IMG/VR virus record: IMGVR_UViG_3300025577_000032
Span: 1-35,324 of that record
Source of the DNA: a virus
Strand: one strand, 5' to 3'
DNA length: 35,324 nucleotides
A program made the position numbers and the translations under genes. Positions 1 to 35,324 of the stretch are shown one piece after another. Below the pieces are notes generated by a model that was not told the origin of the DNA, did not search any database, and was given only the letters and a program-made list of their open reading frames with translations. Numbering within the stretch: position 1 is the stretch's first letter; each line of letters starts with the position of its first letter.

Positions 1-1141
1 TACCTGCAACGAAACCTGCAAATGCTGCTTCGGACATTCGCATCGTTGCACTTTTGATATCGTAGTTAGGGTCTTGGATAAATCGCTGAGCGATCATCAA
101 ACCTGTTTGACCTGTTTCTGCTCCTAATTCTTTTAGACCCTGAACGCCGCCAGCTTTGAGCACACCGCCTGTTAAATTGCGTAGATACTTGCCTTTCTTT
201 ATGTGATTGCCACCGACCAAACCTTTTATTGATTTGTAGAACGCGAGTTCTGGCAGAACGTCCATTACAGCAAAAGGCACGCCCATAGCAAACGCTAGCT
301 GGGCTGCATCCTCCTTCTCTATATCAGATTCCATCGATTCGCTGAATGAAGACGCCGCGCCTTGCACGTAACCTGAACCGAGGGCACCTATTTTACCTCC
401 CGTTTTTGCTCCTTTTACGCCGAATTTTTTTGTTGCTTGTCCTGCTGCCGTTCTCTTTATTGCATCTTGCGCAATCTTAATTTGATCAGGGGTTGCGAGG
501 CCTTTAGAATAATCTTTGATCGCTTTTGTTACAGCACGTTTGACTTGGCCTTTGGCAACAAGGCTCCCGACGGCACCGGGCACCGCGCCAACGCCACCAG
601 TTGACATCCCGCCTGTTACAAAACCAGCTACTGTCCACGCAAGTGAATCGACTGCTGAGGGTATGGCTTGGTTAGCAGTGTATGTGACGAGTTCCCCAAA
701 ATCGCTGAGCAAATCCACCGCGTTCTTGTTCCCATCAACACCTTTGTATGAATTAGATACGTCGCCAACAAAATCTTCAAACTTGACAAGATGCTGACTT
801 ATTCGTGAAGCCTGGCTGTCTTTGACTGCGGCTCTTTCCATGAGTTCGGCACCCTCTTCGTTATCACCAACGAGATAGTTGCCTGCGGCTCTAAATGTAA
901 GGTACGAGGACTGTAGTCCTTTCCAACCTGCTGCCCGCCCCGCCTCACTGGCCGATAAGCCAGTAGGCGTAATAGTATTGCCGTTCTTTTGATCGACTTT
1001 TAACGAGGCTATCCTGCCTTTTAGATCCTCTATACCTTTACGTTCTTTTTTCCTTGATTCCTCTAAATTACCGCGTAATTGTTGACTAAGAGTTTGTAAC
1101 TCCTCTGTAGACATGTTCTTCGGATCAAAGTTAGTAGCCAT
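1..1141 (-). CDS. Large internal virion (ejection) protein, 3' end outside window
   Basis: The reading frame stays open from an ATG at 1141 down to base 1, so only the first 380 residues are seen. It starts two bases after the stop of the 783-residue gene upstream, and GGGGATAA lies just before the start. The N-terminal 60 residues are charged and look helical (many K, E, R, Q). From about residue 130 there are Gly/Ala/Val-rich stretches that could insert in or cross a membrane. Position last in a row of internal proteins, downstream of the adaptor genes, matches the large ejectosome proteins of short-tailed phages (T7 gp15/gp16 type), which leave the capsid to form a channel across the cell envelope. 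No catalytic motif was recognised in the visible part; a lytic transglycosylase domain could lie in the missing part. The role is inferred mainly from synteny. Confidence 0.6.
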   Translation of the reverse strand, partial: MATNFDPKNMSTEELQTLSQQLRGNLEESRKKERKGIEDLKGRIASLKVDQKNGNTITPTGLSASEAGRAAGWKGLQSSYLTFRAAGNYLVGDNEEGAELMERAAVKDSQASRISQHLVKFEDFVGDVSNSYKGVDGNKNAVDLLSDFGELVTYTANQAIPSAVDSLAWTVAGFVTGGMSTGGVGAVPGAVGSLVAKGQVKRAVTKAIKDYSKGLATPDQIKIAQDAIKRTAAGQATKKFGVKGAKTGGKIGALGSGYVQGAASSFSESMESDIEKEDAAQLAFAMGVPFAVMDVLPELAFYKSIKGLVGGNHIKKGKYLRNLTGGVLKAGGVQGLKELGAETGQTGLMIAQRFIQDPNYDIKSATMRMSEAAFAGFVAG

Positions 1142-1143
1142 TC

Positions 1144-3495
1144 TTAGTTATCCCCCAGAGCAGCTTGTCGCTGTGCCAACTCTGCTTGCATCGCTTCTAA
1201 TCGCCTTGGTATTAGGTTTTCCTCCACTTGGGTAGGCGTTTTAAGGATTTTTGAAAGGGCTTTTTGCACAGCGTTGTCGCCTATATCTGTAAGCTTGTAA
1301 TCCCTGTCACCGTGGGGTACGCCATACTGATCGTACATGGTGATTGTCCCATCGGCTGATAAAGCAAAGCGCGTTGTAACTTTTTCCATTGGGTTTAATG
1401 AGGAAAACTTATTATAGTCAAATGGACCAAAGCTAGCTTGGTCTTCATCCGAACCTTCAAACCAGTCAATAAAGCTGTTGAACGCGTTTACACCTAATTC
1501 TTCGTATAGCACTTGGTTCAGATTCTGGGACAACAAGTTCTGTTCAAGCATTGGCATTTCGGTTACGTTGTAATTGTTTGACAATGCTACGACTGAATCG
1601 TAAATGTCCAGCCCGTTTTTACCCTCATCATTGTGCTGTTCCACAACCTCCATTATAGCCGCTTGGCTTCGTCCATCATTTTGATCCGCGCCCGGTTTAT
1701 GCTCCCACAAAACGTTGCCGGTTTTTGAATCTAGAGCTTGGACTGTGCCGTCGGCTGTTGTGTTATATTTTGGTTTGCCCGCATCGCCTGCAATTTTCAT
1801 TGCCTCTTTTAAAAGACCATTTTCGTTGTTCATTTGTGTTTGGGTTAGCTCACCCGCTTCAATAAGTTGCTGCTTCATTAAATCAACCGCACTTTGAGAA
1901 AAGACTCCCAAATCTAAGGCTGTCTGTAATGACGTTTGGTCTATAAGGCCCAACGCTTTTGCCGTGTGTAGCTGATAAAGCATCCCTGGAGTGACCTTTT
2001 GTGGCGTACTTAGTGCCTGCGCAACCTGTTCGATCGGGGGTGGGTTTGCAACGATCTCTTTCTCTACTGCGGCTGCAAGCTCAGGTTTTTTTGACTGACG
2101 TGGGTCGATCTCAGCTTTTTTAACAATGTTGGTTGCTGCTTTATCTATCGCAGTAGGCGCCGGCTTTTTACCGTCAGCCACTTCTTTTGCGCTAAGCAAG
2201 TCATTGTGCGCCTTTTGTGCGGCGTCGACCGTATCATTACCCGCTGCTTTCCGTGCGTCTAACCTTTTGCTGTTGTTGTTAAGTAGCTGCATCTGACCCT
2301 GTAATCCATCGGGCACCTCTCCGTCTACTTCATCGATCCGCTTTTGGACCGAAGCTATGGTCTTGTTGTTTCTCTCGATCATCTTATCGACATTGCCGAA
2401 AACAACAGGTCTATCTAGCATCGTTTGGAGCCGCTCCTCTGAGCTCTCTAATGCTGTATCCCACTGACTGTCAGTAAGCGAATTCAGCTGATCCCACGAA
2501 TAGGTAGACAGGTCATGATTACTAGGGTCCATTATTGCAGTTTCTGTCGGGACGCCGTTTTCGTAGGGCCCAACATCTGTTCGACTAGTCCCCAATTTTT
2601 GTGCTTTTGGTTGTTCTTTTGGCTGCTGTTGCGCAGCCTGATCGACTTGCATTTGCTCACTTAACTCAGCCGACTGCTGGATTGTTTGGTTATCAAGGAG
2701 TATCGGTGTGTTTTGTGGCTGCTGTCTAATGGCGTTCATGCCGTCAGCTGCAGCTTGTAGGTCCGCAGTTAGGGGTCTTCCGTCTGCCTGATGTAAGGCA
2801 ATGGACACTTGTGATTTCAGGATGTCGAAACTCATCAAGTCCATCGATGTGAGAGGGTCGCTCTCCACAGCGGTGCGATCTTTGGACATGTACATAACTT
2901 TGTCTGGGTTGTTTGGGTCCGTGATCTGGATAGCCCTACGTCCATTACCTGCGTCAACAGCGCCTTTAAACTTGTAGGCTGTGCCGTCAGACCCTGTGAG
3001 TAGTAGTTTACTGATTCCCGGCTGGTTGATAATTGCGCCGAAAAACTCTTGGGTCTCTGGGTTGTCTAACTTTTTATCAGTGCCATCGGCATTCATCATG
3101 TGTTGCCACCAAAGCCCTCCTTCGTTTTTGAGTAGGGCTTGCTGGTTCGTGAACTGTTGTGCAGTTGCGGCTGCGGTATTAACCGCTGCCGACGCATCTT
3201 GTGCGCCCGCCTGCGAATTCGTCAAAGCTAAATTTGCATCACGTTGAGGCTTGGCTCCTTTAAAACGCTCTGCCTCAAGGTCTACCAAAGCGGCATTTGC
3301 TGCCTCAGCAACACCTGTTGCCCTTTTGTTCTCACCTAAAACATCTTGGCGGTAGGTTTGATCTTTTTCCGTGTTTGCTTTGTTCTCAGCAAATTGTGCA
3401 ATCTGAAGCCCAAGGGATGCCTCGAACTGTTTGTTTTGGAGTCTCGCAGCTTCACTAGATTGCACCGCGCCTAAAATGGGGTTGCTATATGCCAT
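1144..3495 (-). CDS. Internal virion protein, 783 residues
   Basis: Long soluble protein rich in Gln, Ala, Asp and Asn, with no signal peptide or membrane segment. Residues 1-110 are predicted helical and Ala/Gln-rich. A low-complexity Gln/Lys/Pro stretch lies near residues 275-300. Repeated heptad-like patterns near residues 340-430 suggest coiled coil. AGGGAAA precedes the ATG at 3495. It sits between a 249-residue structural protein and the large internal protein, the usual place for T7 gp15-like internal core proteins. No enzyme motif was recognised. The assignment rests on size, composition and gene order, so a tail or other virion role is possible. Confidence 0.6.
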   Translation of the reverse strand: MAYSNPILGAVQSSEAARLQNKQFEASLGLQIAQFAENKANTEKDQTYRQDVLGENKRATGVAEAANAALVDLEAERFKGAKPQRDANLALTNSQAGAQDASAAVNTAAATAQQFTNQQALLKNEGGLWWQHMMNADGTDKKLDNPETQEFFGAIINQPGISKLLLTGSDGTAYKFKGAVDAGNGRRAIQITDPNNPDKVMYMSKDRTAVESDPLTSMDLMSFDILKSQVSIALHQADGRPLTADLQAAADGMNAIRQQPQNTPILLDNQTIQQSAELSEQMQVDQAAQQQPKEQPKAQKLGTSRTDVGPYENGVPTETAIMDPSNHDLSTYSWDQLNSLTDSQWDTALESSEERLQTMLDRPVVFGNVDKMIERNNKTIASVQKRIDEVDGEVPDGLQGQMQLLNNNSKRLDARKAAGNDTVDAAQKAHNDLLSAKEVADGKKPAPTAIDKAATNIVKKAEIDPRQSKKPELAAAVEKEIVANPPPIEQVAQALSTPQKVTPGMLYQLHTAKALGLIDQTSLQTALDLGVFSQSAVDLMKQQLIEAGELTQTQMNNENGLLKEAMKIAGDAGKPKYNTTADGTVQALDSKTGNVLWEHKPGADQNDGRSQAAIMEVVEQHNDEGKNGLDIYDSVVALSNNYNVTEMPMLEQNLLSQNLNQVLYEELGVNAFNSFIDWFEGSDEDQASFGPFDYNKFSSLNPMEKVTTRFALSADGTITMYDQYGVPHGDRDYKLTDIGDNAVQKALSKILKTPTQVEENLIPRRLEAMQAELAQRQAALGDN

Positions 3496-3505
3496 GGTAT
3501 TTTCC

Positions 3506-4255
3506 CTAACTTATTCCGAAGCCAATAATTTGACCTATTGTTTGCATGTTGGATGCGTGGGCTGCTGCCTTATCGCGCTGATATTGAGATTCTCTCGATG
3601 CCTCCATACCCGCAGCGCTGCCTAACCCGCCCATGGCTACGCCTAGCTGCTCCTTACCCATGCCCAAAAGTGAGGCTTTAAGACCTAAGTTGCGGTCCCT
3701 TTGATCGAGTACCGAGTTGTTAACTGCGCCAGTAAAACTCGCTGCGTTACCCACGGAATTCATACGCTGCTGTGAGGCCTTCTGGGCGCCCGTCATGTTT
3801 GCGCCGTAACGGCTCAACGAACGTTGCTGCATGCCGGCAGAAACCTGCTGACCAAGCGCCTGAGACGACTTAGCGTCATCGATCATCTTCGTGCTGTTAG
3901 TGTCCGCTAACAATTCTTCTTCAGTACCGCCATATACCTCTAGATAGTTCGCAAGCTCGTCGCGCGATATATTCGCGAGGGTGTCCGAAGCACTAGGCCC
4001 CTCCGGAACTTGGGCAGCAGGCTGCTCGTTGTTGTTGTTGTTGTTGTTGTTGCTGCTGCTGTTGTTGTTGTTAGTAGACGTCTTGTTAGAAACGAGGCTA
4101 TTGTTGACGGGCTTCGTCCCATAAGTATTGCCCGGGGGCCCACCGTTGGTATAGTTTCTGCCTGGGGGTCCATTCGCAGTAGGAACACTAGGCGCACCGA
4201 GCGTATCTTTTTTTGCGCTTGGGTCCATAAAGCTTTTTATGATCTTACCTAACAT
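3506..4255 (-). CDS. Virion protein with poly-Asn tract
   Basis: 249-residue protein, start ATG at 4255 preceded by AAGGGG. Residues 1-55 are Gly/Pro/Asn-rich and disordered. Residues 62-76 are almost only Asn and Ser, encoded by an AAC/AGC trinucleotide run. The C-terminal two thirds (about residues 85-249) are Ala/Gly/Met/Gln-rich and helical, a composition typical of small internal virion proteins of podoviruses (T7 gp14-like). It lies directly after the 199-residue protein of similar composition, separated by two bases, so the two are probably translated together. No specific family was recognised. Confidence 0.6.
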   Translation of the reverse strand: MLGKIIKSFMDPSAKKDTLGAPSVPTANGPPGRNYTNGGPPGNTYGTKPVNNSLVSNKTSTNNNNSSSNNNNNNNNEQPAAQVPEGPSASDTLANISRDELANYLEVYGGTEEELLADTNSTKMIDDAKSSQALGQQVSAGMQQRSLSRYGANMTGAQKASQQRMNSVGNAASFTGAVNNSVLDQRDRNLGLKASLLGMGKEQLGVAMGGLGSAAGMEASRESQYQRDKAAAHASNMQTIGQIIGFGIS

Positions 4256-4257
4256 GG

Positions 4258-4857
4258 CTATGCCCCTTTGTAAAAACTATCTATTTGTGCTTGAAGACGG
4301 TCTATTTCTGGTGTTGGGGTTGGGTTAAACTTTTTATACAGCCCTGCACCAAGATCGCTAGCAAACGCCATGCTGGTATCTTGCATACTGCTTGCTGCTT
4401 GGGATTTAGCTACAATTTCTTGGTTCTGAGCACGCGCCGCTTGGGATAAACCTTGCATTGCAACACTTCTGCCACCCTGCCCAACCTTTACAGCACCTAA
4501 CTGTGAGCCGTCTTTTACGGTCTGTGCTGTTTTGCTTGCCCCAGCTAATGCACCACCAAGCGCGTTACTTTGGATAACCCCCTGGTTGGCTTGTGTCATC
4601 ATAGAACGACCACTGCCAAAGCCACCACTACTGCCGGAAGCACCCAAACCGGCCCCTTGACTTGAAGAAAAGGCCTGAGCCGTATCAGCGTTTGCTCTGC
4701 CACCAAGGACGCCAGAAACATCGCGCCCAGACTCCTTAACAAAGCCTGCTTCAAGGGGTCTGTATAATTCTTTATTGCGATTAGCAATTGTGTTGGCGTT
4801 TTCCACCAATGCTTTTTCATGTGCGCCTGCTTGTGCTTTACTTGCTGAACTACCCAT
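4258..4857 (-). CDS. Small internal virion protein, Ala/Gly/Ser/Gln-rich
   Basis: 199 residues, ATG at 4857, overlapping the end of the acetyltransferase-like gene by 8 bases, which suggests translational coupling. Residues 60-95 are Gly/Ser-rich (GASGSSGGFGSGRS). The remainder is Ala/Gln-rich and probably helical. There is no clear signal peptide. Composition and position match the smallest internal core or ejection proteins of T7-like and related phages. Function is inferred from order; no catalytic residues are apparent. Confidence 0.6.
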   Translation of the reverse strand: MGSSASKAQAGAHEKALVENANTIANRNKELYRPLEAGFVKESGRDVSGVLGGRANADTAQAFSSSQGAGLGASGSSGGFGSGRSMMTQANQGVIQSNALGGALAGASKTAQTVKDGSQLGAVKVGQGGRSVAMQGLSQAARAQNQEIVAKSQAASSMQDTSMAFASDLGAGLYKKFNPTPTPEIDRLQAQIDSFYKGA

Positions 4858-5284
4858 TTCTATTCACCTGAAAATGGTATGTTACGAATGCTGGCTCAAA
4901 GCCCAGCTCCTTAACACGTTTGCCCCAACCTAACCGGGCTGAATTAAATTCGATACGATCAACGCCCAATGTGCTTGCCAAATCGTGGCCTGCAGCAATG
5001 GCTTCTGCGAAACAATCGATCGCTGGAGTTAGCCATAAGTGGTCAATCACTAAGGTGGACACTTCCTCGTATCCAGAATCGTATTGGCTAAGTATCACGA
5101 ACCCTAGACGATCCATACCTTCTTCTACCCAGTAAAGGTGGACCTTCCCCTGCATAAGGTGGTGGTAGATGTCGGCGACACAAAACTTCGCCCGCACCTT
5201 GAGGATGATGTCCCTCATGCCACTCTCAAAATATAAATAGTCGGCCCTAATTTCGGCCTTAGTGGCCGGCACTAACTCAACCAC
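4850..5284 (-). CDS. GNAT-like protein (T7 gp13-type position)
   Basis: 144 residues starting at a GTG (5284). GGAGG lies seven bases before it and decides the start. The order of segments looks like a GNAT acetyltransferase fold: an N-terminal helix, a central strand pair (VHLYWVEE then LGFVILSQ), the VSTLVIDHLWLTP strand-turn, a helix with AIAAGHDLASTLGV, and a final IEFNSARLG strand followed by GFEPAFVTYHF. The usual Q/RxxGxG/A acetyl-CoA loop is not clear, so enzymatic activity is doubtful. T7-like phages carry a GNAT-fold internal protein (gp13) at the same place before the internal core genes, so a virion assembly role is as likely as acetylation. It overlaps the upstream gene by one base. 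Confidence 0.55.
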   Translation of the reverse strand: MVELVPATKAEIRADYLYFESGMRDIILKVRAKFCVADIYHHLMQGKVHLYWVEEGMDRLGFVILSQYDSGYEEVSTLVIDHLWLTPAIDCFAEAIAAGHDLASTLGVDRIEFNSARLGWGKRVKELGFEPAFVTYHFQVNRNG

Positions 5285-5910
5285 TACAAGCCTCCGTATC
5301 GCACTGTTCTGCGCGTTGGTCCATTACGTCCGTCAGCCTTTTCACTTGCATCACGTATATGAGCGCCAAACTCAGCCTCATGTTTCGCTGCCCGCTGTGG
5401 GTTGGCCCATGGCATCTCATGTGCGTTAAATAAATTAGCCAATGCACCTGCCATAATCCCATCCACATGATCCTCAACAAAATCAGTTTCGATGTTGGTT
5501 GAGGATAAGCTGGGTTTCAGCGATGCCTGGAGAATTACGTTATCCCCAGACTTAATAGGCACAGGCACTAAGTACATGAGTTTGTTGCTCGGGCGTATGT
5601 AGTGCGTTGGGGTACTTTTTTCTGTTCGCCACTGTGCGTTTGCTTGAGTTGCGCCTTGCACGGTGTCAGGCAATATCTCTTTTTCCCCCAGGATTACTGA
5701 GTGGATTGCGACAATGTTTGTATTTCTCGGCATGTCGATATCGTACTCGAACAGGCCTTCAACGGTTAGAATCGGGTCAAGCGTTGCGCGGTATGCGCCA
5801 CTGCGCTTGCAGTAGCTCAGCACTGCATCCTTAATTGCCTTTTCCACTACAAACTCAGGACAGCCTGCTATTTGGTATGGGAGTAGGCTGACCATATCTT
5901 TGTAGTTCAT
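5284..5910 (-). CDS. Head-tail adaptor or tail tube-like structural protein
   Basis: 208 residues, ATG at 5910 preceded by GGGGT. The N-terminal half (YQIAGCPEFVVEKAIKDAVLSYCKRSGAYRA) is a helical segment like those of phage head-completion and adaptor proteins. It is followed by beta-rich sequence (GLFEYDIDMPRNTNIVAIHSVILG). It follows the DUF6682-type adaptor by three bases and precedes the GNAT-like gene. This is the position of tail tubular or connector proteins in short-tailed phages. I did not recognise a precise family, so the call is structural and based on order and fold impression. Confidence 0.5.
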   Translation of the reverse strand: MNYKDMVSLLPYQIAGCPEFVVEKAIKDAVLSYCKRSGAYRATLDPILTVEGLFEYDIDMPRNTNIVAIHSVILGEKEILPDTVQGATQANAQWRTEKSTPTHYIRPSNKLMYLVPVPIKSGDNVILQASLKPSLSSTNIETDFVEDHVDGIMAGALANLFNAHEMPWANPQRAAKHEAEFGAHIRDASEKADGRNGPTRRTVRYGGL

Positions 5911-5913
5911 AGT

Positions 5914-6564
5914 TTACCCCTGGGCTACTGTTCGCATGTTTGGGCTAGTCACGGCATCTAGTTGGATTTTAACGCCTAGAGAAGCGATCATTGCTTGGTA
6001 GTGCTGGCTGCTTCGTTGCTCACCGCCGCCGGCAGTTTCTTTCGCATAAGCACGATACAAAATGTAATCCAGTAAATTGTTTGAGTGAATGTCTGGGATA
6101 GTGATATTGCCCCCAGACGTTACTTGTGCTGGTTCTACCGCATATACTGTTTCAATATGTCCCGCCCCGTTATTGGGTGGGTACACGTAAAAAGTCTGTG
6201 GGTCTAACTCGTCAAATGTGTAGTGATCAGCAACCGCAGTTTGTGTGGCGGTGTGCCACATCGGTTGGCGCGTATCTAACACATCCCTACTTATGATACG
6301 GACTACTTTGCCACCTAAGCCTTCGCTGGTTAGGTTACGTACGATACGTAATACCTGCAGACCGTCAGCAGGTATGGTTTGTTTCGTGCCCGCTACTAAT
6401 GCCACCGACTGATTGGTTGCACTTACGGATGGCTTAAGAAGACAGATTTCGCGCTGCCCGTCATTTAACCAAGAAAGCAACTCCGTTGTTGGCCAACGAG
6501 TTGCTGAGGTATCCTGTAAAACCGTCTGGGCTTTACCGATAATGTCGTTCGATGAAATGGCCAT
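5914..6564 (-). CDS. Phage adaptor protein (DUF6682-like)
   Basis: 216 residues. The start is SNDIIGKAQTVLQDTSATRW followed by PTTELLSWLNDGQREICLLKP. This helical opening is characteristic of the podovirus adaptor family annotated as DUF6682, which attaches below the portal and joins head to tail. The rest is beta-rich with Gly and Pro turns. The ATG at 6564 has GAGGCGTA before it and overlaps the stop of the 126-residue gene by one base. Its neighbours are capsid and connector genes, which agrees. Confidence in the family is fairly good; the exact partner in the connector is inferred. Confidence 0.75.
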   Translation of the reverse strand: MAISSNDIIGKAQTVLQDTSATRWPTTELLSWLNDGQREICLLKPSVSATNQSVALVAGTKQTIPADGLQVLRIVRNLTSEGLGGKVVRIISRDVLDTRQPMWHTATQTAVADHYTFDELDPQTFYVYPPNNGAGHIETVYAVEPAQVTSGGNITIPDIHSNNLLDYILYRAYAKETAGGGEQRSSQHYQAMIASLGVKIQLDAVTSPNMRTVAQG

Positions 6565-6944
6565 TACGCCTCGCTAATCACAGCCCAAGCTGCGTCGCGT
6601 TGTTTAGAGGTGATGTCATAGCCCAGAATCTTTTCAATGCTCTGCACTCTAGGGTCACCGTTTTTAGAAAAAGCTTTGTTATCGCCTTTCTCCATCAATT
6701 GCTCAATTGCGGCTACAATTTCCATAGCACGGTCCTCTTCTGAGACCCCGTCTACGCTATTTTCACTCGCCGTTTCAGTAGCAACTGCTTGCTTAATTTG
6801 TGGTTGTTTGCCTACTAGATATGCTCCAGCAGCAATACATTCATCCACCAGAGGTGGTGGGACTTCTCGCGCAACACCAGCTTCAAACCAAGCCGACTGG
6901 CCCGTCATACTGCTAACGTATATTGCCTTATCAGAAATCAACAT
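6564..6944 (-). CDS. Small virion-associated protein, function unknown
   Basis: 126 residues, ATG at 6944 with GGAG upstream inside the capsid terminator stem region. The N-terminus (MLISDKAIYVSSMTGQSAWFEAGVAREVPPP) is beta-like and resembles short proteins encoded just after the capsid gene in other phages. The C-terminal 50 residues (AMEIVAAIEQLMEKGDN...VQSIEKILGYDI) look like a small helical domain resembling head-completion proteins. It sits between the capsid and adaptor genes. It is probably structural, but I cannot name a family. Confidence 0.5.
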   Translation of the reverse strand: MLISDKAIYVSSMTGQSAWFEAGVAREVPPPLVDECIAAGAYLVGKQPQIKQAVATETASENSVDGVSEEDRAMEIVAAIEQLMEKGDNKAFSKNGDPRVQSIEKILGYDITSKQRDAAWAVISEA

Positions 6945-6956
6945 ATATAAAACTCC

Positions 6957-6985
6957 AAAAAGCCCCCAGCGTCCTGCCGGGGGAA
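6957..6985 (-). terminator. Rho-independent terminator after the major capsid gene
   Basis: Read on the minus strand: CCCCC, a ten-base loop, GGGGG, then CTTTTT, beginning about 15 bases after the capsid stop at 7000. It would limit expression of genes below the capsid gene by partial read-through, a common way to keep capsid protein in excess. The ribosome site of the next gene lies directly after the T run. Confidence 0.85.
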
Positions 6986-6999
6986 GAGGCCCTAATTAT

Positions 7000-8109
7000 T
7001 TAAATGGCAGTGTCTAGCGTAATTACGCCAAAGTCTTGGCTATCGCCAGTTACCATGCTGGTGTACTTTGGCTTACGGAAGCCTAAGATCTTACCGATTG
7101 AGATACCGTGCTGGTTACCGTAATCGTAAGTGTCTTCAACCCAGTCAGCGTCGCCAATGTCAGCCATTGCCAATGCTTGTGCGCCACAGAACAAAGCGCG
7201 CTGGCCGTTTACTGTGCCGTCAGCACCAAACTTACCATCAGCTGCTTCACCAGAAGTGTCATATACATGACGGAACTCATGAACCATTACGCCGTCTACC
7301 ATTACAGAAGAAGAACCTGAGAACAAAGAGTTAACTGGTCCACGGTTGCCCGCGTTACGAACGTTAGCTAGGAAATCAGCATCTAACTTCAACTGAGCCA
7401 TGCCTTGTGGAGTAACGAACATATGGAAACCTTCGTCACCACCTTTACCACGTACACCACGCATGTAGTGATCTTTGGCGTAAGCTTTTAGGTTTACGAT
7501 GTTCTTGTAGCCTAAGATGCCAGTAGTAGCTAGGTTACCAGTACCAACAGTACCGTCAGCGTTTGCAATTAACGTACGTGCACTAGTAGGAGCAGTTACG
7601 TCTGCAGAAAACTCAAGGTTGCTTAAGTTTTGGCCAGCAGCGGCTACAGTACGCAAGCCACCGTTGTTCTTCTTGGTGTAAGCCAAACCAGACAAAGTTA
7701 AAAATGCTAACTGGTCCATACGGTCAGCCATCCAATAAGCCAATGAATCTTTAGAGGCTTCGCGGAAGTTAACGATAGATTTTTGGTCGGCTAAACGGCC
7801 AGCCAAACGGTTTGCGTTACGCATCTGGTCGATACGAACTGTGATGTCAGAACTAGAAAGAGCTTCTTCGTTGCCTTCTAGAGTGTAATCACCTACAACA
7901 CCGTCTCCAGACAAGTCAGCTAGCAAAGTTAATACAGCGCGTGCGCCCTTTTCACTTTTAGTTAAGTCAGTAATACGCTGAACCATGGCGTTAGAGCCAG
8001 AACCAGCAAATTGGTTAATGAAGGATGCGTTACGGGCAGCGTGCCAGAAGTCGCGAGACCATACGGTCTTTTGCTCTGAAGTTAGAGCGGCAAAGTTAGT
8101 TAATGCCAT
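7000..8109 (-). CDS. Major capsid protein, N4-gp56/DUF4043 type
   Basis: 369 residues. The N-terminal region (EQKTVWSRDFWHAARNASFINQFAG), followed by the TDLTKSEKGARAVLTLLADLSGDGVVGD segment and IRIDQMRNANRLAGRLADQK-like sequence, is typical of the N4-gp56 family (Phage_capsid_3) of HK97-fold capsid proteins. Length fits the family. The ATG at 8109 follows AAGGTGATTTTCTC. It has its own terminator, a 288-base leader with two copies of the 15-bp operator, and codon use richer in GCT/GGT/CGT/AAC than its neighbours, all as expected for the most abundant virion protein. The order scaffold, small protein, capsid is standard. Confidence 0.9.
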   Translation of the reverse strand: MALTNFAALTSEQKTVWSRDFWHAARNASFINQFAGSGSNAMVQRITDLTKSEKGARAVLTLLADLSGDGVVGDYTLEGNEEALSSSDITVRIDQMRNANRLAGRLADQKSIVNFREASKDSLAYWMADRMDQLAFLTLSGLAYTKKNNGGLRTVAAAGQNLSNLEFSADVTAPTSARTLIANADGTVGTGNLATTGILGYKNIVNLKAYAKDHYMRGVRGKGGDEGFHMFVTPQGMAQLKLDADFLANVRNAGNRGPVNSLFSGSSSVMVDGVMVHEFRHVYDTSGEAADGKFGADGTVNGQRALFCGAQALAMADIGDADWVEDTYDYGNQHGISIGKILGFRKPKYTSMVTGDSQDFGVITLDTAI

Positions 8110-8145
8110 GAGAAAATCACCTTTTGAATAGATTTAAAATAAATT

Positions 8146-8160
8146 ATAAGTACTGCTTAT
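8146..8160 (-). promoter_or_regulatory. Operator plus -10, upstream of capsid gene
   Basis: Plus strand ATAAGTACTGCTTAT, one symmetric change from consensus ATAAGCANTGCTTAT. On the minus strand a consensus TATAAT overlaps its end (8148-8143), in the same register as the early-region sites. No good -35 is present 16-18 bases upstream, so the promoter may be weak or need activation. It lies 37 bases before the capsid start. Confidence 0.7.
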
Positions 8161-8359
8161 AAACGGTCGCCATTAATCAAGCAGGGGCGACAACCACTGC
8201 ATGCTGTTGGACGTGTCGTGCCCGAACGAAATAGCGACCTTTTTAAGAGGGACGAGCTCATGGCCTTTTTAAGCTGGCGATAGCTACCGTGTATCGTACG
8301 GTTTTCGATTTAATAAGCTTTGGCAGTTGTCGTACTGCAAGACGAGCCTGTGTACATAT

Positions 8360-8374
8360 ATTAGCACAGCTTAT
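8360..8374 (-). promoter_or_regulatory. Operator plus -10 at start of capsid leader
   Basis: Plus strand ATTAGCACAGCTTAT, read on the minus strand as ATAAGCTGTGCTAAT with TAATAT overlapping its end (8363-8358). It has the same form as the early sites at 17024 and 32546. The -35 is poor. It lies 24 bases after the stop of the 84-residue gene, so transcription would cover the whole capsid leader. Confidence 0.7.
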
Positions 8375-8397
8375 AAATTAAGGGAAATTAATAGCCC

Positions 8398-8652
8398 TTA
8401 AAACAGGTCATCTACTATTAAGGGTGTGTGCTCACCCATAAAAGCACCTTCAATATTGGACTCGATAAATTCCTTAGCCTCGTCAATACCCATACCTTGT
8501 CGGACAAGGTTTTCCAGGATCTTGATCGTGGAGTACACAACGACTGGAACCAGGTTCTTCGTAGATACTCCAATAATTGCATCATCTAACCCATCTATGA
8601 AAAGGAGCCCAGAGGGCCCCAAGTCATAAGCTTCTACTATCCCCTCTCGCAC
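8398..8652 (-). CDS. Conserved small phage protein, unknown function
   Basis: 84 residues from a GTG at 8652, overlapping the scaffold stop by one base. The sequence contains FIDGLDDAIIGVSTKNLVPVVV, then LVRQGMGIDEAKEFIESNIEGAFMGEHTP. The pattern of a 'DGLDDAIIG' start, a helix with 'MGIDEAKEFIE', and a final 'GAFMGEHTPLIV' is one I associate with small hypothetical proteins in many tailed phages. No role is known to me. Its place between scaffold and capsid suggests it is co-expressed with head genes, but it may not be a virion protein. Confidence 0.65.
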   Translation of the reverse strand: MREGIVEAYDLGPSGLLFIDGLDDAIIGVSTKNLVPVVVYSTIKILENLVRQGMGIDEAKEFIESNIEGAFMGEHTPLIVDDLF

Positions 8653-9662
8653 TAACCGAAGTCCCCGCGTAGGCGTTTCATTTGGGCATCAGACAGTTTG
8701 TCGAAGTCCGCGTCAGTCATGGTGCTAATGTCGACGACATCGTTACCGCGCGTTGCCGCACTTTCGCCTTTTAACTTGGCAGGTTGCTTGTTGGCTGCTT
8801 CTAACTTCTGCTTCACATCAGTTGTCCGCTTTTTAGCTGCAGGCTTTGACTGAACCGCTTTCGGTTGCAACAACTCAGGCATGTTGGCTGCCAGCGTCAT
8901 TCGCACTGCTTTACGAAGCGCGTCAGCTTGTGCCATACCTTTTTCTGCATACATGCCCATCAGTTCGTTAGCTTCAGCAATTAGATCTGCATCAGCTTCG
9001 TCACTCTTGGAATCAAGTACTGGGTATGACTCCACCATGTCAGCAACGGCAACATCTAAATCTAAGTGCTGCTTGGTTACATTCGTTGTGTTGTGGATGT
9101 CCTGACGTAGCTCTTTGGCCATCGATTCCCGTTCAGCACTACGGATTTCTTTGCGAACCTTTTGAGCTTTATCTGTCTCGCCATCAAGCACTGCGTCCAT
9201 GTATTCAGCTTCTTTGCTGTCGAAGTCAAACTCAGGTTCGGGCGCTTCTTGGGGTTTCGCATTATCTTCTAACTTGGCAAGACGATCTTCGAGTTGACGG
9301 CGGCGAGCAATCTCTTCGTCCATACGTGCCTTTGGCACCATGTGCGATTTCTCATCACCCTTAGTGGCTAACTCCTCTTCAGGTTCCGTTTCCTCCTCTT
9401 CTGGCTCGACCTCCTCTTCATCAATTTCAGCCGCTATTTCTTCTTCCGGTTCTTCTACTTCTTCCTCGACTTCTTCCGATTCTTCCACTTCTTCATCGGC
9501 TACTTCGGCTGACTCCTCCAGGGTGGCTTCCTCTTCAGGAAGATCGCCTCGGTCTAAACCACTAAGGTCTAATTCTTCACGACCATCACCACCTGCAAAT
9601 TCATCAAAACTATCATTACTGTCATCGTGCTCTAAATTGGCACTTATTTTGGATTTAGGCAT
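8652..9662 (-). CDS. Capsid scaffolding protein
   Basis: 336 residues from ATG 9662, chosen because GGAGG sits seven bases before it. An earlier in-frame ATG at 9689 overlaps the portal stop and has no such site. The N-terminal third is extremely acidic (long Glu runs at about residues 45-105). A charged, coiled-coil-rich middle follows (ARMDEEIARRRQLEDRLAKLED). The Lys-rich end is followed by DISTMTDADFDKLSDAQMKRL, a short basic helical C-terminus. Acidic, helical proteins with a basic C-terminal helix between portal and capsid genes are typical scaffolds, which guide shell assembly and then leave the head. Confidence 0.8.
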   Translation of the reverse strand: MPKSKISANLEHDDSNDSFDEFAGGDGREELDLSGLDRGDLPEEEATLEESAEVADEEVEESEEVEEEVEEPEEEIAAEIDEEEVEPEEEETEPEEELATKGDEKSHMVPKARMDEEIARRRQLEDRLAKLEDNAKPQEAPEPEFDFDSKEAEYMDAVLDGETDKAQKVRKEIRSAERESMAKELRQDIHNTTNVTKQHLDLDVAVADMVESYPVLDSKSDEADADLIAEANELMGMYAEKGMAQADALRKAVRMTLAANMPELLQPKAVQSKPAAKKRTTDVKQKLEAANKQPAKLKGESAATRGNDVVDISTMTDADFDKLSDAQMKRLRGDFG

Positions 9663-9688
9663 TAGGGCCTCCGTTGGTTTAATTAACA

Positions 9689-11824
9689 CTACTTAGGTAA
9701 AACATTTTTATCAGAGTTGTTGGGCTTTTGCGCTTGGCTACCAAGACGCAGTATTTCTGCAGCGATCTTAGTAGTCGATTGGGTTTCGGAAACCTGTTCC
9801 TTTTGAGTCGCGGACAACTCAGCCAATTGCATCCGAACATCCAATTCTTGGCGCTTAAGTTCCATACGTGCTTCTAGCTCAGCCATCTCTTTTTCAGGAG
9901 TGGTTTCTATATCATTCGCTTTAGCTGTCGCCAACATAGCCTGTGCTTGTAGATGCGCCGATTCTGCTTGGAGCTTCTGAAGTTCTAACTTCACTTGTTC
10001 CATCTCGATCTGCTGCTGCATCTGAGCGGCTTCTTGCTGTTCTGGCGATTGCTCAACACCCGTAAGCATTCGGATACGCTTAGCAAGCTCACCCTTACGC
10101 TGTAAGTGTGAATACTCAATAATAGCGTCGTCAGGGATAGCGATACCCACTTGACGTAACTGCAACGCTTCAGCGAACTGCGATTCATCAAAGGTGTCGC
10201 GTGCTGGCATCGATGACACAACCACATCGTATTCACCCAAAGTCATGTCATTGACCACTTCGCCTTCTGGGGTCATTTGGTTCAACACCAACTCTTCCCT
10301 TGGTTTCATAGGGTCATCGTCATTCGTGATCTGAATCACGCGTTCTTCGGTATAGAACGATTGGATCAAACACATAATATTCTTTGCAACGAATACTCTT
10401 GACCGAGCGAGGTTGTCCAAAGGTACTTGGATTTGGATCTGACCACGATTCTGTTTTGCCTGGATGGCAACACCTGAAACTTCTGCACTATCCTGGCCAA
10501 GCATCGCATCAGACACACCTGAGATCTCTTTGATGTTATTGGCTGCTTTTTGGCCAATGCGATCAAGACCTGTTGGGATCTGGTTTGGTTGAATCTTTGC
10601 TGGGGCAGCTGATCCTCGGTTGTATTCCAATACTAAACCTGTCTGAGCGCCACGTTCTTGGAGATCATCCGATGTCATGCCGTTTAATGACCCGGTTTCT
10701 ACGACCCAACCGCTGTTGGCAGTCGTGTTCACAATGTGTAGCTCTTGTGAAGAGATCTTATTCAATTGTTCTTGAGGCGATAGAAGGTTGCGAACCATAC
10801 CGAACGGTTTGCCACGCCTAAAATAGGGGAAGTAAGGGACAATGGTGAAGTCTTTGTACGGCGACCAGTCATCATGCAGTACAACTTGGTCCGCAGTAAT
10901 CGTCCAACGTACCTTTTTGACTAACTTTTTGAGCATGCCCAGGCCGAATTCTTGGGCAAACAACTCAGTTCGCTCTTCATCCCACGATTCTGGAACGATG
11001 CGCATGTCCTTTGTTTTAGGGTCAACGAAGTGAGGGGTCAATGTTAGCTTTCTGTGCTGTCTTTCAACAACTCGAATGGCACGAACACTGTGTTTGTCGT
11101 CAATATGTCCGCCACTAAGTACGGCTTCTTCAACATCACCAAACGTCGAATCGCGCATTTCTACCAAATCCATCGAATCACGGCCCAAATGCTCGCCGTT
11201 TTCAGCGATCACGCGCAAACGATCCGCTTTCTCTTGGCCATACTGTTGTTCAATGTCATCGATACTCAGCCATTTGGTCTTGATGACCTCGTTCCATGTG
11301 GTGGGGTCGTAATCTTTGGCATCTGGATCGGGCAAGATGTCCAACGGATCTTCCGCTGTGATCAGCACTTCACCTTCAATGTGGTCGTCAAAATTCATGC
11401 GAATGTCAAAGTAACCACGATCTTGGATAATGCCGTCAGCAAACACCTGACTTTCCAAGTAATCGTATTGGTTGTTGTCACTAATCTGCATATAAAGTTT
11501 GGTGAGCACCGCAGCAACTTCATCTGAGGAGTTACGTCGAGGCTTAAATAGTACGTCCGCACGTTTAGAGGACTGCTCCCCCAGTATGGTGTTGACGGTG
11601 CTCAAAATGGTATTAATGGTTAGGTGTGGACGACCCTCGGAATCTAATGCATCAATGTCCGTTTGATCCCACTGCTCACCACGATAATAGCGGTCACACT
11701 TGATCGCTGTCTTGATGTAGTCAGTGTGCCCCGCATCTCTTGCTCGCACGTAGCGAGCCCAGTTGTTATCTACGATCTTACTTTCTTTTAAAGGATCGAT
11801 TTTTTTTGACTTCTTGTACGCCAT
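9689..11824 (-). CDS. Portal protein, P22 type
   Basis: 711 residues, the length of P22 gp1-like portals. The first 100 residues contain DNNWARYVRARDAGHTDYI and CDRYYRGEQWDQTDIDAL, followed by GRPHLTINTILSTVNTILGEQ. This opening is seen in P22-type portals. The middle has the DPLDILPDPDAKDYDPTTW and WSIDDIEQQYG-like segments of the same family. The C-terminal 130 residues form a long Gln/Glu/Ala-rich coiled coil, matching the helical barrel that projects into the head. It forms the dodecameric DNA gate at one capsid vertex and docks the terminase. It is two bases downstream of terL, the usual order. Confidence 0.9.
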   Translation of the reverse strand: MAYKKSKKIDPLKESKIVDNNWARYVRARDAGHTDYIKTAIKCDRYYRGEQWDQTDIDALDSEGRPHLTINTILSTVNTILGEQSSKRADVLFKPRRNSSDEVAAVLTKLYMQISDNNQYDYLESQVFADGIIQDRGYFDIRMNFDDHIEGEVLITAEDPLDILPDPDAKDYDPTTWNEVIKTKWLSIDDIEQQYGQEKADRLRVIAENGEHLGRDSMDLVEMRDSTFGDVEEAVLSGGHIDDKHSVRAIRVVERQHRKLTLTPHFVDPKTKDMRIVPESWDEERTELFAQEFGLGMLKKLVKKVRWTITADQVVLHDDWSPYKDFTIVPYFPYFRRGKPFGMVRNLLSPQEQLNKISSQELHIVNTTANSGWVVETGSLNGMTSDDLQERGAQTGLVLEYNRGSAAPAKIQPNQIPTGLDRIGQKAANNIKEISGVSDAMLGQDSAEVSGVAIQAKQNRGQIQIQVPLDNLARSRVFVAKNIMCLIQSFYTEERVIQITNDDDPMKPREELVLNQMTPEGEVVNDMTLGEYDVVVSSMPARDTFDESQFAEALQLRQVGIAIPDDAIIEYSHLQRKGELAKRIRMLTGVEQSPEQQEAAQMQQQIEMEQVKLELQKLQAESAHLQAQAMLATAKANDIETTPEKEMAELEARMELKRQELDVRMQLAELSATQKEQVSETQSTTKIAAEILRLGSQAQKPNNSDKNVLPK

Positions 11825-11826
11825 AG

Positions 11827-13626
11827 CTATGCACTCATCGCTGATTTACTGCGGTTAGGGGCCATGAGTCCTGGGAGCTTATCTCTCCAAGACTCTTCAA
11901 TTATTTTTTGGTCTACAACAGTGGACATCTCAGACATCATTAGTCCGATCCAAGCTAAACCATCCACTTGGTCATCATGTACGCCGTTAGGAAATCGCAA
12001 CATCTCTGCCATTAATCCTGCATTCCACAGTTGGAACTTAGGAAAAAACACCATGCCTTGTTGCATACGGCCCTGAATCGCACGAGCACGAGCTTCTTTA
12101 TCTCTGCGCCCCGTTTTCAGCTCCATCAAATACATTTCATACAGATTACGTTCTTTAATTCGCTTCTTTAGGAAAGGCCCAAGCGCCATTTCAATGTGTC
12201 CACGCTCGATACCAACGATCGACGGGCGGTATTCTTCGTAGACGTCGAGAATCTTCTCAACCAACTCGAAACCGTCCCATTTACCTCGCTCAACGTGCAT
12301 CACATACATCTTATCTTCTTGGTCTACACCCACAACGACGCCCACAGAGAAGTCATTTCGGTCTGCTTTACCAATCGCAAGGTCCCATGCGCAATACACC
12401 TTGAGTTTTTTGTTCTCTAGGGATTTGTCTTTGTAATATTGGAACATTCCTAATTTGAAATATTCACCTTCGTCGGCCACTGGGTTCTGCTGGTACAATG
12501 CGGACCAGTCACGAGGGCCTACAGCCTTCTGTATGCGCATTAGCGCGTCGGAGTCATAACGGGCAGGATGCAACGGTTCGTGCTTCTTACGGTACTTCTC
12601 GTCCTCCTCAGCGATGGCTGGGTACTTGATGACTTCCCAAGAGTCGCCGCCGTCTTTTTCTTGCTCTAATAACCACCCTGCAAGGTCGTCATCGTGCCAA
12701 CGCGTTAGGATAACGAGGATGCCACCGCCCGGCGCGAGACGCGTATAGGCCGTTGAGGTATACCAATCCTTCGCGGTTTGGCGAGCAGTCTCCGATTCAG
12801 CCTGCTCTCGGTTCTTTACCGGGTCATCGATCACTAATATATGGGCACCTTTACCCGTAATTGGTCCACCAACACCTGCTGCGACGTAACCACCGCCTTC
12901 GGTCGTTAGCCATTGCTCAGCGCCCTGCGATTCGGGGTCTAATCGAGTTTTAAACAACGATTGGTACTGCTGATCACGCAAAAAGCCACGTACTTTGCGC
13001 GAAAACCCCATGGCCAACGAGCCAGAGTAGGAACACGCGATGAATTCGTGGTTTGGGTAGCGCCCAAGGTGCCATGCGGGGAAGGTTTTTGAGGCCAGCT
13101 CACTCTTACCATGGCGCGGTGGCATAAATAGCATGAGTCGGGGGGACTTTTTCTCCGCCACATCTTCTGAAAACTTTTCCAGGCGCAGGCAGATGTCTTT
13201 ATGCACCCATCCTGGGATGTAACTGTCGTTGAATCGCTGAACAAAAGGCAACAGGTGCCTCCGAGCCAGCTCGCGCTTAGCCAATTCTGCTTGTGCAGCC
13301 ATCTTAGGGTCGAAAACACCGCTTTCGTCTGTAAAATCTGGCTGTTTTCCTAAGTCTTGTTTTTCCAACGTATCCCGTTCCGACTGTTTTAAACGTTTTT
13401 TGTGTAAAAGTTTGCCGGTGTGAGCCAGTTGGGCTTTTTGCTCGGCTTGCTTTTCCTTCAAATACTTTTTATGCCGCTTTGGGTCGGCAATAATGGCTTG
13501 AAACGCACGGCGCTCGCCGAAATTCTTGCACTTTGAGCAAACGGTCGGCGCGCTATTGGCATCGAACAACGTGTGTGGTCGATCTTCGTTGCAGTAAGAG
13601 CACTTTTTAGTGTCCCTCTTCTCCAT
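11827..13626 (-). CDS. terL: Terminase large subunit with N-terminal zinc finger
   Basis: 599 residues from ATG 13626, which has GGAGG seven bases upstream. An upstream in-frame start at 13689 lacks such a site. Packaging motor ATPase and headful nuclease. The ATPase P-loop reads MPPRHGKSE (about residue 172) and Walker B is HILVIDDP (about 264). The RNase H-like nuclease has YCAWDLAIGKADRND (about 410) and VHDDQVDGLAW (about 550), giving the expected acidic residues. Residues 8-36 contain CSYC...CSKC, a likely zinc finger, followed by a Lys/Gln-rich linker of about 90 residues before the ATPase. This makes the N-terminus longer than usual. It overlaps terS by 20 bases. Confidence 0.92.
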   Translation of the reverse strand: MEKRDTKKCSYCNEDRPHTLFDANSAPTVCSKCKNFGERRAFQAIIADPKRHKKYLKEKQAEQKAQLAHTGKLLHKKRLKQSERDTLEKQDLGKQPDFTDESGVFDPKMAAQAELAKRELARRHLLPFVQRFNDSYIPGWVHKDICLRLEKFSEDVAEKKSPRLMLFMPPRHGKSELASKTFPAWHLGRYPNHEFIACSYSGSLAMGFSRKVRGFLRDQQYQSLFKTRLDPESQGAEQWLTTEGGGYVAAGVGGPITGKGAHILVIDDPVKNREQAESETARQTAKDWYTSTAYTRLAPGGGILVILTRWHDDDLAGWLLEQEKDGGDSWEVIKYPAIAEEDEKYRKKHEPLHPARYDSDALMRIQKAVGPRDWSALYQQNPVADEGEYFKLGMFQYYKDKSLENKKLKVYCAWDLAIGKADRNDFSVGVVVGVDQEDKMYVMHVERGKWDGFELVEKILDVYEEYRPSIVGIERGHIEMALGPFLKKRIKERNLYEMYLMELKTGRRDKEARARAIQGRMQQGMVFFPKFQLWNAGLMAEMLRFPNGVHDDQVDGLAWIGLMMSEMSTVVDQKIIEESWRDKLPGLMAPNRSKSAMSA

Positions 13627-14119
13627 TGCTAGCCTCCACTTCCTCAAATACACCATCGATCGTTGAATTAGGGTCAAAATGGGTGTCACCCAGCCCTGCC
13701 AACCTTAATAAATCTGCATCTGATGCGGCTTCTATGTGTCGCTCAGAATTTATATTTACACTAATCGTCTGTATCTTTTGTGGCTCGTAGAGGCCATGCA
13801 TTTTTGCAATCTCTCTTAGTGCTGCGACTTCTTCCGTTGAGCTACCACTCTTTCTGTGGGCCTCAAAAAATAATTTAGTAATACTTTCCCGCGTCACCGC
13901 AATGCGATCGAACTCTTTCTCTCGAAAGTAGGTCAACGTGCGTTGTATCACGGCATTGTTCACCAACTTTGATGAATTAGCCTGCGAATACCCTGCTTGT
14001 TTGCCTGCCTCAGTGGTCGAATACCCGAGCAAGTAAAAACGAACAAATTGTTCTTGCTGTTTCGTCAACTTCGGCAGCACTTTGTGCCCTTCTTCAAAGG
14101 CATCTTCTGAAATTTCCAT
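13607..14119 (-). CDS. terS: Terminase small subunit
   Basis: 170 residues. Residues 18-70 (TKQQEQFVRFYLLGYSTTEAGKQAGYS, then a second helix pair ending in a ring-forming region) match the helix-turn-helix domain of Terminase_2-type small subunits, which bind the packaging site and load the large subunit. The rest is helical and acidic. The gene directly precedes terL, overlapping it by 20 bases. No strong ribosome site is seen before ATG 14119. An operator with an overlapping -10 lies 13-27 bases upstream, so a transcript from there would have almost no leader. Confidence 0.8.
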   Translation of the reverse strand: MEISEDAFEEGHKVLPKLTKQQEQFVRFYLLGYSTTEAGKQAGYSQANSSKLVNNAVIQRTLTYFREKEFDRIAVTRESITKLFFEAHRKSGSSTEEVAALREIAKMHGLYEPQKIQTISVNINSERHIEAASDADLLRLAGLGDTHFDPNSTIDGVFEEVEASNGEEGH

Positions 14120-14131
14120 ACTTAACGGCCT

Positions 14132-14146
14132 ATAAGCACTGCTTAT
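14132..14146 (-). promoter_or_regulatory. Operator between HNH gene and terS
   Basis: ATAAGCACTGCTTAT, a perfect copy of the consensus palindrome. On the minus strand TATAGG overlaps its end in the standard register; the -35 is poor. It fills the short gap between the HNH gene stop (14150) and the terS start (14119). Confidence 0.7.
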
Positions 14147-14149
14147 CTA

Positions 14150-14572
14150 TTATTCCGGTCTAACGCCGAATTTATGTTGAAACAATTGCCATGCAAAAAA
14201 GTCTACGTCTTCATCTCTAGCGACATTCTTGCAGTAGTTATACATGACACACACTACACGCGTGTTCTCTGGCGTATAACCTTGTGCGTTGTCCGAGCGA
14301 TCCAAGCTAACCGAGAACGGATGCCTCACATACCTTGTGTCTTTACTGTAGTCAAAGGCGATCCCTGTTTTTGCACAACGATCGTTTTGCTCAGAAATTT
14401 TAGCTTCCATCCACTCTAACGTGATCGCGAATTCAAACCCCTTGAACGCCGCTCGTTTTCTAGCGGTGTTGAATACCTCTTTAGGTCTGCCAAGTTTGCT
14501 GTAGTAACGATCCTGCTGCCACAGCTTTTGTTGTTTTCTACGCTTCTCTACATCTCTCAATGGGTTCCACAC
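14150..14572 (-). CDS. HNH-type endonuclease
   Basis: 140 residues from a GTG at 14572. The key segment, about residues 83-115, reads HPFSVSLDRSDNAQGYTPEN followed by TRVVCVMYNYCKN. This is the 'LDR-DN--GYT-EN---VC---N--K' pattern of a group of phage HNH nucleases. The upstream Cys (NDRCAKTGIAFDY) fits the first strand of the ββα-metal fold. HNH proteins beside terminase genes often help packaging cleavage in cos phages, but similar ones are free-standing homing nucleases. It is first in the late operon, directly below the divergent operator at 14587, which favours a packaging role. The start codon choice is uncertain. Confidence 0.7.
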   Translation of the reverse strand: MWNPLRDVEKRRKQQKLWQQDRYYSKLGRPKEVFNTARKRAAFKGFEFAITLEWMEAKISEQNDRCAKTGIAFDYSKDTRYVRHPFSVSLDRSDNAQGYTPENTRVVCVMYNYCKNVARDEDVDFFAWQLFQHKFGVRPE

Positions 14573-14829
14573 AACGCTTATATTATATTAGCAGTGCTTA
14601 TAATAACATAATAAAAAATAAATTTGCATTTTTATATGCTCTATGACCGACGGGCGGGGGTTGGGTACTTTGTCTTGACCTACCCCCCTTCCCCGATTCC
14701 GATATTGGAACCTTGTTTTCAAATTTCGACTCTAGGGACCCCTACCGTTTTTCGCCCCTCGCTGCGCTCGTAGCGTTCGTTTTGTCTCTTTGTCAATTTT
14801 GACTTCAAACATTCAAAGGATTACATCAC
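14573..14829. promoter_or_regulatory. Divergent control region between late and early genes
   Basis: 257 bases without a credible gene. It holds the operator at 14587-14601, an A/T-rich stretch (14600-14640), a G- and C-rich patch with runs of G (about 14649-14660) and C (about 14683-14695), and a CGCT...AGCG stem (near 14760-14775). The motif AGCGTTCGTT occurs at about 14772 and again near 15419 in the leader of another gene, so both may share an untranslated-leader element. No clear -35/-10 pair was found for the plus-strand genes apart from the TATAAT next to the operator. Confidence 0.5.
14587..14601. promoter_or_regulatory. Bidirectional operator at the divergence point
   Basis: ATTAGCAGTGCTTAT. 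On the plus strand a consensus TATAAT overlaps its right end (14599-14604). On the minus strand TAATAT overlaps the other end (14590-14585). Both are in the register seen at other sites. One bound protein could therefore control both the late operon and the rightward genes. -35 matches are poor on both strands. Confidence 0.7.
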
Positions 14830-15009
14830 ATGACTAACTTACCCGCAGTTCAAACGTTTTACGCCGCACGTAAAGATGACAACCAGTTCGTGGTTACCGC
14901 CTACGCTTTTGTAGTCGGTATGTTGCTACCGATCATCATCCCCTGTGTGATCGGCTACTTAGTAGGCATAGCAATCGTGGGCATGTTCACTAAGAAGAAG
15001 GGAGCATAA
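14830..15009 (+). CDS. Small membrane protein, 59 residues
   Basis: First rightward gene. Start ATG 14830 follows AAAGGATTACATCAC. About 18 polar residues are followed by a long hydrophobic stretch (VVTAYAFVVGMLLPIIIPCV and on to VGMF), long enough for one or two membrane spans. The end is basic (TKKKGA). It is the first of three consecutive tiny membrane proteins with almost no spacing. No family was recognised. Holin, superinfection exclusion and membrane remodelling are all possible. Confidence 0.65.
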   Translation: MTNLPAVQTFYAARKDDNQFVVTAYAFVVGMLLPIIIPCVIGYLVGIAIVGMFTKKKGA

Positions 15010-15011
15010 CC

Positions 15012-15206
15012 ATGAAAGCATACAAGTTTACTAAGACCGTGGTGTGTATTGTTTTAACACTACTCATCATGTTCGTTGCGTTGTTCCACCTACAGGGCTT
15101 TGGCCTGTTGCTGATCATCACACTCCTAGTGTTAGACCGTGTGGTGTCGTACATCAACAAAGTGCAGGTGTGGTTCGCCATGCGTGCCTGGAGGAAGATG
15201 CTATGA
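15012..15206 (+). CDS. Small membrane protein, 64 residues
   Basis: ATG 15012, two bases after the previous stop, with GGAG before it. After a short basic N-terminus (MKAYKFTKT) there are two hydrophobic segments (VVCIVLTLLIMFVALFHL and FGLLLIITLLVLDRVV), then a basic amphipathic tail (WFAMRAWRKML). This is a typical two-span inner-membrane microprotein. Its stop overlaps the next start (ATGCTATGA arrangement). Function unknown. Confidence 0.65.
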   Translation: MKAYKFTKTVVCIVLTLLIMFVALFHLQGFGLLLIITLLVLDRVVSYINKVQVWFAMRAWRKML

Positions 15207-15400
15207 ACCGCAGTACAACGCTCTTTGTCTACTCACTGATCACTGTCCTTACTGGCATCTTAGCCCTGCTGGATGCTCGTACTGCAGTGATCTTTGGTTG
15301 CTTCTGCCTTGTTCTTTGCGCCCTGCTTCTGGATGCGACTGAACAACAGCCTACCGTGCATGAACGTGTTCGTGCTTCTCGTGCAAGGAGAAGGCGCTGA
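15203..15400 (+). CDS. Small membrane protein, 65 residues
   Basis: ATG 15203 overlaps the previous stop by four bases, with GAGG upstream. It has two hydrophobic segments (TLFVYSLITVLTGILALLDA and AVIFGCFCLVLCALLLDA), then a charged tail ending in RASRARRRR, which should lie in the cytoplasm. It is third in a row of co-translated membrane microproteins. The order and topology resemble small phage proteins that act on the envelope, but no function can be named. Confidence 0.65.
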   Translation: MNRSTTLFVYSLITVLTGILALLDARTAVIFGCFCLVLCALLLDATEQQPTVHERVRASRARRRR

Positions 15401-15465
15401 ACGCTCGTGCCTCGCGCGCAGCGTTCGTTGCGCATGGTGTCTTTATAACTAAAAGGAGTTAAGGC

Positions 15466-15636
15466 ATGTACGACATCGTACCCACAACCGGCGGACAAGA
15501 TCCGTTGGATTTACTGCTAGAGCACGAAGCGTTAGCAGCATACCAATGGGACTGTGAGTTAGAAGCTGACAGCCCATTACAAAACCGCGAAGAGTTCATT
15601 CGCAACAACGCGCAACGTCGCGCAAACCAAGCTTAA
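15466..15636 (+). CDS. Small acidic soluble protein, 56 residues
   Basis: ATG 15466 follows AAAAGGAGTTAAGGC, a strong ribosome site. The sequence (MYDIVPTTGGQDPLDLLLEH and on) is acidic and helical with no membrane segment. It is followed after ten bases by the 212-residue gene, probably in one transcript. No family was recognised. Confidence 0.6.
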   Translation: MYDIVPTTGGQDPLDLLLEHEALAAYQWDCELEADSPLQNREEFIRNNAQRRANQA

Positions 15637-15646
15637 GGAATTTACC

Positions 15647-16285
15647 ATGACTAAACTTAAAACTGCAGTTCAAACCGTGACCTTTGAAATGACCCCAGCT
15701 GTACAGAGCTACTTGCAAGAGCAAATGGACTTTCTAGCCCAGCACGCCGTCAACCAGATCGGCACGATCGCCAACTATGCAAATATCGCAGGCTTTCAAG
15801 CATTGCCAACGTTCCAGCAAATGTTCGGTGACGACTTCGGTCTGGCCAACGACAGTAACCAGCGTACGCTGAAGTACTGCGCGCAGACCGTTGCTAACTC
15901 GCCTGACATGCTAGTGCAGCTCAAGCCTTCGGGCAACGTGTATGGCGCTCAAGAAGCTGACGGCGTGCAACACACAGTGTTCAGCGACACAGATCGCAAC
16001 AAGATTCAGCTGTCTGACTTTGGCTACAAGGTCGTGACTGAAACTGCCGAGCGCTACGCAAAGACCATGACCGATTTAAGCATGCTCAATGCTAACTTCG
16101 GCATCGTCCCCACCACCTCGCGCACTGAGCGTTATGAGTTGTTCGTTGCTAACGAGCACGCTAAGAAACGTTCAAAGCAAGAGATGCAATCTCGCACAGA
16201 GAGCAAGTTTGCAGAGAACAAGCAGCATAATGACTGCATCGTTCAACTGGTGAAAGTAGCACAAGCAACGTCGCACCTAGTCTAA
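15647..16285 (+). CDS. Unknown soluble protein, 212 residues, probably highly expressed
   Basis: ATG 15647 with TAAGGAA before it. It is rich in Gln, Ala, Thr and Asn, with no signal peptide or membrane span. Residues 10-80 look helical (MTPAVQSYLQEQMDFLAQHA). The central part has GNVYGAQEADGVQHTVFSDTD and a stretch predicted as beta. The last 50 residues are charged helix. Codon use favours C-ending codons (AAC, GAC, TTC, ATC) more than the surrounding genes, and a strong terminator follows directly, both suggesting high expression. I do not recognise the family. Candidates are a DNA-associated or host-takeover protein. Confidence 0.7.
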   Translation: MTKLKTAVQTVTFEMTPAVQSYLQEQMDFLAQHAVNQIGTIANYANIAGFQALPTFQQMFGDDFGLANDSNQRTLKYCAQTVANSPDMLVQLKPSGNVYGAQEADGVQHTVFSDTDRNKIQLSDFGYKVVTETAERYAKTMTDLSMLNANFGIVPTTSRTERYELFVANEHAKKRSKQEMQSRTESKFAENKQHNDCIVQLVKVAQATSHLV

Positions 16286-16301
16286 CGACTAGGCACGATG
16301 G

Positions 16302-16327
16302 AAAAGGGCCAATTGGCCCTTTTTTTA
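16302..16327 (+). terminator. Strong rho-independent terminator
   Basis: GGGCCAATTGGCCC, a fully self-complementary stem region, followed by TTTTTTT and preceded by AAAA. It begins 16 bases after the stop at 16285. It separates the first rightward transcription unit from the repeat-rich region. Confidence 0.92.
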
Positions 16328-16712
16328 TGCCCCGGTACAACGCGCGTTGGGCAGTGTGTGTTGTTGTGCCGATTATGGTGTACAATGAACGTTGTTCCAT
16401 GCCAATAACCGTCGCGCCCAGCCCGCTGCGGCAGATGTCGCATTTAGGACATTTAAGTACTCATTTTAAGACAAACGAGCAGCGCGCATTATCAGTGTAA
16501 ATGCTCTACAGGCCACGCGTAGTATACATAGTTGCTAATATCCCAATTATTGGGTTCAAAGAAGAGTCCACTTAGCATTCTACACAGTTACACCATACCT
16601 AAAAACGTCTTTAACATATGACCCTAAAATTTGTTCAATCTCCAACCACGATTTCGCTCTAGCCCTTTGGTACCAACACTTTCCGGATGGTTGGAAATGA
16701 GATTCTCACTTT

Positions 16713-16730
16713 TCCACTTCCAACCCAAAA
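16713..16730 (+). repeat. Direct repeat TCCACTTCCAACCCAAAA, copy 1
   Basis: Identical 18-bp unit to 16775-16792, offset by 62 bases. The core CTTCCAACCCAAA occurs a third time at 16923-16935, and the shorter CCAACC core recurs in both orientations through the region. Confidence 0.85.
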
Positions 16731-16774
16731 TAATAACCTGTTATATATCAACGACCTACGAGCAACGCTCAATG

Positions 16775-16792
16775 TCCACTTCCAACCCAAAA
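16775..16792 (+). repeat. Direct repeat TCCACTTCCAACCCAAAA, copy 2
   Basis: Exact second copy of the 18-bp unit at 16713-16730, iteron-like. It is followed by an A/C-rich stretch. Confidence 0.85.
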
Positions 16793-16881
16793 CACGAAAA
16801 TGGCAGCCATTTTACGTCGTGAAACACTTTCGTGGAACATTATTAACATTAGCAAACGCTAACATGGTTACTTTTTAACCA

Positions 16882-16922
16882 GTTGGGTTGGTAATATGAC
16901 GTTTTCTCAATACCAACCCAAC
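16882..16922. repeat. Inverted repeat with 12-bp perfect arms
   Basis: GTTGGGTTGGTA (16882-16893) and TACCAACCCAAC (16911-16922) with a 17-base loop. The right arm is joined to the third CTTCCAACCCAAA copy. There is no T run, so it is unlikely to be a terminator. Confidence 0.8.
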
Positions 16923-17011
16923 CTTCCAACCCAAATGTCGTATTTACGACAATGACCAGCGAGCAGCGCGCAATGAGCGTGGTTCATGGCACTTCACACT
17001 TCACAAAAGTC

Positions 17012-17040
17012 TTGCTTAATTATATAAGCACGGCTAATAT
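17012..17040 (+). promoter_or_regulatory. Promoter with built-in operator for the accessory early genes
   Basis: TTGCTT (17012-17017), 17-base spacer, TAATAT (17035-17040). The operator ATAAGCACGGCTAAT occupies 17024-17038, covering the spacer and half of the -10. A bound repressor would block polymerase directly. A further half-site ATAAGCAAGG (17057-17066) provides the AAGGA ribosome site of the next gene. Confidence 0.8.
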
Positions 17041-17073
17041 TAACCATCTACATTTTATAAGCAAGGAAAGAGC

Positions 17074-17322
17074 ATGGAACTAAGAAGCAATTGGGCCTAC
17101 CCAGCACTACGTGAATGGGCCAAGAGGCAGAAAGTACCTAACGACCGTATTGATCGCATGATTATTAGGGCTCGGAAAGAGAAATTGCCGATGTGGGCAG
17201 TGGAACAACGTGAGAACGGCTCGTGGGCCACCTTAACGTACGATACGCCCTACTACATTGAGAGATTCTTCCAAATTAATCAACCTACGATGCTATCCCT
17301 GGCTCGTAAAAAAGAGGTTTAA
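17074..17322 (+). CDS. Early protein of unknown function, 82 residues
   Basis: ATG 17074 with AAGGAAAGAGC before it. Basic protein (many Arg and Lys) with two predicted helices at its start (PALREWAKRQ, RIDRMIIRARKE) and aromatic residues later (MWAVEQRENGSWATL). The helical basic start might bind nucleic acid. It is first in the operon driven by the operator-containing promoter at 17012, so it should be made early and be silent in a lysogen. No family was recognised. Confidence 0.65.
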   Translation: MELRSNWAYPALREWAKRQKVPNDRIDRMIIRARKEKLPMWAVEQRENGSWATLTYDTPYYIERFFQINQPTMLSLARKKEV

Positions 17323-17326
17323 GCTA

Positions 17327-17581
17327 ATGAGCACATCAATAGAAGGCACACACACTATCTGCGTAGGCAATTGGCTAGTGGACGTTGCAATAAGTCACTA
17401 TGTGCCTGATTCACCCCCAGATATGAGCCCAGATTCAGTTGATCCAGGCGATGCAGGGTACATTGACTTCACCGTACTCAGTGCGGCGGCTGTGTCTCGC
17501 ATATCAGGCGGCGATATGGACTATTTAAATGACGATGACGTTGAAGACGCCATTCTAGAGCAGGTGATCGCATGTCATTAA
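17327..17581 (+). CDS. Early acidic protein of unknown function, 84 residues
   Basis: Start chosen at ATG 17327 (GAGG nine bases upstream, four bases after the previous stop) rather than an earlier in-frame start inside the neighbour. Very acidic (many Asp), beta-like in the first half (HTICVGNWLVDVAISHY), with an acidic C-terminus (GGDMDYLNDDDVEDAILEQV). Acidic early phage proteins often mimic DNA or inhibit host enzymes, but there is no direct evidence here. It overlaps the next gene by 10 bases. Confidence 0.65.
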   Translation: MSTSIEGTHTICVGNWLVDVAISHYVPDSPPDMSPDSVDPGDAGYIDFTVLSAAAVSRISGGDMDYLNDDDVEDAILEQVIACH

Positions 17582-17817
17582 CTGAAGACAATGTACTCCC
17601 AACAGAACCCTATAGGCAGGGCCATTTCCTGTCGATCGAGTGCCATTGGCTTGATGAAGATGGCGTTTATGACGAAGAAGCCGCAGTTGCTAGAGTCAAC
17701 AAGTCCAATAGCCTGTTGTACAAGGAGCCTGGGTACAAAGCCAACGCAGCACGCGCCAAAATCACGGCGATCCTCGAGCAGCGCGCGTTGGACAAAGAGC
17801 TAGCTGAGTATTTATAA
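17572..17817 (+). CDS. Early protein of unknown function, 81 residues
   Basis: ATG 17572, overlapping the previous gene by ten bases, with GAGCAGG upstream. Acidic in the first half (CHWLDEDGVYDEEAAVARV), helical and Ala/Lys-rich in the second (ANAARAKITAILEQRALDKELAEYL). The stop codon lies within the operator at 17814. No family was recognised. Confidence 0.6.
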   Translation: MSLTEDNVLPTEPYRQGHFLSIECHWLDEDGVYDEEAAVARVNKSNSLLYKEPGYKANAARAKITAILEQRALDKELAEYL

Positions 17818-17830
17818 GCAGGACTAATAA
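17814..17830 (+). promoter_or_regulatory. Operator with -10, upstream of the 63-residue gene
   Basis: ATAAGCAGGACTAAT (17814-17828) with TAATAA at 17825-17830 in the standard register. The expected -35 position (17802-17807, AGCTGA) is poor. AAGGAG follows as the ribosome site of the gene at 17842. The stop of the previous gene overlaps the site. Confidence 0.6.
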
Positions 17831-17841
17831 AAGGAGTCACC

Positions 17842-18033
17842 ATGAACGGATATGTATGCTTTTGGGAACAAAAGCGCGAAGAAATCCACGCCTACACCTC
17901 ATCTGAAGCCCAAAAGCTTGCCGCAATAGCTTTCCAAAAGCACACGCGTAAGAAAGTGAAGCAGCATCAGGTGCTCGTCATTATTGCGAAGCGAGATGGG
18001 CAGGACGTTGAGCACAGCCCAGCTAGTATTTAA
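17842..18033 (+). CDS. Conserved small phage protein, 63 residues
   Basis: ATG 17842 after AAAAGGAGTCACC. It starts MNGYVCFWEQKREEIHAYTS and ends with a strand and turn (VLVIIAKRDGQDVEH). The pattern 'MNGY-CFW--KR-E--A-TS-EAQ--A' followed by 'VL-I-A-RDGQ-V-H' is one I recognise from small hypothetical proteins in many tailed phages. The fold is probably a small beta-alpha-beta unit. No function is known. Confidence 0.65.
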   Translation: MNGYVCFWEQKREEIHAYTSSEAQKLAAIAFQKHTRKKVKQHQVLVIIAKRDGQDVEHSPASI

Positions 18034-18054
18034 CCATTAGAGAAACAACACACC

Positions 18055-18240
18055 ATGCCTCCCATGACTAAGATTCAACAAATCGCAGCAAAATCCAAGC
18101 TCAAACTTAAATACACCACCGAACGGGACAACTACCTTGAGGCTGCAACACAAGGTAGTGCTCTTTTTGTTGAATTCAACACAACCAAAGCGGCGGCGTA
18201 CCAGGCAAAGTTAGATGCACTTAACGAGGTAAAACCATGA
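18055..18240 (+). CDS. Early protein of unknown function, 61 residues
   Basis: ATG 18055 after AGAGAAACAACACACC; a second in-frame ATG at 18064 is possible. Basic at the start (KIQQIAAKSKLKLKYTTERD), helical at the end (TTKAAAYQAKLDALNEV). Its stop overlaps the next start (ATGA), so the pair is translationally coupled. No family was recognised. Confidence 0.55.
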   Translation: MPPMTKIQQIAAKSKLKLKYTTERDNYLEAATQGSALFVEFNTTKAAAYQAKLDALNEVKP

Positions 18241-18521
18241 GCTTAACCTTCGTACCTAAAATACCAGCACACCTTAGGCAAATAGCCCCTATGGAAAAGG
18301 TCAAACAGCCTCGCCTCCCTGTGCTTGAACGTAAGCCGTGGTCAGATGACGACGTAGAGACGCTTATACGGCTCAGAGCAATAGGCATCAGTTATAAAGA
18401 CTGTGGCGCCATACTCACTCGTTCACCCTCCACCTGCGTCACTGCCATTGCTTATGGTGATCTTTATGCAAGGGTCAGCGAAGCGCGTAAGAAACTCATC
18501 GATGCAGCACTTTACTTTTAA
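18237..18521 (+). CDS. Small DNA-binding protein with Myb/GcrA-like helix-turn-helix
   Basis: 94 residues, coupled to the preceding gene by an ATGA overlap. A basic, Pro-rich N-terminus (about 30 residues) leads into WSDDDVETLIRLRAIGISYK, then CGAILTRSPSTCVTAI. The Trp start, acidic first helix, 'G-SY-DCGAIL-RS---C' turn and recognition helix are the pattern of GcrA-like and SANT/Myb-like helix-turn-helix domains. It probably binds DNA and regulates phage or host genes. It is a second candidate, besides the CI-like protein, for binding the dispersed palindromes, though such domains usually bind short non-palindromic sites. Confidence 0.65.
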   Translation: MSLTFVPKIPAHLRQIAPMEKVKQPRLPVLERKPWSDDDVETLIRLRAIGISYKDCGAILTRSPSTCVTAIAYGDLYARVSEARKKLIDAALYF

Positions 18522-18533
18522 GGAGAACGCCTA

Positions 18534-18761
18534 ATGGCACATATCACCTACGCTATGGAAGCAAAAATCCGTCATCACAACGCACAAACCGAGATGGTAT
18601 GCAGTATTTGTGACTCACAAGACGTCTATGCCACGTCCGATCTACATTGGGATGGGCACCAATGGGCGTTGCCCTCAGATCCTCTACTCTGGCTCCATTG
18701 TGAGCATTGTGGCGTGACTAACACTCACGAAACCCCTAAACATAAGGAAATAAAACTATGA
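18534..18761 (+). CDS. Zinc-ribbon-like small protein, 75 residues
   Basis: ATG 18534 after AAGGAGAACGCCTA. Two Cys pairs, CSIC near residue 22 and CEHC near residue 57, are spaced as in a zinc ribbon. Between them is a Trp/His-rich part (TSDLHWDGHQWALPSDPLLWLH). It may bind nucleic acid or act as an adaptor. The stop overlaps the next start. No specific family was recognised. Confidence 0.6.
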   Translation: MAHITYAMEAKIRHHNAQTEMVCSICDSQDVYATSDLHWDGHQWALPSDPLLWLHCEHCGVTNTHETPKHKEIKL

Positions 18762-18988
18762 AAACAATACAAACAGACCAATGGCAGTTGCTAGACGACC
18801 AAAACAACCCTGTTGAAGTGGGACAAGTGGTCGCCTACCCCAAAAGCCCCTTCAAATTATCCGGTGGCACACCCCCACACAAGCCATCGAGCACCGGACG
18901 AGTCTTCGGCGCATGGGTGAACGAGCCCGATGACAGTCGCTCGTATTTCCCAACAGTGTTCAACCTAAAGTGGGTGTCGTCAACTTAA
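18758..18988 (+). CDS. Conserved phage protein, 76 residues, unknown function
   Basis: ATG 18758 overlaps the previous stop by four bases, with AAGGAA upstream. The sequence has LLDDQNNPVEVGQVVA, then GGTPPHKPSSTGRVFGAW and ending FPTVFNLKWV. The 'G--V-VGD-V', 'PPHKPSSTGRV' and final 'P-VF-LKWV' blocks are seen in small hypothetical proteins across tailed phages and look like a small beta-barrel. Function unknown. Confidence 0.65.
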   Translation: MKTIQTDQWQLLDDQNNPVEVGQVVAYPKSPFKLSGGTPPHKPSSTGRVFGAWVNEPDDSRSYFPTVFNLKWVSST

Positions 18989-19019
18989 CCAAAGCAGTTT
19001 TTACTACTAACTAAATCTG

Positions 19020-19048
19020 TTGACTTCATAAAATAGTGCGGCTATGAT
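19020..19048 (+). promoter_or_regulatory. Sigma-70 type promoter of the endolysin gene
   Basis: TTGACT (19020-19025), 17-base spacer, TATGAT (19043-19048). The spacer holds AATAGTGCGGCTATG at the place where other promoters carry the operator. It keeps only part of the consensus, so this promoter may be less tightly repressed. Confidence 0.7.
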
Positions 19049-19079
19049 CAATGTCGCATTCACCTATGAGTCAAGCACG

Positions 19080-19499
19080 ATGACACCAATGGAAATGATA
19101 GAGATGATTGCAGAAGCGCTCTTTTGTCTAGCACAAAATGTCTACTTTGAAGCAAGGTCACAGCCTCTTATTGAGCAAGTGGCCGTCGCGCAAGTCGTCA
19201 TGAACAGAGTAAGCAGTTCCGCGTATCCAGACACCGTGTGTGGTGTCGTTTACCACAATAAATACCCCGGTAAATTGCACAGATGTCAGTTTTCCTGGTG
19301 GTGTGACGGGCTGTCCGATTCCCCTCGCGACGCAAAGGCCTGGTTAGAAGCCAATCAAGTGGCTTCCTTAGTCCTAAGCCCTGATTTTCCTGATTTAGTA
19401 GGCAATGCAACGCATTACCACGCTAATTATGTCAATCCAAGTTGGTCTAGCTCGCTTGAATCCGTCGCCACCATCGGCCTCCACACATTTTATAGGTAA
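19080..19499 (+). CDS. Endolysin, SleB-type cell wall hydrolase
   Basis: 139 residues from ATG 19080. An in-frame ATG at 19044 lies inside the -10 of the promoter at 19020, so it cannot be used from that transcript. The sequence has CLAQNVYFEARSQPLIEQVA then VAQVVMNRVSSSAYPDTVC, followed by GKLHRCQFSWWCDG and GNATHYHANYVNPSW. The 'NVYFEAR', 'AVA-VV-NRV-----P-TVC-VV', 'CQFSW-CDG' and 'ATHYHA--V-P-W' motifs define the SleB hydrolase family (Hydrolase_2). Glu in the first motif is the probable catalytic acid. It cleaves peptidoglycan glycan strands. No N-terminal signal is evident. It sits alone with its own promoter among early genes, away from the late operon. Confidence 0.88.
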   Translation: MTPMEMIEMIAEALFCLAQNVYFEARSQPLIEQVAVAQVVMNRVSSSAYPDTVCGVVYHNKYPGKLHRCQFSWWCDGLSDSPRDAKAWLEANQVASLVLSPDFPDLVGNATHYHANYVNPSWSSSLESVATIGLHTFYR

Positions 19500-19504
19500 A
19501 AACC

Positions 19505-19723
19505 ATGCGGTTTGTCAAAGCACATGAATATTTTGCAATTGTGGATGCACTGGAGGGTAATTACTACCCGCAATCAGTGCTCACTGACGACAACCTTGCC
19601 GAATTACAGATTGTCGCGTACGCCTTTAGGCTAAGAGAGCCTGAAGATGAACGTAATATAGGAGTAGCGCTCGAAATAGTCGACGCTCTTCGCCAAAAGT
19701 CAGAGGACAATTCCGTCTTCTAA
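19505..19723 (+). CDS. Unknown protein, 72 residues
   Basis: ATG 19505, five bases after the endolysin stop, so it probably shares its transcript. The ribosome site is weak (TAGGTAAAAACC). Acidic, soluble, helical (VKAHEYFAIVDALEGNYYP; RNIGVALEIVDALRQKSED). No membrane segment, so it is not a holin. No family was recognised. Confidence 0.6.
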   Translation: MRFVKAHEYFAIVDALEGNYYPQSVLTDDNLAELQIVAYAFRLREPEDERNIGVALEIVDALRQKSEDNSVF

Positions 19724-19748
19724 CAACATTAATAAATGGAGTTCAACA

Positions 19749-19952
19749 ATGTTATTTAACCTAAGTAAAAGTCGGTGCAGACAAATGCACTGGATGTCTG
19801 AGACAACGTGGAAATGGCACATTGTCTTTACATACTACATGTCTTTCTTACAACCTAAGCACGACACTCAAACCCCTTCTTTTGCAACAAGCACCGCTGC
19901 AAATCGCCGTTCGGCGTGCAGTCAAATACACATGCCCCACGACAAAATATAA
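19749..19952 (+). CDS. Doubtful small protein, 67 residues
   Basis: Open frame from ATG 19749 with TGGAG before it. The product is rich in Trp, His, Met and Cys (RQMHWMSETTWKWHIVFTYY), unlike its neighbours, and no family is evident. The good ribosome site supports it; composition argues against. It may be a degraded gene or non-coding leader for 19991. Confidence 0.3.
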   Translation: MLFNLSKSRCRQMHWMSETTWKWHIVFTYYMSFLQPKHDTQTPSFATSTAANRRSACSQIHMPHDKI

Positions 19953-19990
19953 CTTTGTCTGTCGGCGCAGCATATCTATGGAGAACTATT

Positions 19991-20116
19991 ATGCGCACCA
20001 AGACTACCCAACAATTAAAAACCCTATTATCCCATTACCACACGCTTGAGGACGACGATCGTATGTACGAGAAATCGTTATGTACTAACCTTAAGAAATT
20101 TCATACCCATTGGTAG
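19991..20116 (+). CDS. Very small basic protein, 41 residues
   Basis: ATG 19991 after GGAGAACTATT, a good ribosome site. The product starts MRTKTTQQLKTLLSHYHTLE and ends KKFHTHW. It is helical and basic. The next gene begins nine bases later with its own strong site. No family was recognised. Confidence 0.55.
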   Translation: MRTKTTQQLKTLLSHYHTLEDDDRMYEKSLCTNLKKFHTHW

Positions 20117-20125
20117 GAGAACACC

Positions 20126-20431
20126 ATGAATCTTTTTGATATTAACCTCATTAACATGTCCGAGCACATTACTACCCCGCGTGGAAACACCATAGAGCTT
20201 GTGATCGGTAAACATGTCATCACCTATGAAAAACTACTGGACGGATTTGAAGTGGTCTTTGACGTTCAGTTTGACGGCGTCTATATGGAACGAGAAGTTC
20301 CTGTTAGTGAAACCGTAAAAACGTTCTGGAAAGCAGCGTTACACGACGCCTACTGGGAAAAACCTGGCGTCGAGCTAGTGTCTCACCAAGCCGGCTTAGA
20401 TTTCTTTGCTTCCCATACAAAATATGTCTAG
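20126..20431 (+). CDS. Unknown protein, 101 residues
   Basis: ATG 20126 after GGTAGGAGAACACC; an in-frame ATG at 20156 is an alternative. The middle is beta-like (NTIELVIGKHVITYEKLLDG; FEVVFDVQFDGVYMEREVPV) and the end helical (VKTFWKAALHDAYWEKPG). It is soluble and acidic. No family was recognised. It is the last gene before the operator-promoter at 20437. Confidence 0.65.
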   Translation: MNLFDINLINMSEHITTPRGNTIELVIGKHVITYEKLLDGFEVVFDVQFDGVYMEREVPVSETVKTFWKAALHDAYWEKPGVELVSHQAGLDFFASHTKYV

Positions 20432-20436
20432 ACCCA

Positions 20437-20465
20437 TTGTCTAATCCATAAGCACAGCTTATACT
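20437..20465 (+). promoter_or_regulatory. Promoter with built-in operator for the DNA polymerase genes
   Basis: TTGTCT (20437-20442), 17-base spacer, TATACT (20460-20465). The operator ATAAGCACAGCTTAT lies at 20448-20462. This is one of the clearest examples of the operator filling the spacer of a sigma-70 promoter. Confidence 0.85.
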
Positions 20466-20480
20466 AAGCTCTGACAAAGT

Positions 20481-20495
20481 ATAAGCAGAGCCACT
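20481..20495 (+). promoter_or_regulatory. Degenerate second operator copy
   Basis: ATAAGCAGAGCCACT keeps the left half of the palindrome but not the right. It lies 33 bases after the first site, touching the ATG at 20496. CTGACA lies 17 bases before CTATGA here, but the register differs from the other sites. It may be a low-affinity site or only a ribosome-binding context. Confidence 0.4.
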
Positions 20496-20702
20496 ATGAA
20501 ACCTGGGTATGAACTATATTATTGCATCCATACCAATGGATTTATTATCCCTGAAATACCTGGGCAGCCCAATGTAATGGCACTGCCCGGCGGGAAACGT
20601 ATCAACAAACAGACTCTGTTAGATCGATTACGATTGGCTAAGCAGCCTTTCACCATCGAGCAGCGGCCATTGGCCGGTGCACCAGAGCCAGATTCGGAGT
20701 AA
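20496..20702 (+). CDS. Unknown protein, 68 residues
   Basis: ATG 20496, first gene after the operator promoter, with GCAGAG as a weak ribosome site. The sequence has ELYYCIHTNGFIIPEIPGQP followed by ALPGGKRINKQTLLDRLRLA. It is a small mixed alpha/beta, basic protein. No family was recognised. Confidence 0.55.
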   Translation: MKPGYELYYCIHTNGFIIPEIPGQPNVMALPGGKRINKQTLLDRLRLAKQPFTIEQRPLAGAPEPDSE

Positions 20703-20729
20703 AACCTCCCTCTCATGGAAGAAAACAGC

Positions 20730-22577
20730 ATGAAACTAGTTACACTAGACTTTGAGACCTATTACGACAAGGATTACTCCCTTCGTAAGATGAATACCAT
20801 CGAATACGTCACCGACGAGCGCTTTAAAGCGCACGGCGTGTCTATTCAAGTCGACGATGGCCTACCTTTGTACTACACAGGTTCCGAAATGGGCCCTGCA
20901 CTACGAGCGGCGCTCGATGAGCCTTGCACGTTGGTCTGCCAGAACACTAAGTTCGACGCATTTATCCTGCATCATCACTATGGCTTATACCCAACGCGGT
21001 ATGCAGACACACGATCAATGGCCAAAGCGCTCTTCCCTTTTGAGTCGGCCTCCCTTAAAGACTTGTGCATTCGTTTGTTCCCGGACGATGACACTATGCG
21101 CAAAGGCGATGAGCTAGCAGACAGTAAAGGTATCTTAGACTTCGACGATGCGCTTGCGCAGTCGATTAAAGGCTATTGCATACAAGACACCCACCTCACC
21201 TATCATTGCTTTAAGAAGATGATTGGCGACTTCCCACAAAGCGAGCAGGATCTCATACATCTCACCACTAAGATGTTTGTAGAGCCTGCGATAGTATTGG
21301 ATAGGGAGAGAGTCGCTGTTCATGCTGCTGTCTCTGTAGAGCAACGCACAGCGCTCATCGAACATGGATTGACTTTCATCACTAATCAGTTGGAAACAAT
21401 CTATGAAGACCAGAAGGTATTCTCTTCAAATAAACAGTTTGCGCAGCTACTTACACTTCTTGAAATTAAAGTGCCAAGTAAGATTTCTCCTACTACGGGT
21501 AAGCTTACTCATGCGCTTGGCAAAACCGATCTCGGTTTTCAAAGGCTACAAAGTAACTACCCAAATTACGAACCTATATGGACGGCTCGCAAAGCAGTTA
21601 AGTCAACGGGTGAAGTAACGCGTTCGCAGCGTCTGCTGCTTACTGCAGACCGGTGCAATGGGCTTATTCCTGCGCCACTCAATTATTATGGAGCGCACAC
21701 CGGGCGGTTCAGTGGTGGCGAGAAGCTTAACCTACAAAACCTTAAACGAGGCAGTGAGCTACGCAAGTCACTGTGTGCTCCCAAAGGCAGCCTTGTGTAT
21801 GTAGCGGATAGCTCAAACATCGAAGCACGCATGCTGGCATGGCTCGCTGACCAGCGATCGATGCTCAATGTGTTTTATGCAAAAGGCGATGTCTACTGCG
21901 ACTTCGCCAGTAAGATATACCACCGGCCTATCATCAAAGGCATCGACCATGACGAACGCTTCCTTGGGAAGTGTGCAGTGCTCGGCTTAGGTTACGGCAT
22001 GGGCGCAGACAAGTTCAACGACACCCTTAAAATGGGTGCACTTGGTCCGCCTGTCGACCTTGGCTTACAGCAAGTACAAATCATCGTTGACCTGTATCGC
22101 AGTGCCAACTCTCGCATTACTGAGTACTGGAAGCGTTGCCAAAACGCCATCACAGCAATGCAAAACAAAAATGCACATTTTGCTTTTGGACCACTCATCA
22201 TCGAGTACCAAAAAATCAAACTCCCCAACGGCATGTACCTTCGTTACCCAGACCTACGGACTGAGGGACGAGAGACATGGTATGGCTCGGGTAGGCATAA
22301 GACTCGAATCTACGGCGGCAAGCTGTGTGAAAACATCACACAAGCCCTTGCTCGCATTGTCGTCACAGATCAGATGCTTGAAGCTGACGAGTACCTCACC
22401 AGCATTGGTGGTCGTATCGTACTGCAAGTGCACGATGAGCTAGTGGGCATAGCCCCAGAAATAGACCCTGAACAGACTATAAATAGAATGTACGACATTA
22501 TGCGTACATCACCTGCTTGGGCCCCTGCTTTACCCCTAGACGCTGAAGGCGGCTATGCGGACAACTACAGTAAATAA
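20730..22577 (+). CDS. Family A DNA polymerase with 3'-5' exonuclease domain
   Basis: 615 residues from ATG 20730, preferred over ATG 20715 because GGAAGA lies before it and the protein then starts directly at the exonuclease strand. Exo I is LDFETYY (D7, E9), Exo II NTKFDAFIL (D76), and Exo III lies around YCIQDTHLTYHCF (about residue 150). Polymerase motif A is VADSSNIEARMLAW (about 358-371), motif B region is KCAVLGLGYG (about 412) and motif C QVHDELVG (about 565). The catalytic Asp residues of A and C are present. Length equals phage family A enzymes, which lack the 5'-3' exonuclease. It should replicate the phage genome, with the primase-helicase encoded just downstream. Confidence 0.93.
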   Translation: MKLVTLDFETYYDKDYSLRKMNTIEYVTDERFKAHGVSIQVDDGLPLYYTGSEMGPALRAALDEPCTLVCQNTKFDAFILHHHYGLYPTRYADTRSMAKALFPFESASLKDLCIRLFPDDDTMRKGDELADSKGILDFDDALAQSIKGYCIQDTHLTYHCFKKMIGDFPQSEQDLIHLTTKMFVEPAIVLDRERVAVHAAVSVEQRTALIEHGLTFITNQLETIYEDQKVFSSNKQFAQLLTLLEIKVPSKISPTTGKLTHALGKTDLGFQRLQSNYPNYEPIWTARKAVKSTGEVTRSQRLLLTADRCNGLIPAPLNYYGAHTGRFSGGEKLNLQNLKRGSELRKSLCAPKGSLVYVADSSNIEARMLAWLADQRSMLNVFYAKGDVYCDFASKIYHRPIIKGIDHDERFLGKCAVLGLGYGMGADKFNDTLKMGALGPPVDLGLQQVQIIVDLYRSANSRITEYWKRCQNAITAMQNKNAHFAFGPLIIEYQKIKLPNGMYLRYPDLRTEGRETWYGSGRHKTRIYGGKLCENITQALARIVVTDQMLEADEYLTSIGGRIVLQVHDELVGIAPEIDPEQTINRMYDIMRTSPAWAPALPLDAEGGYADNYSK

Positions 22578-22590
22578 AGGATAGTTCCAA

Positions 22591-22779
22591 ATGAATGGCA
22601 ATTTAGTATTAACGCGAAACGAAATGCAGCGGGTATTTATCAACACAGACAACGGTTTAGTTAAAGTGACCGTGTTGCCAGGACAAAAAAATGGACAGGT
22701 ACGCCTTAGTTTCGAGGCGCCCCCTGAAATCATCATCGACCGTGAAGAAGTGTACAAGCGTCGCAATAACATTGACTAG
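22591..22779 (+). CDS. csrA: CsrA-like RNA-binding regulator
   Basis: 62 residues, the usual CsrA length. ATG 22591 after AAGGATAGTTCCAA. The first strand NLVLTRNE holds the Leu-Thr-Arg triad of CsrA (L7, T8, R9). The middle LVKVTVLPGQKNGQVRLSFE matches the 'VTVTVLGVKGNQVRIGV' strands. The end APPEIIIDREEVYKRR matches 'APKEVAVHREEIYQRI' with the RNA-binding Arg conserved (R51). CsrA dimers bind GGA motifs in mRNA leaders and repress or stabilise the messages. It is co-transcribed with the polymerase and followed by a palindrome. It could reset host carbon or motility control, or time phage translation. The extra three N-terminal residues are unusual but small. Confidence 0.85.
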   Translation: MNGNLVLTRNEMQRVFINTDNGLVKVTVLPGQKNGQVRLSFEAPPEIIIDREEVYKRRNNID

Positions 22780-22794
22780 TTATAGTGCTATAAC
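22779..22794. repeat. Perfect palindrome after the csrA-like gene
   Basis: GTTATAGTGCTATAAC, 7-bp arms around TG. It touches the csrA stop codon. Possibly a weak hairpin terminator (AACAAAAAG follows, so no T run) or an operator of a different protein. Confidence 0.5.
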
Positions 22795-22814
22795 AAAAAG
22801 TTATATGTTAAAGC

Positions 22815-22842
22815 TTGACGACATATAAGCATTGCTTATATT
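22815..22842 (+). promoter_or_regulatory. Promoter with built-in operator for the primase-helicase gene
   Basis: TTGACG (22815-22820), 16-base spacer, TATATT (22837-22842). The operator ATAAGCATTGCTTAT, an exact consensus palindrome, lies at 22825-22839. The -35 coincides with an in-frame TTG that would otherwise look like a start codon of the downstream gene. Confidence 0.88.
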
Positions 22843-22871
22843 CTAGTTTGCTATCTGACGGGAAATACAAA

Positions 22872-25406
22872 ATGAGCGTTCTTACATTCATGCAGGCGAG
22901 CAACGGTGTTCGTCTTGCAAAAGAATTCACACCTACCTCCAAAAAAAGCTACCCTCAAGTAAAGAAGTTTGACACGCATGTCTATGAAGTAGCCAACTCA
23001 TCCAGTGGCTTAGAGCATATGCATAGTCTTATGGTCACTCATGCAGCCAAAGGTCATGCTTTGCTTAGGGGTCAGCTTAAAAAACCCTTAAAAAATCAGT
23101 CTCGATCCAACCAAACACAAAAAAACCTCGTGTGTGATTGGATTACGATCGACATTGATAACCTGGATTTAGTAAAGGCGGGAGCATTTGGTGTCACACC
23201 CAATTATCCCATGTCCGGCGTTATAAGCAGAGCTAATATTCTGTTTGCAGCGGAGTACCTTGTGAAGCTTCTTCCTCAAGAGCTACACAACATAAGCTAC
23301 ATCGCAACAGCCAGTGCTTCTACTGGTATGAAGCCTGACAAGTTATCCATGCACTTGGATTTCATGCTGACTAACCCAGTACACCCTAAGACGTTAAAAG
23401 GTTGGCTTACAAAGCTAAACTTTGACAACCCTGTGTTTACTGACCAGCTTAACTTAAACAGCAACGGCGTAGCGCTCATCTTCCCTTGTGATCGCACCGT
23501 GGCAGATAACTCTAAGTTAATTTATATTGCGCCACCGGTTATGAAAGGCGTTGAGCAACGGTTAAATGACGACGACCGAATCCTTCTTGTAGAAAAGCAA
23601 GAAGCGACCGTCGACATCATGCCGATGCTTCAAGGCTGCACTGAAGAGCAGATCAAACTGCTTATCACCAAGGGTGTAAAAAAGCTGCGTAGAGACGCTG
23701 GCCTAGCTCACAAGACGCTGCAGATGCAAAGTATCAGAAGCGGCGGCAAGGTCACAGAGATCATAGCCAACCCTGACCGTGCATTATTGCAATACGCGTA
23801 TACCAACGAGTCATCAGGTTATGTCTACGCTAACATACAAGACAAACAGGGCATCATGGGCGACAGCAACGCCTACTACTGGCCCATAGACAATCCTCAA
23901 ATCGTTTACAACTTTAAAGACGAACCTCCGTTCCGAATGAAAGATGTTGACCTGGATTTCTATAACTCCATGTGTGCTCAGTTCAGTGATCAGATTACTG
24001 CAGCAAACATCCCCGTGCCTTATGTCTTTCGTGACATTTCATCCGATGAGCATTATGCACTGACGTATGACACCAACAATGACCTCATCATGAGGCTAAA
24101 TGCCACAAAAAAAACCAACCTCAAAGACTTCATGGCCAACCATGGTGAAGAGTTACCCGAACCCATCCCAGATTGGGACCGCTCGTTTGACCCACAAACT
24201 AATGTTCAGTTAGACATTGAGGGTCAGTTCGTCAACACGTACGAGCCTACCAAATTCATGCGCAACAGAGAGCTCTCTGTAGAGGATGAGCACAAGCTGG
24301 AATACGGCAGAGGATACCTTCTAAAAAAGTGCTCCCCCACCCTGTACGCAATCATGTACCACATGGTCGGGTCCAGCGATCCGGAGTTCGAGCATTTCTT
24401 CAACTGGTTTGCGTATGCATTCCAGACAAAGCAAAAGCTAACGACAGCGTGGGTGTTCACAGGTATTGAAGGAACAGGCAAAGGCCTATTCTTTCACCAA
24501 ATCATTCATCAGTTGTATGGCAAGCATGCAGGTTACAAGACATTAGAAAATGTCGAAGACCAATTTAACGACTTCCAAGAAAACACTTTGTTCTTAGTTG
24601 TTGACGAGTTCAAGCTAACCGACAGCGCCTCCTCTAACAAGATGATGAATAAACTAAAACACATGGTGACAGAAACATTCGGCACGGTGCGTGGCATGCG
24701 TCAAGCGCAACGCCAGGTTAAGTTGTACGCAAACATGTGCTTTAACTCTAACGAGATTGAAGTCATTCGTTTATCAGCTACCGACAGACGTTTCAACATC
24801 GGTAAGCGCCAAGAAGTTCCTATCTTAGCTGCTTACCCAAACATGATGAAGGATCTGACAGTCAACCGTGACAAAGAGCTGATGAACCTAGTCGAGTTTG
24901 TTAACGCGTTTGAAGCTGACCCTATCCAGGCATATCAACCCCTTGATAACAGTGCCAAGAAGCTGATGCGTGACGCATCCATGACATGGATTGACCATTT
25001 CATTACTGCCATCAAAACCAGCAACTTAGATTATTTCGTTGAAAAAATTCTCAGTGTCGACGCTTCTTTAAGTCGTGATTTTGACGTCAACATGCAGCTC
25101 AATTCAGAACGTATTGTTAAAAGCTGGGTGTATACAGAAGGTCAAGAAATAGCAGTGACTAATCAAGAGCTGTTTACCTTATGCAACGCCATTGAAAGCG
25201 GTGCGTTCAGCAAAGAGAAATTCTCGAGAATGTTAGGCAAGCGTGGCGTAGTCACACAGCGTGTTAAATGTACCGACAAAATTCGCAGAATAGGTCAGAT
25301 GAAAACATTCCGTTTATTAGATTTCGATAAGCATGAATTAATCGACCACCATTTCTCATCGACTGACAGGGAGACTATATGCCAAAACAATCCAGCACTA
25401 CATTAA
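22872..25406 (+). CDS. Primase-helicase (AEP-like primase plus SF3 helicase)
   Basis: 844 residues from ATG 22872 (GACGGGA upstream). The longer frame begins inside the promoter. The N-terminal third has WITIDIDNLD (about residue 90) and KLSMHLDFML (about 155), which fit the hhDhD and sxH motifs of archaeo-eukaryotic type primases. After a linker, the helicase has Walker A GIEGTGKG (about 530), Walker B LFLVVDEFKL (about 572), and ATDRRFNIG (about 636) as likely arginine finger. This pattern is that of D5-like SF3 helicases in phages. It should unwind and prime DNA at the origin, working with the polymerase upstream. A copy of the operator lies inside the coding region at 23223. Confidence 0.82.
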   Translation: MSVLTFMQASNGVRLAKEFTPTSKKSYPQVKKFDTHVYEVANSSSGLEHMHSLMVTHAAKGHALLRGQLKKPLKNQSRSNQTQKNLVCDWITIDIDNLDLVKAGAFGVTPNYPMSGVISRANILFAAEYLVKLLPQELHNISYIATASASTGMKPDKLSMHLDFMLTNPVHPKTLKGWLTKLNFDNPVFTDQLNLNSNGVALIFPCDRTVADNSKLIYIAPPVMKGVEQRLNDDDRILLVEKQEATVDIMPMLQGCTEEQIKLLITKGVKKLRRDAGLAHKTLQMQSIRSGGKVTEIIANPDRALLQYAYTNESSGYVYANIQDKQGIMGDSNAYYWPIDNPQIVYNFKDEPPFRMKDVDLDFYNSMCAQFSDQITAANIPVPYVFRDISSDEHYALTYDTNNDLIMRLNATKKTNLKDFMANHGEELPEPIPDWDRSFDPQTNVQLDIEGQFVNTYEPTKFMRNRELSVEDEHKLEYGRGYLLKKCSPTLYAIMYHMVGSSDPEFEHFFNWFAYAFQTKQKLTTAWVFTGIEGTGKGLFFHQIIHQLYGKHAGYKTLENVEDQFNDFQENTLFLVVDEFKLTDSASSNKMMNKLKHMVTETFGTVRGMRQAQRQVKLYANMCFNSNEIEVIRLSATDRRFNIGKRQEVPILAAYPNMMKDLTVNRDKELMNLVEFVNAFEADPIQAYQPLDNSAKKLMRDASMTWIDHFITAIKTSNLDYFVEKILSVDASLSRDFDVNMQLNSERIVKSWVYTEGQEIAVTNQELFTLCNAIESGAFSKEKFSRMLGKRGVVTQRVKCTDKIRRIGQMKTFRLLDFDKHELIDHHFSSTDRETICQNNPALH
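23223..23237 (+). promoter_or_regulatory. Intragenic operator copy in the primase-helicase gene
   Basis: ATAAGCAGAGCTAAT with TAATAT at 23234-23239, identical to the intergenic site at 32546. The codons read Ile-Ser-Arg-Ala-Asn. No -35 is evident (ATGTCC). It could block elongation when bound, like a stoperator, or be chance. Exact identity to another copy argues against chance. Confidence 0.55.
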
Positions 25407-25591
25407 CACCCGCTGAGTTTATGTTAACTAGGGACCATTCAAATCCCGACATTCAGGCTTACCACACCATCGTAGATTCAATCCTAGATCAACTTACATT
25501 GTTATGTAACGAGGAAACCGATTTACCTAAATTCAGGGATGGCGTTATTGACATCCTTATTCAGTTTGACACGCAACCTACGGAGCATTGA
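25379..25591 (+). CDS. Unknown acidic protein, 70 residues
   Basis: ATG 25379 inside the last 28 bases of the primase-helicase gene, with GGGAG before it, so translation is probably coupled. Acidic, helical (HTIVDSILDQLTLLCNEETD; FRDGVIDILIQFDTQ), no membrane segment. It lies between helicase and nuclease genes, suggesting a replication or recombination accessory. No family was recognised. Confidence 0.6.
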   Translation: MPKQSSTTLTPAEFMLTRDHSNPDIQAYHTIVDSILDQLTLLCNEETDLPKFRDGVIDILIQFDTQPTEH

Positions 25592-25592
25592 T

Positions 25593-26360
25593 ATGGACTT
25601 TTTTGCAAGCGACAGACCCGACCAAAATAAAATAGATGCAGACACACTGGCAACTCAAGACGCATTACAAGTTCTTGGGCCTATCAAAGCGTGGTCGTTC
25701 TCAACACTCACTAAATTTGAAGAGTGCCCATACCGTGTCTATCTTAACAAAGTTGAGAAAAAACCAGAGCCATCAGGCAGTGCCGCTGATCGTGGTACTG
25801 CAATCCACACTATGGCAGAGGACTATGTCCAAGGCTTCGTGGGTGAGTTACCCGATGAGCTATCTAAGTATGCTGAGAGCTTCAAACAGCTACGTAAGGA
25901 CTACGAAGATGGCAAAGTCGAAGTAGAAGGCGACTGGGGATTCACGCAGTCCTGGGAGCCTACAGGATGGGCTGTACCAGACACCTGGGCACGCATCAAA
26001 TTGGATGCCTTCGTTACAGAAAGTGAAACGTCTGGTCGAGCCATCGATCACAAGACCGGTAAGAAATGGAACAACGAACTAAAGCACGGCGCTCAGCTCA
26101 TGACGTACGCTATTGCGTCGTTTATGCGCTTCCCCAAAATGGAATACATAGAGACCGAGCTTTGGTATCTGGATCAGAATCACGGGCCCACGATCCAAGC
26201 ATATACCCGTGAACAAGCCATGATGTTCTGGCCCAAGCTCAATAAAAGAGCGCTAACCATGACGTCGTGCACAGACTTTGAACCTAAACCTTCTCGCCAA
26301 AACTGTAAGTGGTGTCACTACGCCAAAGACGGTTCATGCGAATGGGGGGTTATAGACTAA
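25593..26360 (+). CDS. Cas4/RecB-like PD-(D/E)XK exonuclease with Fe-S cysteines
   Basis: 255 residues from ATG 25593 (GGAG eight bases before; one base after the previous stop). Motifs in order: an N-terminal Cys in FEECPYRVYL (about residue 45), RGTAIHTMAEDY (about 67, the conserved His), KLDAFV (about 136) and RAIDHKTGKK (about 152), giving Asp and the D-x-K catalytic set, then QLMTYAIASF (the QxxxY motif). Three further Cys follow in NCKWCHYAKDGSCEW (about 240-250). Four Cys in this arrangement hold a 4Fe-4S cluster in Cas4/AddB-type nucleases. It probably resects DNA ends in phage recombination or replication. Confidence 0.85.
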   Translation: MDFFASDRPDQNKIDADTLATQDALQVLGPIKAWSFSTLTKFEECPYRVYLNKVEKKPEPSGSAADRGTAIHTMAEDYVQGFVGELPDELSKYAESFKQLRKDYEDGKVEVEGDWGFTQSWEPTGWAVPDTWARIKLDAFVTESETSGRAIDHKTGKKWNNELKHGAQLMTYAIASFMRFPKMEYIETELWYLDQNHGPTIQAYTREQAMMFWPKLNKRALTMTSCTDFEPKPSRQNCKWCHYAKDGSCEWGVID

Positions 26361-26489
26361 GAATTAGCCCAGCGGGCGGTGGCGCATGTAACACCCGCAG
26401 CGGGGGCCGGTACCCCAAGCTCTACAACTTTAGAGCCCTTTCCTTATCGGTGACCCCGTGTCTTGTTAATAATTAACCATGGAGGATTT
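26361..26489 (+). other. GC-rich spacer with hairpins
   Basis: 129 bases between the nuclease and the next membrane protein gene. It has GCGGG...CCCGC pairing (near 26373-26399), a GGTACC site, and GCTCTA/TAGAGC (26419-26424 with 26431-26436) followed by CCTTTCCTT, which resembles a weak terminator. A second stem could involve GGGGGCC. The base composition is richer in GC than the flanks. It may be a structured leader or terminator. Confidence 0.45.
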
Positions 26490-26696
26490 ATGACCATTTA
26501 TTCACGCCTTAAAACCTTATCGACCGATCGCAGCCTTAAATACGCTTCGATTGCTTCGGTGTGCACAGTTGTACTGTCGCTATTATCCAGCGCGCTAAGC
26601 TTTGTTGCCACCACCGCCATGGTGCTGCTCATTGCTGCGTTAATTACTAAACTATTATGGGAGGTTTCTAATCGTGTTAAGAACCGTACTGATTAA
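26490..26696 (+). CDS. Small membrane protein, 68 residues
   Basis: ATG 26490 with GGAGG six bases before it, preferred to an earlier TTG. A basic N-terminus (SRLKTLSTDRSLKYA) is followed by a long hydrophobic region (SVCTVVLSLLSSALSFVATT, then AMVLLIAALITKLLW) enough for two spans, then a basic tail. No family was recognised. First of three overlapping small membrane genes. Confidence 0.65.
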   Translation: MTIYSRLKTLSTDRSLKYASIASVCTVVLSLLSSALSFVATTAMVLLIAALITKLLWEVSNRVKNRTD

Positions 26697-26832
26697 TTTT
26701 CTCGTCTGGGCTGCTTACGCCTATGACATTTTCACGCTAGCCATGGCCTGCGTTCAATTTATTATAGAGAGGTATCACGATGCTACTAGCCGGTTTGCTA
26801 ACCGCAGTAGGAATGTTGTTCCTACTGTATAA
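26674..26832 (+). CDS. Small membrane protein from a GTG start, 52 residues
   Basis: GTG 26674 has GGGAGG nine bases upstream and overlaps the end of the preceding gene by 23 bases. One hydrophobic helix (LINFLVWAAYAYDIFTLAMA, extending to CVQFII) and a basic tail (ERYHDATSRFANRSRN). It also overlaps the start of the next gene by 53 bases in another frame. The strong ribosome site makes it likely real although it is short and not ATG-initiated. Function unknown. Confidence 0.55.
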   Translation: MLRTVLINFLVWAAYAYDIFTLAMACVQFIIERYHDATSRFANRSRNVVPTV

Positions 26833-27085
26833 AGTTGGCTTCAAACGGGTTCTGGCCTACGACGTTATTGTTGACGTCGTAGCAACCATGGGACTCATGT
26901 ATGTATTTGCTGGAACCTACAGCGGCATGATGGCAGCAATTGTTGGTGGTTTGTTCATCAGCATTGTTCTCATTGTCGCAAAAAAGTTTATGAGTTATCA
27001 AAAAATCACATGCTTATGGGTTCCATTCACTTATAAGAAAATACCCTTTATACGTCCACGTTTTGTCTGGACCAACGTTAACTAG
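26780..27085 (+). CDS. Membrane protein, 101 residues
   Basis: ATG 26780 after AGAGAGGTATCACG. Three hydrophobic segments: LLAGLLTAVGMLFLLYKVGF, VIVDVVATMGLMYVFAG, and MMAAIVGGLFISIVLIVA. A basic soluble tail follows (KKIPFIRPRFVW). The 'GTYSGMMA-IVGGLF' segment resembles small membrane proteins found in other tailed phages. It could be a holin-like or host-modulating protein; neither is established. The RBS of the next gene lies directly after it. Confidence 0.65.
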   Translation: MLLAGLLTAVGMLFLLYKVGFKRVLAYDVIVDVVATMGLMYVFAGTYSGMMAAIVGGLFISIVLIVAKKFMSYQKITCLWVPFTYKKIPFIRPRFVWTNVN

Positions 27086-27093
27086 GAGGACTT

Positions 27094-27762
27094 ATGCTTA
27101 TAGCAACTGATCGACGCGAACCCCGCACCCGCTACAAAAAATCAATTAAAGCGGTTGCCCAGACGAAATCTTTGCTCAAGCCTGGTAGTAGTAATAAAAA
27201 GATAGGCGGCCATGTGTCCAAAGGACGCTGGCGCGGTATGCCTATCGTATCTCTCACACTCGAAGAGCGTGCAACCTGCATACTATCGTGCGAACAATGG
27301 AACAACTGCTATGGCGATAACATGCCATTTGCTCACCGAGTTGATCACAACGACCCAACGTTCATGCCTGTCTTAGACTTGGAGCTTGCAGGATATAACG
27401 CTCGGTATCCCACTGGATACTTAGTCAGATTGCATATTCTAGGTGACTTCTATTCCGAAGAATACGCAGACTTCTGGCAGCGCGCATTAGCTAAGTACCC
27501 CGCTCTCCATATTTGGGGCTACACACACGTACCGACCGATGATCCAATCGGCCATATCGTGTTTGCAATGAACGGCGAGCGTTGTGTCATCAGATCCAGC
27601 GACCGCCCTGACCTAGCGAACAGCGCTCAAGTATTCGGCGAAGGCTATGGACAAGATGACTACGACATCGCATGCCCACAACAGACACAGGCCACGGCTA
27701 CATGTGGGACTTGTGCATTATGTTGGGATTCAAAAAAGCGTATTGGTTTTTCTGAACATTAG
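27094..27762 (+). CDS. GP88-like phage protein with conserved cysteines
   Basis: 222 residues, ATG 27094 after AGGAGGACTT. The sequence has CILSCEQWNNCYGDNMPFAH, then YLVRLHILGDFYSEEYADFW followed by LHIWGYTHVPTDDPIG, and ends with CPQQTQATATCGTCALCW. The blocks 'C---C---NNCY', 'LVR-H--GDFYS-EY--FW' and 'GYT' are those of the GP88 family first named in mycobacteriophages. Cys near the start and a CX2C-rich end suggest metal or Fe-S binding. I do not know its biochemical role. It lies between membrane proteins and the SNF2-type helicase. The family call is by motif memory only. Confidence 0.6.
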   Translation: MLIATDRREPRTRYKKSIKAVAQTKSLLKPGSSNKKIGGHVSKGRWRGMPIVSLTLEERATCILSCEQWNNCYGDNMPFAHRVDHNDPTFMPVLDLELAGYNARYPTGYLVRLHILGDFYSEEYADFWQRALAKYPALHIWGYTHVPTDDPIGHIVFAMNGERCVIRSSDRPDLANSAQVFGEGYGQDDYDIACPQQTQATATCGTCALCWDSKKRIGFSEH

Positions 27763-27765
27763 ATT

Positions 27766-27780
27766 ATAAGCAGGGATTAT
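27766..27780 (+). promoter_or_regulatory. Operator before the SNF2-type helicase gene
   Basis: ATAAGCAGGGATTAT, with TATATT at 27779-27784. It is three bases before the ATG, so a transcript from an associated promoter would be leaderless. AGGGA inside the site can serve as ribosome site. The -35 is poor. Repression here might act by blocking read-through. Confidence 0.5.
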
Positions 27781-27783
27781 ATT

Positions 27784-29154
27784 ATGGACTTCTTCAAAAC
27801 TACACCAGCTTTATATAAGCATCAACGCGTAACAGCAGACTTCATTGCAGCTAATGATCGTGTGATTGTTACTTCCGATCCTGGTACAGGTAAGACTCGC
27901 TCAGTACTGCAGGCTTACACAGAAAACAAAGACGGCAAGATGCTCGTCATTGCGCCCCTGTCCATCCTTCAACCCAGTTGGGGTGATGACATTGATTACT
28001 TCAACCCTGAGCTTAAATACGCTGTAGCGTACGCTAAGAACAGGGAAAAGATGTTTGCTGAAGATGTGGACATTACCATCACTAACCACGACGCAGTTAA
28101 ATGGCTTATTAATAATCCAGCTGCTCTGGACGGGTTTACATGGATCTGTATTGACGAGTTCACAGCATTCAAAAACTCCACCAGCCAGCGCTCCAAAGCC
28201 ATTGCTAAATTAGTTGCTAACTTCAAGCACCGCATCATTATGTCAGGCACACCCAATGCCAACACCATCTTAGACATGTGGCACCCTGCCAAGCTTGTCG
28301 ACGACGGCGAACGCCTGGGCAAAAGCTTCTGGGGTTATCGCTCTCAGGTTTGCTCACCACAGCAAGTCGGTCCTGACCCACGCATGGTGCAGTGGAAAGA
28401 CAAGCCCGGTTCAGAAGATGCTGTTGCAGGCATGCTCAAAGACATCTCCATACGTTTTCGTTTTGAGGACTGCATCGATGTCCCAGAAAATACAGAGCAC
28501 ACCATGTACATCGACCTACCGCCTGCGTTAATGAAGCAGTATCGCGACTTCGCCTGGGACTCAATGATTGACACCAATGACGGTGAAACAATCAATGCCA
28601 TCCATGCAGGCGCTAAGGTTAAGAAGCTATTACAGCTTTGTACTGGAGCCATCTACAACGAAGAAGGCATCAGCAAAGTATTCCACACGCAGCGTTACGA
28701 TCTTGTAATGGAACTGGTTGCTTCTCGAAAGCACAGTCTTGTCGCCTTTAACTGGCGGCATGAGCGCATCGAGCTGTGTAAGTTAGCTGACAAGCTAGGT
28801 ATCGAGTATGCCTACATCGACGGCACAGTGCCCGTTGCTCGACGTACTGAGATCGTTCGCGATTACCAAGCTGGAAAGCTCCAGGTTATTTTCTGTCACC
28901 CGCAGGCCGCAGGTCACGGACTGACATTGACCAAGGGCACAACGACCATCTGGTGTAGCCCGTCGTACAATGCTGAGCACTTCCAGCAGATGAACCGCCG
29001 TATCTACCGTGCGGGCCAGAAGCAGAAAACAGAAACGATCATGATCGCTGCCCGTGACACACACGAAACCAAAGTGTACGAGCGACTCGGCGAGAAGATG
29101 ACACGTATGAACGACCTGTTGGACTTGTTCAATCAAATCACTAAAGCAGCTTAA
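27784..29154 (+). CDS. SNF2-type DNA helicase/translocase
   Basis: 456 residues. Motif I is TSDPGTGKTRSV (about residues 31-42), motif II is CIDEF (about 122), motif III is MSGTPN (about 152) and motif VI is QMNRRIYRAGQKQKTETIMI (about 402-421). The order and the RRIYRAGQ motif identify the SNF2 branch of superfamily 2. Phage members of this size are found beside primase-helicase and nuclease genes and probably remodel DNA during replication, recombination or repair. It is followed by two bases and a ribosome site for the next gene. Family confident; exact role inferred. Confidence 0.9.
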   Translation: MDFFKTTPALYKHQRVTADFIAANDRVIVTSDPGTGKTRSVLQAYTENKDGKMLVIAPLSILQPSWGDDIDYFNPELKYAVAYAKNREKMFAEDVDITITNHDAVKWLINNPAALDGFTWICIDEFTAFKNSTSQRSKAIAKLVANFKHRIIMSGTPNANTILDMWHPAKLVDDGERLGKSFWGYRSQVCSPQQVGPDPRMVQWKDKPGSEDAVAGMLKDISIRFRFEDCIDVPENTEHTMYIDLPPALMKQYRDFAWDSMIDTNDGETINAIHAGAKVKKLLQLCTGAIYNEEGISKVFHTQRYDLVMELVASRKHSLVAFNWRHERIELCKLADKLGIEYAYIDGTVPVARRTEIVRDYQAGKLQVIFCHPQAAGHGLTLTKGTTTIWCSPSYNAEHFQQMNRRIYRAGQKQKTETIMIAARDTHETKVYERLGEKMTRMNDLLDLFNQITKAA

Positions 29155-29163
29155 GGAGAACTT

Positions 29164-29334
29164 ATGAATTTTGAAGTGCTTATAAAAGAAGTATGGCTTA
29201 CGACCTATTACGTTGAAGCTGAAAACGAAGACGAGGCCGAACAAAATATAGCAAATGGTGACTGCACTAGGGCCTACGAAGAGAACCTTGAGTATGAAAC
29301 CGTGAAAATAATTAAGCATAAGGAGGACGAATGA
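29164..29334 (+). CDS. DpnD-like small protein, 56 residues
   Basis: ATG 29164 after TAAGGAGAACTT. It is acidic. The sequence NFEVLIKEVWLTTYYVEAEN then EDEAEQNIANGDC has the strand-strand-helix form of DpnD/PcfM-like proteins ('-V-VTE----Y-VEAENEDEA----'). It shares this layout with the first half of the next gene, so the two may be tandem paralogues. The stop overlaps the next ATG. Function unknown. Confidence 0.6.
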   Translation: MNFEVLIKEVWLTTYYVEAENEDEAEQNIANGDCTRAYEENLEYETVKIIKHKEDE

Positions 29335-29666
29335 CAACTTATAACATAAGTGTGGAAGGCATGGTCCAGCGGACTATTACAGTACAAGCTCAGGACCAAG
29401 ACGAAGCAAATACACTGGCTAAAGAAGAGTTTGTTTCTCTTGTGGGAGCGCATCGAGGGTATCTTGAAGGAGAATGCATAGCAATGTTATGGACAGTTGA
29501 AGATATACATGGCTTGCGACCGGACTTAACTGACGAACAAGCCATGAATGTTCTCATCACTGCTTCAGAAAACCATGACGCCAACGATGGGGTCAATTGG
29601 GATGTTTTGCATCACTGGGCTACTGACTTGTATGGCAAAGAAATTGAATTAGAGGAAAAAGCATGA
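29331..29666 (+). CDS. DpnD-like protein, 111 residues
   Basis: ATG 29331, overlapping the previous stop (ATGA). The N-terminal 45 residues (YNISVEGMVQRTITVQAQDQ then DEANTLAKEEFVSL) repeat the fold of the 56-residue neighbour. A second part (LRPDLTDEQAMNVLITASEN; WDVLHHWATDLYG) is helical. Acidic and soluble. The stop overlaps the next start by four bases. No defined role. Confidence 0.6.
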   Translation: MTTYNISVEGMVQRTITVQAQDQDEANTLAKEEFVSLVGAHRGYLEGECIAMLWTVEDIHGLRPDLTDEQAMNVLITASENHDANDGVNWDVLHHWATDLYGKEIELEEKA

Positions 29667-29977
29667 CTACTCATATAAAAGAATTTCCGTTTGTGGAACA
29701 TTCACGATTATCAGAAAACGGCGACCAAGACGGCGAATACGCACATAGCCCTCATGAGCTAAGAAACCTTGGTTATGATCAGACTCAAATCTGGTCAGTA
29801 GTGATGGGCGACGACGACGAGCTTGATGAAAACGGAGAGCGTTGGCTTTACATGACTTACGGTCCGCCGGGGCATTTCGTCAATGTAATTGGTTATATCG
29901 CAACTGCAGAGCATCACGATAACGACACTTACTATCAGGAAGCGTTTGAAATGCTTCCACTATCTGGAGAATACTAA
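29663..29977 (+). CDS. Unknown acidic protein, 104 residues
   Basis: ATG 29663, coupled by an ATGA overlap to the preceding gene, with AGAGGAAA before it. Rich in Asp, Glu, His and Tyr, mostly polar (HSRLSENGDQDGEYAHSPHE; TYGPPGHFVNVIGYIATAEH). No membrane segment. It overlaps the next gene by one base. No family was recognised. Confidence 0.6.
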   Translation: MTTHIKEFPFVEHSRLSENGDQDGEYAHSPHELRNLGYDQTQIWSVVMGDDDELDENGERWLYMTYGPPGHFVNVIGYIATAEHHDNDTYYQEAFEMLPLSGEY

Positions 29978-30351
29978 TGACTGAATCAAAACTAGGTGAC
30001 CTGATCGAACAGGCACATCAACTACGTGAAGTAATCCGTGCTGACGAAAAGAAAGTCAACGCGCTTAAGGAAGACTTCAAAGAACTATCAAGTCAGATCA
30101 TTGTCAAGATGGACGAGCAAGGAGCTAAGCGCATCGGCGGTCTTAGTGCCAACGTGTCTATCTCAGAGACCGACGTCCCTACTGTTAAGGACTGGGATCT
30201 GGTGTATGACTACATCAAAAACAACGACTCGTTCTACCTCCTACAAAAACGTATGAGTGCTGCAGCGTTTCGTGAGTTATTAAACCTGGGGCATGAAGTC
30301 CCCGGTGTCGAGATTTTCAAAGACCGTAAGTTAAACCTTCGAGCTTTGTAA
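29977..30351 (+). CDS. Conserved phage protein with N-terminal coiled coil, 124 residues
   Basis: ATG 29977, one-base overlap with the preceding stop, and GGAG upstream. Residues 1-45 form a charged heptad coiled coil (LGDLIEQAHQLREVIRADEK). The rest (VPTVKDWDLVYDYIKNNDSF; YLLQKRMSAAAFRELLNLGH; then VPGVEIFKDRKLNLR) matches small phage proteins that usually accompany single-stranded DNA binding or recombination genes. Its exact role is unknown. The paired operator-promoters at 30346-30398 follow directly. Confidence 0.65.
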   Translation: MTESKLGDLIEQAHQLREVIRADEKKVNALKEDFKELSSQIIVKMDEQGAKRIGGLSANVSISETDVPTVKDWDLVYDYIKNNDSFYLLQKRMSAAAFRELLNLGHEVPGVEIFKDRKLNLRAL

Positions 30352-30373
30352 AATAATAAGCCGTGCTTATATA
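30346..30373 (+). promoter_or_regulatory. Promoter with operator, first of a pair
   Basis: TTGTAA (30346-30351), 16-base spacer, TATATA (30368-30373), with operator ATAAGCCGTGCTTAT at 30356-30370. It is the exact reverse complement of the second operator, so the two sites also form a long hairpin arm. Confidence 0.8.
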
Positions 30374-30398
30374 CATATCTATAAGCACGGCTTATAAT
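30370..30398 (+). promoter_or_regulatory. Promoter with operator, second of a pair
   Basis: TATACA (30370-30375), 17-base spacer, consensus TATAAT (30393-30398), with operator ATAAGCACGGCTTAT at 30381-30395. The operators are centred 25 bases apart, between two and two and a half helical turns. CCCCGATCGGGG, a perfect 12-base palindrome, follows at 30409-30420 in the leader. Confidence 0.82.
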
Positions 30399-30442
30399 AA
30401 ATACGCTACCCCGATCGGGGCTCAGCGCACAATGTAACTACA

Positions 30443-31183
30443 GTGAGTAAAAATCCAATGTCTAAAAAAGAAATCGCATCACCATCAAGCTTAATGCTAA
30501 TTGATGACACCCCAGACCACGTAACCAACGCTGCCGGACTTGGCAACGAAAACGTGACCGTTTCCTCCGATGATATTCCAGAGATCAAGCTGCTCCAAAA
30601 GATCAGCAACGAATGTGACGATAGTCATGCACGTTATATTCCTGGGGCAAAGCCTGGCATGATGTTCAATGACCAGACTCGCGAGATCATGTCAGAATGT
30701 TTAGTAGTCAACGTGTACTACGATCATTTCTGGATGGCCTGGAACAAGAATACCAACTACCCGTTTGTTGACCTATCAACCAGCACCAAAGAATTTGAAT
30801 CCAAAGAAGCTATTGAGCAAGCGTTCAATTCGCCCGCCATGGAATTTGAAGACATGGATAATTACGACATAAACGACTCCCCTCGTCACTATGTACTCGT
30901 ACTTAATCTAGAGACTGGTAAAGCAACTGGCGCAATCATGAAGTTCCCTCGCACTAAGGCCAAAGTGTCTAATCGTTGGAACAATCAGATTGCAGCAGCG
31001 GGCGGCGATCGTTTCTCAGCTGTATGGGCGGTAGCCGGTGTCACAGAAGAGAATAAGAAAAACGGTAAGACCTACCTTAACTACAGGATCGAGCGCAAAG
31101 GCTGGGCATCCCCTGACCTACACGCTAAGGCAGAAGAAGCTTACAAGCATCTGTCTGGTCACGTAGAACAAAAAGCAGCGTAA
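30443..31183 (+). CDS. Putative single-stranded DNA-binding protein
   Basis: 246 residues from GTG 30443, or 241 from ATG 30458; neither has a strong ribosome site. The start contains IPEIKLLQKISNECDDSHARYIPGAKPG, then EIMSECLVVNVYYDHFWMAW. The 'IP-IKL-Q--S-----Y-PGAKPGMM' opening, a beta-rich middle and an acidic region resemble the ssDNA-binding or recombination proteins that podoviruses encode next to Cas4-like and helicase genes. Its two strong upstream promoters would suit an abundant stoichiometric protein. The call is by resemblance and context, not by a certain family. Confidence 0.5.
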   Translation: MSKNPMSKKEIASPSSLMLIDDTPDHVTNAAGLGNENVTVSSDDIPEIKLLQKISNECDDSHARYIPGAKPGMMFNDQTREIMSECLVVNVYYDHFWMAWNKNTNYPFVDLSTSTKEFESKEAIEQAFNSPAMEFEDMDNYDINDSPRHYVLVLNLETGKATGAIMKFPRTKAKVSNRWNNQIAAAGGDRFSAVWAVAGVTEENKKNGKTYLNYRIERKGWASPDLHAKAEEAYKHLSGHVEQKAA

Positions 31184-31195
31184 GCACTGCGCAAC

Positions 31196-31225
31196 GGGCG
31201 TTGTACGGAAGTAACGCCCTTTATT
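31196..31225 (+). terminator. Probable rho-independent terminator
   Basis: GGGCGTT, a ten-base loop, AACGCCC, then TTTATT. It follows the stop at 31183 by 12 bases. It contains the TTG at 31201 that would otherwise look like the next start, supporting ATG 31231 instead. Confidence 0.65.
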
Positions 31226-31230
31226 GGTGG

Positions 31231-31704
31231 ATGGAGCCCTCAGTAAAGAGGCCCTACCCTTTGAATGAGCATGGATACATTCGTTCCGTCCACCGCCATC
31301 TTCCTCCTGAAATGCACAAATGGAAAGTCCACGATAACTATGCTGGCGGTGTGCCTGACTGTTGGTATGCAGGCCCTGCAGGAAATATCTGGGTCGAATA
31401 CAAGTGGATTAAGTCGTTACCTAAGCGCGGCACCACAGTAATTAAACCAAACCTATCTGCACAACAATTAGCCTGGCTAATAAAAATGTCTGGACATTCG
31501 ATAAGCTGTGCTTGTATTATAGGTTGCCCAGAGGGAGGTATCGTCCTCACTGGGAAGGATGATTGGCTCGATGGAATAAGTAGAAACATGTTGAGCCTTA
31601 CCCCAGCCAAAGGTATTGCAAGCTGGCTCACACAAATCTGTATGGAGATGGAAACAGATGACTATAACCAAAGCGCCGCCCCAAAAGAGAAGCATTTCAA
31701 GTGA
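31231..31704 (+). CDS. VRR-NUC/PD-(D/E)XK endonuclease
   Basis: 157 residues from ATG 31231; an earlier TTG lies in a terminator stem. The ribosome site is poor (GGTGG is adjacent). The core reads NYAGGVPDCWYAGPAGNIWV and continues EYKWIKSLPKRG; later QQLAWLIKM. PD and VEYK supply the D...ExK catalytic set, with 'GGVPD-WY' and 'Q--WL' typical of phage VRR-NUC or endonuclease I-like enzymes. It probably cleaves branched or replication-intermediate DNA. Its last part overlaps the repressor gene by 47 bases. The repressor's own promoter lies inside it. Confidence 0.75.
   Translation: MEPSVKRPYPLNEHGYIRSVHRHLPPEMHKWKVHDNYAGGVPDCWYAGPAGNIWVEYKWIKSLPKRGTTVIKPNLSAQQLAWLIKMSGHSISCACIIGCPEGGIVLTGKDDWLDGISRNMLSLTPAKGIASWLTQICMEMETDDYNQSAAPKEKHFK
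31491..31520 (+). promoter_or_regulatory. Putative repressor promoter with operator, inside the nuclease gene
   Basis: TGGACA (31491-31496), 18-base spacer, TATTAT (31515-31520). ATAAGCTGTGCTTGT (31501-31515) matches the operator consensus at 12 of 14 defined positions. It lies 138 bases before the repressor start. It would allow the repressor to control its own synthesis. Confidence 0.55.
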
Positions 31705-32317
31705 CTCATTAGAAATGTCACGTAGGATCACTAATGTATGGAGAGCGAATAAAAACAAGTCTGGGATAGACTTAACACAACAAAAGGCGGCAGTTCGGCT
31801 TGGGGTAACCCAACCGATGTTCAGTCAAATGCTCAACGGTACAGTGTCCATCAATCCTATGATGGTCCTTAGCGTAGCATCTTTACTGCGTTGTGATCTT
31901 GGGGCTTTAGTTGGAGGTCTTCAGGAGTACAAGATTCTTCATGCTGTCAGCCCCACTACGAGTATTGAAATCCCAGTTACATTAACCCTATCGGGGAAAC
32001 CCGTGTCAGGAAAGGTAACGAAAATTATGACACACACAATCTCAGAAGCATTTGCAGTCGAGATTGATACTGATGAATACGCACCCCGCTACAACCATGG
32101 CGAGTACGCAATCATCGACCCTCTCACACAATGGGAAGTAGGTAACCAAGTTCTTGTCCGTATTGGGAAAGGCGCTTGTTTAATCCGTGTCGTTAGTAGT
32201 ATCAATGGTAATGAGGTTATTACTCACCACCCAACAGTTGTCGGTGTAAGCACCACAATAGATTTGACTGATCCAACGATCACCGTTCGTGGTGTGATTC
32301 GCGGGGTTCAATTTTAA
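31658..32317 (+). CDS. CI-like repressor (XRE helix-turn-helix, S24-like domain)
   Basis: 219 residues from ATG 31658, with GGAGATGGA before it. An earlier TTG start has no such site. Residues 28-70 (LTQQKAAVRLGVTQPMFSQM then LNGTVSINPMMVLSVASLLR) form an XRE-type helix-turn-helix. Residues 90-219 fit the S24/LexA fold: AFAVEIDTDEYAPRYNHGEY followed by AIIDP and NQVLVRIGKGACLIRV. In active members 'GDSMxP' supplies Ser; here the place reads DEYAP. The Lys normally before R is Ile. So self-cleavage is unlikely and the domain may act only in dimerisation. It lies in the same direction as int, without a divergent cro. It is the best candidate to bind the 15-bp palindromes. Confidence 0.82.
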   Translation: MTITKAPPQKRSISSDSLEMSRRITNVWRANKNKSGIDLTQQKAAVRLGVTQPMFSQMLNGTVSINPMMVLSVASLLRCDLGALVGGLQEYKILHAVSPTTSIEIPVTLTLSGKPVSGKVTKIMTHTISEAFAVEIDTDEYAPRYNHGEYAIIDPLTQWEVGNQVLVRIGKGACLIRVVSSINGNEVITHHPTVVGVSTTIDLTDPTITVRGVIRGVQF

Positions 32318-32521
32318 ATGTTGGTAATTAATTTAAACAATAACCGAAGCCGAAAGATGGCGTGGATGCATTGTGGGGAGTGGCTTTGGCATTTGATCCA
32401 CACTGACACTTATGCAAACACGAGTCCTGTCTTTGGTGTTTTTGAAGCGCAGTTTCCGGACATGCAAACTTCGTTTGGTGTAAACAAATTCGATCATGGC
32501 CAGGGCCCACCACAAAAATAG
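32318..32521 (+). CDS. Doubtful small protein, 67 residues
   Basis: Open frame starting directly after the repressor stop (TAAATG). It has no ribosome site, but coupling is possible; ATG 32357 is an alternative. The product has many Trp, His and Met residues (KMAWMHCGEWLWHLIHTDTY). The stop lies in the terminator stem. No family was recognised. Confidence 0.35.
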   Translation: MLVINLNNNRSRKMAWMHCGEWLWHLIHTDTYANTSPVFGVFEAQFPDMQTSFGVNKFDHGQGPPQK

Positions 32522-32535
32522 ACCGCTATTTTTTT
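32513..32535 (+). terminator. Rho-independent terminator after the repressor unit
   Basis: AAAATAG, loop ACCG, CTATTTT, followed by TTT. A short A/T-rich stem with a good T run. The T run also overlaps the -35 (TTGAAT) of the next promoter. Confidence 0.6.
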
Positions 32536-32562
32536 GAATGTCAATATAAGCAGAGCTAATAC
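32534..32562 (+). promoter_or_regulatory. Promoter with operator for the integration genes
   Basis: TTGAAT (32534-32539), 17-base spacer, TAATAC (32557-32562), with operator ATAAGCAGAGCTAAT at 32546-32560. It would put the DUF3310 gene, xis and int under the same repressor. A start at about 32569 would make ATG 32576 the first usable start codon of the next gene. Confidence 0.8.
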
Positions 32563-32575
32563 TATGAAAGAAGAC

Positions 32576-32791
32576 ATGGTTAATAAACCGGCCCATTACC
32601 AATCCGACACAGGGGTTGAATGCATCGATGCCATACGTGCTGCACTAGGACCAGAAGGATTCAGGGCCCACTGCAAAGCGACCGTAATTAAATACCTATG
32701 GAGGGAAAAATGGGACACCGCTGAGGATGCCGAAAAGGCAGCGTGGTATCTCAATAAACTGGTGGAGTCCTATGAAGATGATGTTAGATAG
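32576..32791 (+). CDS. DUF3310 (SaV-like) protein
   Basis: 71 residues from ATG 32576, or 75 from ATG 32564. The later start is preferred because the promoter at 32534 would start its transcript between the two, and AAAGAAG precedes it. The sequence NKPAHYQSDTGVECIDAIRA, then GFRAHCKATVIKYLWR and AEKAAWYLNKLVE is the full DUF3310 pattern ('HY-----ECID-I-------F---GN-IKYLWR---K---ED--KA-WYL-KL'). This short helical protein is common in phages. It is proposed to have a nucleotide-related role, but this is not established. It overlaps xis by 20 bases. Confidence 0.85.
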   Translation: MVNKPAHYQSDTGVECIDAIRAALGPEGFRAHCKATVIKYLWREKWDTAEDAEKAAWYLNKLVESYEDDVR

Positions 32792-33095
32792 AGTTACAAT
32801 CAGAAAGTTTTCGGAGTTGTCTGGCTACACAGAAGTCGCTATACGATCTAAAATAAGCGAAGGTGTATGGCAAGAGAATGAGGTATTCTCAAGAGCACCC
32901 GACAACAGGATACTAATCAGCCTTGGAGGGTACGAAGCATGGGTAGACCGAAGCAGCAGTTTACAAACGTCAGGGCAGTCTCTAAAAGTACGATCGAAAT
33001 TGTCTTCCGCTACCCAACGCCCAAAGATCGCCAGCGCGAAACGATCAAACTTGAGCCCACCCCCGCTAACCTCAAACGGTGTTACGTCCACCTAG
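32772..33095 (+). CDS. xis: Excisionase-like protein overlapping the integrase gene
   Basis: 107 residues from ATG 32772 (GGTGGAG five bases before; ATG 32778 and 32781 are alternatives). The first 58 residues, VTIRKFSELSGYTEVAIRSK then ISEGVWQENEVFSRAPDNRI followed by LISLGGYEAWV, are a winged-helix excisionase domain of the type placed before DUF3596 integrases. The last 50 residues (Ser/Lys-rich) are read in a second frame inside the integrase gene for 157 bases. Excisionases bend attachment-site DNA and favour prophage excision. The overlap should couple translation of int to that of xis. Confidence 0.78.
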   Translation: MKMMLDRVTIRKFSELSGYTEVAIRSKISEGVWQENEVFSRAPDNRILISLGGYEAWVDRSSSLQTSGQSLKVRSKLSSATQRPKIASAKRSNLSPPPLTSNGVTST

Positions 33096-34129
33096 CTCAA
33101 ATTAATGAAGCGATTAAAGCGGGAACGTTTGATTACATAACGACCTTTCCTGACTCACCTAGAGCCAAGCTTTATTCAAGCCGGTACACGTTCGGCACCT
33201 TTTTAAAAGAGTGGCTTGATGCCAACTACAACATCGGCGTAGGCACCCGCATCTTTTACCATCGAATCATCCATGGCCAAGTACTCAATACTAAACTGGC
33301 TGAGGTGCGCGTGGCTGAATTAACGTGGCCCATGATTAAAGATTGGGCGTTAGCAATGGACGTTCTGCCAAGTACTCGCTCTCAGCGTATCGCTGTAATG
33401 CGTGATGCGCTCAATGAAGCGGTAGAAGAAGGCATTATTGCTGTAAACCCCCTACTCGGCAAGAAACTGAAGAAACAAACGGTCGTTATAAAGTCTGAGG
33501 CAACGCGCATTGATCCTTTCTCTTGGGAAGAGCGTGACGCCATCATCAGAGCCGCACCTAGACAGTTCGGCTTACAGCTCATGTTCCAGTTTTTTACAGG
33601 ATTGCGCCCCGAAGAAATCCGAGGGCTATGCTGGAGCCGCGTCAATTTTGTCAGCACTACTGTTTTAATAGATCAAGTATTAACAGATGCTAGCCCACAC
33701 AAATTCCTACCTCCTAAATCACAATCTTCTTTTAGAACAGTTGAACTTGTCGACCCTGCGATGCAGTGCTTGTTAGCTTACAAAGAATATTCTTTTCATC
33801 GAGCCACCCCACCTAATGACATTGTGTTTATGAACCCACTCACAAGTCTGCCTTGGAGTACGACAAATAAAATACGCGCACAGTGGATCTCCGCTTTAAA
33901 AAAAGCAGGAGTGCGGTACAGAGTGCCTTATCAAACTCGACACACTTACGCATCAACAATGTTACAAGTTGGGGAAGATCTGACTTATATTGCGAAACAG
34001 ATGGGCCATGCTGACAGTGCGACCACGCTAAAATATTACGCTCGGTTTATTCAACAAACAGGAGCAAAGCATGGGTCTAAATTAGAGGAAGCATATAGGA
34101 AGCAAATCGAGGATCAGGTACATGATTGA
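32939..34129 (+). CDS. int: Tyrosine site-specific integrase (DUF3596 arm domain)
   Basis: 396 residues, ATG 32939 with GGAGGG before it. The arm-binding domain (IEIVFRYPTPKDRQRETIKL and later KAGTFDYITTFPDSPRA) is of the DUF3596 type. The core-binding helical domain is about residues 85-175. In the catalytic domain TGLRPEEIRGLCW gives the first Arg (about residue 224), TRHTYAS the second Arg set (about 334), QMGHADSATT the His, and LKYYARF the Tyr (about 366). The catalytic set looks complete. It inserts the phage at a tRNA gene. The probable attP begins about 60 bases downstream. Expression is from the operator promoter at 32534. Confidence 0.93.
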   Translation: MGRPKQQFTNVRAVSKSTIEIVFRYPTPKDRQRETIKLEPTPANLKRCYVHLAQINEAIKAGTFDYITTFPDSPRAKLYSSRYTFGTFLKEWLDANYNIGVGTRIFYHRIIHGQVLNTKLAEVRVAELTWPMIKDWALAMDVLPSTRSQRIAVMRDALNEAVEEGIIAVNPLLGKKLKKQTVVIKSEATRIDPFSWEERDAIIRAAPRQFGLQLMFQFFTGLRPEEIRGLCWSRVNFVSTTVLIDQVLTDASPHKFLPPKSQSSFRTVELVDPAMQCLLAYKEYSFHRATPPNDIVFMNPLTSLPWSTTNKIRAQWISALKKAGVRYRVPYQTRHTYASTMLQVGEDLTYIAKQMGHADSATTLKYYARFIQQTGAKHGSKLEEAYRKQIEDQVHD

Positions 34130-34136
34130 GTACCGA

Positions 34137-34156
34137 TTGCCAGCATTTTGCCAGCA
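34137..34156 (+). repeat. Direct repeats TTGCCAGCA, candidate integrase arm sites
   Basis: Two copies (34137-34145 and 34148-34156), offset by 11 bases, about one helical turn. Related TGCCAG copies occur at 34264-34273 (reverse), 34309-34314 and 34321-34326 on the other side of the tRNA-like core. Repeats flanking a core on both sides are typical of arm-type integrase binding sites. Confidence 0.65.
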
Positions 34157-34167
34157 TCTAAAACAAT

Positions 34168-34186
34168 CTCCTTATAAATCAAGGAG
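34168..34186 (-). terminator. Terminator-like hairpin beyond the tRNA remnant
   Basis: CTCCTT, loop ATAAATC, AAGGAG. Read on the minus strand, it follows the CCA end and is followed by ATTGTTTT, so it would end transcription of the tRNA gene re-formed after integration. Confidence 0.55.
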
Positions 34187-34248
34187 TTAAATGGTGCGGA
34201 CGGAGAGACTCGATCTTCTATATTGGACTTTAACTCGTTGATTTATAA
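34172..34248. repeat. Inverted repeat, 20-bp arms, around the attP core
   Basis: TTATAAATCAAGGAGTTAAA (34172-34191) and TTTAACTCGTTGATTTATAA (34229-34248) match at 19 of 20 positions as reverse complements. The 37 bases between them contain the tRNA-derived core. They may be integrase binding sites or the ends of an extended core. Confidence 0.7.
34192..34212 (-). other. Putative attP core: 3' end of a tRNA gene
   Basis: Read on the minus strand, this stretch is the end of a tRNA: part of a T loop (CGAGT), T-stem side CTCTC, acceptor side CGTCCGC, discriminator A and CCA. It would complete a host tRNA starting GCGGACG; a leucine tRNA is likely from that acceptor, but the isotype is not certain. 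It lies 62 bases after the integrase stop. No whole tRNA is present, so it is a remnant serving as recombination site. Phage genes lie on both sides, so this is an attP, not an attL or attR. Confidence 0.75.
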
Positions 34249-34257
34249 CGAATTAAT

Positions 34258-34333
34258 AAAAAAGCTGGCAGGAAAATCGAGGTGAATACCGGTAGTTTAC
34301 GGTCGGTTTGCCAGGATTCCTGCCAGCTTTTTT
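34258..34333. terminator. Bidirectional terminator between int and the late genes
   Basis: AAAAAAGCTGGCAGGAA (34258-34274) and TTCCTGCCAGCTTTTTT (34317-34333) are perfectly complementary 17-base arms with a 42-base loop. A and T runs serve both directions. It lies between convergent units: int from the left, and PhoH with the small membrane gene from the right. The stem also contains TGCCAG integrase-site candidates. Confidence 0.8.
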
Positions 34334-34338
34334 AAGCC

Positions 34339-34551
34339 CTATTCGCCCTCTTCCTCTTCTTCCATATCCTCTATACTGAGCCCCCAAGATTTTAAGATTT
34401 TAGTAGCCTTATCGGCCTCATCTACATGGATCTCAATGTACCGGTTGAACTGAATGGGAACGATCCCAAGGATAGCCAGGACCACACCGGTGATACCACC
34501 AATGGTCGCTGCCTTTACTAAAAAAGCCAATGCTTCAAACAGTGCTTCCAT
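34339..34551 (-). CDS. Small membrane protein, possible holin
   Basis: 70 residues, ATG 34551, one base after the PhoH stop. A hydrophobic segment of about 25 residues near the start (ALAFLVKAATIGGITGVVLA then ILGIV) is followed by a soluble acidic tail ending in a Glu run (EDMEEEEEGE). One span plus a charged tail fits class II or III holins or other small inner-membrane proteins. No other holin candidate is in the late operon seen here. It stops just before the bidirectional terminator, so it ends its operon. Function is inferred only from topology and position. Confidence 0.55.
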   Translation of the reverse strand: MEALFEALAFLVKAATIGGITGVVLAILGIVPIQFNRYIEIHVDEADKATKILKSWGLSIEDMEEEEEGE

Positions 34552-34552
34552 G

Positions 34553-35278
34553 TTATATGCCCTCTTTATAGAAGAGCTCTACAAACATGCGACAGGTATC
34601 ACTGCGCTGTATGTCTGAGATCTCAAAGTCGACAACTGTAATCGGCAGGTTGTGCTTGGCTAGTAGCGTAATAAGAACCCCCAGCCCTGACGTCTGCTTA
34701 ATGTCCGACTGAGCTAAGTCGCCCATAAGCACTAACATACAGTTCTCACCGATTCGTGTGGTGACCGCTTTAATCTCTTCAACAGTCATTTGCTGTGCTT
34801 CGTCAATCAAGACTATGGCGCCTTCTTTCTCACCACCAAAGCTACGACCTCTTATTGTTTCTAAAGGCTGCAGCTCAATGTTGCCGCTATTCAATGCGAT
34901 GTCGAAGCGCGCTGCTCCCATGCGTTGCTTGAGTACATCAACCATTGGCATGACCCAGTTCAACATCTTGTCGTCTTTGTCCCCTTTAAATGCACCGAGA
35001 CTGCGCCCGGTGGGAATGTTAGCTCTACATAAAATGATCTTCTGTACACGGTTCTGCATGTACTGATCAGCAGCGTAAGCACACGCCAAATAGGTCTTGC
35101 CTGAACCTGCCACACCTGATGCAATGATCACTGGGCAGTTTGGATTCTTTAATGCTTTAAGGTACTTATCTTGGTTCGGTGTCTTCGGTTGCAATGGCGG
35201 CCTTTGGCGCTCTTCAGCAAATTTCTCAGTGGACTTTGTACGCGCTGCTTGGGTATTACGTTGTCTCTTCTGTGACAC
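34553..35278 (-). CDS. phoH: PhoH-like P-loop ATPase
   Basis: 241 residues from GTG 35278, with AAGGTAAG before it; an in-frame stop lies just upstream, so no longer start exists. A basic N-terminus (about 35 residues) leads into the PhoH domain: NQDKYLKALKN, Walker A IIASGVAGSGKTYLA (about residue 55-62), the KIILCRANIPTGRSLGAFKGD segment, Walker B AIVLIDEAQQM (about 150), and MLVLMGDLAQSD. It is shorter than host PhoH and typical of phage forms, which are common in marine viruses. Its role is uncertain (RNA metabolism or phosphate-linked ATPase). It is probably at the distal end of the late operon. Confidence 0.88.
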   Translation of the reverse strand: MSQKRQRNTQAARTKSTEKFAEERQRPPLQPKTPNQDKYLKALKNPNCPVIIASGVAGSGKTYLACAYAADQYMQNRVQKIILCRANIPTGRSLGAFKGDKDDKMLNWVMPMVDVLKQRMGAARFDIALNSGNIELQPLETIRGRSFGGEKEGAIVLIDEAQQMTVEEIKAVTTRIGENCMLVLMGDLAQSDIKQTSGLGVLITLLAKHNLPITVVDFEISDIQRSDTCRMFVELFYKEGI

Positions 35279-35324
35279 AGATCTTACCTTTGTGGGTTAT
35301 GGTGGTTTAAATTCGTGTTCCTGG

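Follow-up and report, generated by a model that had tools for sequence, protein, structure and literature searches.

The xis and int Genes

The window, that is, the whole stretch of 35,324 nucleotides of viral DNA analysed here, carries near its right end an excisionase gene, an integrase gene and a compact group of repeats built around the 3′ end of a tRNA gene. The first gene, xis (32781–33095, plus strand), encodes an excisionase of 104 amino acids identified by its match to phrog_9668 (E 7e-20); no match was found in Pfam or NCBIfam. The second, int (32939–34129, plus strand), encodes a tyrosine integrase of 396 amino acids, recognized by profile matches and by its fold, with an N-terminal arm-binding domain (PF12167, E 5e-14, passing the cut-off) and a catalytic domain (PF00589). 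In its last 157 nt, xis runs into the beginning of int, which is read in a different frame. This arrangement is well kept: of the 15 sequences compared, 14 have the xis start 158 nt ahead of int, and all 15 have an open overlap of 115–157 nt. The tail of Xis and the arm-binding sheet of Int are encoded by the same DNA. Just upstream, and overlapping the xis start with its end, is a gene for a small DUF3310/nucleotide-kinase-like protein (PF11753, 32534–32791). Further to the left, at 31616–32317, a repressor-like protein (phrog_4, with an HTH and a weak S24 peptidase match) is encoded, which is consistent with a temperate phage.

The AlphaFold model of Int (mean pLDDT 89.5) predicts strands at residues 11–15, 18–24 and 31–36 followed by a helix at 42–61, and its fold matches in the PDB are Tn1549 Int and lambda Int. 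Integrases of the IntBPP-1 subgroup (PF12167/DUF3596) possess an arm domain of three strands and one helix, and the subgroup is marked by a strand insertion in the catalytic domain and a weak first catalytic histidine (PMC8138268). As judged by the profile match and the model, Int has the arm domain that defines this subgroup, with the same three strands and one helix. The presumed position of the first catalytic histidine is Tyr331, in PYQTRH, an apparent replacement that is invariant in 66 sequences. The IntBPP-1 domain occurs in gamma- and betaproteobacterial relatives. Int belongs to a marine phage branch that shares no more than 40% identity with those relatives that were found in genomes, and the arm-site words switch within this branch. 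Tn1549 Int is the best PDB match in both fold and sequence, but Tn1549 and Tn916 are conjugative transposons, which choose their targets by other rules.

The Core Is the 3′ End of a tRNA-Leu(UAG)

The attP core begins 62 bp past the int stop codon. It consists of 22 bp at 34192–34213, TGGTGCGGACGGAGAGACTCGA on the plus strand; read on the minus strand, these are the last bases of a tRNA, from the T-loop to the terminal CCA. ARAGORN called no complete tRNA in the window. In two gammaproteobacterial genomes, however, tRNA-Leu(UAG) genes called by ARAGORN close with the same 22 bases, as does tRNA-Leu(UAG) in many prophage contigs of other families. The core is therefore identical to the tRNA-Leu(UAG) 3′ ends of other genomes, as expected of a host attB. 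The first-pass annotation, made from the letters alone, had seen a minus-strand tRNA end with CCA at this place and staked its reading on the existence of a bacterial tRNA with this 3′ end; tRNA-Leu(UAG) is such a tRNA. All 28 viral relatives first found keep the core, one of them (L015) with a single G-to-A change. Several unrelated contigs carrying other tRNA-Leu(UAG) prophages share the 22-bp core, although the sequences that flank it differ from those of the window.

Just beyond the core block most relatives have a T where the tRNA has an A (plus strand; tRNA position T54), and L007 and L011 retain the tRNA base. Because identity with the host stops there, the crossover was placed in the T-loop, where it probably occurs. 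The int-proximal flank of the core corresponds to the region downstream of the tRNA CCA, so that after integration int and the regenerated tRNA would stand tail-to-tail. In bacterial genomes, several distant integrases (33–40% identity) lie in this way next to tRNA-Ser, tRNA-Leu or tmRNA genes. The search of bacterial genomes for the core that had been suggested at first pass returned the tRNA but neither the host species of this phage nor an integrated close relative: the exact core is uncommon (2 of 369 genomes in a sample of the bacterial class), which did not pinpoint the host, and the genome scan gave only distant integrases, at most 40% identical. As no integrated copy of the close family was found, attL, attR and the exact crossover were not seen.

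An Inverted Repeat Formed by Two IHF-Type Sites

The core is bracketed by two inverted arms, 34172–34191 and 34229–34248, that pair at 19 of 20 positions, a score that was not reached once when the 221-bp region was dinucleotide-shuffled 300 times. Each arm contains one match to WATCAANNNNTTR, the IHF consensus. The integrase-side match is AATCAAGGAGTTA (34177–34189, plus strand), recognized by consensus and conserved position, and the PhoH-side match is AATCAACGAGTTA, found by consensus on the minus strand (34231–34243). The only other place in the 35-kb window with WATCAANNNNTTR is at 24933 on the plus strand, overlapped by a minus-strand match at 24936. In 19 distinct attPs, the exact consensus was present in the left flank of 16 and in the right flank of 17, and the remaining 3 and 2, respectively, have a one-mismatch form, so both flanks carry an IHF-type site at no more than one mismatch in 19/19. 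Random 40-mers from the same contigs contain the exact consensus in 0.8% of cases and reach it with at most one mismatch in 4.6%. Moreover, among the 15 distant attL-like loci that have a tRNA or tmRNA beside int, 10 show the exact consensus at one of two fixed distances from the tRNA end, with or without a hairpin. The consensus suggests that IHF binds at both sites.

In most attPs the left site stays at 15 bp ahead of the core. The window group, L005–L007 and L011 have the right site at +39 on the minus strand, and other relatives have it at about +50, on one strand or the other. A functional palindrome, acting as a cruciform or as paired binding sites around the core, would account for a match so far from chance expectation in the window. 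However, it is absent in most relatives, where the right site has the opposite orientation or stands at another distance, and even the nearly identical L005–L007 have already lost part of the arm match; only the IHF consensus within each arm persists. We consider a functional palindrome very unlikely, and since the right-hand site changes orientation among relatives, the pairing appears to be incidental. The 20-bp repeat that was described at first pass is thus real in the window, but as a unit of its own it was rejected, because the orientation and the distance of its right-hand member vary, and it is better read as two IHF-type sites. On the sequences compared, a 19/20 palindrome requires that the two sites point at one another and happen to have the same sequence.

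Five Putative Arm Sites Identify an attP on Unintegrated Phage DNA

The word TGCCAG is found 17 times in the 35 kb on both strands, and five of these units, all of them already recognized at first pass, lie at the attP outside the inverted arms. Two are on the integrase side (34138–34143 and 34149–34154, plus strand) and three on the other (34265–34270, inverted, on the minus strand; 34309–34314 and 34321–34326, plus strand), and this layout of two and three repeats around the core is conserved in the relatives. The last unit is followed by a T-tract and forms the right edge of the cassette described below, with relatives diverging just after it. By their number and conserved layout, the TGCCAG units are putative integrase arm sites. 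The two outer right-hand units are also part of a perfect 18-nt inverted pair (34257–34274 and 34317–34334), which none of 300 shuffles matched. The pair lies in the space that separates the convergent int and PhoH genes and is bounded by an A-tract and a T-tract. From its sequence it could also be a two-way terminator, though the loop is as long as 42 nt; relatives such as L008 do not keep it as an inverted pair.

In the window xis and int are on the left of the attP, and a PhoH gene is on the right. PhoH is also a bacterial gene family, and the contig might accordingly be the end of an integrated prophage, an attL or attR with host DNA on the PhoH side. The PhoH of the window, however, is a member of a phage family (phrog_170, E 3e-73), the right side continues into tail-protein and virion genes in L005 and L024, and L032 has a phrog_704 exonuclease gene in the place of PhoH. 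In no relative whose right side was examined is it host DNA, which agrees with the first-pass view that phage genes stand on both sides. The arm sites provide an independent argument: in the window and its close relatives they are present on both sides of the core, a trait that only an attP has. An integrated prophage end is extremely improbable on these grounds, and the layout identifies the region as an attP on unintegrated phage DNA. The same annotation had proposed a free or circular phage, of which the free state is supported. A circular contig was considered and discarded, as there is no terminal repeat in the window. The window genome is incomplete, since L005 continues beyond its right end into sequence that has no counterpart in the window. 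No DNA match to the right 7.3 kb of the window was found in phage records, and the matches of these records to the att region were short and weak only.

Comparison with Lambda and Proposed Mechanism

The attP of phage lambda is recombined by a bivalent integrase and has five arm sites over two arms, with IHF sites between the core and the arms, and its excisionase gene is directly upstream of int (PMC4880445). All of this resembles the present locus. Unlike in lambda, the core is the 3′ end of a tRNA gene, the arm words are different, one IHF site per arm is recognized and xis and int have a long overlap (115–157 nt). Those features of a lambda-type attP that can be tested in a sequence, namely an integrase with an arm domain, a core identical to a candidate attB, repeated arm sites on both sides of the core, the IHF consensus between core and arms and an excisionase, were found here, and by them the site is a predicted lambda-type attP.

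The scheme that follows takes every protein-DNA step from the lambda precedent, in which the bending of each arm by IHF lets Int subunits span arm and core sites (PMC4880445). The region is very probably the attP of a temperate phage, placed at the end of a xis-int-attP cassette, at which Int, IHF and Xis would act in the lambda manner on tRNA-Leu(UAG). The core-binding and catalytic domains of Int would bind the 3′ end of the tRNA gene and its N-terminal sheet the five repeated arm sites. To the left and to the right of the core, host IHF would bend the DNA at a single site, and Int would then bridge arm and core sites. On integration, the int-side phage copy of the 3′ end would be joined to the 5′ part of the host tRNA-Leu(UAG) gene, which leaves the tRNA whole, and Xis would reshape the complex and drive excision. 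The arm words of the relatives change together with the sheet that is predicted to read them. From the anatomy, conservation, covariation and mosaic borders observed in the sequences we infer Int and IHF binding, bridging, recombination and the control of direction.

A Probable Mosaic Cassette with Covarying Arm Words and Integrase Sheet

Directly beyond the last arm unit the sequences part, and at least three different neighbours follow on the right. Past the T-tract these are a PhoH module, an exonuclease module and a third module; position 34335 and the homologous points in L008, L013, L017, L024 and L032 form a recurrent mosaic junction. On the left, similarity in six relatives starts at 32781, which is the xis start codon. 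Because similarity starts at xis on one side and ends after the last arm unit on the other, the exchange unit is probably a xis-int-attP cassette of about 1.55 kb (32781–34335).

Within this cassette the arm word varies. TGCCAG is used in the window, L008, L012 and L013, TGTCAG in L011, TGTCCA in L020, CCGCAG in L024 and L030, GGTCAC in L026–L028 and TGTCAC in L246. Arm units differ by a mean of 0.52 of 7 positions within a phage vs. 2.83 of 7 between phages. There are thus at least six natural arm words on one attP layout, with a constant core and similar arm spacing, and they are matched to differences in about 25 residues of Int. In a sample of few lineages, and in a test that is not a phylogenetic one, the distance between arm words correlated with the distance in Int residues 14–37 given the rest of Int (partial Mantel r = 0.63, p = 0.0002), while its correlation with the rest of Int given residues 14–37 was not significant (p 0.14). 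Tracking of the arm word, the divergence between L013 and L020 and the AlphaFold model all point to int codons 14–38 (32978–33052, plus strand), which encode the predicted three-stranded sheet (11–15, 18–24, 31–36), as a specificity patch. At residue 20, Glu goes with CAG at word positions 4–6, Gln with CCA and Ser mostly with CAC. Only about nine distant prophages have clear int-side repeats; in these, Glu20 occurs with CAG in L053, L060, L092 and L095, and by eye in L035 and L110. L089 (Glu, CAAC) and L107 (Thr, CAGC) are exceptions, and the residue-20 rule is consequently a tendency only.

The relatives L013 and L020 offer the closest view of a switch. Their int genes are identical at nt 1–39, about 65% identical at nt 40–115, and mostly 80–100% identical in the rest, except for a short indel region near nt 870. 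Between them all five arm units change from TGCCAG to TGTCCA with places and spacing unchanged, and the attP columns that differ are concentrated in the arm units (15/30 vs. 39/210 elsewhere, p 3.6e-4). The core and the IHF sites are retained in this pair while the sheet-coding patch of about 75 nt and all the arm sites differ. The patch also rewrites the tail of Xis, because xis overlaps that stretch. In L008 and L011 a divergent Int N-terminus is followed by an identical stretch; the arm columns are not enriched for substitution in this pair or in that of the window and L011.

Covariation of this kind might stem from the shared ancestry of whole cassettes instead of matched recognition. The independent lineages are few and the matching is one of sequences, which leaves some room for common descent. 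Against it, the association between arm word and residues 14–37 survives removal of the rest of Int, L013 and L020 are otherwise similar cassettes that changed mainly in the patch and the arm sites, and the changed segment coincides with the predicted three-stranded sheet. We therefore regard shared ancestry as a rather unlikely sole cause and prefer matched recognition. A further proposal, which we offer tentatively and hold to be somewhat more doubtful than probable, is that arm words are exchangeable private dialects: phages with the same tRNA-Leu(UAG) target would retain the core, the IHF sites and most of Int and swap a sheet of about 25 residues, in DNA that also codes for the Xis tail, along with the five arm sites. 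The Int and Xis of each phage would then be confined to its own prophage, even where several phages use one attB. Arm sites help set the direction in which lambda-type integrases work. Insulation between phages sharing the tRNA-Leu(UAG) target may be the reason for word switching. To our knowledge, the reading of a DNA word by an arm-binding sheet is known for few proteins. A search of the literature, with most subscription papers outside its reach, gave no matching report on the coevolution of arm words. The coordinated switching is the part of this analysis that deserves follow-up, as the recognition rules and the insulation idea become open to direct binding and recombination tests.

A Terminator-Like Stem Downstream of the tRNA End

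A terminator-like stem was identified by a stem scan and folding just downstream of the tRNA CCA (34168–34186, minus strand), where it overlaps the left IHF-type site. It has seven pairs and a T-rich tail. The first-pass annotation had noticed it and proposed that integration restores the tRNA together with a terminator. The tRNA 3′ end would be regenerated in the scheme given above; the stem is present, and its role as a terminator is a more delicate matter. It may be a terminator, nested with the IHF site, that the phage brings in place of the one which insertion separates from the host tRNA gene. Most of the 15 sequences compared have a stem and T-rich tail immediately past the CCA, shifted registers pair less than the true one, and similar hairpins enclosing the IHF consensus beside tRNA-Ser are seen in the distant L079, L080 and L108. 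On the other hand, the single terminator-like match is near the chance expectation of 0.7 in the scanned region, and its folding z in the window is only about −2. The seven pairs are formed in 81.6% of cells vs. 79.1 expected from shuffles, and covariation is not above that of shuffles (0.210 vs. 0.208). The stem is missing from L246 and weak or altered in L024 and L028, the IHF-type site persists in relatives without it, and the hairpin is missing from several distant attLs that have an IHF site. From these comparisons it is plausible that the phage supplies a tRNA terminator nested in the IHF site, with chances that we put slightly short of even. The literature search, again with most subscription papers outside it, gave no matching report of IHF sites nested in tRNA terminators. 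The clearest IHF site nested in a terminator-like stem is that of L079, where a strong hairpin (z −6.0) is located about 70–115 bp past the int stop codon, beside tRNA-Ser, with an exact IHF consensus inside.
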